The notes under the pieces are model-generated. The model saw nothing but the letters and a program-made list of their open reading frames with translations. It searched no databases and had not been told where the DNA came from. From Pseudodesulfovibrio tunisiensis (lineage in GTDB: Bacteria; Desulfobacterota; Desulfovibrionia; Desulfovibrionales; Desulfovibrionaceae), in contig NZ_CP094380.1 of NCBI RefSeq assembly GCF_022809775.1, positions 62,001 to 126,000 of the forward strand: 64,000 bases of DNA, given 5' to 3'. Both the position numbers and the translations under genes were made by a program. This document shows, one piece after another, positions 1 through 64,000 of the stretch (positions are counted from its first letter, which is position 1; every line of letters starts with the position of its first letter).

Positions 1-84
1 CCTCGTTCGGGGTTATGCCCTGCCAAGCATAGTAGGTCAATGAAGATATGACTACATATGGATATGACACTGGCAGGGAAAAAG

Positions 85-118
85 GAAAAGGCCCGGCTCC
101 GAAAGTGGAGCCAGGCCC
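85..118 (-). terminator. Rho-independent terminator after rlpA
   Basis: On the minus strand GGCTCC/GGAGCC (95-100 with 107-112) extended by GGCC/GGCC (90-93 with 114-117) forms a hairpin with one mismatch and a 6-nt loop. It is followed on that strand by a T-rich tract (complement of the A-rich 78-89). It lies just past the rlpA stop. Confidence 0.7.
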
Positions 119-141
119 TGTTCTGTCTGGGGATGCGGCTT

Positions 142-909
142 TCAACCGACGATGTAGCAGGAGGGGAAATGCGGTCTGAGTGCACTGCGCACCCGTTCGG
201 CACGGTCCCGGTTCGAGTAGGAACCGGCCTGAACAACGTGCAGGGTGCGGCCGTTGCGGCTGATCGTGGTAATGCGGGACCCCTTGTATCCGGCGCGGAT
301 CAGGGTGCGGTGCGCGTTCACTGCGTTGTCGCGGTTGGCGAACGCGCCCACGCGGACATGGTAGCTGGTGGAGGCCGATGCATGGACCGGGCGGCTTGCG
401 GGCACGGTTCCGATGGCCTCGATGCGGACCTTGGTCACGCCTCTGTCCACGGAACCGAGCTGTCGAGCTGCGCCATAGGACAGGTCGAGCAGTCTTCCGC
501 TCACGAAGGGGCCTCGATCATTGACCGTCAGAATCACGTTCCGGCCGTTTTCCAGATTGGTGACGCGGATTCTGGTGCCCAGAGGCAGGGTCTTGTGTGC
601 CGCAGTCAGGGCGTACATGTTGTAGATTTCGCCGTTGGCGGTCTTCCTGCCATGGAAATCCTCGCCGTACCAGGAAGCATAGCCGGTTTCGGCGTATCCG
701 GCGGCCGTCTTCAGCGGATGGTAGGTGCGGCCCATGACCGTGTAGGGATTGGTCTTCGCACTTCTGGGCGCGGTGGCCTGGGGTTGCCGCTGGGCGGACC
801 CGGGTGTGGAATAGATATGTCTGGGGAACGGGTTGACGCTGTTCAGGGTCGCACAGCCGGACATTGCCAGCAGGGCCATGATGAAAAGAAACGAAGTGAA
901 GTGGCGCAT
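142..909 (-). CDS. rlpA: RlpA-like septal ring lytic transglycosylase lipoprotein
   Basis: 255 residues. The N-terminus is a lipoprotein signal peptide with lipobox AMSGC (cysteine near residue 19), so the mature protein should be lipid-anchored in the envelope. Residues about 75-165 form the double-psi beta-barrel of the RlpA family (GYASWYGEDFHGRKTANGE, then VNDRGPF and the catalytic-type LDLSYGAA segment). The C-terminal 75 residues read as a SPOR domain (YHVRVGAFANRDNA), which in this family binds denuded peptidoglycan glycan strands at division sites. Family knowledge predicts cleavage of naked glycan strands during septation. The gene stands alone, with its own terminator and a divergent neighbourhood. 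Confidence 0.9.
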   Translation of the reverse strand: MRHFTSFLFIMALLAMSGCATLNSVNPFPRHIYSTPGSAQRQPQATAPRSAKTNPYTVMGRTYHPLKTAAGYAETGYASWYGEDFHGRKTANGEIYNMYALTAAHKTLPLGTRIRVTNLENGRNVILTVNDRGPFVSGRLLDLSYGAARQLGSVDRGVTKVRIEAIGTVPASRPVHASASTSYHVRVGAFANRDNAVNAHRTLIRAGYKGSRITTISRNGRTLHVVQAGSYSNRDRAERVRSALRPHFPSCYIVG

Positions 910-1083
910 CCTTGCCTCCTGTGCCGGCCGATCCGTGGCCGGGAATGCCGCCGGGAATATCCCTCTCCCGGTTTGGCGTTGCTCCGTCGGTTTTCCAATA
1001 CTGTCCCGTACTTATGCAGGTTGCGTGCCATGTCTGACGCATTGGTTCTGTGGCGTAATATGCTGAAATAAAAGCATGAATGT

Positions 1084-2583
1084 TTACATTTCTTCCTGTC
1101 GGGAAAATGTCGCGGCGTCCGTTTTTCCGTGTCGGTCATCGTACAGGGACAGTCCGTACTTCTTCAGCAATGAATACAGGTGGGAGCGTGACAGGTGCGA
1201 GCGCTTCAGAATTTCCGGAAGCGAGCCGTCGCACTGGCGGATGAGTTCCCCGAGATAGACCTTTTCCGCCGTGCTCTTGAATTCCCGCAGGGATGGGAGC
1301 TGCTGGTCGAAGATGTCTTCGAATATCTGCTGCCCGATTCTGCCGGCCCGGGTTTCCCCCGGGAGAATCGTTTTTTTCGGAAGGCACGTCCGTGCCCGTC
1401 ATCTTTCTTATTTGCGCCCGGGCAACTGCAATGCGCAGGCTGCGCGGCAGGTGCATGGTGTACAGGGTCTTTTCCTCACCCGCCGCGATGACGGCCCGTT
1501 CCAGAATATTGAACAGTTCCCGCACATTGCCCGGCCAGTCGAAGTTCTTGAGCATGGCCACGAAGTCCGAGCCAAAGGTCTTGGACGGCAGGCCGTACTG
1601 GTCGCAGAGCCGCGTCACGTGATGCATGGAAAGGGCCTTGATGTCCTCGGTGCGCTGGCGCAGCGGCGGCAGATGGATGCGCATGGTCTTGATGCGGAAG
1701 AGCAGGTCCGAACGGAATTCCCCCTGATCGACCCTGTCGTCCAGATCGCGGTTCGTGGCTGCCACGAGTCGGAAGTCGCTGGACTGTTCGCGTGTGTCGC
1801 CCACGGGCCGGAACGTGTGCTCCTGAAGCACGCGCAAAAAGGATTTCTGGATGGAGAGCGGCATTTCGCCCACCTCGTCCAGAAACAGGGTGCCGCCGTC
1901 CGCCAGCTTGACCAGCCCGATGCGGCGGACTGGGCGCCGGTGAACGCGCCCTTGCGATGGCCGAACAGGGTGGATTCCACCAGACTTTCGGTCAGGGAGG
2001 CACAGTCCACTACCACGAAACTGCCACTGTTCCGGTCGCTGTTGTCATGAATGGTCCGGGCGAACAGCTCCTTGCCTGTGCCGGTCTCGCCCGTGATGAG
2101 CACATTGGTCTCGGACCGTGCGGCCTGCGCCATGAGCTTGAAGCTGGCCTGCATCACGCTGCTTTCTCCGACCACGAGGGAAAGGTCCAGCCTGTCCGGC
2201 CCGGATTTGCCGAGCCTTTCCTCCCGGTATTTCAGAGCGCGGCCCAGTGTCAGGGAAATGTCGCGCACGCTGGACGGTTTGAGCAGATAGTCCCATGCCC
2301 CGCCCTCGATGGCGAGCTCCGCGCCGTCCGGGTCGCCCTGTCCCGTGAGGATGATCACTTCCGGGGGTTCGGGCTGGGCCATGATTTCCGGCAGGATGTC
2401 CAGCCCGTTGCCGTCGGGCAGGCTCACGTCAAGGAACACCACGTCGACATCCCCCTGCCGGATGCGCTCCAGTCCCTGCGCAAGAGTGTGTGCGGCTTCG
2501 CATTCATGGGTGAGCCGGGTAATCAGGCTTTCCATGGTGTCGCAGATGTCGGGATTGTCGTCGATGATCAGTATGTGCGCCAT
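1084..2583 (-). pseudogene. Sigma-54-dependent NtrC-family response regulator, two frameshifts
   Basis: About 500 residues if repaired. The start MAHILIIDDNPD gives a receiver domain (acidic pair IIDD, phospho-acceptor VFLDVSLPDG, lysine LLKPSS). It continues into an AAA+ domain with Walker A GETGTGKE and the sigma-54 contact loop GAFTGA. Near 1922-1929 the frame shifts: the protein continues as RIGLVKLADGGTLFLDE only if one base is restored. A second break lies at an A7 run (minus strand; T7 at about 1371-1377), after which the expected Fis-type helix-turn-helix end (SHLSRSHLYSLLKKYG) is in another frame and stops at 1084. Both breaks are single-base and may be sequencing errors. No cognate kinase is adjacent. 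It is a candidate activator for the sigma-54 promoter at 8390, by inference only. Confidence 0.85.
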
Positions 2584-2860
2584 TGCTGCTCCGGTGCTGG
2601 ACGGTCGAATCCGGTTGGGCCGTCCTTGTGGTCTGGTTTGATTGTCAGCCTGCGGAAATTGTGCAGAGGGGCGGCCGTTGCCGCGGAATTTGATGATGCC
2701 GTTCAGCTTTGGACGCACAGCCGACGGAGTTGGCAAAATGCTTCGAGTCCGGTCGTCAGACGCGTTGTTCCGCTTGGGTTTCGGTGATATGAAATCATGT
2801 ACATGTTTGGCGGTCGGGGCTAGTATTATCGAAACCAGAAACAGATTCGCGAGGTGAACC

Positions 2861-3304
2861 ATGAAGAAGATAGTGGCTGTTTTCGTTGTATGCAGTTTTC
2901 TTGCCGTCGGTTTTGGATGCGCCACGAACAAGGCGCAGCAGGGCGCTACCGTAGGCGGTCTCGCAGGGGCGACAATCGGCGCGCTGACCTTCAAGGACAA
3001 GATGCTTGGCGCGGCCGTGGGCGCTGGCGTCGGCGTGCTCATGGGGTATATCGTGGGGAACGAATGGGACAAACACGACGAGGCGCAGGTGCAGCAGGCT
3101 TTGGAAAGGAATCGTTCCAACCAGGCATCCGCATGGACGAATCCGGATACGGGACACAGCTATACTGCCACGCCCAGCCATCCCTACATGGAAGATCATC
3201 GGCTTTATCGGGATATCGTGATCAAGGAGAAAGGGCCTGATGGCAAGGCCGTGATGGCCAAGGCCTGGCGCGATGACAACGGCGTCTGGCATCTCAAGCA
3301 GTAG
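2861..3304 (+). CDS. Glycine-zipper lipoprotein
   Basis: 147 residues with a short signal peptide and lipobox-like VGFGC (cysteine about residue 20). Residues 28-65 hold glycine-zipper repeats (GATVGGLAGATIGAL, then GAAVGAGVGVLMGYIVG) of the kind seen in outer-membrane lipoproteins such as the 17-kDa antigen/SlyB group. The C-terminal half is hydrophilic and ends GVWHLKQ. A good ribosome site (GAGGTGA) precedes the ATG. The gene is divergent from the sigma-54 activator across 277 bp and closes with a strong terminator. The exact role is unknown; an envelope stability lipoprotein is the family-based guess. Confidence 0.75.
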   Translation: MKKIVAVFVVCSFLAVGFGCATNKAQQGATVGGLAGATIGALTFKDKMLGAAVGAGVGVLMGYIVGNEWDKHDEAQVQQALERNRSNQASAWTNPDTGHSYTATPSHPYMEDHRLYRDIVIKEKGPDGKAVMAKAWRDDNGVWHLKQ

Positions 3305-3327
3305 CCGATCCTGTGATACGAAAGGAA

Positions 3328-3367
3328 AGCGCCCTGTTCCGGATGGAACAGGGCGCTTCGTTTTTTT
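3328..3367 (+). terminator. Strong rho-independent terminator
   Basis: A perfect 13-bp stem (3328-3340 with 3345-3357) with loop GGAT is followed by a run of seven T. It sits between the lipoprotein gene (+) and the end of typA (-), and probably acts mainly for the lipoprotein gene. Confidence 0.9.
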
Positions 3368-3384
3368 CATGTCTTCAGGCGAGG

Positions 3385-5226
3385 CTAGGCTTCGCCTTCC
3401 TTTTTCTTCTTGCCGTCCATGCGATGCCGGGTATGGGCATCCAGAATCAGCTTGCGCAGGCGGATGGACTGCGGCGTGACTTCCACGAGCTCGTCGGCCT
3501 TGATGAAGTTCAGGGCACGTTCGAGGGTCATGGGCTTGATCGGGGTCAGGATCACGGCCTCGTCCTTGCCGGACGCGCGCATGTTGGTCAGCTTCTTGCC
3601 CTTGGTCGGGTTGACGTTGATGTCGTTGTCCCGGTTGTGTTCACCGACGATCATGCCTTCGTAGACCGGGTCGGTGGGTTTCACGAACAGCTGGCCGCGC
3701 GGCTCCAGGTTGAACAGGGCATAGGCGATGGCCTTGCCTGCGCGGTCGGACACGAGGGAGCCGGTGAAGCGGGTCGGGAAATCGCCCCGGTACTCGTCGT
3801 AGCCTTCGAGGTACGAGTTCAGAATGCCGGTGCCCTTGGTATCGGTCAGGAATTCGTCGCGGTAGCCGATCAGGGCGCGGGAGGGAATGGTGAACTCCAG
3901 ACGCACGCGGCCGGTGCCCTTGTTGACCATGTTGGTCATGCGGCCTTTGCGGGCCGAGAGCTTTTCCGTGACAATGCCCATGAAGGACTCGTCGCAGTCC
4001 ACGTACAGGTGCTCCATGGGTTCGAATTTCTTGCTGCCCTCGTACTTGAAGATGACTTCGGGCCTGCCCACGGACAGTTCGAATCCCTCGCGGCGCATGG
4101 TCTCGATGAGAATGGCCATCTGGAACTCGCCGCGTCCCTTGACCAGAAACGCATCGCGACCTTCGGCCTCTTCGACCTGGATGGCAACGTTGAGCAGGGT
4201 TTCCTTGCGCAACCGTTCGCGAATCTTGGTTCCCTGCACCAGTTTGCCTTCGGTTCCGGCAAGGGGCGAGGTGTTGATGGTGAAGCGCATGGACACGGTG
4301 GGTTCGTCGACCGTGATGCGGGGCAGGGCCTTGCGTTCCTCGCGGGTGCAGATGGTGTCGCCGATCTGCACGTCCTCGATGCCCGAGATCACCACGATGT
4401 CGCCGGGCTCGCAGATATCCGTGGGCGCGACCTGCACGCCCATGTAGGTCTGGAGCTTGGTGACCTTGAGAAGTTTTTCCTCGTGTTCGCCGAGGCAGAC
4501 CAGCGGCTCGTTGGACTCGACATTGCCGTGGAAGACCTTGCCGATGGCAAGGCGGCCCAGATAATCGGAATAGGACAGGTCGGAAACCAGCATCTGGAAG
4601 GGCTCGTCCGCGTCGTAGGCCGGGCCGGGCACCTTGTCCAGAATCATGTCGAGCAGGATGTGCAGGTTCTCGCCGCGTTCGTCCGGGGTGGGCATGGCGA
4701 TGCCGTCGCGGCCGATGGCGTAGAGCAGGGGAAATTCGAGCTGCTCCTCGGTGGCGTCCAGATCGATGAACAGGTCGTAGATTTCGTCCAGAACTTCCTC
4801 GGTGCGGGCGTCCTGACGATCGACCTTGTTGATGACCACGATGATGGACAGGCCCCGGTCAAGGGCCTTCTTGAGCACGAACCGGGTCTGGGGCAGAGGG
4901 CCTTCGGAGGCGTCCACCAGCAGGATGGCGCCGTCCGTCATGGACAGGGAGCGCTCAACCTCGCCGCCGAAATCGGCATGGCCCGGGGTGTCGATGATGT
5001 TGATTTTCACGTCCTTCCAACGGACGGAGCAGTTCTTTGCGGCAATGGTAATGCCGCGTTCACGCTCCAGATCCATGGAATCCATGATCCGGTCGTCCAC
5101 TTCCTGTCCTTCGCGGAACAGGCCGGACTGTTTGAACATGGCGTCGACCAGGGTTGTCTTGCCGTGGTCGACGTGGGCGATGATCGCAATATTGCGAAGG
5201 GACTCGTTACGAGTTGTCGTTTTCAT
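3385..5226 (-). CDS. typA: Translational GTPase TypA/BipA
   Basis: 613 residues, full family length. It begins with the GTPase domain: G1 [10 protein letters not shown] at about residue 18, G2 RGITI, G3 [14 protein letters not shown] and G4 NKVDR. Beta-barrel and EF-G-like domains III/V follow, with a lysine-rich tail ([10 protein letters not shown]). TypA is a ribosome-associated GTPase of the elongation-factor superfamily, needed for growth under stress and at low temperature. The start is well supported by AGGAG about 9 nt upstream of the ATG. It is transcribed alone on the minus strand. Confidence 0.97.
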
Positions 5227-5395
5227 GAAAGATTACTCCTGCTGGAAATAGGTGGCAGTGCGGCATAGCCGAATACCTTGCCACTGGCAAGCAAAGACTG
5301 TGCGGCAGCAATTATATATTTCAAATCCTTTTTTTTTGAGGTAGGTTCCCGGAAAACGTATTTCCCATGATTTCGCATACTCGCATGGAGGTTAC

Positions 5396-6632
5396 ATGAC
5401 TTCGAACGGACCCGGTGCCGGAAAGGTCGTCACGACCGCTCTTGTGGTGACAGGAAACATGGTTGGTGCCGGGATTCTGGCTCTGCCCGTCAATCTCGGG
5501 CCTTCCGGCCTGATTCCGGCCCTGATCGGCACGGTGTTCATGTGGTTCATGATGACCTGCACAGCGCTGATCTATTCGCGGCAGAAAGCCCTGATCGACG
5601 ACCCGGATGCGGACCTGCCCACCTTTTTCGGCCGCGAACTCGGTCCCACCGGGCAGTGGGTGAGCGTGGCAGCCAACATCATCATCCTGTACGGACTGCT
5701 GACAGCGTATCTGTCCGGGGTGGCTTCCATCGTCATCAACCTGTTCGACCTGCCCATCCCGGAATGGGGCGCCATGGTCGGATATTTCGTGATTGCCGTG
5801 CTGCTTACCTCATTCGGCGCGGCTGTCATGCGACGGGGCAACGCCATTCTCATGATTTTCCTGTGGCTCTGTTTCGCGGCACTGGTGATCATGACCATTC
5901 CGAACATGCATGACGGAGAAATCCGTCTGGCCGACTGGTCGTTTCTGCCGTCCGGCCTGCCCGTGCTGCTCACGGCCTTTCATTTTCACAACATCATTCC
6001 CACTCTCTGTCATACGTTGGACAACGATCATGGAGCAGTGACCCGCGCCATCTGGCTCGGCACCGGACTCGGACTGATCATGAACGTCATCTGGATCGTG
6101 GTGGTCGTTCTGGCTCTGCCCATGACGGGCAACGACGGCGCGAACCTGATACAGGCCTTTCAGCAGAATCTGCCCGCCACAGTGCCGCTGGCCAAGGTCA
6201 TTGGCGGCAATGTCTTCACGCAGGTGTCGCTGGGCTTTGCCGTGGTCGCCATGACCACCTCGTTCATGGCCAATGGCACGGCCATGCAGAGCTTCATGCG
6301 CGATCTGGTCTCCACCTATCTGCATTCCTCGAACAGGACGCTGGTCTGGGCGCTTTCGTTTCTGCCACCTCTGGCCGTGGGCATCCTGTATCCCAACGTG
6401 TTTCTGTCCGCGCTGAACGTTGCGGGCGGCGTGGGCATCAACATCCTGTTCGGCATCCTGCCCGGCGTGCTGCTCATCAAGTATGCGCGGGGATGCGGGC
6501 TGGAAGCGGATCGCGGGATGGGCCATGATCGCGGTGTTCGGCGCCGTGCTGCTCATCGAGGTCGGGCAGGAGGCCGGATTGCTGCACATTTCTCCGGATG
6601 TGGAATACTGGACCGCAAAGCACATACAGTAA
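5396..6632 (+). pseudogene. Aromatic amino acid permease (HAAAP family), C-terminal frameshift
   Basis: The first 365 residues are a polytopic membrane protein starting TTALVVTGNMVGAGILALP, the glycine-rich first helix of the TyrP/Mtr hydroxy/aromatic amino acid permease family. About ten hydrophobic helices are visible. At about 6488-6494 (GCGCGGGGATGC) the frame moves: removing one G from the G4 run restores the last helix (GWAMIAVFGAVLLIEVGQ) and a stop at 6632, 12 nt before aspA. Without repair the protein runs on in nonsense to 6640. The break may be a sequencing error. GGAGGT precedes the ATG. Cotranscription with aspA suggests import of an amino acid, but the substrate cannot be fixed from sequence. 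Confidence 0.8.
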
Positions 6633-6643
6633 GGATATGAACC

Positions 6644-8056
6644 ATGACTGAAAACTGCCGAATCGAGCACGATTGCGTGGGCGAGCTGGAAGTTCCGGCC
6701 GATGCCTACTACGGGTGCCAGACCCTGCGTGCCGTGGAGAACTATCACATTACCGGGATCACCCTGTCCCACTATCCCCGGCTGATTCATGCGCTGGCCT
6801 ATGTCAAGATGGCGGCTGCCGAGGCCAATGCGTCCCTCGGCCTGCTGGACGAGGACAAGGCCCGGGCCATTGTCCGCGCCTGCGAGGAACTGCTGCAGGG
6901 CAAGTTGCACGACCAGTTCGTCGTGGATGCGGTGCAGGGTGGGGCAGGCACGTCCACCAACATGAACGCCAACGAGGTGATTTGCAACCGTGCATTGGAG
7001 ATTCTGGGACATTGCAAGGGGGAATACGACATCATTCACCCTTTGAATCACGTGAACATGTCCCAGTCCACCAACGACGTGTACCCGTCGGCCCTGAACA
7101 TCGCCCTGATCCTGGAAAACCGGGAACTGCTGGACGCCATGCAGTATCTGCGCGGCGCATTCATGGACAAGGGCGTGGAGTTCCGGGACGTGATCAAGAT
7201 GGGACGGACCCAGCTTCAGGACGCCGTGCCCATGACGCTGGGGCAGGAATTCACGGCCTGGGGCGTCATGGTCGGCGAGGACGTGGAGCGGCTCTCCGAG
7301 GCCCAGTCTCTGGTTCACGAGATCAACATGGGGGCCACGGCCATCGGCACGGGATTGAACTCGCATCCCGACTATACCCGCACCGTGACCGAGAAGCTGG
7401 TGCAGATCACCACCTTGCCGCTCAAGGCCTCGCCCGATCTGGTGGAAGCCACGCAGGATACCGGAGCCTATGTCCAGCTTTCCGGCGTGCTCAAGCGCAT
7501 CGTGGTCAAGATGAGCAAGATATGCAATGACCTGCGCCTGCTTTCCAGCGGTCCGCGCTGCGGTCTGAACGAGATCAATCTGCCGCCGCGCGCGCCGGGC
7601 TCCTCGATCATGCCGGGCAAGGTCAATCCGGTCATTCCCGAGGTCGTCAGTCAGGTGGCCTATGCGGTCATCGGCAGCGACATGACCGTGACCATGGCCT
7701 CCGAGGCCGGACAGCTCGAACTCAATGTCATGGAACCGGTCATTGCCTATTCCCTGTTCCAGTCCATCAACATGACCCGCCGTGCGTGCCTCACGCTGGC
7801 CGACCTGTGCGTCAAGGGCATCACTGCCAATGCGGACCGCTGCCGCGAGATGGTGGAGCATTCCATCGGGCTGGTCACGGCGCTGAATCCCTACATGGGA
7901 TACGAAATGTCCACGGAAGTGGCCAAGGAGGCCATGGACAGCGGACGGTCCGTCTACGACATCGTTCTGGAAAAGGGGTGCCTGACCAAAGAGGAACTGG
8001 AAGACATTCTCAAGCCGGAAAACATGGTTCGCCCGAGATACATTCATCGGAAATAG
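6644..8056 (+). CDS. aspA: Aspartate ammonia-lyase (aspartase)
   Basis: 470 residues of the fumarase/aspartase superfamily. It converts L-aspartate to fumarate and ammonia. The signature GSSIMPGKVNPVIPE is present, with the upstream substrate motifs TSTNMNANEV and QSTNDVYPS. The stretches SKICNDLRLLSSGPRCGLNEINLP and AGQLELNVMEPVI resemble E. coli AspA more than FumC, so aspartase is preferred over fumarase. It follows the amino acid permease by 11 nt, so the pair reads as an amino-acid uptake and degradation operon feeding fumarate to respiration. A strong terminator follows. Confidence 0.92.
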   Translation: MTENCRIEHDCVGELEVPADAYYGCQTLRAVENYHITGITLSHYPRLIHALAYVKMAAAEANASLGLLDEDKARAIVRACEELLQGKLHDQFVVDAVQGGAGTSTNMNANEVICNRALEILGHCKGEYDIIHPLNHVNMSQSTNDVYPSALNIALILENRELLDAMQYLRGAFMDKGVEFRDVIKMGRTQLQDAVPMTLGQEFTAWGVMVGEDVERLSEAQSLVHEINMGATAIGTGLNSHPDYTRTVTEKLVQITTLPLKASPDLVEATQDTGAYVQLSGVLKRIVVKMSKICNDLRLLSSGPRCGLNEINLPPRAPGSSIMPGKVNPVIPEVVSQVAYAVIGSDMTVTMASEAGQLELNVMEPVIAYSLFQSINMTRRACLTLADLCVKGITANADRCREMVEHSIGLVTALNPYMGYEMSTEVAKEAMDSGRSVYDIVLEKGCLTKEELEDILKPENMVRPRYIHRK

Positions 8057-8082
8057 GCAGGGGAGCAGAAAAACGGTTCATG

Positions 8083-8114
8083 AGCCGACGCGCGGAAAGC
8101 GCGTCGGCTTTTTT
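8083..8114 (+). terminator. Rho-independent terminator after aspA
   Basis: A perfect 11-bp stem (8083-8093 with 8099-8109), loop GGAAA, followed by six T. It insulates aspA from the lactate operon promoter region. Confidence 0.92.
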
Positions 8115-8176
8115 CGTGGGCGGAAACCGACCGTGGTCTTGAAAAAAATCATGGCGATTCGGATTGCAGATTCGAT

Positions 8177-8193
8177 AGTCTGATTTTTAGGAC
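8177..8193 (+). promoter_or_regulatory. Upstream repeated site 1 (possible activator site)
   Basis: AGTCTGATTTTTAGGAC matches the second site at 8286-8302 at 14 of 17 positions. It overlaps an inverted repeat GATAGTC-N10-GACTATC (8174-8197). It lies about 200 bp upstream of the -24/-12 promoter, a usual distance for a sigma-54 activator site. The role is inferred. Confidence 0.45.
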
Positions 8194-8285
8194 TATCCAT
8201 TTTTCGTTTTATTGCAGAAAGTTGTCTTTGCTCCTCCTCGAAATCCCATTCCAACACAGCAATCATTCTCACAAAGAGAGGTCCG

Positions 8286-8302
8286 AGTCTGTTTTTTCAG
8301 AC
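8286..8302 (+). promoter_or_regulatory. Upstream repeated site 2 (possible activator site)
   Basis: AGTCTGTTTTTTCAGAC contains the perfect inverted repeat GTCTG-T6-CAGAC (8287-8302). It is the second copy of the motif at 8177-8193, 109 bp away, and lies about 90 bp upstream of the -24 element. Role inferred. Confidence 0.45.
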
Positions 8303-8389
8303 GGGATCACAAGCTTTCAGGCCGAGGATTTCGGTGTCAACTTTTTGTAACATGCCGGAATTCAATGAAAGTGTGGAAAAAGAGCGAAT

Positions 8390-8405
8390 TGGCACGGATG
8401 TTGTT
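8390..8405 (+). promoter_or_regulatory. Sigma-54 (-24/-12) promoter of the lactate operon
   Basis: TGGCAC-N5-TTGTT at 8390-8405 fits the sigma-54 consensus TGGCAC-N5-TTGCW with one deviation (GT in place of the -12 GC). It lies 90 bp upstream of the first start codon. The 439-bp gap 8057-8495 otherwise holds the aspA terminator and the two repeated sites; no gene was seen in it. In D. vulgaris the equivalent operon is sigma-54 controlled, which supports the call. Confidence 0.7.
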
Positions 8406-8483
8406 TCAAGGGGAGTGGCGATGCTTCACACCCGATGAAACATACTGCCCGTTTCGGGCATCAATGAACTGGCATCAGTATAA

Positions 8484-12089
<3,606 letters not shown>

Positions 12090-12102
12090 ACCATAGGTAT
12101 GC

Positions 12103-12154
12103 CCCGGCGGCAGGGGGATTGCGGACGGCTTCGGCCGTACCCCCGGCCGCCGGG
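12103..12154 (+). other. Intercistronic hairpin por / permease remnant
   Basis: Outer stem CCCGGCGG/CCGCCGGG (12103-12110 with 12147-12154) encloses an inner stem ACGGC-TTCG-GCCGT (12125-12138) with a UUCG tetraloop. There is no T run, so RNA processing or stabilisation is more likely than termination. One of four hairpins placed in the larger gaps of this operon. Confidence 0.6.
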
Positions 12155-12208
12155 ATTGTCTGGATACTGTTTTCAGGTTGACGACCCGGCACGACAGGAG
12201 AGGATTTT

Positions 12209-12715
12209 TTGCAAATGTATTCACTGCTTGCATTGGTACCCCTCCTTGCGGTGTACTTCCTCCCGGCCATTTTGCGGTGGCCGACCAAAGGGGCTTTTGC
12301 GGCCTCGACCGTGCCAAGTGTGCTGACGGGCTGGATTGAGAGCGTTCCGGCTTGTGTTCCCGTCGGCGATCTGTTCGGCGCGGGCATCGGATACTCCGCC
12401 AAGTCGGTGCATGCCCCGGGAGCTGTTCTGATGTGCGCTGCGGCTTGCGCCTTTTTGATTCAGCGCATGCATTTTGAAAACTTCGGGAGCGTGATGGATA
12501 CGTATTCCCGGACCATGATGCAGGCCCCCTTCGCGTTGGGATTCGCCTTGCCCGTGGTTCATGCGTGCATCACGCCCGGAGAGGAGTTCATGGTTTCGGG
12601 ATCGGGGAATGCATTCCCGGAAAGGACCGACCGCGTTGCGGCGTTGGCTGGCCCGCCCCGGAACGGAAATGCGGATTCATCCGCAACCTGTTTGCTTTTC
12701 GGACTTGCCGCCTGA
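12209..12715 (+). pseudogene. L-lactate permease (LctP family) remnant
   Basis: An open frame of 168 codons. Its start (MYSLLALVPLLAV..LRWPTKGAFAAS) resembles the first helix of LctP-type lactate permeases. The next 90 residues (DLFGAGIGYSAKSVHAPGAVL, then FENFGSVMDTYSRTMMQAPF) resemble a segment from the middle or late part of that family. These permeases are about 550 residues with 12 or more helices, so roughly 300 central residues and the C-terminus are missing. The final 50 residues are not recognisable. Position between por and the lactate dehydrogenase is exactly where Desulfovibrio lactate permease sits. I read it as a gene eroded by internal deletion. The family assignment rests on remembered similarity. 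Confidence 0.55.
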
Positions 12716-12810
12716 TCGCCGTTGAATGCCTGGTGCGATCCCGGTGACTGCATGTCGGAAACGATTTTGAAATCAGAGAGAGAAACTGAGGAATTTGCCG
12801 ACCTGAATCG

Positions 12811-12835
12811 GGAAGGGGGAACGCGTCCCCCTTCC
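12811..12835 (+). other. Intercistronic hairpin upstream of lactate dehydrogenase
   Basis: A perfect 10-bp stem GGAAGGGGGA / TCCCCCTTCC with loop ACGCG, 35 nt upstream of the next start codon and without a T run. It could stabilise the 5' end of a processed downstream mRNA. Confidence 0.55.
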
Positions 12836-12870
12836 GTCCAAACGTCCAAGACGATCGAAGGAGAATACTC

Positions 12871-14250
12871 ATGGGCGCTGAAAAGCTCGTAAAGGATTTC
12901 GAAGCCGTTGTCGGAACCGGCAATGTCATGACCAGTGAGACCGACCGCCATGCCTATTCCTATGATGCCGCCGTGCTGGATTCCGTCATGCCCGCTCTTG
13001 TGGTGCGTCCCGAAAACAGCGAAGCGCTCGGCAGGACCGTCCGCCTGTGCAACGAGAACGGCATTCCCCTGACCGTTCGCGGCGCAGGCACCAATCTTTC
13101 CGGTGGCACCATCCCGCATCCCGGCGGTGTGGTGGTGCTGACCAACGGACTGGACCGCATTCTCGAAATCAACGAGGCGGACATGTACGCCGTGGTCGAA
13201 CCCGGCGTGGTCACCGCGACCTTTGCGGCGGAAGTGGCCAGGCGCGGCCTGTTCTACCCCCCGGACCCGGGCAGCCAGACCGTCTCCACCCTTGGCGGCA
13301 ATGTTGCCGAGAACGCGGGCGGCCTTCGCGGCCTCAAGTACGGCGTGACCAAGGACTACGTCATGGGCGTGGACTTCTGGGACGTGAACGGCGAGCTGAT
13401 CAAGTCCGGTTCCCGCACCGTGAAGTGCGTGACCGGCTACAATCTGGCCGGGCTCATGGTCGCGTCCGAGGGCACGCTGGGCGTGTTCGACAAGATCATT
13501 CTCAAGCTCATTCCCCCGGCGCAGGCCGCCAAGTCCATGATGGCCGTGTTCGACACCATGGAAGCCGCGTCCGAAACCGTGGCCGCAATCATTGCCAACA
13601 AGATCGTGCCCGCCACTCTGGAGATGATGGACAACTTCACCATCCGCACCGTGGAGAATTTCCGCAAGGCCGGATTGCCCACCGAAGCGGGCGCACTGCT
13701 GCTCATCGAGGTGGACGGCCATCCTGCACAGGTCGAGGAGGAGGCCGAAAAGGTCGAGACTCTTTGCAGGAAGCTCGGTGCCACGGATATCAAGGTGGCC
13801 AATGATGCTGCCGAGCGCAACGCCGTGTGGCAGGCCCGCCGCGACGCACTGCCCGCTCTGGCCAAGCTGCGGCCCACCTGCGTACTGGAGGACGCCACCG
13901 TGCCCCGCTCCATGATTCCCGCCATGATCACCGCATTGGGCGAGGTCAGCCGCAAGTACGACGTGACCATCGGCACGTTCGGGCATGCCGGTGACGGCAA
14001 CCTGCATCCCACGATCCTGACCGACAGGCGCGACAAGGCCGAGTGGGAGCGTGTGGAAAAGGCCATTGACGAAATCTTCGACCGCGCTCTGGCCATGGGC
14101 GGCACCCTGTCCGGCGAGCACGGCATCGGTCTTGCCAAGTCCAAGTACATGGAACGCGAGACCAGCCGCGCCACTCTGGAGTATTCCCGTCGCATGAAGT
14201 CCGTGCTCGATCCCAAGGGCATTCTCAATCCCGGCAAGATCATCGGTTAG
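12871..14250 (+). CDS. FAD-linked D-lactate dehydrogenase (GlcD family)
   Basis: 459 residues. The FAD-binding PCMH-type domain covers about residues 40-220 (VRGAGTNLSGGTIPH, PGSQTVSTLGGNVAENAGG), followed by a FAD-linked oxidase C-terminal domain ending SGEHGIGLAKSKYM. The family oxidises 2-hydroxyacids (glycolate or D-lactate) and passes electrons to an Fe-S partner. The next gene, 9 nt away, is such a partner. In the Desulfovibrio operon of this layout the enzyme is the main lactate dehydrogenase. GAAGGAG precedes the ATG. Confidence 0.92.
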   Translation: MGAEKLVKDFEAVVGTGNVMTSETDRHAYSYDAAVLDSVMPALVVRPENSEALGRTVRLCNENGIPLTVRGAGTNLSGGTIPHPGGVVVLTNGLDRILEINEADMYAVVEPGVVTATFAAEVARRGLFYPPDPGSQTVSTLGGNVAENAGGLRGLKYGVTKDYVMGVDFWDVNGELIKSGSRTVKCVTGYNLAGLMVASEGTLGVFDKIILKLIPPAQAAKSMMAVFDTMEAASETVAAIIANKIVPATLEMMDNFTIRTVENFRKAGLPTEAGALLLIEVDGHPAQVEEEAEKVETLCRKLGATDIKVANDAAERNAVWQARRDALPALAKLRPTCVLEDATVPRSMIPAMITALGEVSRKYDVTIGTFGHAGDGNLHPTILTDRRDKAEWERVEKAIDEIFDRALAMGGTLSGEHGIGLAKSKYMERETSRATLEYSRRMKSVLDPKGILNPGKIIG

Positions 14251-14259
14251 GGGGCAGTC

Positions 14260-15546
14260 ATGGCAGACATTCACAGACTCGCACAGATGCTCAAGGAATT
14301 GGACGACCAATTGGTGAACTGCATGCGTTGCGGCATGTGTCAGGCCGTGTGCCCGGTGTTCAGGGAATCCGGACGCGAAGCCGACGTGGCTCGCGGCAAG
14401 CTGGCCCTGCTCGACGGTCTTGCCTCGGAAATGCTCAGCGATCCGGACGGCGTGAACGAGAAGCTCAACCGCTGCCTGCTGTGCGGCACCTGCGCCGCCA
14501 ACTGTCCCAGCGGGGTCAAGGTGATGGACATCTTCATCAAGGCCCGGGCCATCATGACCGGCTACCTCGGGCTTTCCCCGGTGAAGAAGGCCATCTTCCG
14601 CGGCATGCTCGCCAACCCCCGGCTCATGAATTCGCTCATGGACATTGGGGCGAGGTTTCAGGGAGTATTCACCAAGCCGGTGGACGACATGCTGGGCAGC
14701 TCCTGTGCCAGATTCATGTCTCCGCTCATCGGGGACAGGCATTTCAAGCCTCTGGCCAGGACCCCGCTGCACAAGATCGTGCCCGAGCTGGACACCCCGG
14801 CCGGGTCGAGCGGCATTCGCGTGGCCTTTTTCGTGGGCTGCGCCGTGGACAAATTCTTCCCTGAGGTGGCACAGGCCTCCCTCAAGGTGCTGGAAAAGGC
14901 CGGAGTGGGCGTGTTCATGCCCCCGAATCAGGCCTGCTGCGGCATTCCGGCCCTGTCCAGCGGAGACAGCGATACCTTTGACAAGCTGATCCTTCAGAAC
15001 GTGCAACTCTTCCGGGAAGGCAAGTTCGATTATCTGGTGACCTCGTGCGCAAGCTGCACGTCCACCATCAGGGAATTGTGGCCGACCATGTTCGGCGGCA
15101 ATGCCTCCCTCAGGTACGATCTGTCGCTTTTGGCTCGGAAAACTATGGACATAAGCGAATTCCTGGTCAATATCATTGGCCTGGATACAAAGGAACCTCA
15201 GGGCGACGGGGTGGTTACATATCACGATCCCTGCCACCTGAAAAACAGCCTCGGCATCACGGAACAGCCACGGAATCTGATCCGCGCCGCTGGATGCGAA
15301 TTCAAGGAAATGAACGAAGCCGGCACCTGTTGCGGCTGCGGCGGCAGTTTCACGGTCGCTCATTACGACGTTTCCAGGAAGATCGGATCGCGCAAGGCGC
15401 AGAACATCATGGATTCCGGGGCGGACATTGTTGCCACGAGCTGCCCGGCCTGCATGCTTCAGATCACGGACATGCTTTCCCAGAAAAAGGCCGGGATCAA
15501 GGTAAAGCACGTGATCGAGCTCTATGCCGAAAGCCTGGACGGCTAG
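14260..15546 (+). CDS. (Fe-S)-binding lactate dehydrogenase partner, GlcF/CCG family
   Basis: 428 residues. Two [4Fe-4S] motifs at the N-terminus (CMRCGMCQAVCP near residue 26 and CLLCGTCAANCP near 73) are followed by two cysteine-rich CCG domains (QACCGIPAL and GTCCGCGGSFTVAH). This is the arrangement of glycolate oxidase GlcF and heterodisulfide reductase HdrD. It should accept electrons from the preceding FAD dehydrogenase and pass them to the membrane quinone pool or another carrier. Spacing of 9 nt to that gene and 17 nt to pta indicates cotranscription. Confidence 0.92.
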   Translation: MADIHRLAQMLKELDDQLVNCMRCGMCQAVCPVFRESGREADVARGKLALLDGLASEMLSDPDGVNEKLNRCLLCGTCAANCPSGVKVMDIFIKARAIMTGYLGLSPVKKAIFRGMLANPRLMNSLMDIGARFQGVFTKPVDDMLGSSCARFMSPLIGDRHFKPLARTPLHKIVPELDTPAGSSGIRVAFFVGCAVDKFFPEVAQASLKVLEKAGVGVFMPPNQACCGIPALSSGDSDTFDKLILQNVQLFREGKFDYLVTSCASCTSTIRELWPTMFGGNASLRYDLSLLARKTMDISEFLVNIIGLDTKEPQGDGVVTYHDPCHLKNSLGITEQPRNLIRAAGCEFKEMNEAGTCCGCGGSFTVAHYDVSRKIGSRKAQNIMDSGADIVATSCPACMLQITDMLSQKKAGIKVKHVIELYAESLDG

Positions 15547-15563
15547 GCAAGAAAGGAACTGCA

Positions 15564-17686
15564 ATGTCGAAAAACCTTTACGTCTCAGCAACAGAGGAAC
15601 GCAGCGGCAAGTCCGCAGTGGTTCTCGGCGTCATGCAGATGCTGCTGCGGGAAATCCACAAAGTCGCCATCTTCCGTCCCGTGATCAATGATCCGGGCGA
15701 GGGGGCAGACGCGATCATGACATCAATCTCATCCTCGAACACTTTCGGCTGGACGTACCCTATGAAGAAACCTACGCCTGCACCCTGAAGGAAGCACGCG
15801 AACTGATCAATTCCGGCCAGCACGCCGTGCTGCTGGAGCGGATTCTGAAGGCATACAAGAATCTGGAAGGCAAGTACGATTTCGTGCTGTGCGAAGGCAC
15901 GGACTTCCGGGGCAAGGATGCGGCCTTCGAGTTCGACATCAATGCCGACATCGCCGCCAATCTGGGCGCGCCCATGCTCATCGTGTCCTCGGGCAGGAAC
16001 AAGACCCCGGAAGAAGTCGTGAGCCTGACGCAGCTCACGCTGGACACGCTTGAGGAAAAGGGCGTGGATCTCGTGTCCTGCGTGGTCAACCGCTCCCCCC
16101 GGAGCATGGACCCCGGGGAGATCGTGGAGCACATCTGCGAGAACGCCCGGTGCAGCAAGGACCTGCTGGTCTATGCCATTCCCGAGAACGAAGCTCTTGG
16201 CAGCCCGTCCATGAACGACGTGCGCCGCTGGCTCGACGCTCAGGTGCTCTACGGTCACGGCGGATTGCAGACCTTGGTCAGCAACTATCTGGTTGCGGCC
16301 ATGCAGATCGGCAATTTCCTCGAATACATCGAGCCGGGCAGCCTGATCATCTCTCCGGGCGACCGCGAGGACATCATCATCTCCAGTCTGGCTTCCCGAC
16401 TGTCCGGTTCCTATCCGGACATTGCGGGCATCGTGCTTACCGGCGGGCTTCAGCCCTCCCGGTCCGTGCACAGGCTGATCGAGGGCTGGACCGGCGTGCC
16501 CGTGCCCGTTCTGTCCGTGGAAGGGCATACCTACCAGACCGTGGAAAAGATCAGCGAGATGTACGGCCGCATCGAGCCGGACGATCAGCAGCGCATTGCC
16601 ACGGCTCTTGGCGGATTCGCCTCCCACGTGGATGTGCGCACCCTGCGCGAGCGCGTGGTTTCCACCAAATCCACCCGTGTCACGCCCAAGATGTTCGAAT
16701 ACATGCTGGTGGAAAAGGCGTCCCGCGACCGGCAGCGCATCGTGCTGGCCGAGGGCGAGGGCGAACGCATCCTTCGTGCTGCGGACATCCTGCTCCGCCG
16801 CGGCGTGGCCGACCTGATTCTGCTCGGACGCGAGGAAGAGATTCGCGCCAAGGCTTCGGCGCTGGGCGTGAACCTTGTCGGCGCACAGGTCATCGAGCCT
16901 GCCAAGTCCGAATACTTCGACGACTTCACGGCCACCTACATGGAGCTGCGCAAGCACAAGGGCGTGCTTGAGGAGACCGCGCGGGATCGCATGTCCGATC
17001 CCACGTACTTCGGCACCATGATGGTGTACAAGGGACTTGCCGACGGCATGGTTTCCGGTTCCGTCACCACCACGGCCCACACCATCCGTCCCGCCTTCGA
17101 GTTCGTGAAGACCAAGCCCGGCGCGTCCATCGTGTCCTCGGTCTTCCTGATGTGCCTCAAGGATCGCGTGCTGGTGTACGGCGACTGCGCCGTGAACCCG
17201 AACCCCAATGCCCAGCAGCTCGCCGAGATCGCGCTCTCCTCTGCCGAGACCGCAAGCATCTTCGGCGTGGAACCCCGCGTGGCCATGCTCAGCTATTCCA
17301 CGGGCGCTTCGGGCAAGGGCGCGGACGTGGAGACCGTGATCGAAGCCACGGCCATCGCCAGAGAGCGCGCTGTGGAGCGGTTCCCGGGCCTGCCCATCGA
17401 AGGGCCGTTGCAGTACGACGCCGCGATCGACCCGGATGTGGCCGCGACCAAGATGCCGGATTCCGATGTCGCCGGAAAGGCGACCGTGTTCATCTTCCCG
17501 GATCTGAACACCGGCAACAACACCTACAAGGCTGTGCAGCGTGCTGCCGGAGCCGTGGCCATCGGCCCGGTCCTTCAGGGTCTGAACAAGCCGGTGAACG
17601 ACCTGTCTCGGGGGTGCACAGTGCCGGACATTGTGAACACCGTGGCCATCACCGCCATCCAGGCGCAGGCCGAGAAGAAACAGTAA
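15564..17686 (+). pseudogene. pta: Phosphate acetyltransferase, one N-terminal frameshift
   Basis: About 707 residues if repaired, the long Pta type: a P-loop/BioD-like N-terminal domain (YVSATEERSGKSAVVLGVMQ), a DRTGG domain, then the catalytic PTA_PTB domain (IVLAEGEGERILRAADILL; FPDLNTGNNTYKAVQR). It converts acetyl-CoA and phosphate to acetyl phosphate. At about 15697-15705 the frame breaks at a G5 run: adding one G gives EGGRRDHDINLILEHF and joins the long downstream frame that begins near 15827. The catalytic domain is intact. Because this enzyme is central to lactate energetics, a sequencing error at the homopolymer is likely. Confidence 0.9.
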
Positions 17687-17691
17687 GCAAC

Positions 17692-17708
17692 CCGGACCTT
17701 TGGTCCGG
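17692..17708 (+). other. Intercistronic hairpin pta/ackA
   Basis: A perfect 7-bp stem CCGGACC-TTT-GGTCCGG in the 44-nt gap between pta and ackA. No T run follows. Confidence 0.5.
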
Positions 17709-17730
17709 ACAACATAGCGTGGAGACAAGA

Positions 17731-18936
17731 ATGAAAGTACTGGTCATCAACTCCGGAAGCTCGTCCATCAAGTACCAGCTGTTCGACATGACCGACGAGT
17801 CCGTGCTTTGCTCCGGTCTGGTTGAACGCATTGGCGAGGACATGGGCAGCCTGACCCACAAGGTCGCTCCGGATACGGACAGGGCTGACAGGATCGTTCT
17901 GGAACAGCCCATTGCCGATCACGAGGTCGGCATGCGTCTGGCCATTGATCTGATCTGCGGCGAAAAGGGCGTGGTCAAGGACAAGTCCGAGATCAGCGCC
18001 GTGGGGCATCGCATCGTGCATGGCGGCGAAAGCTTCCATCATCCCACTCTGGTGGACGATTCGGTCATGGAGGAACTGGCAAAAGTGATTCCTCTGGCAC
18101 CGCTGCACAATCCTGGCCATCTGGCAGGCATGCGCGTGGCCCGGGCCCTGTTCCCGACCGTGCCTCAGGTCGTGGTCATCGATACCGCCTACCACCAGAC
18201 CCTGCCGCCCAAGGCATACATGTATGCGCTTCCCTATGACCTGTACGAAGAACTGCGTATCCGCCGCTATGGTTTTCACGGAACCTCCCACTGTTTTGTG
18301 GCCAAGGAGGCCGCCCGTGTCATGGGCAGGCCCTTCGAGGAGTTCAACTGCATCACCGTGCATCTGGGCAACGGCTGTTCCATGACCGCGACCGAGAACG
18401 GCAGGGCCGTGGATACCTCCATGGGCATCACTCCGCTGGAAGGTCTGGTCATGGGCACCCGGTCCGGCGACGTGGATGCCGCATTGCATTCCTTTCTGCA
18501 TCGATCCCGGGGCATGACTCCGGAAGAGGTCGACTTCATGCTGAACAAGGAGTCCGGTCTCAAGGGCCTGTGCGGCATGGGCGACATGCGCGACATTCAT
18601 GCCGCCATTGCAAAGGGCGATGAAAGGGCCAGGCTGGCTCTGGATGTGCAGACCTACCGCAACCGCAAATACATTGCTTCGTTCATGGGCGTGCTGGGCC
18701 GCGTGGACGCCATCATCTTCACTGCGGGCATCGGGGAAAACGATTCCGTGGTGCGCAGCAAATCCGTCGAGAATCTGGAGCGCTTCGGCGTGAAGATCGA
18801 CGAGAAGATCAACGACCAGCGCGTTTCCACCCCCCTCAGGATCAGCACCGACGACAGCGAGGTTCAGGTGTGGGTTATTCCCACCAACGAGGAACTGGCC
18901 ATCGCCCGGGAGACCAAGGCGCTCATCGAAGCGTAA
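17731..18936 (+). CDS. ackA: Acetate kinase
   Basis: 401 residues, usual family length. It makes ATP and acetate from acetyl phosphate, the substrate-level phosphorylation step of incomplete lactate oxidation. Signatures: VLVINSGSSSIKYQLF at the N-terminus, GHRIVHGG, HLGNGCS, DTSMGITPLEG and FTAGIGEND. The start at 17731 has GGAG at 17721 spaced correctly; earlier in-frame codons read into the pta/ackA hairpin. Directly follows pta. Confidence 0.97.
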   Translation: MKVLVINSGSSSIKYQLFDMTDESVLCSGLVERIGEDMGSLTHKVAPDTDRADRIVLEQPIADHEVGMRLAIDLICGEKGVVKDKSEISAVGHRIVHGGESFHHPTLVDDSVMEELAKVIPLAPLHNPGHLAGMRVARALFPTVPQVVVIDTAYHQTLPPKAYMYALPYDLYEELRIRRYGFHGTSHCFVAKEAARVMGRPFEEFNCITVHLGNGCSMTATENGRAVDTSMGITPLEGLVMGTRSGDVDAALHSFLHRSRGMTPEEVDFMLNKESGLKGLCGMGDMRDIHAAIAKGDERARLALDVQTYRNRKYIASFMGVLGRVDAIIFTAGIGENDSVVRSKSVENLERFGVKIDEKINDQRVSTPLRISTDDSEVQVWVIPTNEELAIARETKALIEA

Positions 18937-18957
18937 CCACACAGTATGCGACGGACT

Positions 18958-18988
18958 GTCGGAAGGCCGGACGAACCGGCCTTCCGAC
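18958..18988 (+). other. Intercistronic hairpin ackA/lutC-like
   Basis: A perfect 13-bp stem (18958-18970 with 18976-18988), loop ACGAA. No T run follows, and a second weaker AAGGGG/CCCCTT hairpin lies just after it. Might lower downstream expression or mark a processing site. Confidence 0.55.
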
Positions 18989-19055
18989 GGCCCGACACTC
19001 CTTTGCGGAAGGGGCGCGTTCCCCTTGAGTACATAAACGTTGGAGGTACGGTAGC

Positions 19056-19682
19056 ATGACTACCCAGCAATCCCTTTGTCAAAAATTCATGGAAAAGGCC
19101 GAACTCGTGGCTGCCACCGTGGCGGAAGTCGCGGACATGGATGCAGCGGTCGACTACGCCGTGAACCTGTGTGGCGAAAAGGAGGCCTGCCAATTGCAGG
19201 TGTCCGGATGTACCGAGCCTCTTTCCGATGGAGCCGAGGCCCTGTGCGACACCAAGCAGAAAAAGGTGCTGGCCGCCCCCGGTCTGGACAAGGTCGTTTA
19301 TGACAGGCTCGCGGCCCAGTGTGCCGAGAACGGATTCGAATGCATCGGGTCCGGCATGCGCGAGTATCTGGCCGGGATCGACATCGGCTTCACCGTGGCC
19401 GACCATGGCATTGCCGAGACCGGCACGCTGGTGCTGAATTCCTCCGGCGAGGAGCTGCGTCTGGCCACCATGGTCTCGGAATATCATGTCTGCGTGCTGC
19501 CCAAGTCCCGGATCAGGGACACTTCGTTCGAGGTGGAATCCCTGCTGACCGAGGACATGAAGAAGGCCCCCAACTACACGGCCTTCATCACCGGCCCCAG
19601 CCGGACCGCCGACATCGAGCGCGTGCTCGCCCTCGGCGTGCATGGTCCGCTGCAACTCCACATCCTGCTTCTGGAGGACTAG
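19056..19682 (+). CDS. LutC-like LUD-domain protein
   Basis: 208 residues with the LUD (lactate utilisation) fold, including GFTVADHGIAETGTLVLNSS and the closing ITGPSRTADIERVLALGVHGP, the signature of LutC/YkgG proteins. LutC acts with LutA and LutB in L-lactate oxidation. The next gene, 2 nt downstream, carries LutB- and LutA-like parts, so the two form the L-lactate arm of the operon. A GGAGG ribosome site lies upstream. Confidence 0.9.
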   Translation: MTTQQSLCQKFMEKAELVAATVAEVADMDAAVDYAVNLCGEKEACQLQVSGCTEPLSDGAEALCDTKQKKVLAAPGLDKVVYDRLAAQCAENGFECIGSGMREYLAGIDIGFTVADHGIAETGTLVLNSSGEELRLATMVSEYHVCVLPKSRIRDTSFEVESLLTEDMKKAPNYTAFITGPSRTADIERVLALGVHGPLQLHILLLED

Positions 19683-19684
19683 TC

Positions 19685-21835
19685 ATGCAGAAAGCCGAGA
19701 ATCTCAAGGAATACCGGGGCGAGCTCAAGGAAGCTCTGGACAATGATTTTCTGCGCACCACCCTGGACAATTTCGCGGTGTCCTACCGTGCCGGGCGTGC
19801 CAATGCGTTCAAGGATATCGATACCAAGGCCCTGATCGGCGAGATCGCCAGCATCAAGGACAAGGCCGCGGCCAATCTGGACGACCTCTACGAGGAGTTC
19901 AAGCGGAACGCCGAAGCCGCCGGAGTGCATGTGCACTACGCCAGGGATGCCGAGGACGCCAATCGCATCATCTGCGAGATCGCCAAGGCCACCCGGTCGA
20001 GGAAGATCGTCAAGTCCAAGTCCATGACCGCCGAGGAGACTCTGCTCAACCATGCCCTTGAGGACGAGAATCTTGAAGTGGTGGAGACCGACCTTGGAGA
20101 ATGGATCATCCAGCTGCGCCACGAGGGACCGTCCCACATGGTCATGCCCGCGATCCATCTGTCCCGGTATCAGGTCAAGGACCTGTTCACGGACGTGACC
20201 GGCAAGAAGCAGGAGCCGGACATCGAGAAGCTGGTCAAGGTGGCTCGTCGCGAGCTTCGCCAGAAGTACATCGAGGCGGACATGGGCATCACCGGCGCGA
20301 ATTTCGCCATTGCCGAGACCGGAACCATCGGGCTGGTCACCAACGAGGGCAACGCCCGTCTGGTGTCCACTCTGCCGCGCGTGCACGTGGCGCTCATGGG
20401 GCTGGACAAGCTGCTGCCCGACATGCATTCGGCCTTGACCATTCTCAAGGCGCTGCCCAGAAATGCCACGGGGCAGGCCCTGACTTCCTACGTGACCTGG
20501 ATCACGGGCGAGAACGAATGTCTCGCGGCCAGCGATGGCAAAAAGGAAATCCACTACGTTGTTCTGGACAACGGACGGAGCGAACTGGCCAGGGATCCGC
20601 TGTTCTCGCAGGTGCTGCGCTGCGTGCGCTGCGGCGCATGTGCCAATGTCTGTCCGGTCTACCGCCTTGTGGGCGGCCACAAGATGGGTCACATCTACAT
20701 CGGCGCCATCGGCCTGATTCTGACCTATTTCTTCCATGGCAAGGACAAGGCGAAGAATCTGGTGCAGAACTGCATCAACTGCGAGGCGTGCAAGGACATC
20801 TGCGCCGGCGGCATTGATCTGCCCGGCATCATCAAGGAAATCCATACCCGCATTCAGGACGAGGAAGGACATCCCCTGCCCAGCCTGCTTCTTGGCAAGG
20901 TGCTGAAGAACCGCAAGCTCTTCCACACCCTGCTCAGGTCCGCCAAGTGGGCGCAGAAGCCCATGGCTGGCGATGACGGCTTCATCCGTCACCTGCCCAT
21001 GGTGTTTGCCAGAGACCACGGGTTCAAGGCGCTGCCCACCATTGCCGAGAAACCGTTTCGCGACAAGTGGCCCGACCTCCGCCCCGATGTGGCGAACCCC
21101 AAGCTCTCCGTGGCCCTGTTCTCGGGCTGCGTGCAGGATTTCGTCTACCCCGAGCAGATGGAAGCCTGCGTCAAGCTGCTGGAAGGGCATGACGTGAACA
21201 TGGAATTCCCCATGGAACAGTCCTGCTGCGGCCTGCCCGTCATGATGATGGGCGAGAAGAAGGCGGCCAGAGACGTGGCCGTGCAGAACATGCGCGCCTT
21301 CCAGAGCGGAGCGTACGATTACATCGTGACCATGTGCGCCTCCTGCGCCTCGCATCTCAAGCACAATTACCTCAAGCTGGTGAAGGGCAATCCCCGGCTG
21401 GAATCCCTGGCCATGGATTTTTCGTCCAGAGTCATCGATTTCAGCTCCTTTGCCCATGACGTGCTCAAGCTGGACCCGAGCGAGTTTCGCGTGACCGGGA
21501 CCAGGGCCACCTACCACGCTCCGTGCCATCTTTGCCGGGGACTGGATGTGCACGACGCCCCGCGCGAACTCATCAGGACCGCGGGACTGGAATACAGGGA
21601 GTGTGACGAGGAAGAGGTCTGCTGCGGATTCGGCGGCACCTTTTCCATGAAATTCCCGGAACTCTCTGCCGAACTGCTGCGCAAGAAGCTCGACAATGTC
21701 GAGGCGACCGGGGCCGACGTCCTGCTCACCGACTGCCCGGGCTGCGTGATGCAGCTTCGCGGCGGCCTCAAGGCGCGCGGATCGTCCATCAAGGTGCGCC
21801 ACGTTGCCGAGGCCATGGCCGACAACAGGAAGTAG
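19685..21835 (+). CDS. LutB-LutA fusion: L-lactate dehydrogenase Fe-S protein
   Basis: 716 residues. Residues 1-300 are a LUD domain of LutB/LldF type (ITGANFAIAETGTIGLVTNEGNARL). Two ferredoxin motifs follow (CVRCGACANVCPVYR near residue 316, CINCEACKDIC near 364). The C-terminal 280 residues carry two CCG domains (QSCCGLPVMMMG, EVCCGFGGTFSMKF) that elsewhere form the separate LutA subunit. With the LutC-like gene it would oxidise L-lactate to pyruvate. This fused architecture is the one known in Desulfovibrio. Last gene of the operon, followed by a terminator-like hairpin. Confidence 0.92.
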   Translation: MQKAENLKEYRGELKEALDNDFLRTTLDNFAVSYRAGRANAFKDIDTKALIGEIASIKDKAAANLDDLYEEFKRNAEAAGVHVHYARDAEDANRIICEIAKATRSRKIVKSKSMTAEETLLNHALEDENLEVVETDLGEWIIQLRHEGPSHMVMPAIHLSRYQVKDLFTDVTGKKQEPDIEKLVKVARRELRQKYIEADMGITGANFAIAETGTIGLVTNEGNARLVSTLPRVHVALMGLDKLLPDMHSALTILKALPRNATGQALTSYVTWITGENECLAASDGKKEIHYVVLDNGRSELARDPLFSQVLRCVRCGACANVCPVYRLVGGHKMGHIYIGAIGLILTYFFHGKDKAKNLVQNCINCEACKDICAGGIDLPGIIKEIHTRIQDEEGHPLPSLLLGKVLKNRKLFHTLLRSAKWAQKPMAGDDGFIRHLPMVFARDHGFKALPTIAEKPFRDKWPDLRPDVANPKLSVALFSGCVQDFVYPEQMEACVKLLEGHDVNMEFPMEQSCCGLPVMMMGEKKAARDVAVQNMRAFQSGAYDYIVTMCASCASHLKHNYLKLVKGNPRLESLAMDFSSRVIDFSSFAHDVLKLDPSEFRVTGTRATYHAPCHLCRGLDVHDAPRELIRTAGLEYRECDEEEVCCGFGGTFSMKFPELSAELLRKKLDNVEATGADVLLTDCPGCVMQLRGGLKARGSSIKVRHVAEAMADNRK

Positions 21836-21925
21836 GCACTGACGAAAAATGAAGCCGTCATGTCGGTTGGACCGCAATCCCCTGGAGCAACGCCACGCTT
21901 CCGCCGTGTGACAGGCATTCATCAA

Positions 21926-21958
21926 GGAGGCCCCGCATTCCTGCAATGCGGGGCCTCC
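21926..21958 (+). terminator. Hairpin ending the lactate operon
   Basis: A perfect 14-bp GC-rich stem (21926-21939 with 21945-21958) with loop CCTGC. The T tract is poor right after it; T-rich sequence begins about 17 nt later. Probably the operon terminator. Confidence 0.65.
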
Positions 21959-22218
21959 GTATATCCGGCGTTTCGCTTTTTCCTCCTTTTTGTCGGCAAT
22001 GCCGTTGAAACAGCCCGTTTGCGGTGCGTATTGGCTGCTTTTTCGATCAAGAGGGATGGAAAACATGGTTGGCCGACACTTTGGCGTTATATTCACGAAT
22101 TGTTTGATGACACGCGCGGCTGGCATGCTTATAGTGTAATAAGTAGGGTAGTGCCGTTTGAATGCCGCATGACGCAGTCGGCTGGAATTGTTGATTTTGC
22201 ATTGAAAAGGAGATGAAA
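21959..22218. other. Intergenic gap with no recognised gene
   Basis: About 260 bp between the lactate operon terminator and the Dabb gene. It is less GC-rich than its surroundings. A TATAGT-like box occurs at 22131-22136 but without a convincing -35. No RNA gene, repeat or conserved reading frame was seen. Confidence 0.4.
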
Positions 22219-22521
22219 ATGGTCAGGCACGTCGTCATGTGGACGCTCAAGGACGAGGCTGAAGGCGTTTCCGCTTGGGAAAACGCCGGAGTCATGAAGA
22301 AAATGCTCGAAGCGCTGCGGGGACGCATCCCCGGACTGCTGCATATCGAGGTGAGTCGCGAGATCGTGGCGGCGGACCCGGAATGTCATGTGGTGCTGTG
22401 TTCCGAGCACGTGGACAGGGAAGCCCTTGATGCCTATCAGGTGCACCCGGAGCATCGGAAGTGTGTCGCCTTTGTCAGAAAGGTGGCCTCGGGCCGGAAG
22501 GCTGTGGATTACGAAATCTAG
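22219..22521 (+). CDS. Dabb (stress-responsive A/B barrel) family protein
   Basis: 100 residues beginning MVRHVVMWTLKD, the characteristic first strand of the Dabb ferredoxin-like dimeric barrel, and ending ASGRKAVDYEI. The start at 22219 rather than the in-frame ATG at 22213 is decided by AAGGAG at 22207-22212, which abuts the earlier ATG but is correctly spaced from the later one. Members are small dimers, some with enzymatic roles; no specific function can be given here. Confidence 0.85.
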   Translation: MVRHVVMWTLKDEAEGVSAWENAGVMKKMLEALRGRIPGLLHIEVSREIVAADPECHVVLCSEHVDREALDAYQVHPEHRKCVAFVRKVASGRKAVDYEI

Positions 22522-22600
22522 CCTTTCCCGGTTCCGGAATGCCCCGGCTGCCCGCTGCAATGCGGAAACAGCGCTTCGGCGTTCCGCAAGGGAGGACGAC

Positions 22601-22969
22601 ATGGCTGTACGCTACGATCAGACCCGCAAGCGGATCATCTGCCGTTGGGAAGAGCCCACCCGGATCGTCATGGACAAGAAGGAGGGCGTGATCAAGCGGT
22701 CGCGGATGATCACCGTCAAGGTGAACGAGAACGGCAAGCTGAACAGCAAGGACCGCCGACGTCACGAAAAGCACCCCATGTTCCCCTACATCTCGCGGTT
22801 CAACCAGCTTCTGAACAAGATGAATTATTTCCCGGAGGCGGAAGACGGCTACACATGCGCAGTATGCGGAGCGGCCGAGCAGGTCAGTCCGCATTTTGAT
22901 CCCCGTACCCAGTCTGTTGTCTGGCTGTGCGGCAAACACTCCGCCCAATCGCCCGAGGTGGACGCCTAG
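22601..22969 (+). CDS. Conserved hypothetical protein with CxxC and CGKH motifs
   Basis: 122 residues, basic N-terminal half rich in Arg/Lys (KRIICRWEEPTRIVMDKKEG). The C-terminal part carries CAVCGAAEQVSPHFD and WLCGKHS, which together could bind a metal ion (two CxxC-like pairs). GGGAGGACGAC precedes the ATG. It follows the Dabb gene by 79 nt on the same strand and ends at a strong terminator. I do not recognise a function. Confidence 0.7.
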   Translation: MAVRYDQTRKRIICRWEEPTRIVMDKKEGVIKRSRMITVKVNENGKLNSKDRRRHEKHPMFPYISRFNQLLNKMNYFPEAEDGYTCAVCGAAEQVSPHFDPRTQSVVWLCGKHSAQSPEVDA

Positions 22970-23008
22970 TTGCGTGTGTGGGGGGCGGCCTCGGTTACGT
23001 GAAGGGAG

Positions 23009-23037
23009 CGCGGGGCATTGCGTCCCCGCGTTTTTTT
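23009..23037 (+). terminator. Rho-independent terminator
   Basis: Stem CGCGGGG/CCCCGCG (23009-23015 with 23024-23030) followed by seven T. Confidence 0.88.
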
Positions 23038-23096
23038 GTTTTCCGGCGCGGGAAGATAATCATTCAAAGAGGTCGTGCTCGTGCTATGTTCGAGGC

Positions 23097-24242
23097 ATGA
23101 ATGACGAACTGCTGTTCGCCGACGAAGCCGGCGTGGATATCGAACCCGTGGCGGATGAGACCCGGGCCTGGAAGGTGCTCGTGGTGGATGATGACGAGTT
23201 CGTGCACAAGGTTACCCGACTTGTTCTGGACGACTACGTGTTCGAAGGTCGGGGCATCCAGTGCCTTGACGCGTATTCCGGCCGGGAAGCCATGGAACTT
23301 GTCGCGGACGACGTGGCCGTGATCCTGCTCGACGTGGTCATGGAAACCACGGACGCAGGGCTTGAAGTGGCGCGATTCGTCCGGGAAAAGGGCAATCATC
23401 TCACTCGGATCATCCTCCGTACCGGGCAGCCGGGCGAAGCTCCGGAACGGCAGGTCGTGACCGAGCTGGATATCAACGACTACCACCAGAAGACCGAACT
23501 CACCGCAGACAGGCTTGTTACGGCCGTGACCACGGCCATACGGTCCTATCGCGATCTCAGAATCATCGAGGAAAGCCGCAGGGGGCTGCACCTGCTAGCC
23601 ATGTCCGTGGCGCATCAGGTGCGCAACCGGACCATGACCATTGCCGGGTTCGCCAATCTGGTCATGCGCAAGTCTTCGGAAGATTCCGTCATTCACGAGA
23701 TGCTGGAAACCATTCTTTCGGAATCATCTCGTCTGGAGAAGATGGTCGGCGACGTGACCGGATATGCAGCCCTTGAAATCGGGGAGATGCAGCTTGTCAG
23801 CGTGCGCGAACTGCTGGAGGAGGCCATGGCCCGCGTGGACGTGAAGGTTGCCGAACAGGGCAGGCGGGTGCGCTGGGAAATCGTCTGTCCGGACCAGTTG
23901 CTTCGGCTGGACCCGGAAATGGGGGTGCTCGCTCTCTATGAGTTGCTGCGCAATGCCGTGGATTTTTCCGATGGCGCACAGCCTGTGGTGGAAGTGACCG
24001 TGGCTGCGGGAAGGCACGCCTGCGTGATGGAAATCAGGGATCAGGGGCAGGGAATAGCGGAAAAGGACATGCCGTTCGTGTTCGATCCATTTTTTTCGCT
24101 CAAGCCCAAGGGTTCGGGCATGGGACTGTGCATTGCGCGCAAGGTGGCCATGGCGCATCAGTGGGACCTTTCCCTGGAAAGCGAATTCGGCAAGGGGTCT
24201 CTGGTTCGCGTCGTGATTCCCCGGCGTGAACTGACCGGATGA
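23097..24242 (+). CDS. Receiver-histidine kinase fusion protein
   Basis: 381 residues with no membrane segment, so probably cytoplasmic. Residues 26-145 form a receiver domain (VLVVDDDEF, phospho-acceptor VILLDVVMETTD). The kinase H-box is at about residue 170 (MSVAHQVRNRTMTIAGFANL). The ATPase domain shows the N-box LLRNAVDFSDG, the G1 box DQGQGIAEKDMPFVFDPFF and the G2 box GSGMGLCIARKVA. Putting the receiver first suggests a kinase controlled by phosphorylation from another sensor. No cognate regulator is adjacent; the neighbour is a convergent hemerythrin. Confidence 0.88.
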   Translation: MNDELLFADEAGVDIEPVADETRAWKVLVVDDDEFVHKVTRLVLDDYVFEGRGIQCLDAYSGREAMELVADDVAVILLDVVMETTDAGLEVARFVREKGNHLTRIILRTGQPGEAPERQVVTELDINDYHQKTELTADRLVTAVTTAIRSYRDLRIIEESRRGLHLLAMSVAHQVRNRTMTIAGFANLVMRKSSEDSVIHEMLETILSESSRLEKMVGDVTGYAALEIGEMQLVSVRELLEEAMARVDVKVAEQGRRVRWEIVCPDQLLRLDPEMGVLALYELLRNAVDFSDGAQPVVEVTVAAGRHACVMEIRDQGQGIAEKDMPFVFDPFFSLKPKGSGMGLCIARKVAMAHQWDLSLESEFGKGSLVRVVIPRRELTG

Positions 24243-24258
24243 CCCCGGCGATGCCGAG

Positions 24259-24657
24259 CTATTCGTTCGATCCTGTCATGAATGCCGCAATGGCCTTGTC
24301 TTCCCGGCGGATGTGTTCCTTGAACCATGAACTCAGGAACGTGAATATTTCCAGCAGTTGATCCCGCTTGTACTTGTCCCGGTTGAACAGGAACACCTCC
24401 TGAAGAAACTGGAGGTGGCGCTGCTTGTGCTCGCCTGTCTCGGGATAACCGCATTCTTCCATCATGCGTTCCTCGGCCGCAAAATGCTCAAGCGCATACG
24501 CTTTCATGCGCTCGATCAGATCAAAGGCGGCGTCCGGATCACCGCCGGAGAAAACCGCGTCATAGGCGTCATTGACCATGTCGATGAGCTTTTGATGCTG
24601 GGCATCAATGGTGTCGACGCCTATGGAAAGATCGTCGCTCCAGGAGATGAGAGTCAT
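24259..24657 (-). CDS. Bacteriohemerythrin
   Basis: 132 residues, single-domain length. The di-iron ligands of the family are visible: the opening ISWSDDLSIGVDTIDAQHQKL, ALEHFAAEERMMEECGYP, GEHKQRHLQFL and SWFKEHIRREDKAIAAF. It should bind oxygen reversibly at a non-heme di-iron centre. In anaerobes such proteins are linked to oxygen sensing, storage or detoxification. It is convergent with the receiver-kinase gene (16 nt apart) and divergent from a chemoreceptor. Confidence 0.93.
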   Translation of the reverse strand: MTLISWSDDLSIGVDTIDAQHQKLIDMVNDAYDAVFSGGDPDAAFDLIERMKAYALEHFAAEERMMEECGYPETGEHKQRHLQFLQEVFLFNRDKYKRDQLLEIFTFLSSWFKEHIRREDKAIAAFMTGSNE

Positions 24658-24825
24658 TTCGTTCCCTGTCCGTTTTCAGGTGAGTCGTCCCAATCGATTC
24701 CGTTTCACGGAAACATGTCGCCTACAGGATATCGACTGTTCTGTTTATTATAATATTCGTCATGTGTGGCGTCTGAGAGCCTTTACCATGGGAAGGAATG
24801 GAAACTTTTGACCCGGGAGGATCTC

Positions 24826-27585
24826 ATGGGGTTCAAGGACATCAGGATGAAACCGAAGCTGATAGCCCTGCTCATGGTTATCGGCCTGATTCCGCTTGCC
24901 GTGGCCGGATTCTGGGCCATGCGCATTGCGGACAAGGCGCTTATGGAAACGTCCTACGGACAGCTTGAAGGCGTGCGGCAGATCAAGAAGGTCCAGATAG
25001 AAAACTTTTTTGCGGAGCGCATGGGGGACCTCGGTGTACTGACGGAAACCGTGGACGTGCTGCGCTCCGAGGCCATGTCCAGGCTCACTGCGCTCGGGAC
25101 CATCAGGAAACAGCAGATCGAGGCCTTTTTTCAGGAGCGCATGGGGGACGCATCCGTGCTGGCTGGCAATCCTCATGTGAGGAACGCCCTGATCTCCCTG
25201 TCCTCGGCATTTGCGGCCGGAAGCGGATTCAGGGGCTTGACCAATGGCGAGTTCCGGGCGCCGCAGGCATACAGACAGGTGCATGACACCTATTATGCCT
25301 TCTTCAGGCAATTCATGGATGAATACGGGTATCATGACCTTTTTCTCATGACTCCGGGCAACGGAGACATCGTGTTCTCCGTGACCAAGGAAGGCGACTT
25401 CGGCCAGCGTACGGCGGGAGTGGATTCCTCGCTCAGGGACGTGTGGCGGCAGGCTGTCGAGGAACGCAGGGTCGCCCTGTCCGACATGAAGCCCTACGCG
25501 CCATCCGGTGGTGTCCCTGCCCAGTTCGTGGCTGCCCCTGTGGAACAGGGGGGCAGGGTGATCGGCGTTGTCGCGCTTCAGGTGTCCAACGATGCCATCA
25601 ATACGCTCATGACGAATCGCAGCGGGTTGGGAAGGACCGGGGAAACATACCTTGTGGGGCCGGACATGCTCATGCGTTCGGATTCCCATCTGGACCCGGT
25701 ACATCATTCGGTCTCGGCCTCCTTTGCAAACCCGGAAAAGGGGCGTGCCGATACCGCAGCCGTGCGTCAGGCTCTGGCTGGGGAAACAGGAACCCGCGTG
25801 ATTTCGGATTACAACGGCAATCCCGTGCTGTCCTATTTTTCCCCGGTGGTGATCGGGGATGTCACCTGGGCTCTGCTTGCGGAAATCGACGTTGCCGAGG
25901 CATTCAGCCCGAGGGATGCCAGTGGAGAATTCTTTTTCAGGAAATACCAGGAATTGTACGGGTACTATGACCTGTTCCTGCTCAATCCGGACGGATACTG
26001 CTTCTATTCCGCTGCGCAGGAAGCCGACTATCAAACCAATCTGGTGAATGGGAAGTTTGCCGGCTCCGGCCTTGGGGAGCTTGTGCGAAAGGTTCTGGAA
26101 ACCGGAAAGTCCGGTTTTGCGGATTTCAAACCCTATGCCCCGAGCAACGGGGCGCCGGCTTCGTTCATTGCCCGGCCTCTCGTGGTGAATGGCAGCACCG
26201 AACTGGTCATAGCCCTGCAGCTTTCATTGCGGTCCATCAACGCCATCATGCAGCAGCGCGAGGGCATGGGGCGAACCGGGGAAACCTATCTGGTCGGGCC
26301 GGACAAGCGGATGCGTTCGGATTCCTTTCTCGACCCGCAAGGCCATTCGGTTTCCGCGTCCTTTGCCGGGACGATCGAAAGGAACGGCGTGGATACCGTG
26401 GCTGCGGACAGTGCGCTCAAGGGCGAGTCCGGCGCACGCATCATTCTGGACTACAATGGCAATCCCGTGCTTTCCGCCTTTACTCCGGTCAACGTGTTCG
26501 GGACCACATGGGCGTTGCTTGCGGAGATCGACGAAGCCGAGGTTCTGGAGCCCATCAGGGCCATGCAGACATCCATCGGGCTGCTTGCGCTGGTGTTGGC
26601 CCTGATCATCGTGGGTGTGGCTCTTGCCGTGGCCCGCTCCATTGCCGGGCCGTTGCAGCGCGGCGTGGAGTTTTCCAAGGAGGTGGCCAGGGGCAATCTG
26701 GCTGCGGAAATCGATGTGCGGCAGCGCGACGAAGTCGGTGATCTCACCTCGGCCATGGAAGAGATGGTGGGCAACCTGTCCGGCATTGTGGGCGACGTGC
26801 AGAGCGCATCGGAAAACGTGTCCGCAGGCAGTCAGGAGTTGTCCGCTTCGGCCGAGAACATGTCGCAGGGAGCCACGGAACAGGCCGCGGCCATCGAGGA
26901 GGTGTCCGCCTCCGTGCAGCAGATGGTTTCCAATATCCAGCAGAATACGGAAAATGCCCGCAACACCGAAGGAATCGCAGTCAAGGCGGCCAAGGACGCG
27001 GAAAGGAGCGGAACGTCCATTTCCGGCGCGCTTGAATCCATGAAATCCATTGCGGAGAAGATATCCATCATCGAGGAAATTGCGCGGCAGACCAATCTGC
27101 TCGCCCTGAACGCGGCCATCGAGGCGGCCCGGGCCGGAACGCACGGCAAGGGGTTCGCCGTGGTCGCTGCCGAGGTCCGCAAGCTGGCTGAACGCTCGGG
27201 CATTGCCGCAGCCGAGATCAGCGAAATATCCGTGCAGACGCTGGACATCTCGGACGAGGCTGGTCAGATGCTCCAATCGCTGGTGCCGGATATTCAGCGG
27301 ACAGCCGAGCTTGTACAGGAGATTGTGGCTGCCAGCGAGGAACAGAGTTCCGGGGCCGACCAGATCAGCAAGGCCGTGGAGCAGCTCGATCAGGTCGTGC
27401 AGACCAATGCCTCGGCAGCCGAGGAAATGGCCTCCACCGCCGAGGAGCTTGCGTCTCAGGCCGAAATGCTTCAGCAGTCCATGGCCTTTTTCCGCCTCAG
27501 TTCCACGGCGCGTGTCGTGGACAGCCGTCCCATGATCATGGCCGAACTGCCTGCCGGACAGGCTGGGGAGCACTACGAGCATTGA
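24826..27585 (+). CDS. Methyl-accepting chemotaxis protein with duplicated sensor
   Basis: 919 residues. One helix near residues 12-30, a very long periplasmic region, a second helix near 583-605, a HAMP domain and a cytoplasmic signalling domain with the hairpin tip [20 protein letters not shown]. The periplasmic part contains two copies of a unit beginning [11 protein letters not shown] (near residues 270 and 483). Each ends in a DYNGNPVL segment and TWALLAEID, so the Cache-like sensor is internally duplicated. GGGAGG at 24815 fixes this start over an upstream in-frame ATG at 24766. No CheR pentapeptide is seen at the end. Ligand unknown. Confidence 0.93.
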
Positions 27586-27616
27586 CCCGCGCGGACAGAC
27601 GAAACACAACAAAAAA

Positions 27617-27644
27617 GGGTCGCAACATGTGTTGCGACCCTTTT
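27617..27644. terminator. Bidirectional terminator between MCP and tRNA-Leu
   Basis: Perfect 10-bp stem GGGTCGCAAC/GTTGCGACCC with loop ATGT. A T run lies on the plus side (27641-27644) and an A run on the minus side (27611-27616), so it can end both the chemoreceptor gene and the minus-strand tRNA. Confidence 0.9.
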
Positions 27645-27651
27645 GATTGCG

Positions 27652-27738
27652 TGGTGCCGAAGAGAGGACTCGAACCTCCACGGGGGAACCCCCACTAGAC
27701 CCTGAACCTAGCGTGTCTACCAATTCCACCACTTCGGC
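27652..27738 (-). tRNA. tRNA-Leu (anticodon CAG)
   Basis: On the minus strand, the 7-bp acceptor stem GCCGAAG/CTTCGGC, discriminator A and an encoded CCA are present. The D-arm AATTGGTAGAC, anticodon loop TTCAGGG (CAG), a long class II variable arm (GTGGGGGTTCCCCC) and T-loop TTCGAGT are all visible. It reads CUG leucine codons. A second, nearly identical gene lies at 37766-37852. Confidence 0.95.
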
Positions 27739-27756
27739 ACGTTCAAGGCGGGAATC

Positions 27757-27785
27757 TTTCTATGTGAGAACGGCTGAGTTGGCAA
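27757..27785 (-). promoter_or_regulatory. Sigma-70-type promoter of tRNA-Leu (copy 1)
   Basis: On the minus strand TTGCCA-N17-TAGAAA, with the -10 box ending 19 bp from the mature tRNA 5' end. Match and spacing are reasonable; strength is inferred. Confidence 0.5.
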
Positions 27786-27809
27786 GCCTTTTTTTGAAAA
27801 AAGTTTCAT

Positions 27810-29534
27810 TTACCAGGAAAGCGGCACGGTTGCGTTCGCCAAAGACGGAATCTCTCCGGTTTCCACCAGCGCGGCAAGTGCCGTGATCTGGTCCGCCATG
27901 CAGCGGTCGCGCGTGACCGTGGGGAAAACCTTGCGCCGGGTCAGGTCCGCGAACAGGTGTTCCGACACCGGGCTGAGCAGCTTGTCCGAATCCGAGACCG
28001 GGTGCTCGCGCACTACACTGGCGCTGAAGACCATGCCCCTGCCTTCACCATTCATGCGCTGCTTGAGTTGGTCCAGCTCATGCGTGACCCATTCGGGCAG
28101 CTCGGCTTCGGTGGGAATGGTGTTCAGGCTCTTGCGGATGGCCACGGCCTGAAGGATGTAGGCTAGTTCGATGGCCAGCACATGCGCGGCCTTGGGCAGG
28201 GCCATGGCGAGTCGTACGGCCAGCGTGGTGCCCATGGACACATGGTCCTCCTGTCCCGAGTTGGTCGGGATGTTGAACAGATGGCTTGGCGTGGCATGGC
28301 CCCAGATGTCGTTGACCAGCGAGGCCGAGGTGTATTCGAGCATCATCATGCCGCTGGAAATGGAGGCGTCGTCCGCATTCATGCCCGGCCATTTGAGATC
28401 GCGGCCCAAGCCCTTGTTGCGGAACGGGTCCACGAATCGGGCGGAACGCTGATGGGCCAGCGTGGTCATGATGGAAAGGGCCTGATACAGGTTGTAGACC
28501 TGCACGGCCACGGGCATGCCGTGAAAATGGCCGCCGGAAACCACGTCGATGCATTCGTTATTCGCGTCGGGCAGCAGGATGGGATTGTCCGTGGCACTGT
28601 TGGCCTCGATGATCAGGGCGGCCTCGGCCTGCGATATCAGGTCATGGCAGGAACCCAGCACCTGTGCGGCGCACCGGATGTTGTACGGGTCCTGCAACTG
28701 ACCATCGGTCTTCACGTCGCGGTGCGCCTCGCGGATGGGCGAGTTCTGCATGAGGCGCCATATCCAGTCCGCCACGCGCTGTGCCCCCGGGTGGGGCCGG
28801 ACCGCATGAAAATCCGGGCGGTAATAGGTGTCCGGCGCAAGCATGACCTGCGCCACGAGTGCGGAATTGATGGCCGCGGTGCGGAGCAGGTCCTTGAGCG
28901 CATGGCAGGCCAGCAGCCCGATGGAGGTCATGAACTGCACCCCGTTGTTCAGGGCCAGCCCTTCCTTCATTTCCAGACGGATCGGCTCCATGCCCGCCTG
29001 CTGCAATGCCGTGGCCCCGTCCATGACCTTGCCCTGGAATTCGGCCCGGCCCAGACCGATCAGTACCAGTGCGATGTGCGACAGGGGTGCGAGGTCGCCG
29101 CTTGCGCCCACCGATCCCAGTTGCGGCACGACCGGGGTCACGCCTGCATTGAGCAGAGAGATCAGGTGCTCCACCAGTTCGGGGCGCACTCCGCTGAATC
29201 CCCGGGCAAGGGAATTGGCGCGCAGGAGCATGGCCGCGCGCACCGTGGCCTTGTCCGCTGCTTCGCCCACGCCTACGGCATGGGACTTGATCAGGTTTTC
29301 CTGAAGCTCGGAGAGGAGTTCGGGCTTGACCGAAAGGTCCACGTTGTGACCGAAGCCCCGGTTGAAGCCGTAGGCCGGAAGATCATCCTCGTGGATGCGG
29401 CGTTCGATCTGCGTGCGCCGGAGCGTGAGCATGTCCCGGGTTTCCGGAGCGAGTTCCACCCGGGCATTGTCCCGGGCAACCGCGACAATGTGTTCGAGGT
29501 CGAGATTCGCGGTGTGGTTGATGGTGACGAGCAT
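27810..29534 (-). CDS. hutH: Histidine ammonia-lyase
   Basis: 574 residues, somewhat longer than the typical 510. The MIO cofactor triad Ala-Ser-Gly lies in SVGASGDLAPLSHIALVLIG. Other family segments are NNGVQFMTS, ANSATDNPIL and GHATPSHLFNIPTNSGQEDH. It deaminates L-histidine to urocanate, the first step of the hut pathway. It is the last gene of the minus-strand operon, 14 nt after the hutG stop. Confidence 0.93.
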   Translation of the reverse strand: MLVTINHTANLDLEHIVAVARDNARVELAPETRDMLTLRRTQIERRIHEDDLPAYGFNRGFGHNVDLSVKPELLSELQENLIKSHAVGVGEAADKATVRAAMLLRANSLARGFSGVRPELVEHLISLLNAGVTPVVPQLGSVGASGDLAPLSHIALVLIGLGRAEFQGKVMDGATALQQAGMEPIRLEMKEGLALNNGVQFMTSIGLLACHALKDLLRTAAINSALVAQVMLAPDTYYRPDFHAVRPHPGAQRVADWIWRLMQNSPIREAHRDVKTDGQLQDPYNIRCAAQVLGSCHDLISQAEAALIIEANSATDNPILLPDANNECIDVVSGGHFHGMPVAVQVYNLYQALSIMTTLAHQRSARFVDPFRNKGLGRDLKWPGMNADDASISSGMMMLEYTSASLVNDIWGHATPSHLFNIPTNSGQEDHVSMGTTLAVRLAMALPKAAHVLAIELAYILQAVAIRKSLNTIPTEAELPEWVTHELDQLKQRMNGEGRGMVFSASVVREHPVSDSDKLLSPVSEHLFADLTRRKVFPTVTRDRCMADQITALAALVETGEIPSLANATVPLSW

Positions 29535-29548
29535 GAAAGCCTCCGATG

Positions 29549-30483
29549 TCAGCGGATACCGTAGAGAAAAGTATACAGGGTCAATGCCGCGAGCCGGGCG
29601 GTGCGGCCGTCAAGGTCGGTGGCCGGGTTGACTTCGGTAATCTCGAAGAGCGCGGTGCGCCCATACTTGCGGCAGTGGTCGGCAAAGTCCAGAATTTCTT
29701 CGGCGAAAAATCCGGTCGGGCTTGGAGCGCTTGCTTACCGGGGGCGTCCGAGGCGCGTACGCAATCCATGTCCAGTCCTGCGAACAGGGGGCGGTTGTCG
29801 AACGAATGGAACAGGGTCGAAAGGAATCGGTCGGTCCCCTGATCTCTGACCTGATGCAGGGGGTGGACGCTGACACCGAGTGTGGCGGCTTCTTCCAGAT
29901 ATATCGGGGAATTGGCCCATGGCTGAATGCCCACTTCGTGGAAATGCATGGGGTCGAGTCGGCCCTGATCAATCAGTTCCCGGTAGGGCGTGCCGGAATG
30001 CGTGGCCTTTGCCCGGCGCATGTCCAGATGCGCATCCATGTTCACGGCGACATAGTCGGGACAGGCCGTGTGCACGGCCGAGGCGTCGGGCAGGGAAATA
30101 TCGTTGCCTCCGCCCATGACCAGCACGGTCTTGCCCTGTTCGAGCAGGAACAGCACTGCGGCGTGCAATCGTTCGTGGCAGGCTTCCAGATTGTCGCAGG
30201 AAACGATGTCGCCCAGATCGATCAGACGAACCTCGGATTTTGCCGGGGGCTTGAATCCGTACAGAAAGGAACGAATGGCTTTCGGGGCATTGGCCGCACC
30301 GGGTCTGCCATGGTTGCGCGTTACGCCCATGTCCTGCGGGCAGCCCAGAATGGCATGGGTCGCGTGTTTGAAATCTTCGGCATGGAACAGGGCGGCGTCC
30401 CCGAGGAGCACGTCGTTCGGGTCATGGGACGGCGCAGGGCGGTCCGGCGGGATCAGCTGGTCAAGAATGGGCTGCGGGATCAT
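29549..30483 (-). pseudogene. hutG: Formimidoylglutamase (arginase family), C-terminal frameshift
   Basis: About 311 residues if repaired. Arginase-fold manganese motifs are present: GGGNDISLPD, VNMDAHLDMR and the closing GLDMDCVRASDAPG. It would hydrolyse formimidoylglutamate to glutamate and formamide. After about 29735 the reading frame breaks: adding one base near 29728-29738 restores APSPTGFFAEEILDFADHC and a natural end LYTFLYGIR with a stop at 29549. The uncorrected frame ends at 29581. The start overlaps the end of hutI by 23 nt. The break could be a sequencing error. Confidence 0.85.
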
Positions 30484-31696
30484 GCGGCATTCCTTTTTTC
30501 ACTATCGTGTGCACATGGTTCTCGCCGTAGAAATACATCAGATTGCGGTAGTCGTCAGTGTCCAGCAGCAGAAAATCCGCCTGCCAGCCCGGCGCAAGAC
30601 AGCCGGTTCGGTCAAGGCGCAGGGCGTGGGCCGCGCTGTGCGTGGCCCCGGTCAGGGACTGGTCCACGGACATGCCCATCTGAGTGCAGGCCAGATTCAT
30701 CATGAGCTGCATGTTCAGGCACATGTTGGACCCGGGATTGAAGTCCGTGGCAATGGCCGTGACGCAGCCTGCCTCGGCCAGCCTGCGGCCCGGTGCGTAG
30801 GGAATGTTCAGGAACAGGGAGACTCCGGGCAGGAGTACGCAGGCAATATCGGTTTCGGCCAGTTTTTCCACGCCCGCGTCGGTCAGGGCCTCCAGATGGT
30901 CCACGCTGGCCGCGTTCAGTTCCACGGCAACGTCGATGCAGCCGATGGAGTGGAACTGGTCCGCGTGCAGCTTGGGAATCATGCCGTGCTCCCTGCCCAG
31001 TTCCAGCAGGGAAAGGGTTTCGTCCGGCGAAAAATGGCCCTGTTCGCAGAATACGTCGCAGAACCGGGCGTATTTCGCAGCCTCGGGAATCATGTCCCGC
31101 AGCATGGCGAGATAGTCGGCCTTGGCCATCCCCGAAGGCACGGCGTGTGCACCGAGAAAGGTGATTTCCACGTCGACCGGGTGAATGTTGTTCAGGGAGG
31201 CGGCCACCCGGAGCATCCTGAGTTCGGTTTCCGGGTCCAGTCCGTAGCCGGACTTGATTTCCAGCGTGGTCACGCCCTTGTGCATGGCGCGGTTCAGCCT
31301 GTCCAGCGCGGATTCCCGAAGTTCGTCCTCGGAAGCTGCGCGCGTGGCCGCCACGGTGCGGGCGATGCCACCGCCTGCCGCCGCGATTTTCTCATAGGTC
31401 GCGCCAGCCGTGCGCATGGCGAATTCGTCGGCCCGGTTGCCCGCGAATATCAGATGGGTGTGGCAGTCGATGAAACCGGGGACCACCGCCTTGCCCGTCG
31501 CGTCCAGCACGTCGGCGTTCAGCTCGTGCGCGCGAGGTTCCAGGTCATGGAGAGGGGCAATGTCCTGGATCACGCCGTTCGCGACAAGGATGGAATCGTT
31601 GTGCAGCACGTCGGCTTTTGCGAATGCCCGGCCCGGGACCGCCCCGGGACGGGGAGTGACGATCTGCGCGGGATTCCTGACGAGCAAGGCGGTCAT
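30461..31696 (-). CDS. hutI: Imidazolonepropionase
   Basis: 411 residues of the amidohydrolase superfamily. The metal-binding start FIDCHTHLIFAGNRADEF is present, with LHADQFHS, a VDHLEALTD segment and the late ATDFNPGSN. It hydrolyses 4-imidazolone-5-propanoate to formimidoylglutamate. Located between hutU and hutG on the minus strand with short gaps (43 nt to hutU), consistent with one transcript. Confidence 0.95.
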   Translation of the reverse strand: MTALLVRNPAQIVTPRPGAVPGRAFAKADVLHNDSILVANGVIQDIAPLHDLEPRAHELNADVLDATGKAVVPGFIDCHTHLIFAGNRADEFAMRTAGATYEKIAAAGGGIARTVAATRAASEDELRESALDRLNRAMHKGVTTLEIKSGYGLDPETELRMLRVAASLNNIHPVDVEITFLGAHAVPSGMAKADYLAMLRDMIPEAAKYARFCDVFCEQGHFSPDETLSLLELGREHGMIPKLHADQFHSIGCIDVAVELNAASVDHLEALTDAGVEKLAETDIACVLLPGVSLFLNIPYAPGRRLAEAGCVTAIATDFNPGSNMCLNMQLMMNLACTQMGMSVDQSLTGATHSAAHALRLDRTGCLAPGWQADFLLLDTDDYRNLMYFYGENHVHTIVKKGMPHDPAAHS

Positions 31697-31739
31697 TGTG
31701 TCCTCGTGATGTTGCTCGGCGGTTGGCCGCCGAAAATTT

Positions 31740-33392
31740 CTACTTGATCATGGGCAGCTTGAGTCCCTTGTCCCTTGCGCATTGCACGGCCGTGTCATAG
31801 CCCGCGTCTGCGTGGCGCATCACGCCTGTTGCCGGGTCGTTCCAGAGTACGCGCCGAATCCTGCGGTCCGCGTCCTCGGTGCCGTCGCAGAGCATGACCA
31901 GACCTGCGTGCTGGGCATAGCCCATGCCCACGCCGCCGCCGTGATGGAACGACACCCATGTCGCGCCCGAGGCGCAGTTGAGCAGACAGTTCAGTATGGG
32001 CCAGTCCGACACCGCGTCCGAGCCGTCCTTCATGGCCTCGGTCTCGCGGTTGGGGCTGGCCACGGACCCGGAATCCAGATGGTCGCGGCCAATGACGATC
32101 GGCCCCTTGAGCTCGCCGGTTCCGACCATTTCATTGAAGGCCAGTCCCAGCCTGTGGCGATCGCCCAGCCCCACCCAGCAGATGCGAGCCGGAAGCCCTT
32201 GGAAACGAATGTGTTTTTCGGCCATGTCCAGCCAGTTGTGCAGGTGCGCGTCGTCCGGAATCAGTTCCCTGACCTTGGCGTCGGTCCTGTGGATGTCCTC
32301 GGGGTCGCCGGACAGGGCAGCCCAGCGGAACGGGCCCTTGCCCGTGCAGAACTGGTCGCGGATGTATGCGGGCACGAAGCCGGGAAAATCGAACGCGTTC
32401 TTCAGCCCCATGTTGAAGGCTTCCTGCCGGATGTTGTTGCCGTAGTCGAAGACCGGCACACCCATGGTCTGGAAGTCGAGCATGGCCTGAACATGACCGA
32501 CCATGGACTGGCGTGCGGCAAGCATGACCTCGTCCGGCGCGGTCTGCTGCCTGGCTTCCCATTCCTCCACGGTCCAGCCAAGGGGAAGGTACCCGTTCAG
32601 GGGATCGTGCGCACTGGTCTGGTCCGTGACCGCATCCGGGCGCACCCCCATTTTCACCAGTTCGGGATAGATTTCCGCGGCATTGCCATGAACTGCCACG
32701 GTTACGGGCGTTTTGTCCGCGCAGGATTGGCGGATGATTTCCAGTCCGTGTTCCAGACTGTCCGCGCGCAGGTCGAGATAGCCGGTGTCCAGCCTTTTGC
32801 GGATGCGGCTTTCCCGGCATTCCACGGCCAGCATGGAGGCTCCGGCGAATTTGGCGGCCAGAGGCTGGGCCCCACCCATGCCGCCCAGCCCGGCCGTGAG
32901 AATCCATTTGCCGGACAGGTTGCCGTCATAATGCTTTCTGCCCATGGACACGAAGGTTTCATAGGTTCCCTGCACAATGCCCTGACTGCCGATGTATATC
33001 CATGATCCGGCCGTCATCTGGCCGAACATCATCAGTCCCTTGCGGTCCAGTTCATTGAAATGTTCCCAGTTGGCCCAGTGCGGCACAAGATTGGAATTGG
33101 CGATGATCACGCGCGGGGCTTCGGTGTGGGTGCGGAATACGCCCACGGGCTTGCCGGACTGGATGAGCAGGGTTTCGTCCTCGTCCATTTCGCGCAGGGT
33201 CTCCACTATTCTGTCGAAACACTCCCAGTTGCGAGCGGCCCGGCCGATGCCGCCATAGATGATGAGGTCCTCGGGACGTTCCGCAACCATGGGATCAAGA
33301 TTGTTGCAGAGCATGCGCAGAGGTGCTTCGGTCTGCCAGCTCTTGCAGGAAATTTCCGGGCCGGTCGGGGCCGTGATCACTCGTCCGGTCAT
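31740..33392 (-). CDS. hutU: Urocanate hydratase
   Basis: 550 residues starting [20 protein letters not shown]. Family segments include MLCNNLDP, the NAD-binding [33 protein letters not shown] and [21 protein letters not shown]. It hydrates urocanate to imidazolonepropionate using tightly bound NAD+. The start at 33392 is supported by GGGAGG 12 nt upstream; an open frame extends further to 34421 but overlaps hutC and has no family similarity. Confidence 0.96.
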
Positions 33393-33412
33393 GGTTCGCC
33401 TCCCTCTGGATG

Positions 33413-34123
33413 TCATTTCGCGGGAATGAATTCTCCGCCGAAGCTGTATCTGGAGCCCGGGTAGAGCAGCTCGGCATAGGACGCGAGCTTGCCCCCGGAC
33501 CATGTCCTGCGTTTGAGCAGCAGGCAGGGCTCGTCTGCGCCGATGCCGAGATGTCTCTGCTGTTCGGTTGTGGGCAGCACTGCGGTCAGTTCGTGTTCCG
33601 CCTTTTGCAGCGGAGCCACGCGCATGAGAAATTTGTGGGCCGTGGCCGAGGTGAAGTCGTGATCCAGATAGCCGGGGGCCACGCGCATGTCTGCGTAGCG
33701 GTCTTCGAGCATCAGGGGCTTGTCCGCCTCGTAGTGCACGATCAGGGAGTGGGCTATGGAGCCCTCGGACTTGGGGCCGAATATCATGATGGCTTCGGGG
33801 GAGGCTGTCAGCAGTTCCAGCAGCAGGACCCGGCAGTAGTAGTTGCCGCCGCGTCGCCGAACTTCCTCGGCCACGTCGCCGATTTCCAGCAGCTCGGAAC
33901 GCGGGATGCGGCGAGCCACGAAGCTGCCCCTTCCGCGTTCGCGCACCACGAATCCCTCGGCGGCCAGTTCCTTGACAGCCCGGTGCACGGTCATGCGGCT
34001 GGCGGAAAACTGGCGCATCAATTCCGCTTCCGACGGGATGCGAAAGCCTGTCTGCCATTCCCCGTTTCTGATCTTGCCGAGAATGTGTTCCCGAATCATG
34101 GCTGTCTTGCTGATGCGCGGCAT
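33413..34123 (-). CDS. hutC: HutC-type GntR-family histidine utilisation repressor
   Basis: 236 residues. The N-terminal winged helix of the GntR family ([32 protein letters not shown]) is followed by a UTRA ligand-binding domain ([33 protein letters not shown]). In the HutC subfamily urocanate releases the repressor from hut operators. An open frame allows a start at 34171, but [10 protein letters not shown] at 34123 is preferred because the earlier start lies inside the operator palindrome. First gene of the hut operon. Confidence 0.9.
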
Positions 34124-34151
34124 GTGTCTGGACTCGTTTGAATGGTTGATG

Positions 34152-34171
34152 ATGTATATTTGTATATACAT
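34152..34171. promoter_or_regulatory. HutC operator
   Basis: ATGTATATTTGTATATACAT contains TGTATATACA at 34161-34170, a perfect palindrome that matches the TGTA-N2-TACA sites bound by HutC in other proteobacteria. It lies 29 bp upstream of the chosen hutC start, fitting autoregulation of the hut operon. Confidence 0.7.
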
Positions 34172-34266
34172 TTGTGTCGAGGCGGGTCAAGACCATTTCG
34201 TGATTATCCTTCGCCTTGGGGCCGGGATCGGGTATTGTCGGAAAGCCGGAACCATTGGACGGAGGA

Positions 34267-35028
34267 ATGCGCGTGCGGGGAATCGTGATGTTTCTGACGG
34301 TCTGGCTGCTGTTTGGCGCAAATGCGTGGGCAGGGGATCGGACCCTGCTTTTCGCCAGCGTGAACTGGGAGCCGTATGCCGGGGAGAACATGCCGCAACA
34401 GGGGGTTGCCGCGGCCATCATTCGCGAGGCATGCCGCAGGGGCGGACTGGAGGCCGAGTTTCGTTTTCTGCCGTGGGCCCGGGCTCAGGAGGAGGTCCGC
34501 CAGGGCAAGTACGATGCCCTGTTCAATGCCTACTACAGTGCGGATCGCGACCGGGATTTCGGTTTGAGCCGGTCATACATGTCCGGGCCGCTCGCCCTGT
34601 GCGTCCGGAGCGGGAGCGGGGTTGTCTGGAACGGGACTGCGGAAAGTCTGGGGCGGTATACCATCGGCGTTGTCCGGGGGTATGTGAACACGCCGCTTAT
34701 CGATAATGCGTCGTTTCTGGCTCGGGACGAGGCCGTGAGCGATCTGTTCAACCTGCGCAAGTTGCTGGCGGGACGGGTTGATGCCATTGTCATTGACAAG
34801 TATGTGGCCATTCATCTGCTCAAGACGAATCCGACCATAGCTGCGGATGTGGGGGATATCGAATTTCTCGAGCCCCTTCTCAGGGATCGCAAGCTGTACG
34901 TGATGTTTTCCAGAAACAGGAAGGGGTGGAAAGAACACCTTGCCCTGTTCGACAAGGGGTTTGAGGCCATGAAGCGGGACGGCGAGTGGGCCGAGATTCT
35001 GGCCTGTTTCGGATTTCTGCCCGAGTAG
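34267..35028 (+). CDS. Periplasmic amino acid-type substrate-binding protein (SBP_bac_3)
   Basis: About 253 residues with a signal peptide ([18 protein letters not shown]). The mature part starts [20 protein letters not shown] and shows the family 3 binding-protein pattern ([37 protein letters not shown]). No permease or ATPase is adjacent, so it may be a stand-alone solute sensor or scavenger. The start is uncertain: GGAGG at 34261-34265 is too close to the ATG at 34267 and better placed for the in-frame GTG at 34273. Divergent from hutC. Confidence 0.8.
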
Positions 35029-35099
35029 CCGGAGTTTGCCGAGCAGGGCTTTCTCATGTAGATATTCGGCGCATCATGCGCGAACTTCCGGAGAGGGAA

Positions 35100-35624
35100 A
35101 TGTCCAGAGAACACCGCTTTGAAAGATTCGTGGATCGGGAGGCGCTGCCCGCCTTCTTTCGCGGACTTGCCGATGCCCTGGAGAGCGGCGGACAGGGGGA
35201 GCTTGCCTGCGTGGATGATCTGGTCAAGGCCAAGATCGTGCTTCGCGACCAGTTCGGCAAGATGCATCTCAAGGTCAAGGTGAAGACCTCGGAACCGTGC
35301 GTTCCGGATGCGTCCGTGGAAAGCCGGGGCGTTCGCAGGCCGGAATATCGGGAACTCAAGAAGCGGATGAAGATCAGCTTCGGCATGATCGTGAAGATGG
35401 TGCACAGGGGAGAAATGCCTCCAGCCCGGGCCGTGCAATCCTTTTTGGCGGATTCCGAGCTGATGGTGACATATTCCGGTTACGGCGATGAATTCTACGA
35501 CGAGTATCGGGTCGCCTGCCGGGCGCTTGAGCAGGCCTTTGCTTTGGGCGAACTGGAGCGGATGCATTCGGCCGTGGATGAACTGGCCCGACAGAAAGGG
35601 CATTGTCACGCCAATTACGACTAG
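35100..35624 (+). CDS. GAK-system XXXCH-type protein
   Basis: 174 residues, charged and soluble, ending KGHCHANYD, which fits the C-terminal ...CH motif that names the XXXCH family of the GAK system. It is followed 12 nt later by the CofD-like partner, the usual arrangement. Residues 45-60 (LVKAKIVLRDQFGKMHLKVKVK) look like amphipathic strands. The molecular role of the family is not known to me. GAGAGGGAA precedes the ATG. Confidence 0.72.
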   Translation: MSREHRFERFVDREALPAFFRGLADALESGGQGELACVDDLVKAKIVLRDQFGKMHLKVKVKTSEPCVPDASVESRGVRRPEYRELKKRMKISFGMIVKMVHRGEMPPARAVQSFLADSELMVTYSGYGDEFYDEYRVACRALEQAFALGELERMHSAVDELARQKGHCHANYD

Positions 35625-35636
35625 AACGGGAGTGTC

Positions 35637-36824
35637 ATGCGTATCGGCATTACCAGAGAAGTCCGGATACCGGACCCCGTGAAACTGGAGCGGTACCGCC
35701 GCACCCCGGAGCTCGGGCCGCGCGTGCTGTTCTTCAGCGGCGGTACGGCCCTGCGTGACACCTCGCATCATCTCATTTCCCTGACGCACAACTCCATTCA
35801 CATCATCACGCCCTTTGATTCCGGGGGCAGCTCCGCCGTGCTGCGCAAGGCGTTTGCCATGCCCGCCGTGGGCGACATACGCAACCGGCTCATGGCTCTG
35901 GCCGACCAGACGCTCAAGGGAAATCCCGAAATCTTCGAACTGTTCGCCTATCGTCTGGACCATGACAGCGACCGGGAGAGCCTGCTGGCGGAACTCAGGA
36001 GCATGGCCGATGGCAGACACAGGCTTGTGCGGCGCGTACCCGGGCCCATGCGCAAGATCATCCGCAACTATTTTTTCGAGTTTCTGAATCACATGCCCGA
36101 AGACTTCGATCTGCGCGGGGCCAGTCTGGGCAATGTGGTGCTGACTGCCGGATATCTGGCCAACCGGCGTCAGATCGAACCGGTGATCTACCTGTTTTCC
36201 AAGCTGGTGCAGGTGTGCGGCACGGTGCTGCCCGTGGTGGGGGCGGATTGTCATATTGCTGCGGAGCTGGATGACGGAGAGGTTGTCGTGGGCCAGCATC
36301 TGCTGACCGGCAAGGAGGCCGCGCCTCTGGAACGGGGCGTACGGCGAATCTGGCTGACCGGATCCCTTGATTCCCGGGAGCCGGTTCGGGTCGCGATACG
36401 GCGCAGGACGCGTGAAGTGATGTCCGAGGCCGAACTCATCTGCTATCCGGTGGGCAGCTTCTACACCAGCCTGATCGCCAACCTGCTTCCCTCGGGCGTG
36501 GGCAGGGCCATTGCCGACAACGCCTGTCCCAAGGTCTTTGTCCCCAACACTTCGCATGATCCCGAACTGGTGGGGCTGTCCGTGGCCGGACAGGTGCGCG
36601 TGCTGCTCGACACCCTGTGCGCGGATGATTCCTCGCTGGTTCCGCAGGATGTGCTGCAATACGTGATGGTGGATTCCGCCAGGGGCCAGTATCCCACGGG
36701 GCTGGACATTGCCGAGGTGGAACAGCTTGGTGTCCGGGTCATCGACTGTCGTCTTGTCTCCCGCCGGAGCGCTCCCCATGTTGACCCGGTTCTGCTGTGC
36801 GGAGTGCTGCTCTCGCTAACCTAG
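35637..36824 (+). CDS. GAK-system CofD-like protein
   Basis: 395 residues. The N-terminal part shows the CofD/YvcK nucleotide-binding fold: RVLFFSGGTALRD near residue 29, then HIITPFDSGGSSAVLRKAF and AVGDIRNRLMALAD. Later segments (GNVVLTAGYL; LICYPVGSFYTSLIANLLP) also match CofD-related proteins. The family is related to the transferase that makes coenzyme F420 but belongs to an uncharacterised system in deltaproteobacteria. The ATP-grasp third member is not in this window. Its end overlaps the convergent next gene by 9 nt. Confidence 0.8.
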   Translation: MRIGITREVRIPDPVKLERYRRTPELGPRVLFFSGGTALRDTSHHLISLTHNSIHIITPFDSGGSSAVLRKAFAMPAVGDIRNRLMALADQTLKGNPEIFELFAYRLDHDSDRESLLAELRSMADGRHRLVRRVPGPMRKIIRNYFFEFLNHMPEDFDLRGASLGNVVLTAGYLANRRQIEPVIYLFSKLVQVCGTVLPVVGADCHIAAELDDGEVVVGQHLLTGKEAAPLERGVRRIWLTGSLDSREPVRVAIRRRTREVMSEAELICYPVGSFYTSLIANLLPSGVGRAIADNACPKVFVPNTSHDPELVGLSVAGQVRVLLDTLCADDSSLVPQDVLQYVMVDSARGQYPTGLDIAEVEQLGVRVIDCRLVSRRSAPHVDPVLLCGVLLSLT

Positions 36825-37634
36825 CATGCCGAGCAGCCATGAGGCGCCGTTGCAGACCAGCGAGGCCGCCAGCGCCTGTTGCCAGGTGAGGCCGGCAAGA
36901 AAACGGTAGATCACGGTTTCCACGCCCACGGCAAAGGCTTCGGCAGCCAGCGTCACGCCGATTCCGGTCAGTCCGTACCGGGTGATCACGAACCAGAGCA
37001 GAGGCAGCGTGGCCAGTTGCGCCGCAGCCACGGACGTGAGCGCACGCAGACTGTTCGGCGTACGCGAGCGAAACACGACCCTGAGCAGCAGGATGAAGAC
37101 GAGCAGTTCCACGGCCAGCGTGATCAGAAATGCGTTCTGGAACAGATGCCAGGGAAAGGGGCCCGGCCCGGATTCATGGTCCTCGATGCGTGTTTTTTCC
37201 AGAATGAGCGAGCCGTCGGACACGGTTGTCACTTGGTAGTGCACGGTCTGTCCGGCAAGGTTCGACGTTGCTGGTTCATACCGGACGCCTGCTTCCAGCG
37301 GCGTGTCGCACCGGAGTACTTTCGGATCCGCGAGCAGGTCGGTGCTGCCGAGGCCCCCGCGCTGATCGAACAGAGGGACCGGCATGGCGGCCAGAATCAG
37401 CCTGTTGAGCTTGTACCCCTTGCGAATTCGGCCGTCGGGGCCCACTACCTGCTGCCGCTGGATGGAATCGCCCCGGGTTTCCACGGCAATGAACACGAGG
37501 TTCGGATAGTCGGCAGCATTGTCCAGAACCGCGAAAACCGGCACGGGCTTCATGCCTTCGGGAATGATGTCCGCGGACGATGGCGCTGGCAGGGCAAGGA
37601 ATATCAGAGCAAGCAGGCAGCAGAGGCGTTTCAT
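36816..37634 (-). CDS. Uncharacterised exported membrane protein
   Basis: 272 residues. An N-terminal signal peptide (CCLLALIFLALPAPSSA) leads into an extracytoplasmic domain of about 140 residues (IIPEGMKPVPVFAVLDNAADY). Three or four hydrophobic helices follow (FLITLAVELLVFILLLRVVF; LATLPLLWFVITRYGL; GVTLAAEAFAVGVETVIYRF). I do not recognise the family. It is single, convergent with the CofD-like gene and upstream of a tRNA. A membrane-anchored periplasmic module is all that can be said. Confidence 0.65.
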   Translation of the reverse strand: MKRLCCLLALIFLALPAPSSADIIPEGMKPVPVFAVLDNAADYPNLVFIAVETRGDSIQRQQVVGPDGRIRKGYKLNRLILAAMPVPLFDQRGGLGSTDLLADPKVLRCDTPLEAGVRYEPATSNLAGQTVHYQVTTVSDGSLILEKTRIEDHESGPGPFPWHLFQNAFLITLAVELLVFILLLRVVFRSRTPNSLRALTSVAAAQLATLPLLWFVITRYGLTGIGVTLAAEAFAVGVETVIYRFLAGLTWQQALAASLVCNGASWLLGMLG

Positions 37635-37731
37635 GAAACAGCTCTGGGGTTGGGGTGATGTTGTTCGGTATCTACTCCAATATCCGGCCTTTTTCCAGAA
37701 GTCGGAACGGGATTCCCCATGAAACGCAAAA

Positions 37732-37755
37732 AGCCCCGATCTTGCGATCGGGGCT
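37732..37755 (-). terminator. Terminator after tRNA-Leu (copy 2)
   Basis: Perfect 10-bp stem AGCCCCGATC/GATCGGGGCT with loop TTGC. On the minus strand it is followed by TTTGCGTTTC. Confidence 0.8.
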
Positions 37756-37765
37756 GTGCATTCAA

Positions 37766-37852
37766 TGGTGCCGAAGAGAAGACTCGAACTTCCACGGGGG
37801 GACCCCCACTAGACCCTGAACCTAGCGTGTCTACCAATTCCACCACTTCGGC
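37766..37852 (-). tRNA. tRNA-Leu (anticodon CAG), second copy
   Basis: Same length, acceptor stem, anticodon arm (TTCAGGG loop) and encoded CCA as the copy at 27652-27738. It differs at three positions: one base in the variable arm and a compensating T-stem pair (G-C there, A-U here). Confidence 0.95.
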
Positions 37853-37868
37853 ACGGTCAGGAAGTGGA

Positions 37869-37897
37869 GATATATATTTGCCCCTTTGGGAATGCAA
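37869..37897 (-). promoter_or_regulatory. Sigma-70-type promoter of tRNA-Leu (copy 2)
   Basis: On the minus strand TTGCAT-N17-TATATC, with the -10 box ending 16 bp from the mature tRNA 5' end. Confidence 0.55.
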
Positions 37898-37955
37898 GCA
37901 TTTTTTTCATTTTTTCGGAATTGCGCAGGCGATTCGTTTTGGGGTCCGTTTGCCG

Positions 37956-38804
<849 letters not shown>

Positions 38805-39031
38805 TAAATCCTCCTGTCTATTGTTTGATTAAAGATCGTATAATTTATCCTGTTTTTGAATTTTATGTCAAATCACCGATGTGTTTTGACGTTGTGGAAA
38901 ATGAGGAAGAGTTGCTGAAAAATGTTTTGTTGCTTTTGTGTGCTATAGTCGAGCTGTTCTGTTGTGGGGATTGTTTTGCATGAAGTTTCGCATGAAACGG
39001 AAAAAATGAAAAAAAATGACGATACACGAAA

Positions 39032-39057
39032 AAAGCCCCGAACGAATCCGGGGCTTT
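39032..39057 (-). terminator. Terminator after gltA
   Basis: Stem AAAGCCCCG/CGGGGCTTT (39032-39040 with 39049-39057), followed on the minus strand by a T run (complement of the A-rich 39029-39034). Confidence 0.82.
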
Positions 39058-39082
39058 GCTTTTGAAATGCATGGGATGACGA

Positions 39083-40396
39083 TTAGTTGCGTTCATCCAT
39101 GGGGATGTATTTCTTGTTCACTGGACCGGTGTATATCTGGCGCGGCCGGTGGATGCGGGATACACCTTTTCGATGCGCTTCCCACCAGTGGGCGATCCAG
39201 CCGGGCATGCGGCCGATGGCGAACATGACCGGGAACATGTTTACCGGAATGTTCAGGGCGCGCAGAATGATGCCGGAATAGAAGTCCACATTGGGGTAGA
39301 GCTTGCGCTCGATGAAGTATTCGTCGTTCAGGGCTGCTTCCTGAAGCTCCATGGCGATTTCCAGAAGCGGGTCGTCGATTTCCCTGTCCTTGAGCATGTC
39401 GTGGGCGGCCAGACGCAGTATGCGGGCGCGCGGGTCGAAATTCTTGTAGATGCGGTGCCCGAAGCCCATGAGACGGCATTCCTTGGATTTCACCTTGTCC
39501 AGATATTCCGGGATGGACAGGTCACCGTCGCGCAGATGGCGGAGCATGTCGATCACGGCTGCGTTGGCGCCGCCGTGCAATTTGCCCCAGAGCGCACATA
39601 TGCCAGCGGAAACCGAGGCAAACAGGTTGGCCTGGGTGGATTGGACCATTCGTACCGTGGAGCAGGAGCAGTTCTGTTCATGGTCTGCATGCAGGGTAAA
39701 GAACAGGCTCAGGGCGCGCACCTCGGCCCGGCTCGGCTCAAATGGCTTGTGCGGGATGGAGTGCATCATGTGCAGAAAGTTCTGGCAGTAGCTCAACCCC
39801 GGATTCGGGTACATGAACGGCAGGCCCTGCGATTTGCGGTAGGACCATGCCGCAATGGTGCGTACCTTGCTGATGATCTTGGCGGCTGCACGCTCGAATT
39901 CGTTTTCGTTTTCGATTTCCAGCAGGTCCGGGTGATAGCATCCCAGTGAATTGATCACGGCGGACAGAATGGCCATGGGGTGTCCCTTGGAGGGAAAGCC
40001 CTCGAAGTGGTGACGCTGGTCCTCGTGCAGCAGTTCCTGCTCGCTCAGCAGATTACGGAAATCCTCGCGTTGGGTCCGGGTGGGAAGTTCTCCGAAGATC
40101 AGCAGCCATGCCGTTTCGATGAACGATCCGCTGGTGGCTATTTCCTCTATGGGATATCCCCGGTAGCGCAGGATGCCCTGTTCGCCGTCCACGAATGTGA
40201 TGTCGCTGGTGCAGGACCCGGTGTTCCCGTAGCCGGGATCAAAGGTGATGTAGCCGGTCTCTGCTCGCAGTTTCTGGATGTCTATGGCATGTTCGTTTTC
40301 CGTGCCCACGATGACGGGGAGTTCATAGGTTGTTCCATCAAGGATGAGATACGCGGTTTTCGTGCTGGTGTTCTTGCTTTCTTTCAACATGCTCAT
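39083..40396 (-). CDS. gltA: Citrate (Si)-synthase
   Basis: 437 residues, type II (hexameric) length. Active-site segments are LHADHEQNCS, KLHGGANAAVIDML, the signature MGFGHRIYKNFDPRA and DFYSGIILRALNIP. It condenses acetyl-CoA with oxaloacetate. Many Desulfovibrio relatives are reported to use a Re-citrate synthase instead, so an Si-type enzyme is worth noting. Stands alone with its own promoter and terminator. Confidence 0.96.
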   Translation of the reverse strand: MSMLKESKNTSTKTAYLILDGTTYELPVIVGTENEHAIDIQKLRAETGYITFDPGYGNTGSCTSDITFVDGEQGILRYRGYPIEEIATSGSFIETAWLLIFGELPTRTQREDFRNLLSEQELLHEDQRHHFEGFPSKGHPMAILSAVINSLGCYHPDLLEIENENEFERAAAKIISKVRTIAAWSYRKSQGLPFMYPNPGLSYCQNFLHMMHSIPHKPFEPSRAEVRALSLFFTLHADHEQNCSCSTVRMVQSTQANLFASVSAGICALWGKLHGGANAAVIDMLRHLRDGDLSIPEYLDKVKSKECRLMGFGHRIYKNFDPRARILRLAAHDMLKDREIDDPLLEIAMELQEAALNDEYFIERKLYPNVDFYSGIILRALNIPVNMFPVMFAIGRMPGWIAHWWEAHRKGVSRIHRPRQIYTGPVNKKYIPMDERN

Positions 40397-40541
40397 GTCC
40401 TCTCCATTGCGTAATCCCGCCAGCCGGCGATGGAACCGATGTTCATTTTTTTGTCTTCGGCCCGATCAGGGCTTCAGGAAGTGCCGGTCGTTGGCGCGAG
40501 GCCGTAGGTCGAAATGCGGGTGTTGTTTGACTTTGTTGTTA

Positions 40542-40569
40542 AATATATCAAAAACGAGATTCAGGTCAA
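40542..40569 (-). promoter_or_regulatory. Sigma-70-type promoter of gltA
   Basis: On the minus strand TTGACC (40564-40569), a 16-bp spacer and TATATT (40542-40547). It would give a 5' leader of about 140 nt before the gltA start at 40396. Confidence 0.6.
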
Positions 40570-40707
40570 GATAATTTACGCTTTGTTTTGACAATAGTGT
40601 AAAAAGTGCTGCTTGTCAGGAGCTGCTCTCACTTTAAAAATGGCTTTGACGTTATTCTTCGGAAACGTGTTGCCTGAAATCGGGAAGATACTTCCGATAT
40701 TTGATGG

Positions 40708-40737
40708 TTGACAAAGACAAAAATACCCCATTAGGGT
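40708..40737 (+). promoter_or_regulatory. Promoter of the Fe-S/cytochrome b operon
   Basis: TTGACA at 40708-40713 and TAGGGT at 40732-40737 with an 18-bp spacer. The first palindrome lies across the spacer and the -10 box, so bound protein would block it. The 395-bp gap 40397-40791 contains this promoter, the divergent gltA promoter and the two operators, and no gene. Confidence 0.5.
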
Positions 40738-40743
40738 ATTTTT
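40719..40743. promoter_or_regulatory. Operator palindrome 1 (CsoR-like ATACCC-N5-GGGTAT)
   Basis: A perfect inverted repeat AAAAATACCC-CATTA-GGGTATTTTT. Its core ATACCC-N5-GGGTAT is repeated exactly 21 bp downstream. The half-sites resemble operators of CsoR/CstR/RcnR-type repressors. The protein that binds is not known. Confidence 0.65.
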
Positions 40744-40760
40744 ATACCCATGAGGGGTAT
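40744..40760. promoter_or_regulatory. Operator palindrome 2 (CsoR-like ATACCC-N5-GGGTAT)
   Basis: ATACCC-ATGAG-GGGTAT, the second copy of the core in palindrome 1, located between the predicted -10 box and the start codon at 40792. Two turns of helix (21 bp) separate the centres. Confidence 0.65.
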
Positions 40761-40791
40761 TTGAAGAAGACACGTTGATCAAGGATTCATC

Positions 40792-41781
40792 ATGAAGAAA
40801 TCGAACATCTCTGCAACAGGAATGAGCCGCCGCAACTTTTTCAAGGCTGTGGGTGCTGGTGGCGCATCGCTTTTGCTGCCCGGGGCCGCAAGGGCCGAAT
40901 CCGGAGTGGAGTTGGCCACGCTGCTGGATTTGTCCAAGTGCATAGGCTGCGGTGCGTGCGTGGATGCCTGCCGCGAATCGAATCACGCCAAGTTTCCCGA
41001 ACCGGAAAAGCCGTTTCCGGACATGGTTCCCGCCAGCCGGGCAAAGCCCGAGGACTGGTCGGACAAGCGGGATGTCGACGACAGGCTCACTCCGTACAAC
41101 TGGCTGTACATCCAGACTGCCGAAGGCACATGGAACGGCGAGGAGTATGAGATCAACATTCCGAGGCGGTGCATGCACTGTCGCAATGCGCCTTGCGCCA
41201 ACTTGTGTCCGTTCGGCGCTGCAGCCCGGGAAACCAATGGCATCGTGCGCATCTATGACCAGATATGCTTTGGCGGGGCCAAGTGCCGGGCCGTGTGTCC
41301 GTGGCATATCCCCCAGCGGCAGTCCGGCGTGGGGCTGTATCGGCACGTGCTGCCCCGGTTGGCTGGAAACGGAGTCATGTACAAGTGCGACCGCTGTTAT
41401 CAATTGGTGGAACAGGGCCAGCTTCCGGCCTGCATCGAAGCCTGTCCGGAAGACGTGCAGCAGATCGGCCCGCGCGAGGAAATGCTGGAAAAGGCCTATG
41501 CACTGGCTCGGGAAATGGACGGGTACGTTTACGGCGACAAGGAAAACGGTGGAACCAACACTTTCTACGTGTCTCCGGTGCCGTTCGAGGAACTGGATGC
41601 AGCCGTGCAAAAGGGCAGGGGCAGGCCACACCTGTCTCCGGCAGGGGATGTCATGAAGGACGAAACCAATCTCGCAGTGGCCACGGTCATTGCGCCGGTG
41701 GCGGGAATCGCCGCGGGTGTGCTCGGTCTCGGTGCCCGGCTTGCCGGGAATGGGAAGAAGGAGGGCGATCATGAAGACTAG
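40792..41781 (+). CDS. Tat-exported ferredoxin-like Fe-S oxidoreductase subunit
   Basis: 329 residues. A twin-arginine signal (MSRRNFFKAVGAGGASLLLPG) sends it to the periplasm with cofactors. Four cluster motifs follow: CIGCGACVDACRE, CMHCRNAPCANLCP, CFGGAKCRAVCPW and CDRCYQLVEQGQLPACIEACP. It is of the HybA/FdnH/DsrO electron-transfer type. In the third motif the usual second cysteine is glycine. A C-terminal helix (VIAPVAGIAAGVLGLGA) may anchor it. It overlaps the cytochrome b gene by 11 nt; no catalytic subunit is adjacent. Confidence 0.88.
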   Translation: MKKSNISATGMSRRNFFKAVGAGGASLLLPGAARAESGVELATLLDLSKCIGCGACVDACRESNHAKFPEPEKPFPDMVPASRAKPEDWSDKRDVDDRLTPYNWLYIQTAEGTWNGEEYEINIPRRCMHCRNAPCANLCPFGAAARETNGIVRIYDQICFGGAKCRAVCPWHIPQRQSGVGLYRHVLPRLAGNGVMYKCDRCYQLVEQGQLPACIEACPEDVQQIGPREEMLEKAYALAREMDGYVYGDKENGGTNTFYVSPVPFEELDAAVQKGRGRPHLSPAGDVMKDETNLAVATVIAPVAGIAAGVLGLGARLAGNGKKEGDHED

Positions 41782-42235
41782 GGCTTATCCGCGCTGGATT
41801 TCCCGTTTGTACGTGTTCGCCATGACCGTGCTTGGCGTGACCGGGCTGGCCCAGATGCCGCTTGCCAGACGCTACTACATTTCCGATCTGCCCGGGTTGG
41901 GCTGGCTCGCGGATTTCTTCATGGTCCACAAGGTGCATTACGTGGCTGCTGCCGCCCTGCTGTTCGTGGTTGGACTCGTTGTTGCGAACTGGCTCTCCCG
42001 GTGGAAGGGGCGTCTCGGGATTACGCCCATGGGCAAGGTACGCCTCGTGCTGCTGGCCGGTCTGATTCTGACCGGCGGTCTGCGCGTGACGCGAAATCTG
42101 CCGGACGTGTTCTACAGTCCGGAGTTCGTGATTCTGTTCGATTGGACACATCTGCTTCTTGCCATGCTGATCGGCGTTGCCGCTCTTGTGGCGCTGGTGC
42201 GAGGGCGATCCGCCTACGCCGAGATTCGCGACTGA
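41771..42235 (+). CDS. Small cytochrome b-type membrane subunit
   Basis: 154 residues with four hydrophobic helices (LYVFAMTVLGVTGLAQ; VHYVAAAALLFVVGLVVA; VRLVLLAGLILTGGLRV; FDWTHLLLAMLIGVAALVAL). Histidines at HKVHY and DWTHLL could ligate heme, as in formate dehydrogenase or hydrogenase gamma subunits. The start at 41771 lies inside the Fe-S gene (11-nt overlap), showing translational coupling. It probably links the periplasmic Fe-S protein to menaquinone. Confidence 0.75.
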   Translation: MKTRAYPRWISRLYVFAMTVLGVTGLAQMPLARRYYISDLPGLGWLADFFMVHKVHYVAAAALLFVVGLVVANWLSRWKGRLGITPMGKVRLVLLAGLILTGGLRVTRNLPDVFYSPEFVILFDWTHLLLAMLIGVAALVALVRGRSAYAEIRD

Positions 42236-42263
42236 TGCTTTTGCCGAAAAAAGGAAGAACTCT

Positions 42264-42300
42264 CGACCACTGCCGTCACACGGCAGTGGTCGTTTCTTTT
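42264..42300 (+). terminator. Terminator of the Fe-S/cytochrome b operon
   Basis: Perfect 13-bp stem (42264-42276 with 42280-42292), 3-nt loop, followed by TTTCTTTT. Confidence 0.88.
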
Positions 42301-42405
42301 GGACGAAGCTGGAAAATCGATATCCCGGCTTGTCCCGAATCCGGCCGGATGGTATTTGGAAACAATCCATTGTGGACGGGATCGGAAACACGGCAGGGAG
42401 GCTGG

Positions 42406-43944
42406 ATGATGCATGGGATTCGCGGCATGAAACAGGTGATGGCATGGGCGCTGCTCCTTCTGTTCATGGCAACGGCATTGGGGTGCGCTGCTCGCGGGCA
42501 TGAAGGCCGGGACAACGCTGTCATGGCTGCGGCTTCGGCGTTCGAGGAGGTTCGGGATGATCCGGTTCGCTTGCGGGCCTTTCTGTCCGAGTTTCCCAAG
42601 GGCGGGGAACTGCATTCCCATCTGAGCGGCGCTGTGTATGCCGAGGATTTTCTGCGCTGGAGCATGGAACAGGGATTATGCGTGTCAACCGAACCTCTGG
42701 GGTTGAGCCAGCCGCCGTGCGGGCCGGGGACGCAGCCTGCGGAACAGGCCTTGGGCGATGCGGTGCTGTACGGGCGCATGGTGGACTTCATGTCCAACCG
42801 CGATTTCGATTGCACCCGGGCCATGTGGGGGCATGACAATTTCTTTGCCACGTTCGACCGCTTCGGCCCGGCCTCGGACGGAAATACCGGAAAAATGCTG
42901 GCGCAGGCAATGCAGGAGGCCGGGCAGGGCAATGTGCTGTATCTGGAGCTGATGAAATCCTTTTTCCCGCCGGAGCTGAAGGGGGCTGCGCGCAAGGCCG
43001 GATGGGACGGAGATCCGGATGCGACGTTCGAACGGCTGAGACACACCGGAGTGTTCGAGACCATTCCTGCGGTACGCGCACAGATTCGCGCCGTGGAACA
43101 GGAGGCTGCCAGGCTGGTTGCCGGAACCTCGGGACAGGGCGTGACCGTGCGCTGGCTGGAGCAGTGCATACGCGTGCTGCAGCCTGAAGCGGTTTTCGCC
43201 CAGTTTGCCTATGCCTTTGCCCTGTGCCGGGACGAGCCGCATGTGGTGGGGTTCAATCTGGTGGCTCCCGAGGACAACCCCGCATCCATGAGAAACTATG
43301 CGTTGCACATGCGCATGATTCAGGGATTGCGCAAACATTTTCCGGAAACCAGCGTGACTCTGCATGCCGGGGAGTTGCGTCTGGGGCTGGTGGAACCCGA
43401 GGGGTTGCGGTTTCACATTCGGCAGGCCGTGGAGGTGGCCGGGGCAAAACGCATCGGCCACGGTGTGGACCTGCCGTTCGAGGAGGACATGCCCGGTCTG
43501 CTGGCGGGCATGCGGGAAAAGGGCGTGTCCGTGGAAATATGTCTGTCGAGCAACGATCAGATCCTCGGAGTGAAGGGCGACCGACATCCGTTGCAAACCT
43601 ATGCGTCGGCCGGAATTCCGATTACGCTCAACACGGACGACGCGGGCGTGGCGCGCATCGACCTGACGCATGAATACCAGCGCGCCGTGCAGGAGCACGG
43701 ATTCGACTATGCGGCCATTGTCCGGGCCTCGCGCAATGGGTTGGAACAATCCTTTCTGCCGGGCAGAAGTCTTTGGAAGGATGCGGACTCGTTCACGCCC
43801 GTGGACGGCTGCAACGGTCCGGACGGGGTGGCCTCGCAGGCATGCGAAGCTGCGCTGGCTGGCAGTGAAAAGGGCATGCTTCAGTTGAAGCTGGAGAAAC
43901 AACTGCGGGATTTCGCGGTCCGGGCTTCGGTACTGGTCCGGTGA
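42406..43944 (+). CDS. Lipoprotein adenosine deaminase-family hydrolase
   Basis: 512 residues. The signal peptide ends in a lipobox (ATALGC), so the enzyme is predicted to be lipid-anchored outside the cytoplasm. Metal and catalytic motifs of the adenosine deaminase family are present: HSHLSGAVY, VTLHAGELR, KRIGHGVDL, SNDQI and NTDDAGV. It should deaminate adenosine or a related purine nucleoside. GGGAGG at 42396-42401 serves the paired ATG codons at 42406 and 42409. It stands alone between two terminators. Confidence 0.85.
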   Translation: MMHGIRGMKQVMAWALLLLFMATALGCAARGHEGRDNAVMAAASAFEEVRDDPVRLRAFLSEFPKGGELHSHLSGAVYAEDFLRWSMEQGLCVSTEPLGLSQPPCGPGTQPAEQALGDAVLYGRMVDFMSNRDFDCTRAMWGHDNFFATFDRFGPASDGNTGKMLAQAMQEAGQGNVLYLELMKSFFPPELKGAARKAGWDGDPDATFERLRHTGVFETIPAVRAQIRAVEQEAARLVAGTSGQGVTVRWLEQCIRVLQPEAVFAQFAYAFALCRDEPHVVGFNLVAPEDNPASMRNYALHMRMIQGLRKHFPETSVTLHAGELRLGLVEPEGLRFHIRQAVEVAGAKRIGHGVDLPFEEDMPGLLAGMREKGVSVEICLSSNDQILGVKGDRHPLQTYASAGIPITLNTDDAGVARIDLTHEYQRAVQEHGFDYAAIVRASRNGLEQSFLPGRSLWKDADSFTPVDGCNGPDGVASQACEAALAGSEKGMLQLKLEKQLRDFAVRASVLVR

Positions 43945-43950
43945 TTTCGT

Positions 43951-43994
43951 GACAGAAAAAGCCCGGGGCTGAATGCTCCGGGCTTTTTTCTGTC
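43951..43994. terminator. Bidirectional terminator
   Basis: A 16-bp stem GACAGAAAAAGCCCGG paired with CCGGGCTTTTTTCTGTC (one extra T). It lies between the convergent deaminase and MoeA-like genes, with T runs in the stem on both strands. Confidence 0.88.
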
Positions 43995-44006
43995 ACGGTT
44001 CGGTGC

Positions 44007-45965
44007 CTAGTGGCCGAGTCCCATGCCCGGTTGCATCTCCCGGCCCGCAAGGTCGGTTTCATAGCCGCCGAGGTCGCGGACAGCCTGCTGCAGGCGCGGA
44101 GAGCGCACCAGTTCGAGCAGACTGACGATGCGGGGATCATTCAGATGTGCCGTGGGAATGACCAGATCATACCTCTCGTGGGCCAGCGGCACGAAGTCCA
44201 GCTCAAGGGCCTTTGCCGCGGCATAAATGCCCAGTCCGCAGGAGGCGGCCCCGGTCAGCACGTTCACGGCCACGGCCATATGCGTGAATTCCTCGTTGTC
44301 ATACCCCTGCACCGAGCGCGGATCGATGGCGGCCTGTCTGAGGTGATGGTCGAGCAGAATTCGGGTCCCGGCTCCGCGCTGACGGTTGATGAAGCTCACG
44401 TCCTCGCGCGTCAGATCGGCCACTCCCTGAATGTTCAGGGGATTGCCCTTGCCCACGATCAGGCCCTGATGACGGATCGCGAGGTTGATCACGGTCACGT
44501 CCATGTCCGGCAGATAGCGTTTGAGGAACGGGAAGTTGAAATCGTTTGTTTCCGGATCGAACAGATGTGCGCCTGCAAACAGGGCGGAGCCTGCCTTGAG
44601 CGCGTTCAGTCCGCCCATGCTGCCTGCGTGGCTGGACACGAGACGGAGCGGTTCGGCAAGGCCCATGAGTTCGTTGGCCAGCAGGTCCAGCGTATTGTCG
44701 TGGCTGCCCACATGCACCAGCACGCGGTTCATTTCCGCTTCGGGAACCAGCAGTTCCGCGCGCAGGGTTTCACCCTGTTCCACCCCTTCGGATTCCTCGG
44801 GAACATAGGCCACGGCCTGTGCCTTGGTCATGGTGGTGATCATGCCCGCGCCGCGAGCCAGAGGCGCGCCGATCAGCCTGTCGCCGATGCGACCGCAGGC
44901 CAGCCGAATGGCCTCGCGCATGCCGGGTTTGGACGGGGTCTTGCGGGCCATGACCACTTCGGCTGTGGCCCGGGCTGGTTCGGCCTTGCGCATGAGCCAC
45001 GATGCGATGGGGGCAAGAATCTTTTCGTGGCAGACCACGGCGCTGACCGGATAGCCCGGTGCGCCCACAAGCAGGCGCCCCGGATGCCCCGAGCGTTCGT
45101 CGGTCACGGCAAGCAGGGTGGGTTTGCCCGGCATCACGCTGATACCGTGGACCAGCACCTTGCCCAGCGAGGAGAACACGGTTCTGGAGAAGTCCTTGCT
45201 GCCAGCCGAGGAGCCGGCTCCCACGATCACGATGTGATTGCCCTTGTCCAATGCGTCGAGCACGGCCTGTTCCAGAGCCGCAGCACAATCCGGAACCGGT
45301 GTGGACCATGTCGCATCCATGCCCCAGGATGCGGCGTAGGCGCGGAAGACCTGTGAATTGGATTCAATGACCTGCCCGGCCTCGGGTTCGGGATGATCCC
45401 GGAAGTTCAGCACTTCATCGCCCGTGGGCAGAAATGCGGCCCGGGGACGTTCATGAACCGTCACTTCATAGAGGCCGGCGGACAGAAGCGCACCGAGGTC
45501 GCAGGGCGTGAGTTCCCGGTTCTGGGGCAGGAGCAGTTCCGTGGCCACGATGTCCTCGCCGATGCGGCGAACGTGCTGCCACGGAAAGGCCGGGGTGTCC
45601 ACTTCGACGGTGACTTCGTCCACCTGCACCACGTTTTCGATCATGATCACGGCATTCATGCCCGAAGGCAGGGGATTGCCCGTGTTCACGAACTGGAATT
45701 GATCGGGGTGGGACAGGCGCACGGGCAGGTCCTCGCGCGCGGCAAAGGTGTCCTCGGCCCGGACGGCAATGCCGTCCATGGCCGCGGAATGAAAGGTCGG
45801 CGAGGAGCACCGGGCGATCACGGGAGCAGCCGTGACCCGCCCGGCCGCCTCATGAGTCGGCACGGTCTCCACGCCCAGCAGCGCGTCGCGGTCGAGGTTT
45901 TGCTTGGCCAGAATCACGGCCTGTTCCGGAGGCACTGTGCTGAGGTAGATGTTCCGTTTGCTCAT
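44007..45965 (-). CDS. MoeA-like molybdopterin biosynthesis protein fused to PBP-like domain
   Basis: 652 residues. The first 410 are MoeA-like (FHSAAMDGIAVRAEDT, NTGNPLPSG, PTGDEV, IVGAGSSAGSKDFS, ISVMPGKPTLLAV, GAPGYPVSAV), the enzyme family that inserts molybdate or tungstate into molybdopterin. Residues about 420-640 form a periplasmic-binding-protein-like domain (VLVHVGSHDNTLDLLA, FINRQRGAGTRILLDHHL) without a signal peptide. The second domain resembles LysR- or ModE-linked ligand sensors. It follows the M29 peptidase start by 4 nt on the same strand. Confidence 0.9.
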   Translation of the reverse strand: MSKRNIYLSTVPPEQAVILAKQNLDRDALLGVETVPTHEAAGRVTAAPVIARCSSPTFHSAAMDGIAVRAEDTFAAREDLPVRLSHPDQFQFVNTGNPLPSGMNAVIMIENVVQVDEVTVEVDTPAFPWQHVRRIGEDIVATELLLPQNRELTPCDLGALLSAGLYEVTVHERPRAAFLPTGDEVLNFRDHPEPEAGQVIESNSQVFRAYAASWGMDATWSTPVPDCAAALEQAVLDALDKGNHIVIVGAGSSAGSKDFSRTVFSSLGKVLVHGISVMPGKPTLLAVTDERSGHPGRLLVGAPGYPVSAVVCHEKILAPIASWLMRKAEPARATAEVVMARKTPSKPGMREAIRLACGRIGDRLIGAPLARGAGMITTMTKAQAVAYVPEESEGVEQGETLRAELLVPEAEMNRVLVHVGSHDNTLDLLANELMGLAEPLRLVSSHAGSMGGLNALKAGSALFAGAHLFDPETNDFNFPFLKRYLPDMDVTVINLAIRHQGLIVGKGNPLNIQGVADLTREDVSFINRQRGAGTRILLDHHLRQAAIDPRSVQGYDNEEFTHMAVAVNVLTGAASCGLGIYAAAKALELDFVPLAHERYDLVIPTAHLNDPRIVSLLELVRSPRLQQAVRDLGGYETDLAGREMQPGMGLGH

Positions 45966-45969
45966 GATC

Positions 45970-47178
45970 CTACTCGTTTTTGAATTCGCCGTTTTCGTAG
46001 ATGACCACTTCGGAGCCGTCTTCCAGTGTTGCGGTCACGGTCTTGGGTTCGGTGTTGACCAGATCCCAGTGCAGGGCCGAGGAGTTGAATCCGAGTTCAT
46101 TTTTCTTGGCCGTGTCCAGCGTGGATTGATCCCCGGCAAAGGTGTCGGCGTAGGATGCGCCCACAGCAATGTGGCAGTTGCCGTAATCGCCGCCGAAGTT
46201 TTCGTCGAACAGGGTATTGGCCATGAATTCGCTGATCTGGGAGAAACGGCGGTCCGTGAGGGAGAATTCTCCGATGCGGGCGGCCCCGGGGTCCATCTGG
46301 AGCTGCTTTTTCACGAAATCCTCACCCTGCTTGGCCTGCACGTCCACGGCAACGCCTTCGTCGTTGAAGGACAGACGCACACCTTCCACGAAGTTGCCGG
46401 AGCGGTAGGAGGGCTGGTCCGCGTAGTACACGCCCCGGGTGTGGCGGTGGTCCGGGGACAGGAAGATTTCGAAGCTCGGAATGTTGTGGCCGGAAACGCC
46501 GAGCCACTGGCCTGGCTGCTCGCCCGGCACTACGGTCAGGTCGGTGTGTTCGGATTTGATGTGCAGGGAGCGGATGCCGAGGCCGTTGAGCCATGCCTTG
46601 ACCTTTTGCGCGTCCTCGAACACCGATGCCCATTTGGCGGGCGGGTTTTCCTGATCCAGATAGCAGGCCTTGACCACCTGCTGCTTGAAATCATCCAGTG
46701 ACATGCCCGCGGCTTCGGCCATGGCTTTGGTCGGGTAGATGCACAGGGTCCAGCCGAAATCCCCGGTCTGTTCGCGCGCGTCCATTATTTCGCGCATGAA
46801 TTTGCGCGCCACTGCAGCCATGCCGATGCGGCCGGAATCCACATCCTTGAGATGGGTCAGGGACGAGGGCGCGATCAGGGAGATCAGGCCGTTCAGATTC
46901 CCGGTGAATTCCCGGTCCCCGGGCGCAATGGCCTTGAGCTGTTCGTCGGTGCCCTTGCCGTAGAAGGACAGGTCCATCTTCGGGGAGGGGTTGGCACGTA
47001 CGATCGGACACAGTCCTTTTTCCACGAGCAGGTCGTACATGGCCTCGGCCAGAGGCAGAGCTTCAAGATCGTAGCGGAGCAGAATCAGGTCTCCGGTCTC
47101 ATAGGGTTTGGTGCGGGCCGTAGCCAGTCCCCACCACAGGGTTTCCGCGTATTTTTTGAGTTCGTCTTGTGTGAACAT
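45970..47178 (-). CDS. M29-family aminopeptidase
   Basis: 402 residues, usual length of the thermophilic metalloprotease (M29/AmpS) family. It includes GHNIPSFEIFLSPDHRHTRG, the central EGVRLSFNDEG, RIGEFSLTDRRFS and HIAVGASYADTF. It should be a cytoplasmic dinuclear-metal exo-aminopeptidase. It precedes the MoeA-like fusion gene by 4 nt, so the two are probably one transcript with no obvious functional link. Confidence 0.88.
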   Translation of the reverse strand: MFTQDELKKYAETLWWGLATARTKPYETGDLILLRYDLEALPLAEAMYDLLVEKGLCPIVRANPSPKMDLSFYGKGTDEQLKAIAPGDREFTGNLNGLISLIAPSSLTHLKDVDSGRIGMAAVARKFMREIMDAREQTGDFGWTLCIYPTKAMAEAAGMSLDDFKQQVVKACYLDQENPPAKWASVFEDAQKVKAWLNGLGIRSLHIKSEHTDLTVVPGEQPGQWLGVSGHNIPSFEIFLSPDHRHTRGVYYADQPSYRSGNFVEGVRLSFNDEGVAVDVQAKQGEDFVKKQLQMDPGAARIGEFSLTDRRFSQISEFMANTLFDENFGGDYGNCHIAVGASYADTFAGDQSTLDTAKKNELGFNSSALHWDLVNTEPKTVTATLEDGSEVVIYENGEFKNE

Positions 47179-47475
47179 GTGTATATCCTTCCGTTAAATA
47201 GGGTAGCAATCGGCCTGATAGGGTAAACGAGTCGGGGCGCAATCACAACCGGGTTTCATTTGCGCGACTTCAGGCACCTGAAGGCAAATCCCACATCTGT
47301 CTTGACACAGGGCTGGCATGGTTATATCAGCAATCCGAGTCCGGTGTTTTTGCTCCGGATTGTCGCATTAACGGAAGAGACCCGTCGAGAAACGCGAATA
47401 GACTGCGATCGGCGGAAAACTCAACAGGCCTTTGACCCGAGGCCAACCCCGCAAAAAAGTATCTTGGAGGGAAAA

Positions 47476-47664
47476 ATGGGCTACAGAATTACTGTCGACA
47501 ATGACAAATGTGTTGGTGACGGCGAATGTGTTGATGTCTGCCCCGTGGAAGTCTACGAGCTCCAGGACGGCAAGGCTGTTCCCGTGAACGAGGAAGAGTG
47601 CCTTGGCTGTGAATCCTGCGTGGAAGTTTGCGAGCAGGACGCCATCACCGTCGAAGAAGATTAG
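47476..47664 (+). CDS. 7-cysteine ferredoxin (Asp in cluster I)
   Basis: 62 residues, acidic, ferredoxin size. The second motif CLGCESCVEVC is a normal [4Fe-4S] site. The first, CVGDGECVDVCP, has aspartate at the second cysteine position, as in Pyrococcus ferredoxin and Desulfovibrio africanus ferredoxin III, where this cluster converts between [3Fe-4S] and [4Fe-4S]. It would serve as electron carrier, for example for pyruvate:ferredoxin oxidoreductase. TTGGAGGG precedes the ATG. The 297-bp gap before it holds a weak TTGACA-N15-TATATC pair at 47302-47328. Confidence 0.93.
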   Translation: MGYRITVDNDKCVGDGECVDVCPVEVYELQDGKAVPVNEEECLGCESCVEVCEQDAITVEED

Positions 47665-47686
47665 TCTCGGATAATTCCGATCACGT

Positions 47687-47716
47687 CCGGGAGCGGCGGT
47701 CCTCTGCCGCTCCCGG
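47687..47716 (+). terminator. Hairpin after ferredoxin
   Basis: Stem CCGGGAGCGGC/GCCGCTCCCGG, 8-nt loop, followed by CTCGTATTTTCT. Terminator-like but with a delayed T tract. Confidence 0.65.
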
Positions 47717-47906
47717 CTCGTATTTTCTCTCGGGGGATTCTCCTTCCCCACGCGACCGCAGGCATTCCCCCCGCAGGCGGCTTTCCGCGAAAAGGCCGGA
47801 AAATTTCCCCTTTCATGGTTGACGGCCGCCATATCCGACTTAATTACACAAAGCATTGACATCGGCCCGGGACGCGTATGCGCTTCCGGTGGAGGAGCAG
47901 AGACCA

Positions 47907-48719
47907 ATGGCCCTGGATTTCAGCGAATTTTTCAAGAAGTACGAAGCCGTTGTCGCCGAAGTGGACGCCGTGTTCCAGAAGTTCGAGCACGACGCAGACA
48001 TGGGCGAACTGGTCAAGTGCGGCAAGGGGTGCAGCGACTGCTGCAACGCCCTCTTCGACATCACCATGGTCGAAGCCATCTATCTGAATCACAAGTTCAA
48101 TCAAGCCTATTCCGGCATGGAACGCAGCAGGATCATGGAGCGCGCCGACAAGGCCGATCGCCAGATCCACAAGCTCAAGCGCAAGGTTTTCAAGGCAAGC
48201 CGGGATGGCGCAGGCGCCCGCGAGGTGCTGGAAGAAGTCTCCCGCGCACGCGTCCGCTGTCCCCTGCTGTCGGATGACGATCTCTGTTCCCTGTACGAGC
48301 ATCGTCCCATCACCTGCCGTCTGTACGGCGTGCCCACGTCCATCGGCGGCAAGGCACACACCTGTTCCCTGACCGGATTCAAGCCCGGCGAAAAATATCC
48401 CACCGTGAACATGGACATCATTCTGGACAAGCTGCTTGCCCTCAGCGAGGAATTGTCCAAATCCATCGGTTCCCGTTTCAAGGGGCTTGGTGAGATGCTC
48501 GTGCCCGTGTCCATGGCTCTGATCACGGATTTCAATGAAGGCTATCTCGGCGTGTCCGAGAAAAAGGCCGAGCCCAAGGCCGAGAAAAAGCCCGCGCCCA
48601 AACCAGCTGCCCCGGTTTCCGATGCCTGCGGTTCCTGTTCTCAGGACAAGTCGGCTTGCGCCAGCTGCAAGGAAAACACCGTGGTGCTGGGCGGCTACGT
48701 CAAGGGTGAAGAGGAGTAG
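47907..48719 (+). CDS. YkgJ-family cysteine cluster protein with Cys-rich tail
   Basis: 270 residues. Conserved cysteines of the YkgJ (zinc/iron-chelating CxxCxxCC) family are present: KCGKGCSDCCNALF at about residue 37, then RCPLLSDDDLCSLYEHRPITCRLYG. After a Lys/Pro/Ala-rich linker (KPAPKPAAPV), the tail adds CGSCSQDKSACASCKEN, four more cysteines. The start at 47907 is preferred over an upstream in-frame ATG at 47856 because GGAGG at 47891 lies between them. It begins a three-gene cassette (2 nt to the next). Confidence 0.82.
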   Translation: MALDFSEFFKKYEAVVAEVDAVFQKFEHDADMGELVKCGKGCSDCCNALFDITMVEAIYLNHKFNQAYSGMERSRIMERADKADRQIHKLKRKVFKASRDGAGAREVLEEVSRARVRCPLLSDDDLCSLYEHRPITCRLYGVPTSIGGKAHTCSLTGFKPGEKYPTVNMDIILDKLLALSEELSKSIGSRFKGLGEMLVPVSMALITDFNEGYLGVSEKKAEPKAEKKPAPKPAAPVSDACGSCSQDKSACASCKENTVVLGGYVKGEEE

Positions 48720-48721
48720 CC

Positions 48722-49084
48722 ATGTCCGATCTGCCCGAACAGCCTCTGACTCCGCAGGAGATCGAAGAGCGCAAGCGGTTCATGTATGAGAAGATGTCGC
48801 CGCGTCGGCGCAAGTTCGTGGACCGCATCGGTTACGACAAGTGGGACCCGTTCGCTGCGCCCTTCGACCCCATCGATATCCGCACGGATACGTCCGGCCA
48901 CACCGCGCATCAGCTTACACAGCTTTTCATCCGTGACATGGGCAGTCAGGTGAATCAGGAATTCATCGACGCGGTGAGCGAGTTCAACGTGATGTTGTGC
49001 ATGAATTTCGAAAAGGTGCGGCCCATCTACGAATATTGCCTCTGGTATTCCCGTTTTCTGGAAAAGCAGGGCATCAAGCTTTAA
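48722..49084 (+). CDS. Conserved hypothetical protein
   Basis: 120 residues, soluble and charged, rich in aromatic residues (KMSPRRRKFVDRIGYDKWDPFAAP; YEYCLWYSRFLEKQGIKL). It lies 2 nt after the YkgJ gene and 17 nt before the TPR gene, so it is almost surely cotranscribed. No family is recognised; partnership with the flanking two proteins is the only functional hint. Confidence 0.75.
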   Translation: MSDLPEQPLTPQEIEERKRFMYEKMSPRRRKFVDRIGYDKWDPFAAPFDPIDIRTDTSGHTAHQLTQLFIRDMGSQVNQEFIDAVSEFNVMLCMNFEKVRPIYEYCLWYSRFLEKQGIKL

Positions 49085-49101
49085 AATCAAGGACGATTGT
49101 C

Positions 49102-49722
49102 ATGGAACAGTTCGACAACATCGATGATTACATCGCGGACCTCAAAGGCAAACTCCAGGGCAACCCCGGTTGCGGCAACACCCATTACAATCTGGGCGTG
49201 GCCTTTCTGGCCAAGCGCGAGTTCATGGAAGCCGAACGCGAGTTTCTGGAAGCCGTGGCAAATTCGCCCAAGATGGCGGAAGCCTATGTGCAGCTCGGCG
49301 GTATCGCCCTGCAGCGCGGCGATCTGGACGGTTGCCTGAACTACAACAACGAAGCCACCAAGCAGCGGCCTTTTTTCGCTGTTCCCTGGGGCAACATCGG
49401 ATTCGTCATGCTTCAGAAGGGCGACGTGGATCATGCCATCAAGGCCCTGAAGCGTTCCCTGAAGTACGATCCCAAGTTTGTGCAGGCCCTGTCCACTCTG
49501 AGCAGCGCCTACATGATTCAGGGCGATTTCGAGGAGGCCGAAGTCACCTTGGCCAAGGTGCTCGACATCCAGCCGCATTTCGGTCCGGCCTGGAACAACA
49601 GGGCCATCATTCACGCCAGCCGCGAGGAATGGAGCAAGGCTTCCGAATGCCTGAAAAAGGCCGAGGAGTCCGGTTTCGACGTTCCCGAAGAGCTGCGTTC
49701 CGAGGTCGAGGCCAACTGCTAG
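49102..49722 (+). CDS. Tetratricopeptide repeat protein
   Basis: 206 residues made almost entirely of TPR units (CGNTHYNLGVAFLAKREFME; AYVQLGGIALQRGDLDGCL; VPWGNIGFVMLQKGDVDHAI; ALSTLSSAYMIQGDFEEAEV; PAWNNRAIIHASREEWSKAS). No signal peptide, so cytoplasmic. It is the third gene of the YkgJ cassette and probably acts as a protein-interaction scaffold for the other two. Ends at a strong terminator. Confidence 0.88.
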   Translation: MEQFDNIDDYIADLKGKLQGNPGCGNTHYNLGVAFLAKREFMEAEREFLEAVANSPKMAEAYVQLGGIALQRGDLDGCLNYNNEATKQRPFFAVPWGNIGFVMLQKGDVDHAIKALKRSLKYDPKFVQALSTLSSAYMIQGDFEEAEVTLAKVLDIQPHFGPAWNNRAIIHASREEWSKASECLKKAEESGFDVPEELRSEVEANC

Positions 49723-49744
49723 GTCCTTTTCGACGCTTTATCTG

Positions 49745-49784
49745 CAAGCCCTGTCTGCGAGTGTGGACAGGGCTTGTTTTTTTT
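49745..49784 (+). terminator. Rho-independent terminator of the YkgJ cassette
   Basis: Perfect 11-bp stem CAAGCCCTGTC/GACAGGGCTTG (49745-49755 with 49766-49776), followed by eight T. Confidence 0.92.
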
Positions 49785-49896
49785 GTCGATTCGAAGCATT
49801 GCCATTCTTGAGAATGTTTCCTGTCTGGCTTTCCTTTTCATGAATCCTGTGCGAGAATCATGCTGAAAATAAAGGATATTCCGAAAGGAGACAGAT

Positions 49897-50592
49897 ATGT
49901 CGAGATTTCGTCAAATAAAGAAGGATGTTCGGAACATATTGGCGGCCGAGGATTGGCAGGATCGGCTGACGGAACTGGATGCCTGGGCTCCGGGGCTGCT
50001 TGCGCCGCCTTTGTTTTCCCTGCGGCTGGACAGGGACGAGAATGTCCGGTGGCGGGCCGTGGTCGCGTTTGGCATGACTGCCGCGCGCATGGCCGAAGCT
50101 GGCATGGAAAAGGCCCGAGTGCTCATGCGCACCTGCATGTGGTACATGAACGAGGAGTCCGGCAATCTCGGCTGGGGCATCCCGGAATTCATGGCCGAAG
50201 CCATGGCCCGGCATGAACGGCTTGCAAGGGAATTTCACACCATTCTGGCTTCCTACATCTATTGCGACGAAAAGTGCGACGGCAATTTTCTGGATCATCC
50301 CGAGCTGCGGCGAGGCGTGCTTTGGGGGCTTGGTCGTCTGGCGCAGGTCCGGCCCGAACTCGTGAGTCAGGGCGAGCGGTTTCTCATTGCGGCTCTGGAC
50401 GAGGATGACCCGTACAATCGGGGCTATGCCGCTTGGACGCTCGGTATCCTCGGGGCCACCGAAGCCCGGCCCGCTCTCAAGGCTCTGTACGGCGATGCTC
50501 GGGAAATCCGGCTGTTCGATCAGGGGCAAATCATGGATGTCACTGTGGAGACCTTGGCCAGACAGGCTGCGGAGAGTCTGGGGCTGAAGTAG
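49897..50592 (+). CDS. DVU0298-family protein, HEAT-like
   Basis: 231 residues of alpha-helical repeat character. HEAT-like units are visible (WRAVVAFGMTAARMAEAGME; LRRGVLWGLGRLAQVRPEL; NRGYAAWTLGILGATEARPA). The conserved block MWYMNEESGNLGWGIPEFMAE is typical of the DVU0298 family known from Desulfovibrio. It contains a CDEKCDG pair. The function is not established; PBS-lyase-type HEAT proteins are often accessory or assembly factors. AAGGAGA precedes the ATG. Confidence 0.85.
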   Translation: MSRFRQIKKDVRNILAAEDWQDRLTELDAWAPGLLAPPLFSLRLDRDENVRWRAVVAFGMTAARMAEAGMEKARVLMRTCMWYMNEESGNLGWGIPEFMAEAMARHERLAREFHTILASYIYCDEKCDGNFLDHPELRRGVLWGLGRLAQVRPELVSQGERFLIAALDEDDPYNRGYAAWTLGILGATEARPALKALYGDAREIRLFDQGQIMDVTVETLARQAAESLGLK

Positions 50593-50601
50593 GAGATGCC
50601 T

Positions 50602-50654
50602 TCGGCGACCCTCCCGGGAGGCCGGGCGCTGCCCGGACCCGCCAAGGAGCAAGG
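50602..50654 (+). repeat. Dispersed GC-rich repeat, copy A
   Basis: 53 bp matching 58120-58172 (reverse complement) at 48 positions, the last 30 identical. It contains its own inverted halves (CCCTCCCGGGAGG and GGGCGCTGCCC). It is followed by a 31-bp perfect inverted repeat. An intergenic repeat family, not a gene. Confidence 0.8.
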
Positions 50655-50672
50655 CCCCTTGGATCCCCATAT

Positions 50673-50745
50673 GTTTCGAGAATTTGAAGAGGCTGGATGC
50701 ATGCCCTGCCGGGACATGCATCCAGCCTCTTCAAATTCTCGAAAC
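50673..50745. repeat. Long perfect inverted repeat
   Basis: Two 31-bp arms (50673-50703 and 50715-50745) are exact reverse complements around an 11-nt spacer. The outer part GCCTCTTCAAATTC-N2-GAAACGG also occurs next to repeat copy B at 58120. The RNA would form an extremely stable hairpin in either strand. Confidence 0.88.
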
Positions 50746-50911
50746 GGGTGGTCCGAAAGAGATGTTTTTCCTTTGTTTGCCTGTTCCCCCCGAGTTGTGT
50801 TTTTCGACAGGACAGGTATTCGCGTTTCCGCGCTCAACTACGCCGCCCAACGAGCCAGACAAGTTCCCTTGTCCTTTCAGGCGGCGTAGAGCCAAAATGC
50901 TTTGGGAGATT

Positions 50912-50943
50912 CTCAAGAACCTTTTCTCGAAAAGGTTCTTGAG
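50912..50943. repeat. Perfect 14-bp hairpin near the BON gene end
   Basis: CTCAAGAACCTTTT-CTCG-AAAAGGTTCTTGAG, just beyond the stop of the minus-strand BON lipoprotein gene. It may end that transcript, though no T tract follows. The 362-bp gap 50593-50954 contains this and the two repeats above, and no gene. Confidence 0.7.
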
Positions 50944-50954
50944 CCGTCGGAGAC

Positions 50955-51605
50955 TTACTTCTGGTTGGCGGAGCAGACTTTCCGATCCGCAGGAGCTGTT
51001 TCGGGCTGGGTGATTTTGACGTAATCCACGACCTCGGCGATGCCTTGGGTGTTGCGGACCACGTTCAGGGCAGCGAGCTTGTCGGCCGGGGTTTTGGCCA
51101 CGCCCATGACAATGGCGTTGCCTGCGACGACTGCGGCCCGGATGCGGGAGGTGCCGACTGCGCCGGTTCGCGAGAACTCTTCGGAAATGGCTTGGGCAAG
51201 TCGGATGTCTTCGCCCGGGGTGTCGTGGTCTGCCGGGTAGAACTTGACCGTGATGACCTGAAGGCCGTCCACGCCCGAAGCCACGTTGACGGCATGGTCG
51301 GCAGCCGTGCGCGTGGCAAAGCTGCCCACGAGATAGGCGTGGCCGTCGAACACGTATCCGCGCGCCGAACGGATGGCGTTGAGCTGGAGCCGTTCGTTCA
51401 GGCGGCGTTCCAGCACCTTGTCCGGCAGGGCGTACCGGCAGTTCGGGTCGATGCTGTCCGCAGGAATGTTGCCCTCGGCCCAGATGACCGCATCATACGC
51501 GGTCATGGCGCCGCCAGCCACCTGCACCACGGGATACGCGGCGCAGGCCGGAAGCATCACGACAAGGCCGAACAGAGCCAGAGTGCGGAATGCGGTTTTG
51601 ATCAT
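50955..51605 (-). CDS. BON-domain lipoprotein
   Basis: About 216 residues. A signal peptide ends at lipobox LPAC (VVMLPACAA). Two BON-like modules follow (RLNERLQLNAIRSARGYVFDG; AISEEFSRTGAVGTSRIRAAVVAG), as in OsmY/YraP-type envelope proteins that bind phospholipid. The start is uncertain: ATG at 51605 or TTG at 51611. Role: outer-membrane integrity by analogy. Confidence 0.82.
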   Translation of the reverse strand: MIKTAFRTLALFGLVVMLPACAAYPVVQVAGGAMTAYDAVIWAEGNIPADSIDPNCRYALPDKVLERRLNERLQLNAIRSARGYVFDGHAYLVGSFATRTAADHAVNVASGVDGLQVITVKFYPADHDTPGEDIRLAQAISEEFSRTGAVGTSRIRAAVVAGNAIVMGVAKTPADKLAALNVVRNTQGIAEVVDYVKITQPETAPADRKVCSANQK

Positions 51606-51655
51606 CTCCAATATATACCCATTGGTCTAGAGATTGTCTACGGCATCTCTTCGAG

Positions 51656-53278
51656 TCAGTTCTTCACGGCAAGGATGTAGCTCTGCCCGGAGATTTCCTG
51701 CCTGAGCACCGGGAGCAGCCCTTCGGGTCTGTTCTTCCATGGCGTCCAGTGCTTTTCGCGGATGACCAGTATCGCCCTGTCCAGCCCCCTGATGCGGGCG
51801 GCAATGTGGTTCAGGTCCGAGGATTCCGCGATGTCGCTTCCCGCATAATAGGTGAAGATGCCGGAATATATCTTGTAGGCGAACGGAGTGTGTCCGTCAT
51901 CGATGTAGCGTTTCATGGTCTGGCCCGTGAGTTTGGGACTCATGGCGTTGTCCAGTGACGGGGCAACCAGAGAGCCTACGGGATAGAGCCAGACCGTGAG
52001 GGCCAGAGCCGCGAAGATGAGGCCGGTCCTGTGGCCCGACCTGCGCAGCAGGAAAAAGCCTACGCCCAAGGTGATGAGCAGGGCTGCGGCAATGCCGAGT
52101 CCGCGCACCGGGACCGGAAAAGGCAGAAAGTCTCCGCCCAGAAGCAGGCCCGCGCCGAGCAGGCAGAACAGTCCGGCGGCCAGTGTCCACCATCGGGCTG
52201 CGCGCTTGGCGGGAAGTTCTGTCAGAGCCAGGGCCGTGAGAATGGCCAGAGGCGGGAACAGGGGCAGGATGTAGACCAGCACCTTGCCGCTCAGGCTGGA
52301 CAGGAACGCGAAGCCGCTCAGAAACATGATCCAGAGGAAGGTGTTCGGGCCGGCGTATTTGCGGTCCGCGAACAATCCGGTCCAGAAGTCGGCAGTGCCC
52401 ATCGGACGGAAGTTCACGGCGCCGGCGAACAGGGTCCACGGAAGCCATGCCAGCGGGAATGCGATGAAATAGTAGGCCAGGGATTCCTTGTGGTGGAACG
52501 TGTTCGTGGCGCGCTGGATCACGTGCTTGCCAAGTACGGTGTCCAGAAGAAAGGACGGACCTTCCGCGATCATCACGCCTGCGATCCAGAGCAGGATCAT
52601 GCCCAGCATGGCGAGCAGACCAAGGAGCATGGGGCGCGTGAACAGCTTTTTGAATTGTCCCTTCCACGCGAGGAACAGGCCGGACGTGAGCAGGGGAAAG
52701 ATGATGGCGAGCGGTCCCTTGATGAGGGTTCCCAGACCGCACAGGGCAAAGGCGATGACGGGCCAGCGCCCCTGCCTGTCATTGGTGAACGCCTTGTAGA
52801 AGCAGGCGTGAGCCAGAATGATGCAGGCTGCAAAGAGCAGGTCCATGCGCGAATAGTGGAACAGGGCGGTGAGAAAGAACGTGGAGAGCAGGACCAGTGA
52901 CGAGCCCGCGCAAACGGATCGGGAAAATTTCAGGGCGCGGGCCAGAGCATGGGCCGCAAACAGGAACAGCAGGCCGGACAGGGCCGAACCGATGAAGAAT
53001 ACGGTGGGCATGTCTGCGGGTGTGAGCTTGTCGATGAGCCACAGAAACCAGAAATAGACCGGCGGCTTGTCCGGGTAGGGCTGGCCGTTCAGGGAGAGCA
53101 CCAGCCATTTTCCGTGCTGCACGAGATTCTGGTAGGCGTTGGCGTACCGGACTTCGTCCGAGAACCAGAGGGCGCGGTTGTTCAGCGTGAACCATGTCTG
53201 TGCAATGACCACGGCGGTCATGGAAAGCCAGGGGTGGCGCTCGAAAATGTTCCAGAGGGTGTCGGCGATTCGTTTCAT
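51656..53278 (-). CDS. ArnT-like membrane glycosyltransferase (GT83/PMT fold)
   Basis: 540 residues with at least ten membrane helices. The first extracytoplasmic loop carries the acidic motif WFSDEVRYANAYQNL and YPDKPPVYFWFLWL, typical of ArnT and related lipid-linked sugar transferases. The C-terminal 130 residues are periplasmic. It likely transfers a sugar from a polyprenyl phosphate donor to lipid A or another acceptor. The start overlaps the stop of the upstream PAP2 gene (ATGA), indicating coupled translation. An open frame extends upstream but lies in shadow of that gene. Confidence 0.88.
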   Translation of the reverse strand: MKRIADTLWNIFERHPWLSMTAVVIAQTWFTLNNRALWFSDEVRYANAYQNLVQHGKWLVLSLNGQPYPDKPPVYFWFLWLIDKLTPADMPTVFFIGSALSGLLFLFAAHALARALKFSRSVCAGSSLVLLSTFFLTALFHYSRMDLLFAACIILAHACFYKAFTNDRQGRWPVIAFALCGLGTLIKGPLAIIFPLLTSGLFLAWKGQFKKLFTRPMLLGLLAMLGMILLWIAGVMIAEGPSFLLDTVLGKHVIQRATNTFHHKESLAYYFIAFPLAWLPWTLFAGAVNFRPMGTADFWTGLFADRKYAGPNTFLWIMFLSGFAFLSSLSGKVLVYILPLFPPLAILTALALTELPAKRAARWWTLAAGLFCLLGAGLLLGGDFLPFPVPVRGLGIAAALLITLGVGFFLLRRSGHRTGLIFAALALTVWLYPVGSLVAPSLDNAMSPKLTGQTMKRYIDDGHTPFAYKIYSGIFTYYAGSDIAESSDLNHIAARIRGLDRAILVIREKHWTPWKNRPEGLLPVLRQEISGQSYILAVKN

Positions 53279-53889
53279 CAGGATTTCCTTGGGGCAAGCA
53301 GGGTGACGGCGAGGCCGGTCACGGAACCGAGCAGCCAGCCGAAAAAGACGTCGGACGGGTGGTGCCAGCCGAGATAGACGCGGGAAAAGCCCATGACTGC
53401 CAGCAGAATGCCGAGCAGTACGGACAGCCAGGGCAGGCAGTATCGGAGGCCGAGCGGCAGGGTCCAGCCCGTGAATTCCGTGGTATGGCCCGAGGGCAGG
53501 GAATGCTGTGCGCCGCGGGTGGTCAGCGGTTCGAACCACTCTCCCTGTCCGGGGCGGGGGCGGCCAATGGTCATTTTGGTGAAATGTACGGCGAGCAGGG
53601 CTATGACCAGCTGCGCGCCGAGCCAGACGAACACGAACCGCTTGCGCGACGTGTCCCGGGAACGGAAGGCGCGAAAGACCATGACCGCATAGATGACGTA
53701 GAACAGGCTGTTGCCCCAGCTGGTGAACCAGGCGAGCCACGATGCGAGTTGCGGGCTTTGGACTCGTTCAGCCTGAAAGAATTGGACGATGTCCGCTTCG
53801 GAACCTATCTGGAAATGGATCACGCCCAGCACCGCGAGGAGCGGTGCGGACATGATCAACCAATGCTTGATGTGGCGGATGCAATGCAT
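53278..53889 (-). CDS. PAP2-family membrane phosphatase
   Basis: 203 residues, five to six helices. All three acid-phosphatase signatures are present: KMTIGRPRP, HSLPSGHTTE and SRVYLGWHHPSD with the catalytic histidines. Such enzymes dephosphorylate undecaprenyl pyrophosphate, lipid A or phosphatidate. Coupling to the ArnT-like gene suggests a joint role in lipid-linked sugar or lipid A modification. Confidence 0.9.
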   Translation of the reverse strand: MHCIRHIKHWLIMSAPLLAVLGVIHFQIGSEADIVQFFQAERVQSPQLASWLAWFTSWGNSLFYVIYAVMVFRAFRSRDTSRKRFVFVWLGAQLVIALLAVHFTKMTIGRPRPGQGEWFEPLTTRGAQHSLPSGHTTEFTGWTLPLGLRYCLPWLSVLLGILLAVMGFSRVYLGWHHPSDVFFGWLLGSVTGLAVTLLAPRKS

Positions 53890-53944
53890 GAAGGCGTTTG
53901 TAGGCCATCATGCGCTGTCCGGCAAGTGCCGAGAGGGCCCCCGG

Positions 53945-54229
53945 TCAGCAGGACGGCTTCCGTGCCGGGCACTTGCCGCTTTCCAGACAGTAGGCATCCA
54001 CGAAGCCGCTGAGCTGATTGCCCAGATACACGCATCGTTTGCCGTCGAGACAATCGTTCGCGTCCGCGCGTTCCAGATGCGTGGACATGACGTTGCCGTC
54101 CTTGTTGAAGGTAATGATCCAGCAATCCTTGGGATTGTCGAAATCGACGGACATTTCTATGCCGTGCTTGTCTATTTCCGGATACATTTCGCGAATCTTC
54201 ATTTCCAGTTTTCCGGGATCGGCGGTCAT
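53945..54229 (-). CDS. Small hypothetical protein with paired cysteines
   Basis: 94 residues, starting MTADPGKLEMKIREMYPEID. The core CWIITFNKDGNVMSTHLERADANDC reads as an antiparallel sheet. The C-terminus has CLDGKRC and CLESGKCPARKPSC, five to six cysteines. An upstream in-frame ATG at 54340 is less likely; the chosen start has GAGAC nearby. Family not recognised. Upstream of the PAP2 gene by 55 nt on the same strand. Confidence 0.6.
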   Translation of the reverse strand: MTADPGKLEMKIREMYPEIDKHGIEMSVDFDNPKDCWIITFNKDGNVMSTHLERADANDCLDGKRCVYLGNQLSGFVDAYCLESGKCPARKPSC

Positions 54230-54433
54230 GGCTGGTCTCCGTGTGGGGCGTAGGTGGGGCCTCACGGTCGCGCCCTGTCGATCCGTGAAGCATTTTTCGG
54301 TATCATAGGCCGTCAGTCTTTTTTCGAGGATTATAACCATGCGTGATCGGGAATGATGTGATATGCGTCATGGACGAAATCTTTGGTTGCGGCAGTTCTT
54401 GTTCGGGAAAAATCAATATCCGGAGGGATAGCC

Positions 54434-55159
54434 ATGCCGGAAAAGAAGATCGGATGCGCCAGACCCACGGGCGGTCTGGTGGGAGAGTCCGCCCCCTGGG
54501 GCGATTCCGTGGAGAATGCACCTCGGCCAGCGCAAGGAGGAACGCCGATGATTCAGGTAGGCAGGAAGGCGCCGGATTTTTCCGCGCCCGCATATGTTGA
54601 TGGGGAGTTTTCCTCGGTCACGCTTTCCGAATATCTCGGGAGCTGGGTGGCGTTGTGCTTCTATCCCGGTGACTTCACCTTTGTCTGAGCGACCGAGATT
54701 TCAGCGGTCGCTGAAAAGAATGCCGAATTCGAGAAGTTGGGCGTACAGGTGCTTTCCATGAGCGTGGACAGCATGTTCGTACACAAGATGTGGGTGGATC
54801 ACGAATTGTCCAAAATGATCACGGCAGGCACCGTGCCGTTCCCCATGCTTTCCGATGGGGGAGGCAATGTGGGCAAGGCCTACGGCGTCCATGACGAGGA
54901 GGCCGGAGTGGATGTGCGCGGTCGATTTTTGATCGATCCGGATGGCGTGATTCAGGGCTTCGAGGTGCTTTCGCCGCCCGTGGGCAGGAATGTGGGCGAA
55001 ACCCTGCGCCAGATTCAGGCGTTTCAGCTTGTTCGGGCCAGCGAGGGGAGTCAGGCCACGCCGTCGGGGTGGCGGCCCGGCAAGTCCGTGCTCAAGCCCG
55101 GCACCGATCTGGTCGGCAAGGTCTGGGAGGAGTGGAAGGTTTCGATGGCTTTCGACTAG
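54434..55159 (+). CDS. Selenocysteine-containing peroxiredoxin (AhpC/TSA family)
   Basis: 241 residues reading TGA at 54686-54688 as selenocysteine. The peroxiredoxin motif is [20 protein letters not shown], so U replaces the peroxidatic cysteine of the usual FTFVCPTE. The downstream frame stays open to 55159 and is fully family-like ([48 protein letters not shown]). A SECIS-like hairpin follows the codon. No cysteine occurs after U, so the usual C-terminal resolving cysteine is absent. Two in-frame starts, 54434 and 54548, both have good ribosome sites (GGAGG, AAGGAGG). It should reduce peroxides. Confidence 0.88.
54699..54716 (+). promoter_or_regulatory. Bacterial SECIS hairpin
   Basis: TTTCAGC-GGTC-GCTGAAA: a perfect 7-bp stem with a GGUC tetraloop beginning 17 nt after the UGA. 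Loop and distance fit the bacterial SECIS rule; E. coli fdhF also exposes GGUC to SelB. An overlapping alternative hairpin AGCGACCG/CGGTCGCT (54688-54712) is possible. Confidence 0.75.
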
Positions 55160-55168
55160 AATGATCCC

Positions 55169-55193
55169 GCCCGCAGGCCGCTGGTCTGCGGGC
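55169..55193. terminator. Hairpin between convergent genes
   Basis: Stem GCCCGCAGGCC/GGTCTGCGGGC with one G-U pair and loop GCT, between the selenoprotein gene and the small minus-strand gene. No clear T tract. Confidence 0.5.
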
Positions 55194-55201
55194 GCTGCTT
55201 C

Positions 55202-55393
55202 CTATTCGTCCTTGTCCTCGGGATAGGGGACATGCGTGTATTTTTCCCAGATTTCCTTTGGAGCATTCAGCTCTGTCAGGATTTCCGCCATCTTGTGGCC
55301 TTCCTTTTTCCAGTACTTGTCGGTGTTGTCGGCGCATTCGAAAGGGATGACCAATGTGCCGTCTTCCGTGAGATATGGTTTGCTGTCACTCAT
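55202..55393 (-). CDS. Small conserved hypothetical protein
   Basis: 63 residues: MSDSKPYLTEDGTLVIPFEC, then DKYWKKEGHKMAEILTELNA, then an acidic tail. Soluble, with one cysteine. It is family-like in composition, but I do not recognise it. Convergent with the selenoprotein gene. Confidence 0.6.
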   Translation of the reverse strand: MSDSKPYLTEDGTLVIPFECADNTDKYWKKEGHKMAEILTELNAPKEIWEKYTHVPYPEDKDE

Positions 55394-55642
55394 GCGGCGA
55401 ATTATTTCAGGAAACCGCGGGTATGGCAACACGCTGAATCTGTCGGAAGCAGGTCGGGCAAAATCATCGTGCCTGCCCGCTGCAATCGCGCAAATGCATT
55501 GACGCAATGTTTCTCCGGGCGTAACACGTAGTCCGCATTCGGCTTTTTGTTGAATGATGTGTGTTTTCGGGCACGGCAGGCGCCGTCTTTTTTTATATTG
55601 ATATTTGGTGATTTTGCCAAATAGACCATTGGAGAGACTGAA

Positions 55643-56020
55643 ATGGAACGGATTGACGAAATTCTTTCTGAGATGGATTTTGATTTCTTCGGCACTGGAG
55701 AACACGCTGTCCCTGCGGATGTTGCGGCCAAGCTGGCCAAGGAAGGCAAGGCGTTCTTTCTGGATGTTCGCACCCGCGAGGAAGTCGCCTGCCTGGAGTT
55801 CCCCTTTGCCGTGAACATTCCCCTGCACGAATTGCCGGCGCGGATTGACGAACTGCCCAAGGACAAGCTGATCGTGGTTTTCTGTGCTGCCATTTTCCGT
55901 GGCGCAATGGCCTACACGTATCTCCTGCACAAGGGATTCGACGAGGTAAAGGGCGTTTCCGCTCCCACGGAAGCGCTTGCCACGCAGTTCAAGCCCGGCC
56001 CGTTGTACAAGCTCGGCTGA
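55643..56020 (+). CDS. Rhodanese-like protein
   Basis: 125 residues, single rhodanese domain (FFLDVRTREEVACLEFPFAVNIPL). The active-site loop begins with cysteine in VVFCAAIFRGAMAYTYL, and the domain ends GFDEVKGV. It would carry sulfur as a persulfide. It lies 14 nt before a TauE/SafE sulfite or sulfonate exporter, so the two form a sulfur-handling pair. AGAGA precedes the ATG. Confidence 0.85.
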   Translation: MERIDEILSEMDFDFFGTGEHAVPADVAAKLAKEGKAFFLDVRTREEVACLEFPFAVNIPLHELPARIDELPKDKLIVVFCAAIFRGAMAYTYLLHKGFDEVKGVSAPTEALATQFKPGPLYKLG

Positions 56021-56034
56021 TTCGGATTTCGGAC

Positions 56035-56778
56035 ATGGACGCATATTCGCTTTCCGCGCTCGCCTTTGGGCTGAGTTTCGTTTTTGCTCTGGGCGGTGTG
56101 GGATCGGCTCTGGTGCTGGTTCCTGTCATGCACTGGTTCGGCGTGCCTCTTGTGGAGGCGCGCCCTACCGGGCTGTTCGTCAACACGGTCAGCCTGATCG
56201 GTGCCAGCGTGTCCAATTTCAGGAAGGGCAAGCTGGATTTGGCCCTGTGTCTGCCCATGATCGGCGGGTCCGTGTTTCTTGCTCCTGTCGGAGCCTATGT
56301 TTCGACACTGCTTGAGGAACGGTTCGTGCTTGGCTGTTTCGTGGCCTTTCTGTTCTTTTCCGGCACCATGATGCTGTTTTTCAAGCGGGCCAGATATGCG
56401 AACCAGTATCGGGAGGATCGGCCTCTGACTGTGCTGACGAGCATCGGAGCCGCAGCCGGATTCGTTTCCGGCCTGCTTGGCGTCGGAGGCGGCGGGCTGA
56501 TTTCGCCCCTCATGGTCATGGCGGGATTCAATCCGAAACGCATTGCCGTGGTTACGGCCCTTGTGGTGCCATTTTCTTCGCTGACCGGATTCGCGGCCTA
56601 TTGGTCCATGGGACATTTCAATCCCGGCATGGCCCTGCCTGTGGGCATTGCCGCCTGTCTCGGAGGTTATCTGGGCTCGCATGTCATGCATACCCGTCTT
56701 TCTCCGATGGCGGTCAAACGATTTCTGGCTGTCGCAGTCCTTGTTTTGGGCATGCGCATGCTTTTCAAGGTCATCTGA
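56035..56778 (+). CDS. TauE/SafE-family sulfite/anion exporter
   Basis: 247 residues with about eight helices arranged as two halves (ALAFGLSFVFALGGVGSALVLV; AAAGFVSGLLGVGGGGLISPLM). The second half carries the glycine-rich signature of the family. It probably exports sulfite, sulfonate or another organosulfur anion. Cotranscribed with the rhodanese gene. A GC-rich hairpin follows. Confidence 0.9.
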   Translation: MDAYSLSALAFGLSFVFALGGVGSALVLVPVMHWFGVPLVEARPTGLFVNTVSLIGASVSNFRKGKLDLALCLPMIGGSVFLAPVGAYVSTLLEERFVLGCFVAFLFFSGTMMLFFKRARYANQYREDRPLTVLTSIGAAAGFVSGLLGVGGGGLISPLMVMAGFNPKRIAVVTALVVPFSSLTGFAAYWSMGHFNPGMALPVGIAACLGGYLGSHVMHTRLSPMAVKRFLAVAVLVLGMRMLFKVI

Positions 56779-56782
56779 CCTG

Positions 56783-56827
56783 ACCGGGCAAACGGAGCGG
56801 CGGTTGCGTTGCTTCGTTTGCCCCGGT
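56783..56827. terminator. Hairpin after TauE/SafE gene
   Basis: ACCGGGCAAACG pairs with CGTTTGCCCCGGT (one bulged C) across about 20 nt. Lies between convergent genes; weak T tract. Confidence 0.55.
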
Positions 56828-56833
56828 TTCGCC

Positions 56834-57352
56834 CTACCACGCCTCCAGAAGCGATTTCCCGTTTTTCCGTGCGTCAAGTTCCCTGTGCAGGGGGAGATGG
56901 TACCGTATGGACTTGGCCTCGCCCGTGGCGTCGTTGTACTTGAGCTTGTAGCGGAAATCGCGCTCCGGGAAGTCCCAGACATAGACCGACCATCCGTCCT
57001 CGGCATAGGCCTGATCCGGTTCGCGTTGCAAGCCCTGCAGCAGACTGGACAGCAGCACCTCCTTGGTCCGACCCCATTCCCGGATGATTCTGGCGTACAG
57101 CCTGCCCTTGGCAAAGGCGAAGACAATCAGCGGCGCGGTTGTCTCGTAAATGCGGTGCGGTTTGCATGGTCCGATGTAATTGTAGTAGTCCACATCGCCG
57201 CTACTCCTGTATTTCACAAAGTATCCCTGCGTGTTCAGGTCCCGGATGTCCGCGCCAAAGGGCGGATACATGGTGTCGAACGGCTCTCCGCAAAAAGCCG
57301 TCGTGGAAAACATGATTGCAATGGCCCAGAAAACAAGAATAAATTTTTTCAT
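56834..57352 (-). CDS. Exported hypothetical protein
   Basis: 172 residues with a signal peptide (KKFILVFWAIAIMFSTTAFC). The mature domain is beta-rich (YFVKYRSSGDVDYYNYIGPC; WSVYVWDFPERDFRYKLKYND) and ends in a charged tail. It may be a periplasmic protein or a lipoprotein if the cysteine of AFCG is lipidated. Function unknown. The upstream extension to 57478 is not supported. Confidence 0.6.
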   Translation of the reverse strand: MKKFILVFWAIAIMFSTTAFCGEPFDTMYPPFGADIRDLNTQGYFVKYRSSGDVDYYNYIGPCKPHRIYETTAPLIVFAFAKGRLYARIIREWGRTKEVLLSSLLQGLQREPDQAYAEDGWSVYVWDFPERDFRYKLKYNDATGEAKSIRYHLPLHRELDARKNGKSLLEAW

Positions 57353-57564
57353 TCCATACCTTTCTTTCTGGAGAAAAACAGTGATGGGCTCCTCTGTTCT
57401 GTTCTCGGCCATAGCATGAGCGGTTCGTTCGTTCAAGTCGCCTATGCTGTCAAGATGGCTGCTTAAATTTTTTTTCACAAAGTTTTTTCATTTTATTTCA
57501 ATTGGTAAGGCGTAAATCCAACGCTGGAAACCGTTTTTTGAGGGCTGATTCACACTGAAATATG
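57353..57564. other. AT-rich intergenic stretch
   Basis: First part of a 374-bp gap between the exported hypothetical gene (-) and the RRM gene (+). It is markedly more AT-rich than neighbouring DNA, with T runs at 57465-57500. No gene, RNA or repeat was recognised in it. Confidence 0.4.
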
Positions 57565-57592
57565 TTGACGAGATTCGGTGTTTGCATATAGG
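57565..57592 (+). promoter_or_regulatory. Promoter of the RRM gene
   Basis: TTGACG-N16-TATAGG. The predicted start near 57599 leaves a leader of about 128 nt before the TTG start codon, as is common for cold-induced RNA-binding proteins. Confidence 0.55.
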
Positions 57593-57726
57593 GGGAATTT
57601 GTTGAGAGGACGGCGGAGGTCGCTGCCGTGCAGCAAGGGCCATAATGCGTCGTCGTGTCCGTATCTGCCTTGAATCATTGGCTGCGGGCACAGTGTTTTT
57701 GTTTTTTTATCTTTCGGAGTGTTCCT

Positions 57727-57990
57727 TTGGCTAAGAACATCTATGTCGGCAATTTGTCCTGGTCCACCACCAACGAGGATCTTCATTCCCTGTTCGCCGA
57801 ATACGGCGACGTGACTTCTGCTCGTGTCATCGAAGACCGCGAAACCGGCCGCTCCCGTGGTTTCGGTTTCGTGGAGATGGACGACGACGGCGCCACTAAG
57901 GCCATCGAGGCCCTGAACGGCTCCAACTTCATGGGTCGCGACCTTCGTGTGAACGAAGCGCGCCCCCGCGAACGCCGCCCCCGCTGGTAA
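57727..57990 (+). CDS. RRM-type RNA-binding protein, TTG start
   Basis: 87 residues, a single RNA recognition motif. RNP2 is IYVGNLSW near residue 4 and RNP1 is RGFGFVEM near residue 44; the tail is arginine-rich (ARPRERRPRW). Small RRM proteins of this type act as RNA chaperones, often cold induced. The start codon is TTG at 57727: GGAG at 57716-57719 is correctly spaced. An upstream in-frame ATG at 57655 adds only unlike residues. A terminator follows. Confidence 0.9.
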   Translation: MAKNIYVGNLSWSTTNEDLHSLFAEYGDVTSARVIEDRETGRSRGFGFVEMDDDGATKAIEALNGSNFMGRDLRVNEARPRERRPRW

Positions 57991-58014
57991 GCGGTTCCGG
58001 TTCGCAAAAGAACA

Positions 58015-58040
58015 AGCCCGCCGTCAGGTGGGCTTTTTTT
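58015..58040 (+). terminator. Terminator after RRM gene
   Basis: AGCCCGCC-GTCA-GGTGGGCT (one G-U pair), followed by seven T. Confidence 0.88.
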
Positions 58041-58106
58041 GTGCCGCTGGCAGCTTGGGGAACCTGTTTTTACTGTCAGATGTTTTTGGGGATATATCCG
58101 TTTCTG

Positions 58107-58172
58107 GAATTTGAAGAGGCCTTGCTCCTTGGCGGGTCCGGGCAGCGCCAAGCCCCCCGGGAGGGGTGCCGA
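58107..58172 (-). repeat. Dispersed GC-rich repeat, copy B
   Basis: Reverse-complement copy of 50602-50654 (58120-58172), 48 of 53 positions identical. Here GAATTTGAAGAGGC (58107-58120) is joined directly to it, while in copy A that module lies 26 bp away and forms the arms of the long inverted repeat. Confidence 0.8.
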
Positions 58173-58178
58173 AAACCC

Positions 58179-58213
58179 AAAAAAAGAGCAGCCCCGCAAG
58201 GGACCGCTCTTTT
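58179..58213 (-). terminator. Terminator of the HD-ddl-waaA-kdsB-carA-TPR operon
   Basis: On the minus strand AAAGAGC and CCC pair with GGG and GCTCTTT around a 3-nt internal mismatch, loop TTGC, followed by seven T. Confidence 0.8.
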
Positions 58214-58232
58214 CGTCTTCATGCATTGGCGT

Positions 58233-59036
58233 CTACTGGCTCATTTTCTTCTTGGCGAACTTGAGCATCTTCACGGCCTCGGCGAAGCCGGGATTGATTT
58301 CCACGGCGCGCTCGGCAGCCTGCGCCATCTTGGGCCATTTGCGCCAGTCGTAGTAGAGCCGTCCGATGTTGAACAGCAGATATTCGTCATCCGAGGACAG
58401 GGAAAGCGCCTTGAGATAGTACTTTTCCGCTGTTGCGAAGTCCTGCATCTTGCGCAGGACCATGCCGATGCGGTTGTACAGGTGTATGGCCCCGGGATCG
58501 TCCTGAAGAGCTTCCTCAAGCAGGGAGAAGGCTTCCTGATAGCGTGCGGAATTGATGTACCGATCGGCGATGTCGGCCTTGAGGTCCGTATCACCGCCGA
58601 AATCCGCGATGAGCTGGTCGAACACGGACTTGGCCTTGTCCCATTCCTGGCCGTCCAGAAGCGATTGGGCCTTGGCGAGTTCGGTGGTCTTCCTTGCTGC
58701 CATGGCCTGAATGTCTTCCTGCACCTCGTCGTTGACCAGACTCTGCAATTCCTGAAGCAGGGCACGCATCTGGTCCAGCAGCTTGCGTTCCTGACCGGGA
58801 TCGTAACTGATCACCAGCGGGTATATCTTGCGCAGGCTCGCGTCCGAATTCAGGGTATAGGTCACCTTCTGAAGCAGCTCCTCGAATTCGGTCTTCTCGT
58901 TTTTCATCACCGGGTTCTTGAGGATGATGATCAGGGAATCGTGTACAGCCTGCACAGCGGGCATGTACTTGCCCTTCTTGAGCAGGGAGCCGATGGAGTT
59001 GAGCTTCTTTCTGGCGCTTATGAGCTTCGTGGACAT
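58233..59036 (-). CDS. TPR-containing protein
   Basis: 267 residues, cytoplasmic. The N-terminal 110 residues are helical and charged. The C-terminal part has TPR units (ADIADRYINSARYQEAFSLL; AIHLYNRIGMVLRKMQDFAT; EYLLFNIGRLYYDWRKWPKM), ending FAKKKMSQ. Similar proteins are common in Desulfovibrio genomes; the partner is unknown. Last gene of the operon, 33 nt after carA. Confidence 0.82.
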   Translation of the reverse strand: MSTKLISARKKLNSIGSLLKKGKYMPAVQAVHDSLIIILKNPVMKNEKTEFEELLQKVTYTLNSDASLRKIYPLVISYDPGQERKLLDQMRALLQELQSLVNDEVQEDIQAMAARKTTELAKAQSLLDGQEWDKAKSVFDQLIADFGGDTDLKADIADRYINSARYQEAFSLLEEALQDDPGAIHLYNRIGMVLRKMQDFATAEKYYLKALSLSSDDEYLLFNIGRLYYDWRKWPKMAQAAERAVEINPGFAEAVKMLKFAKKKMSQ

Positions 59037-59069
59037 GATGTTGCTCTTGGTTGAGGTGAGGATCCGCCG

Positions 59070-60197
59070 TTATTTGCCCGTATTCGTCCTGACCATCTCC
59101 CTGAACCGCGCGAAGAAGTAGCGGCTGTCGTGGGGACCCGGGCCAGCCTCGGGATGGTGCTGGATGGCCAGAATGGGTTTTTCCTTGTGCCGGAATCCTT
59201 CGAGAGTCCGGTCATTCAAGTTAATATGCGTGGATTCCAGAAAGTTCAAGCCCTCAATGTCCACACAGAAGCCGTGGTTCTGGGACGAGATTTCGATTTT
59301 CTCGGTAGCCAGGTCCATGACCGGGTGGTTGCAGCCGTGATGTCCGAACTTGAGTTTGTAGGTCTTGCCGCCCAGAGCCAGTCCCAGAATCTGGTGGCCG
59401 AGGCAGATGCCGGCAGTCGGGAATTCCTCGGACAGTTCACGGGCGGCGCGAACCCCGGTTTCCACGGCTGCGGGGTCTCCGGGACCGTTGGAGAGGAAGA
59501 TCGCGTCCGGGGCAAGGGTCCTGACCGCGTCGGGGTCGAAATTGGAGGGGACCACGATCATGTCGAATCCCTCGGCCTGAAGCAGGCGCAGGATGCTCCA
59601 TTTGATGCCGAAGTCGTAGACCACGAGCCGGGGACCGTTGTCCTTCCATGCGAAGTCGGCCATGTCCGTGATGAAGTCCGGGGTCTTGCCGTTCCAGACG
59701 TAGGGACGTTCCGTGGACACGCGGTCCGCAAGGTTGAGACCTTCCATGGAAGGGAGGCCCTTGGCTCTGGCGATGAGGTCGTCCGTGGAAAGACCGTCAC
59801 CCGTGCCGATGTAGCCGCGCATGGCGCCGTTCAGGCGCAGGTGGCGGGTCAGGGCGCGCGTGTCGATGCCTTCGATGCCCATGACCCCGGCCTGTGTCAG
59901 GTAGTCGGGCAGGGACATGGAGGCTCGCCAGTTGCTCGGCTGCTTGCAGCATTCCTTGACGATGAAGCCTGCGGCCTGAACCTTGCGGGATTCGAGGTCC
60001 TCGGGATTCACGCCGTAGTTGCCGATCAGGGGATAGGTCATGGTCACGAGCTGTCCGGTATAGGACGGGTCCGTGAGAATCTCCTGATACCCGGTCATGC
60101 CCGTGTTGAAAATGACCTCGCCGCCAGCCTCGCCGCCGCCGGTGAAGCAGGTACCGTGAAAAAGTGTTCCGTCCTCAAGGGCCAGGATCGCTTTCAT
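59070..60197 (-). CDS. carA: Carbamoyl-phosphate synthase small subunit
   Basis: 375 residues. The N-terminal domain begins [18 protein letters not shown]. The class I glutamine amidotransferase domain has the nucleophile in [35 protein letters not shown] and the catalytic His/Glu in [14 protein letters not shown]. It supplies ammonia for carbamoyl phosphate (arginine and pyrimidine synthesis). The large subunit is not in this window. The start overlaps the kdsB stop by 4 nt. Confidence 0.96.
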
Positions 60198-60937
60198 TGG
60201 TTCTTCTCCAGAATGGTCTTCACCGATTCGAGGTCCGCAGGGCGGTCCACGCCGTGGCAGGCGTGATTCGTTTCGGTGACGTAAATGTCGATGCCGTCTT
60301 CGAGCAGCCTGAGCTGCTCCAGCTTTTCCCGCTGCTCGAGAGGGCTTGGGTCCAGATGCCCGAACCGGACCAGAGCCTCCATGCGAAAGGCGTACAGCCC
60401 GATATGCAGCAGATAGCTGTGCATTTTGCCGTCCCTGTCAAAGGGAATGGGTGCGCGTGAAAAATACAGCGCCCGCCCGTTTTGCGCGCGAACAACCTTG
60501 ACCCTGTCCGGGGACATGGCTTCTTCCGGGCCAATGGCCGAGGCCAGAGTGGCGACCTTGACCTTGGGCGACTCGAAGGGGCTGAGCAGGTCTTCGAGCA
60601 TGGTCGGTTCCAGACAGGGTTCATCGCCCTGAATGTTCACCACGACCGCGTCGTTGTCCAGTTTCAGTTTGCGGGCCGCCTCAAGGACGCGGTCCGTGCC
60701 GCTGGTGTGATCGCTTGAGGTCATGACCACGGGCACGCCGAGTTCGACGGCCGCATCATGGATGCGCTGGTCGTCGGTGGCCAGCGTTACGCTCTTGAGC
60801 AGAGGGCATTGGCTGGCCCGGCTGTGGACGTGCCAGAACATGGGCTTGCCCAGAAGATTCGCCAGGGGTTTGCCGGGAAACCGCGAGGATTCGTACCTTG
60901 CGGGGATGATGCCGTGGCATTCGGGAAATGTGTTCAT
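60194..60937 (-). CDS. kdsB: 3-deoxy-manno-octulosonate cytidylyltransferase
   Basis: 247 residues. The nucleotidyltransferase start [24 protein letters not shown] is present, with [16 protein letters not shown] and [15 protein letters not shown], the KdsB signature. It makes CMP-Kdo for lipopolysaccharide. The start MNTFPECHG at 60937 is preferred over a longer frame to 60982 that enters waaA. Adjacent to waaA, which uses its product. Confidence 0.94.
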
Positions 60938-60956
60938 GGTCGCGCGCTCTGGTCTC

Positions 60957-62243
60957 CTATACGTTATCAAGGAATTGGGCAATATGTTTGCAGACGGTTT
61001 CCGCGCCGCCCAGCCTGTCGCCGATATAGGCTCGGGCCCGGGTCGAAATCGTGGTTCGCTGAGTTGGATTCTTCAGGATTTCGAGGAGTTCGGACAGGGC
61101 GGATTCATGGTCTCGTGCTTCCACGGCAAGGCCCTGATCAATCACTTCCCGCCCGACCCAGGCGAAATTCTTCCAATGCGGACCGATGACCGGGATCACG
61201 CCGCAGGTCATGGGTTCAAGAAAGTTCTGTCCTCCGAGCGGAGCCAGACTGCCGCCCACGAATGCGGCCTTGGCAAGCCCGTATGCCGGGAGCATCTCGC
61301 CGAAAACATCCCAGATGATCACGGTGCCCGGAGTGGCCGGGCCCGAGAGTTCGGACCGGAGTTTCCAGTTCAGTCCCGCGCCGTCCAGAAGCGTTTTCCA
61401 GCTGTCCACGCGGTGCATGTGCCGCGGAAACAGGCCGAGCACGGTTCCCGGGACACTGCGCATCAGACCGCGCGCCATGGCCGCGACCTCCTCTTCTTCC
61501 TCCTTGCGTACCGATCCGAATACCACGAAGTCGGTCTCGGGCGGAAGCAGGTCCCTGAGTGGATTGTCCTTCCGGGCCATGGGACCGGCGGAAACCATGC
61601 GGTCGAACTTGATGTTCGGCATGGTCGCAACCCGATTCCTGCCGAACAGGGTGGCGAACCGGCTTGCGTCCGCCTCGGATACGGCCAGAGTCAGGGCCGG
61701 GGCAAGCTCGCGGAACAGACCGGGAACCGCCAGATACCCGCCGAGGCTCTTGGGCGTCATGCGGCCGTTGGCCAGAAGAACCGGAACATGGCGTTTCTTG
61801 CAGGCAGACAGGAAGCCCGGCCATATTTCGGTTTCCAGAATTACGGCCAGCCTGGGCCGGACATGCGCAGTCATGTCATCCATCAGGGAAGGAGCGTCGA
61901 ACGGAAAATACCAGGGCTGCACGGCCAGTCCGTTGCGCTTGCCGTTGATCTCGGCTGCTGCTCGCTCAAGGATTTCCATGCCCTGAAGCGTGTTGGTGGT
62001 GACCAGTACGCGCAAAGGTGCCTTGGCCGGGGCCTTGAGCTTGCGCAGCACTTCCCACGCTAGGAACGCCTCGCCACCGCTGGCCGCCTGTACCCAGACA
62101 TCGGCATGGGCCGGATAGCCGCTCTTCAGGGTGCGCTGGTTCCAGCCCTGCTTCAGACGGTGGTTGAACCGGAGCAGCGGCATGGCAGCCTTCCAGCCGA
62201 GGTCGTAGACGGGCAGGAGCGCCCGGACAAGGGATGCGGACAT
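60957..62243 (-). CDS. waaA: 3-deoxy-D-manno-octulosonic acid transferase
   Basis: 428 residues of the GT30 (KdtA/WaaA) family. Segments: [82 protein letters not shown]. It transfers Kdo from CMP-Kdo to lipid A precursor at the inner membrane. The N-terminus has a weakly hydrophobic anchor. Between ddl (1-nt overlap) and kdsB (19 nt). Confidence 0.95.
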
Positions 62244-63157
62244 CAGCGACCTCTTTGTTCAAGCCCGAGGCGGATGAGTTCCGCGATCAGACCGTCGAAA
62301 TCGTATCCGACCTGTGCCGCCGCCTGAGGCAGCAGGCTTGTCGCGGTCATGCCGGGCAGGGTGTTGAGTTCCAGCAGGTACGGCGTACCGTCCGGGCCAA
62401 GAATGAAATCCGCCCGGGAATAGCCGGTCAGTCCCAGCGCCTTGTGCGCTCGCAGGGAATGTTCCTGAATCATGCGGGTTACGGATTCGTCCACGGGCGC
62501 GGGGCATATCTCCTCGGCGCCGTTCTGGGCGTACTTGTTGTCGTAGTCGAAATATTCCGCGTTGTTGCGCGGGCGAATCATGATCAGGGGCAGCGGCGTT
62601 TCGTCCAGAATGCCGCAGGTCAGCTCCATGCCCGGGATGTAGCGCTCCACCAGAGCCGACTGGTTCATGGCGAATATGGTTTCCAGAGCCGGGCCGAGTC
62701 TGTCTCCGGCGCGCACCAGAGCCATGCCCAGACTGGAACCGCCCTTGTTCGGCTTGACAAAGACCGGATAGTCGAGGCGGAGGTCCGGGGCCAATCCGTG
62801 CACGCGGCTGATGAATTGCCATTCCGGAGTGGGGATGTCGTTTGCCTCGAACACTTCCTTGGATGCCGCCTTGTTCAGGGCCAGATAGGAAGGCGTGGGC
62901 GAGGACCCCTGATACGGACAGCCCGCCGCGTCGAGCATGGCCTGGAACAGGCCGTCTTCCCCCGGGGTGCCATGCAGGTTCATGAAGGCGAAGTCCGCCT
63001 TGGCGGCTTCGCGCATCAGGTCCTGGAAATTCAGGGCAGGGTCGATGAGTCGGACTTCGTGCCCGAGTCTTTCCAGGGCGGCGGCAATGTTTCTGGCACC
63101 GGAGAGTGAAACTTCCCGTTCGTCAGACCAGCCGCCCGCCAGTAAAATCACATGCAT
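62243..63157 (-). CDS. ddl: D-alanine--D-alanine ligase
   Basis: 304 residues, ATP-grasp. Motifs: LLAGGWSDEREVSLSGA at the N-terminus, MNLHGTPGEDGLFQAMLD, VFVKPNKGGSSLGMALV, RADFILGPDGTPYLLELNTLPGM. It makes D-Ala-D-Ala for peptidoglycan. Its start lies within the end of the HD gene (35-nt overlap), suggesting translational coupling. Confidence 0.95.
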   Translation of the reverse strand: MHVILLAGGWSDEREVSLSGARNIAAALERLGHEVRLIDPALNFQDLMREAAKADFAFMNLHGTPGEDGLFQAMLDAAGCPYQGSSPTPSYLALNKAASKEVFEANDIPTPEWQFISRVHGLAPDLRLDYPVFVKPNKGGSSLGMALVRAGDRLGPALETIFAMNQSALVERYIPGMELTCGILDETPLPLIMIRPRNNAEYFDYDNKYAQNGAEEICPAPVDESVTRMIQEHSLRAHKALGLTGYSRADFILGPDGTPYLLELNTLPGMTATSLLPQAAAQVGYDFDGLIAELIRLGLEQRGR

Positions 63158-63764
63158 TCAAATCCACCTTGAGGGTTGTGCTGAGTAAAGATTCCAGATG
63201 ATGGGCCTGATCGTGGGTCTCGCGGATGCGGGACCGGATGTAGGGGGTGGCACCGTAGCGTTCGTACAGATCGTCGAACCGGGAGTCCATGGTCACCACG
63301 GTATCGTGGCGCACACGCTTGTCCGCGTATTGCACGGCAAGGGGCAGGAAATGCGACTTGAGGTCCATTTCCCAAGGCCAGTAGACGTGATGCAGTACAC
63401 CAGAGGCTATGGCCGGGTTGCGGGTCAGGGACAGGGCCCAGGCTCCGCCGACCTGGCTGTGGTCGCCGCCGTGCAGGATGCAGTATGTCTTGGCGATGTC
63501 GTGCAGCAGGGCCGAGGCGCGAACCGCGGCCACGTTCACGGACAGGCCCATGTCTTCGGCTGCCTGCGCCAGACGTGTTGCCACTCTGGCCACGGTCAGG
63601 CTGTGCTCCATGATGTGTTCGGCCATCCCGAATTTCAGCCAGTATTCGGCGCAACGCCTGTCGTCAGGTATGTCCCATGCCGGGGCCGATCTGATGGGCG
63701 GCGGCGGAGGGAGCATGACCAACGGGGGCTGGTCCGTGCTGGTCGGCTGTTTCCTTTCTTGCAT
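63123..63764 (-). CDS. HD-domain phosphohydrolase
   Basis: 213 residues. Metal motif residues appear as EHSLTVARVATRLA, ASALLHDIAKTYC and HHVYWPWEMDL (His, HD pair and later His/Asp). The N-terminal 30 residues are proline-rich (PPLVMLPPPPPIRSAP). It probably hydrolyses a phosphate ester or nucleotide; the substrate is not evident. First gene of the minus-strand operon. No terminator separates it from ddl. Confidence 0.85.
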   Translation of the reverse strand: MQERKQPTSTDQPPLVMLPPPPPIRSAPAWDIPDDRRCAEYWLKFGMAEHIMEHSLTVARVATRLAQAAEDMGLSVNVAAVRASALLHDIAKTYCILHGGDHSQVGGAWALSLTRNPAIASGVLHHVYWPWEMDLKSHFLPLAVQYADKRVRHDTVVTMDSRFDDLYERYGATPYIRSRIRETHDQAHHLESLLSTTLKVDLNACDFTGGRLV

Positions 63765-63977
63765 GATGAATACGGAGGGTTCGGGTTGCGGCCCGGCGGA
63801 ACATGCCGGGTCGAAAAGTATTTTTATCAGCCCGGGCGCGAAAAATAAAGCGCGATGGCAAGGTAAAACTTTTGCCGTTCATGAAAAAATGTGCGGAAGC
63901 GGCATGAAATTTGAGATTTTCCTTGATCTAATTCCAGTATGGATTTATGGATTTTTTCCAACCGGCTTGATTGCCGA

Positions 63978-63998
63978 CGCACCGGCGCCGTCGGTGCG
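63978..63998. other. Hairpin at the window edge
   Basis: CGCACCG-GCGCCGT-CGGTGCG, perfect 7-bp stem. It lies near the right edge, upstream of the HD-led operon, so its role (end of a gene outside the window or a control element) cannot be decided. Confidence 0.35.
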
Positions 63999-64000
63999 GC

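Follow-up and report, generated by a model that had tools for sequence, protein, structure and literature searches.

The prxU locus and its reading frame

The window (the whole stretch of DNA analyzed here, 64,000 nucleotides of the Pseudodesulfovibrio tunisiensis genome) carries on its forward strand a frame of 241 residues (54434-55159) whose sole internal stop is the TGA at 54686-54688, codon 85, within FTFV-U-ATE. The initial annotation had described a peroxiredoxin frame broken only by this TGA, at the peroxidatic position, and both the reading of the frame and the alignment agree with that description. Its count of 157 codons after the TGA is right as to family sequence and frame, whereas the number of sense codons is 156 and reaches 157 only if the TAG stop is counted. 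It also stated that no Cys follows Sec; there is indeed no Cys codon 3' of the TGA, and Cys8 and Cys75 precede it. The features of the locus are as follows.

54422..54426, forward strand: Shine-Dalgarno sequence GGAGG, 7 nt before the upstream ATG at 54434
54434..55159, forward strand: prxU-type selenoprotein gene, long form of 241 aa with Sec85, stop TAG at 55157-55159
54434..54547, forward strand: N-terminal arm, codons 1-38, with the consensus GCxRPTGGxVG and then a variable linker; pLDDT of the arm in the predicted model about 48-65
54455-54457, forward strand: codon of Cys8, within the arm motif
54534..54540, forward strand: internal Shine-Dalgarno sequence AAGGAGG, 7 nt before the ATG at 54548
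54548..55159, forward strand: predicted short form from the internal ATG (codon 39), 203 aa, Sec47
54656..54658, forward strand: codon of Cys75, which precedes Sec by ten residues; all 124 arm-bearing genes have it, and so do 17 of the 47 other in-group genes
54686-54688, forward strand: TGA read as selenocysteine at the peroxidatic position (Sec85 of the long form, Sec47 of the short form)
54699..54716, forward strand: bacterial SECIS hairpin, TTTCAGC, loop GGTC, GCTGAAA
55058..55060, forward strand: codon of Thr209 at the canonical resolving-Cys position (ATPSGW versus VCPAGW), in the family alignment and in one to solved peroxiredoxin-2 chains

The Pfam AhpC-TSA domain (PF00578) matches residues 42-174 with 127.8 bits, on both sides of the TGA, and a C-terminal peroxiredoxin domain (1-cysPrx_C) comes after this core. 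With the TGA entered as Cys, the protein scores 400.3 bits against the NCBIfam PrxU equivalog model NF040737 (peroxi_PrxU; cut-off 270), over model positions 2-233 of 233. We assign the window gene to the PrxU family of peroxiredoxins, with a predicted thioredoxin-dependent peroxidase activity. The model predicted for the long form (pLDDT 88) has a Prx1-type core and a low-confidence arm, and the solved chains closest to it are 2-Cys peroxiredoxins (Prx1, Prx2, Prx4 and AhpC). The gene thus has the AhpC-TSA core, the 1-cysPrx_C domain and the Prx1-like fold of the typical 2-Cys AhpC/Prx1 class, but not its C-terminal resolving Cys (VCP motif): Thr209 stands in that place, and no Cys is found after residue 85.

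The protein downstream of the TGA is under protein-level purifying selection. Two homologues of the same family share 83 and 79% of its amino acids, with dN of 0.13 and 0.15 and dS of 1.32 and 1.24; for three further homologues the identity is 69-81%, dN 0.13-0.25 and dS 1.04-1.28.

A promoter scan of 54200-55400 found no sigma-70-like site. On the strand of the peroxiredoxin gene, and downstream of it, lie genes for a rhodanese-like protein (55643-56020) and then a TauE/SafE-type transporter (56035-56778), possibly a sulfur-handling pair. Across 110 loci, no neighbor family is common to more than nine; as judged by eye rather than by family search, Fur/PerR-like proteins, rubrerythrin, catalase and flavodoxin seem to be among the neighbors.

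A near-certain selenocysteine codon with a covarying SECIS hairpin

The PrxU family is present in 97 of 297 genomes of the phylum, with 110 genes including that of the window (E ≤ 1e-60). At the Sec column these phylum genes have TGA (102 of 110), TGC (6) or TGT (2). The comparison of this column across homologues, which the initial annotation had proposed as a check, thus finds mostly TGA, a Cys codon in eight genes, and no broken frame specific to the strain. In the protein database alignment (121 rows, i.e., the query and the best 120 of 6128 matches) the column reads W in 102 rows, C in 17, among them the query, entered as C, G in one and a gap in one. We infer that W marks TGA codons called as Trp by gene callers, because the DNA sets show TGA.

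The genome consists of one contig (3.61 Mb, completeness 100) and encodes tRNA-Sec (80.6 bits; ARAGORN tRNA-SeC, anticodon tca), selB (401 bits), selA (617 bits) and selD (335 bits). The second proposed check, for selA, selB, selC and selD, therefore finds them all, tRNA-Sec(UCA) included, each over its family cut-off. The selD match of this genome (L018, G000:C1:2413551-2414483) has one in-frame TGA, and SelD is probably itself a selenoprotein. Four of the 97 family-bearing genomes are without a selA match at E ≤ 1e-60 (G069, G152, G170 and G272). The co-occurrence of selA with the prxU gene says little, because selA is found in 269 of the 297 sampled genomes (93 of 97 with a prxU gene and 176 of 200 without).

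The SECIS hairpin begins 13 nt past the T of the TGA. Four of its pairs (14:29, 15:28, 17:26 and 20:23) covary across the 102 TGA genes, with pairing in 90, 81, 99 and 98% compared to shuffled maxima of 57, 59, 75 and 84%. The complete six-pair stem occurs in 76 of the 102 TGA genes and in none of the eight Cys genes; the hairpin is lost in genes with a Cys codon. Bacterial SECIS elements carry a G at the first or second position of their apical loop, a rule that the window hairpin follows with its GGTC. Across the TGA genes the loop is AGTT (58), GGTC (41), GGTT (1) or GATA (2), so that 100 of 102 have one of the first three. The first and last loop bases (window positions 54706-54709) also covary, as A-T (58), G-C (41), G-T (1) and G-A (2) of 102, and these bases are third codon positions, of Ala and Val codons in the window. 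Folded alone, the hairpin region of the window has its RNA energy minimum in another hairpin, which overlaps the SECIS. It was dropped as a SECIS candidate, as the covariation test, which was used instead, found that it is not conserved across relatives.

On this comparative evidence we consider it near-certain that the TGA at 54686 encodes Sec. The initial reading as a natural selenoprotein rather than a broken gene is supported by the Sec machinery, the TGA in 102 of 110 genes, the covarying SECIS hairpin and the constraint downstream; the same four observations rule out a broken gene or a sequencing error at the TGA, whose probability is negligible and which has nothing in its favor beyond the stop codon itself.

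A conserved cysteine in an N-terminal arm

The arm pattern was applied to 182 genes, comprising the 110 of the phylum sample and 72 of 80 named loci (80 of 118 stretches among the matches listed); the other eight loci were dropped as too short or not peroxiredoxins. Setting aside 11 rows as other peroxiredoxin families left 171 in-group genes, and in 124 of these the arm is in frame with the core. L078 and L145 were assigned as arm-bearing manually. L040 and L179 carry the arm with an internal TAG and were counted as non-arm; the TAG of L040 lies inside the core, that of L179 right behind the internal ATG and so between arm and core, and these stops may be sequencing errors or decayed genes. 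The other 38 stretches (39 matches, of which 2 were dropped) served as a later test set with 23 arm-bearing genes, which dereplication at 92% reduced to 20. Having come out of the same scan as the first set, they are later data, not a fully independent sample.

The arm motif of the window is GCARPTGG. A gene without a correctly spaced Cys does not fit the arm pattern, and the invariance of Cys8 in the arm-bearing sets is therefore a product of the selection. The unselected figure is that of the database alignment, where the Cys8 column is Cys in all 105 rows that reach it (16 of the 121 rows fall short); the Cys75 column is Cys in 119 of 121 rows. In 139 dereplicated arm-bearing genes, which were selected for this Cys, its codon is TGC in 70 and TGT in 69, and the arm-motif Arg two residues further uses all six codons. 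In these genes pN is 0.30 and pS 0.79. Because the Cys and Arg codons vary and pN and pS differ in this way, the arm is best read as being under selection as a peptide, i.e., as translated.

Arm-bearing genes mostly lack the C-terminal Cys. The canonical one is present in 11 of 124 arm-bearing and 16 of 47 other in-group genes (Fisher test, P = 2e-4), and a Cys at any of three C-terminal sites in 13 of 124 and 29 of 47, respectively (P = 4e-11). Such a loss is expected if the arm replaces the resolving Cys, and we put the chance that Cys8 is the relocated resolving residue at about even. When relatedness is controlled for, only two independent pairs remain on well-supported branches (nine if all branches are counted), and a sign test gives no significant result. 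The exchange of arm Cys for C-terminal Cys is phylogenetically clustered and can be used as a hint only. Nor are the two exclusive, as 11 arm-bearing genes keep both. A FastTree tree was built of 181 genes, and 68 of its 177 inner branches have weak support. In it, genes with both the arm and the C-terminal Cys group within arm-bearing clades, and several outer clades carry the C-terminal Cys. This order suggests that the arm was gained first and the C-terminal Cys lost later.

We give somewhat less than an even chance to the alternative that Cys8 does not resolve, and that the arm instead forms inter-subunit disulfides or docks a partner while Sec is reduced by an external thiol or by Cys75. 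Selenols react readily with external thiols. The top fold matches include solved human Prx4 entries with the names C51A and C245A, and Cys51 of human Prx4 forms inter-subunit disulfides. Cys75 is found in every one of the 124 arm-bearing genes, as regular as Cys8, and it also occurs in ten genes that lack both the arm and the canonical C-terminal Cys (L149, L166, L183, L193, L201, L212, L217, L233, L239 and L240). Against this alternative, 111 of 124 arm-bearing genes are without any tested C-terminal Cys while 29 of 47 others keep one, a difference for which the relatedness control is weak. The initial suggestion that recycling uses an external thiol or the cysteines before Sec still stands, with both cysteines conserved in the alignment. 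The 1-Cys class is characterized by the lack of a resolving Cys in the protein; the conserved Cys8 and Cys75 of the window family may or may not act as such a residue.

Some other groups of genes were observed in the same sets. One clade without arm or canonical Cys (L105, L107, L109, L113, L116, L118, L186 and L190) has another Cys pair about 111 and about 143 residues past the peroxidatic position, apparently a second relocation of the partner thiol. A separate seleno-peroxiredoxin clade, mostly from Bacillus-like genomes (L136, L153, L154, L168, L170 and L191), has no Cys at any C-terminal site tested, and in some of its members a Cys lies close to where the core begins. In L129 and L150 a signal-peptide-like N-terminus is followed, as judged by eye, by a Cys-containing stretch; these are perhaps exported seleno-peroxiredoxins.

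A likely second translation start between arm and core

The initial annotation was silent on the second in-frame ATG at 54548 with its strong Shine-Dalgarno sequence, as it was on the SECIS hairpin and on the conservation of Cys8. In 92% of 115 arm-bearing genes, the upstream start is preceded by a Shine-Dalgarno match of at least 5 nt. In the first set, an in-frame ATG also lies just before the core in 121 of 122 evaluated arm-bearing genes, preceded in 120 of those by a match of 5 nt or more. This count omits L174 and L182, both missed by the core pattern; the dereplicated count given below includes both, L182 being an exception. In a synonymous null model the internal match arises in 52% of cases on average (maximum 68% in 300 draws), and with gene-specific codon usage in 52% (maximum 62%). 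Downstream in these genes, just 15% of 583 Met codons are preceded by a match of this length. The spacing between the internal Shine-Dalgarno sequence and the ATG peaks at 7-8 nt.

The later loci played no part in forming the hypothesis, and 15 of their 20 dereplicated arm-bearing genes have the internal ATG with a match of this strength; the null mean is 7.6 and the maximum 12 in 300 draws. The signal is absent or weak in 5 of the 20 later genes, and 3 of 119 dereplicated genes of the first set are exceptions; it is common, not universal, in arm-bearing genes. It is found in all first-set genes of 12 named phyla and is lacking in the one Acidobacteriota gene (phylum names are those of record titles, mostly of metagenome-assembled genomes). 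Two arm-bearing seleno-peroxiredoxin genes on one Bacillota record stretch (L241) are both without it.

The ATG itself is confined to the junction of arm and core, where it is present in 136 of 139 dereplicated genes, compared to 5 of 139 in an equally long window of the linker (14-20 codons before the core motif). Its position varies; in most genes it lies 3 to 5 codons ahead of that motif. The distance of the Shine-Dalgarno sequence scatters less when measured to the ATG (s.d. 1.67 nt) than to the core motif (s.d. 2.23 nt), and its mean distance to the ATG is 13.0, 12.3 and 10.9 nt for an ATG 3, 4 and 5 codons before the core. Thus, the Shine-Dalgarno sequence follows the shifting ATG only in part.

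The locus has the sequence features expected of dual initiation, namely two in-frame starts, each with a ribosome-binding signal, conserved in relatives. From the pattern of conservation we conclude that internal initiation is under selection, and it is likely that both starts are used, giving a long product of 241 residues and a short one of 203.

An improbable alternative is that only the long form is made, and that the internal ATG and the Shine-Dalgarno-like sequence are by-products of a Lys-Glu-rich linker and a structural Met. In its favor, the amino acids of the linker are enough for a match of 5 nt or more in roughly every second gene (null mean 61.6 out of the 118 that have the ATG), five of the 20 later loci are exceptions, and the tracking of the ATG is only partial. 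The number observed after dereplication at 92% nucleotide identity is, however, 116 of 119, which no synonymous draw approached (maximum 74 in 300), and an ATG that is nearly constant at a varying distance from the core is unlike a structural Met. Codon choice in the Shine-Dalgarno zone also argues against a by-product, with AAG:AAA at 89:48 and GAG:GAA at 132:37, as opposed to 695:582 and 677:751 downstream.

It is very unlikely that the short form is the sole product, with the in-frame sequence upstream of it translated as a regulatory leader. The strong internal Shine-Dalgarno sequence would fit, as would the 16 of 121 database rows that end short of the arm column as if called from the internal start, although some of these may come from cut contigs. 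In the arm, however, it is the amino acids that are conserved and not the codons, and in 124 of the 171 in-group genes the frame continues from arm to core; genes with a stop between the two, such as L179, were not taken as arm-bearing, which in part explains why stops are missing. The seleno-peroxiredoxin of Clostridium sticklandii is moreover listed with 240 aa and Sec84 in the accessible part of PMC3091704.

A proposed two-start selenoenzyme with an arm thiol

The explanation that we favor combines a Sec peroxiredoxin, two translation starts and Cys8 as the resolving thiol, and we regard this whole as having roughly one chance in two. Based on the comparative evidence, the UGA at 54686 would be decoded as Sec by SelB and tRNA-Sec using the hairpin just downstream. 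Translation from two AUGs in one frame, both with a Shine-Dalgarno sequence of their own, would yield a 241-residue subunit with the Cys8 arm and a 203-residue subunit without it, as the conserved sequences indicate. Going by the fold, both subunits would be expected to assemble as dimers and rings of the AhpC/Prx1 type. As in peroxiredoxins generally, peroxide would oxidize Sec85 to a selenenic acid. Cys8 of the flexible arm, from its own or a neighboring subunit, would then attack the selenenic acid to give a selenenylsulfide, and this would be reduced by a thioredoxin-like protein, a partner suggested by the family name only. Cys8 would in this way take over from the C-terminal resolving Cys that is missing in most arm-bearing genes.

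More tentatively, the dual start in about a dozen bacterial phyla may make a two-subunit selenoenzyme, in which the short subunit has Sec only, the long one has Sec and the arm thiol, and the ratio of starts sets recycling in mixed rings; we consider this possible and doubtful. If it were true, a few long-subunit arms in mixed rings would recycle the Sec of their neighbors, and the ratio of the two starts would set the speed of peroxidase recycling and the readiness for over-oxidation or signaling. The position of the resolving residue and this form of peroxiredoxin regulation would both be without a report found in our literature searches. If the arm Cys resolves and the second start doses the arm, the family offers a direct test of selenium use without a resolving Cys in every subunit. 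It would also show how annotation with one start for each gene may conceal two conserved products.

Comparison with known systems

Seleno-peroxiredoxins have reportedly been known in anaerobes since 2001, when Sohling et al. described PrxU, the selenocysteine peroxiredoxin of Eubacterium acidaminophilum. Like PrxU, the window protein would have Sec as the peroxidatic residue of a thiol peroxidase, and the peroxi_PrxU model matches the window protein. The protein purified from E. acidaminophilum is reported to have 203 aa and Sec47, the same as the predicted short form of the window, which we take as a lead and not as evidence.

The statement of the initial annotation that Sec peroxiredoxins are known in anaerobes agrees with the accessible parts of the literature, which list them (PMC1794560, PMC1088965, PMC13188914): 12 in a table of bacterial selenoproteins (PMC1794560) and 43 from the Sargasso Sea (PMC1088965), with TxxU as the motif (PMC13188914). 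Reviews, as far as their text was accessible, treat seleno-peroxiredoxins as a single protein with the motif TxxU and give no account of how their Sec is recycled. Neither an N-terminal Cys arm nor a second start was found for the family in the accessible text of the literature searched, which includes PMC1794560, PMC13188914, PMC9312934, PMC8533274, PMC5302317 and PMC1088965, and likewise PMC3091704, PMC11005335 and PMC10298544, subscription papers lying mostly outside the search. An N-terminal resolving-Cys class may be described in reviews beyond those searched. CLOST_2406 of C. sticklandii, with Sec84 in 240 aa, has the layout of the long form; unlike the window gene as read here, it is listed as one protein, and the part of PMC3091704 available to us does not discuss an arm, a resolving Cys or a second start.

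Typical 2-Cys peroxiredoxins (AhpC/Prx1) differ from the window protein, which has Thr209 in place of the C-terminal Cys, Sec in place of Cys, and the extra Cys arm. The window genome also encodes an ordinary Cys-type AhpC (L248) with the C-terminal Cys (EACPAKW). Human Prx4 is similar in having an N-terminal extension with a Cys (entry name C51A), a likeness of layout. In contrast to the window protein it keeps the C-terminal resolving Cys (entry name C245A) and has no selenium.

In-frame double starts are real in bacteria, as for CheA and IF2, according to the accessible text of PMC11005335; the words peroxiredoxin and AhpC are absent from the main text of that paper. CheA L/S, IF2 alpha/beta and ClpB resemble the window gene in having two in-frame starts with a long and a short form, often of oligomeric proteins (PMC11005335, as far as accessible). 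As a selenoprotein, the window gene is a further member of the known seleno-peroxiredoxins; the conserved arm Cys and the second start are features for which our searches found no report.
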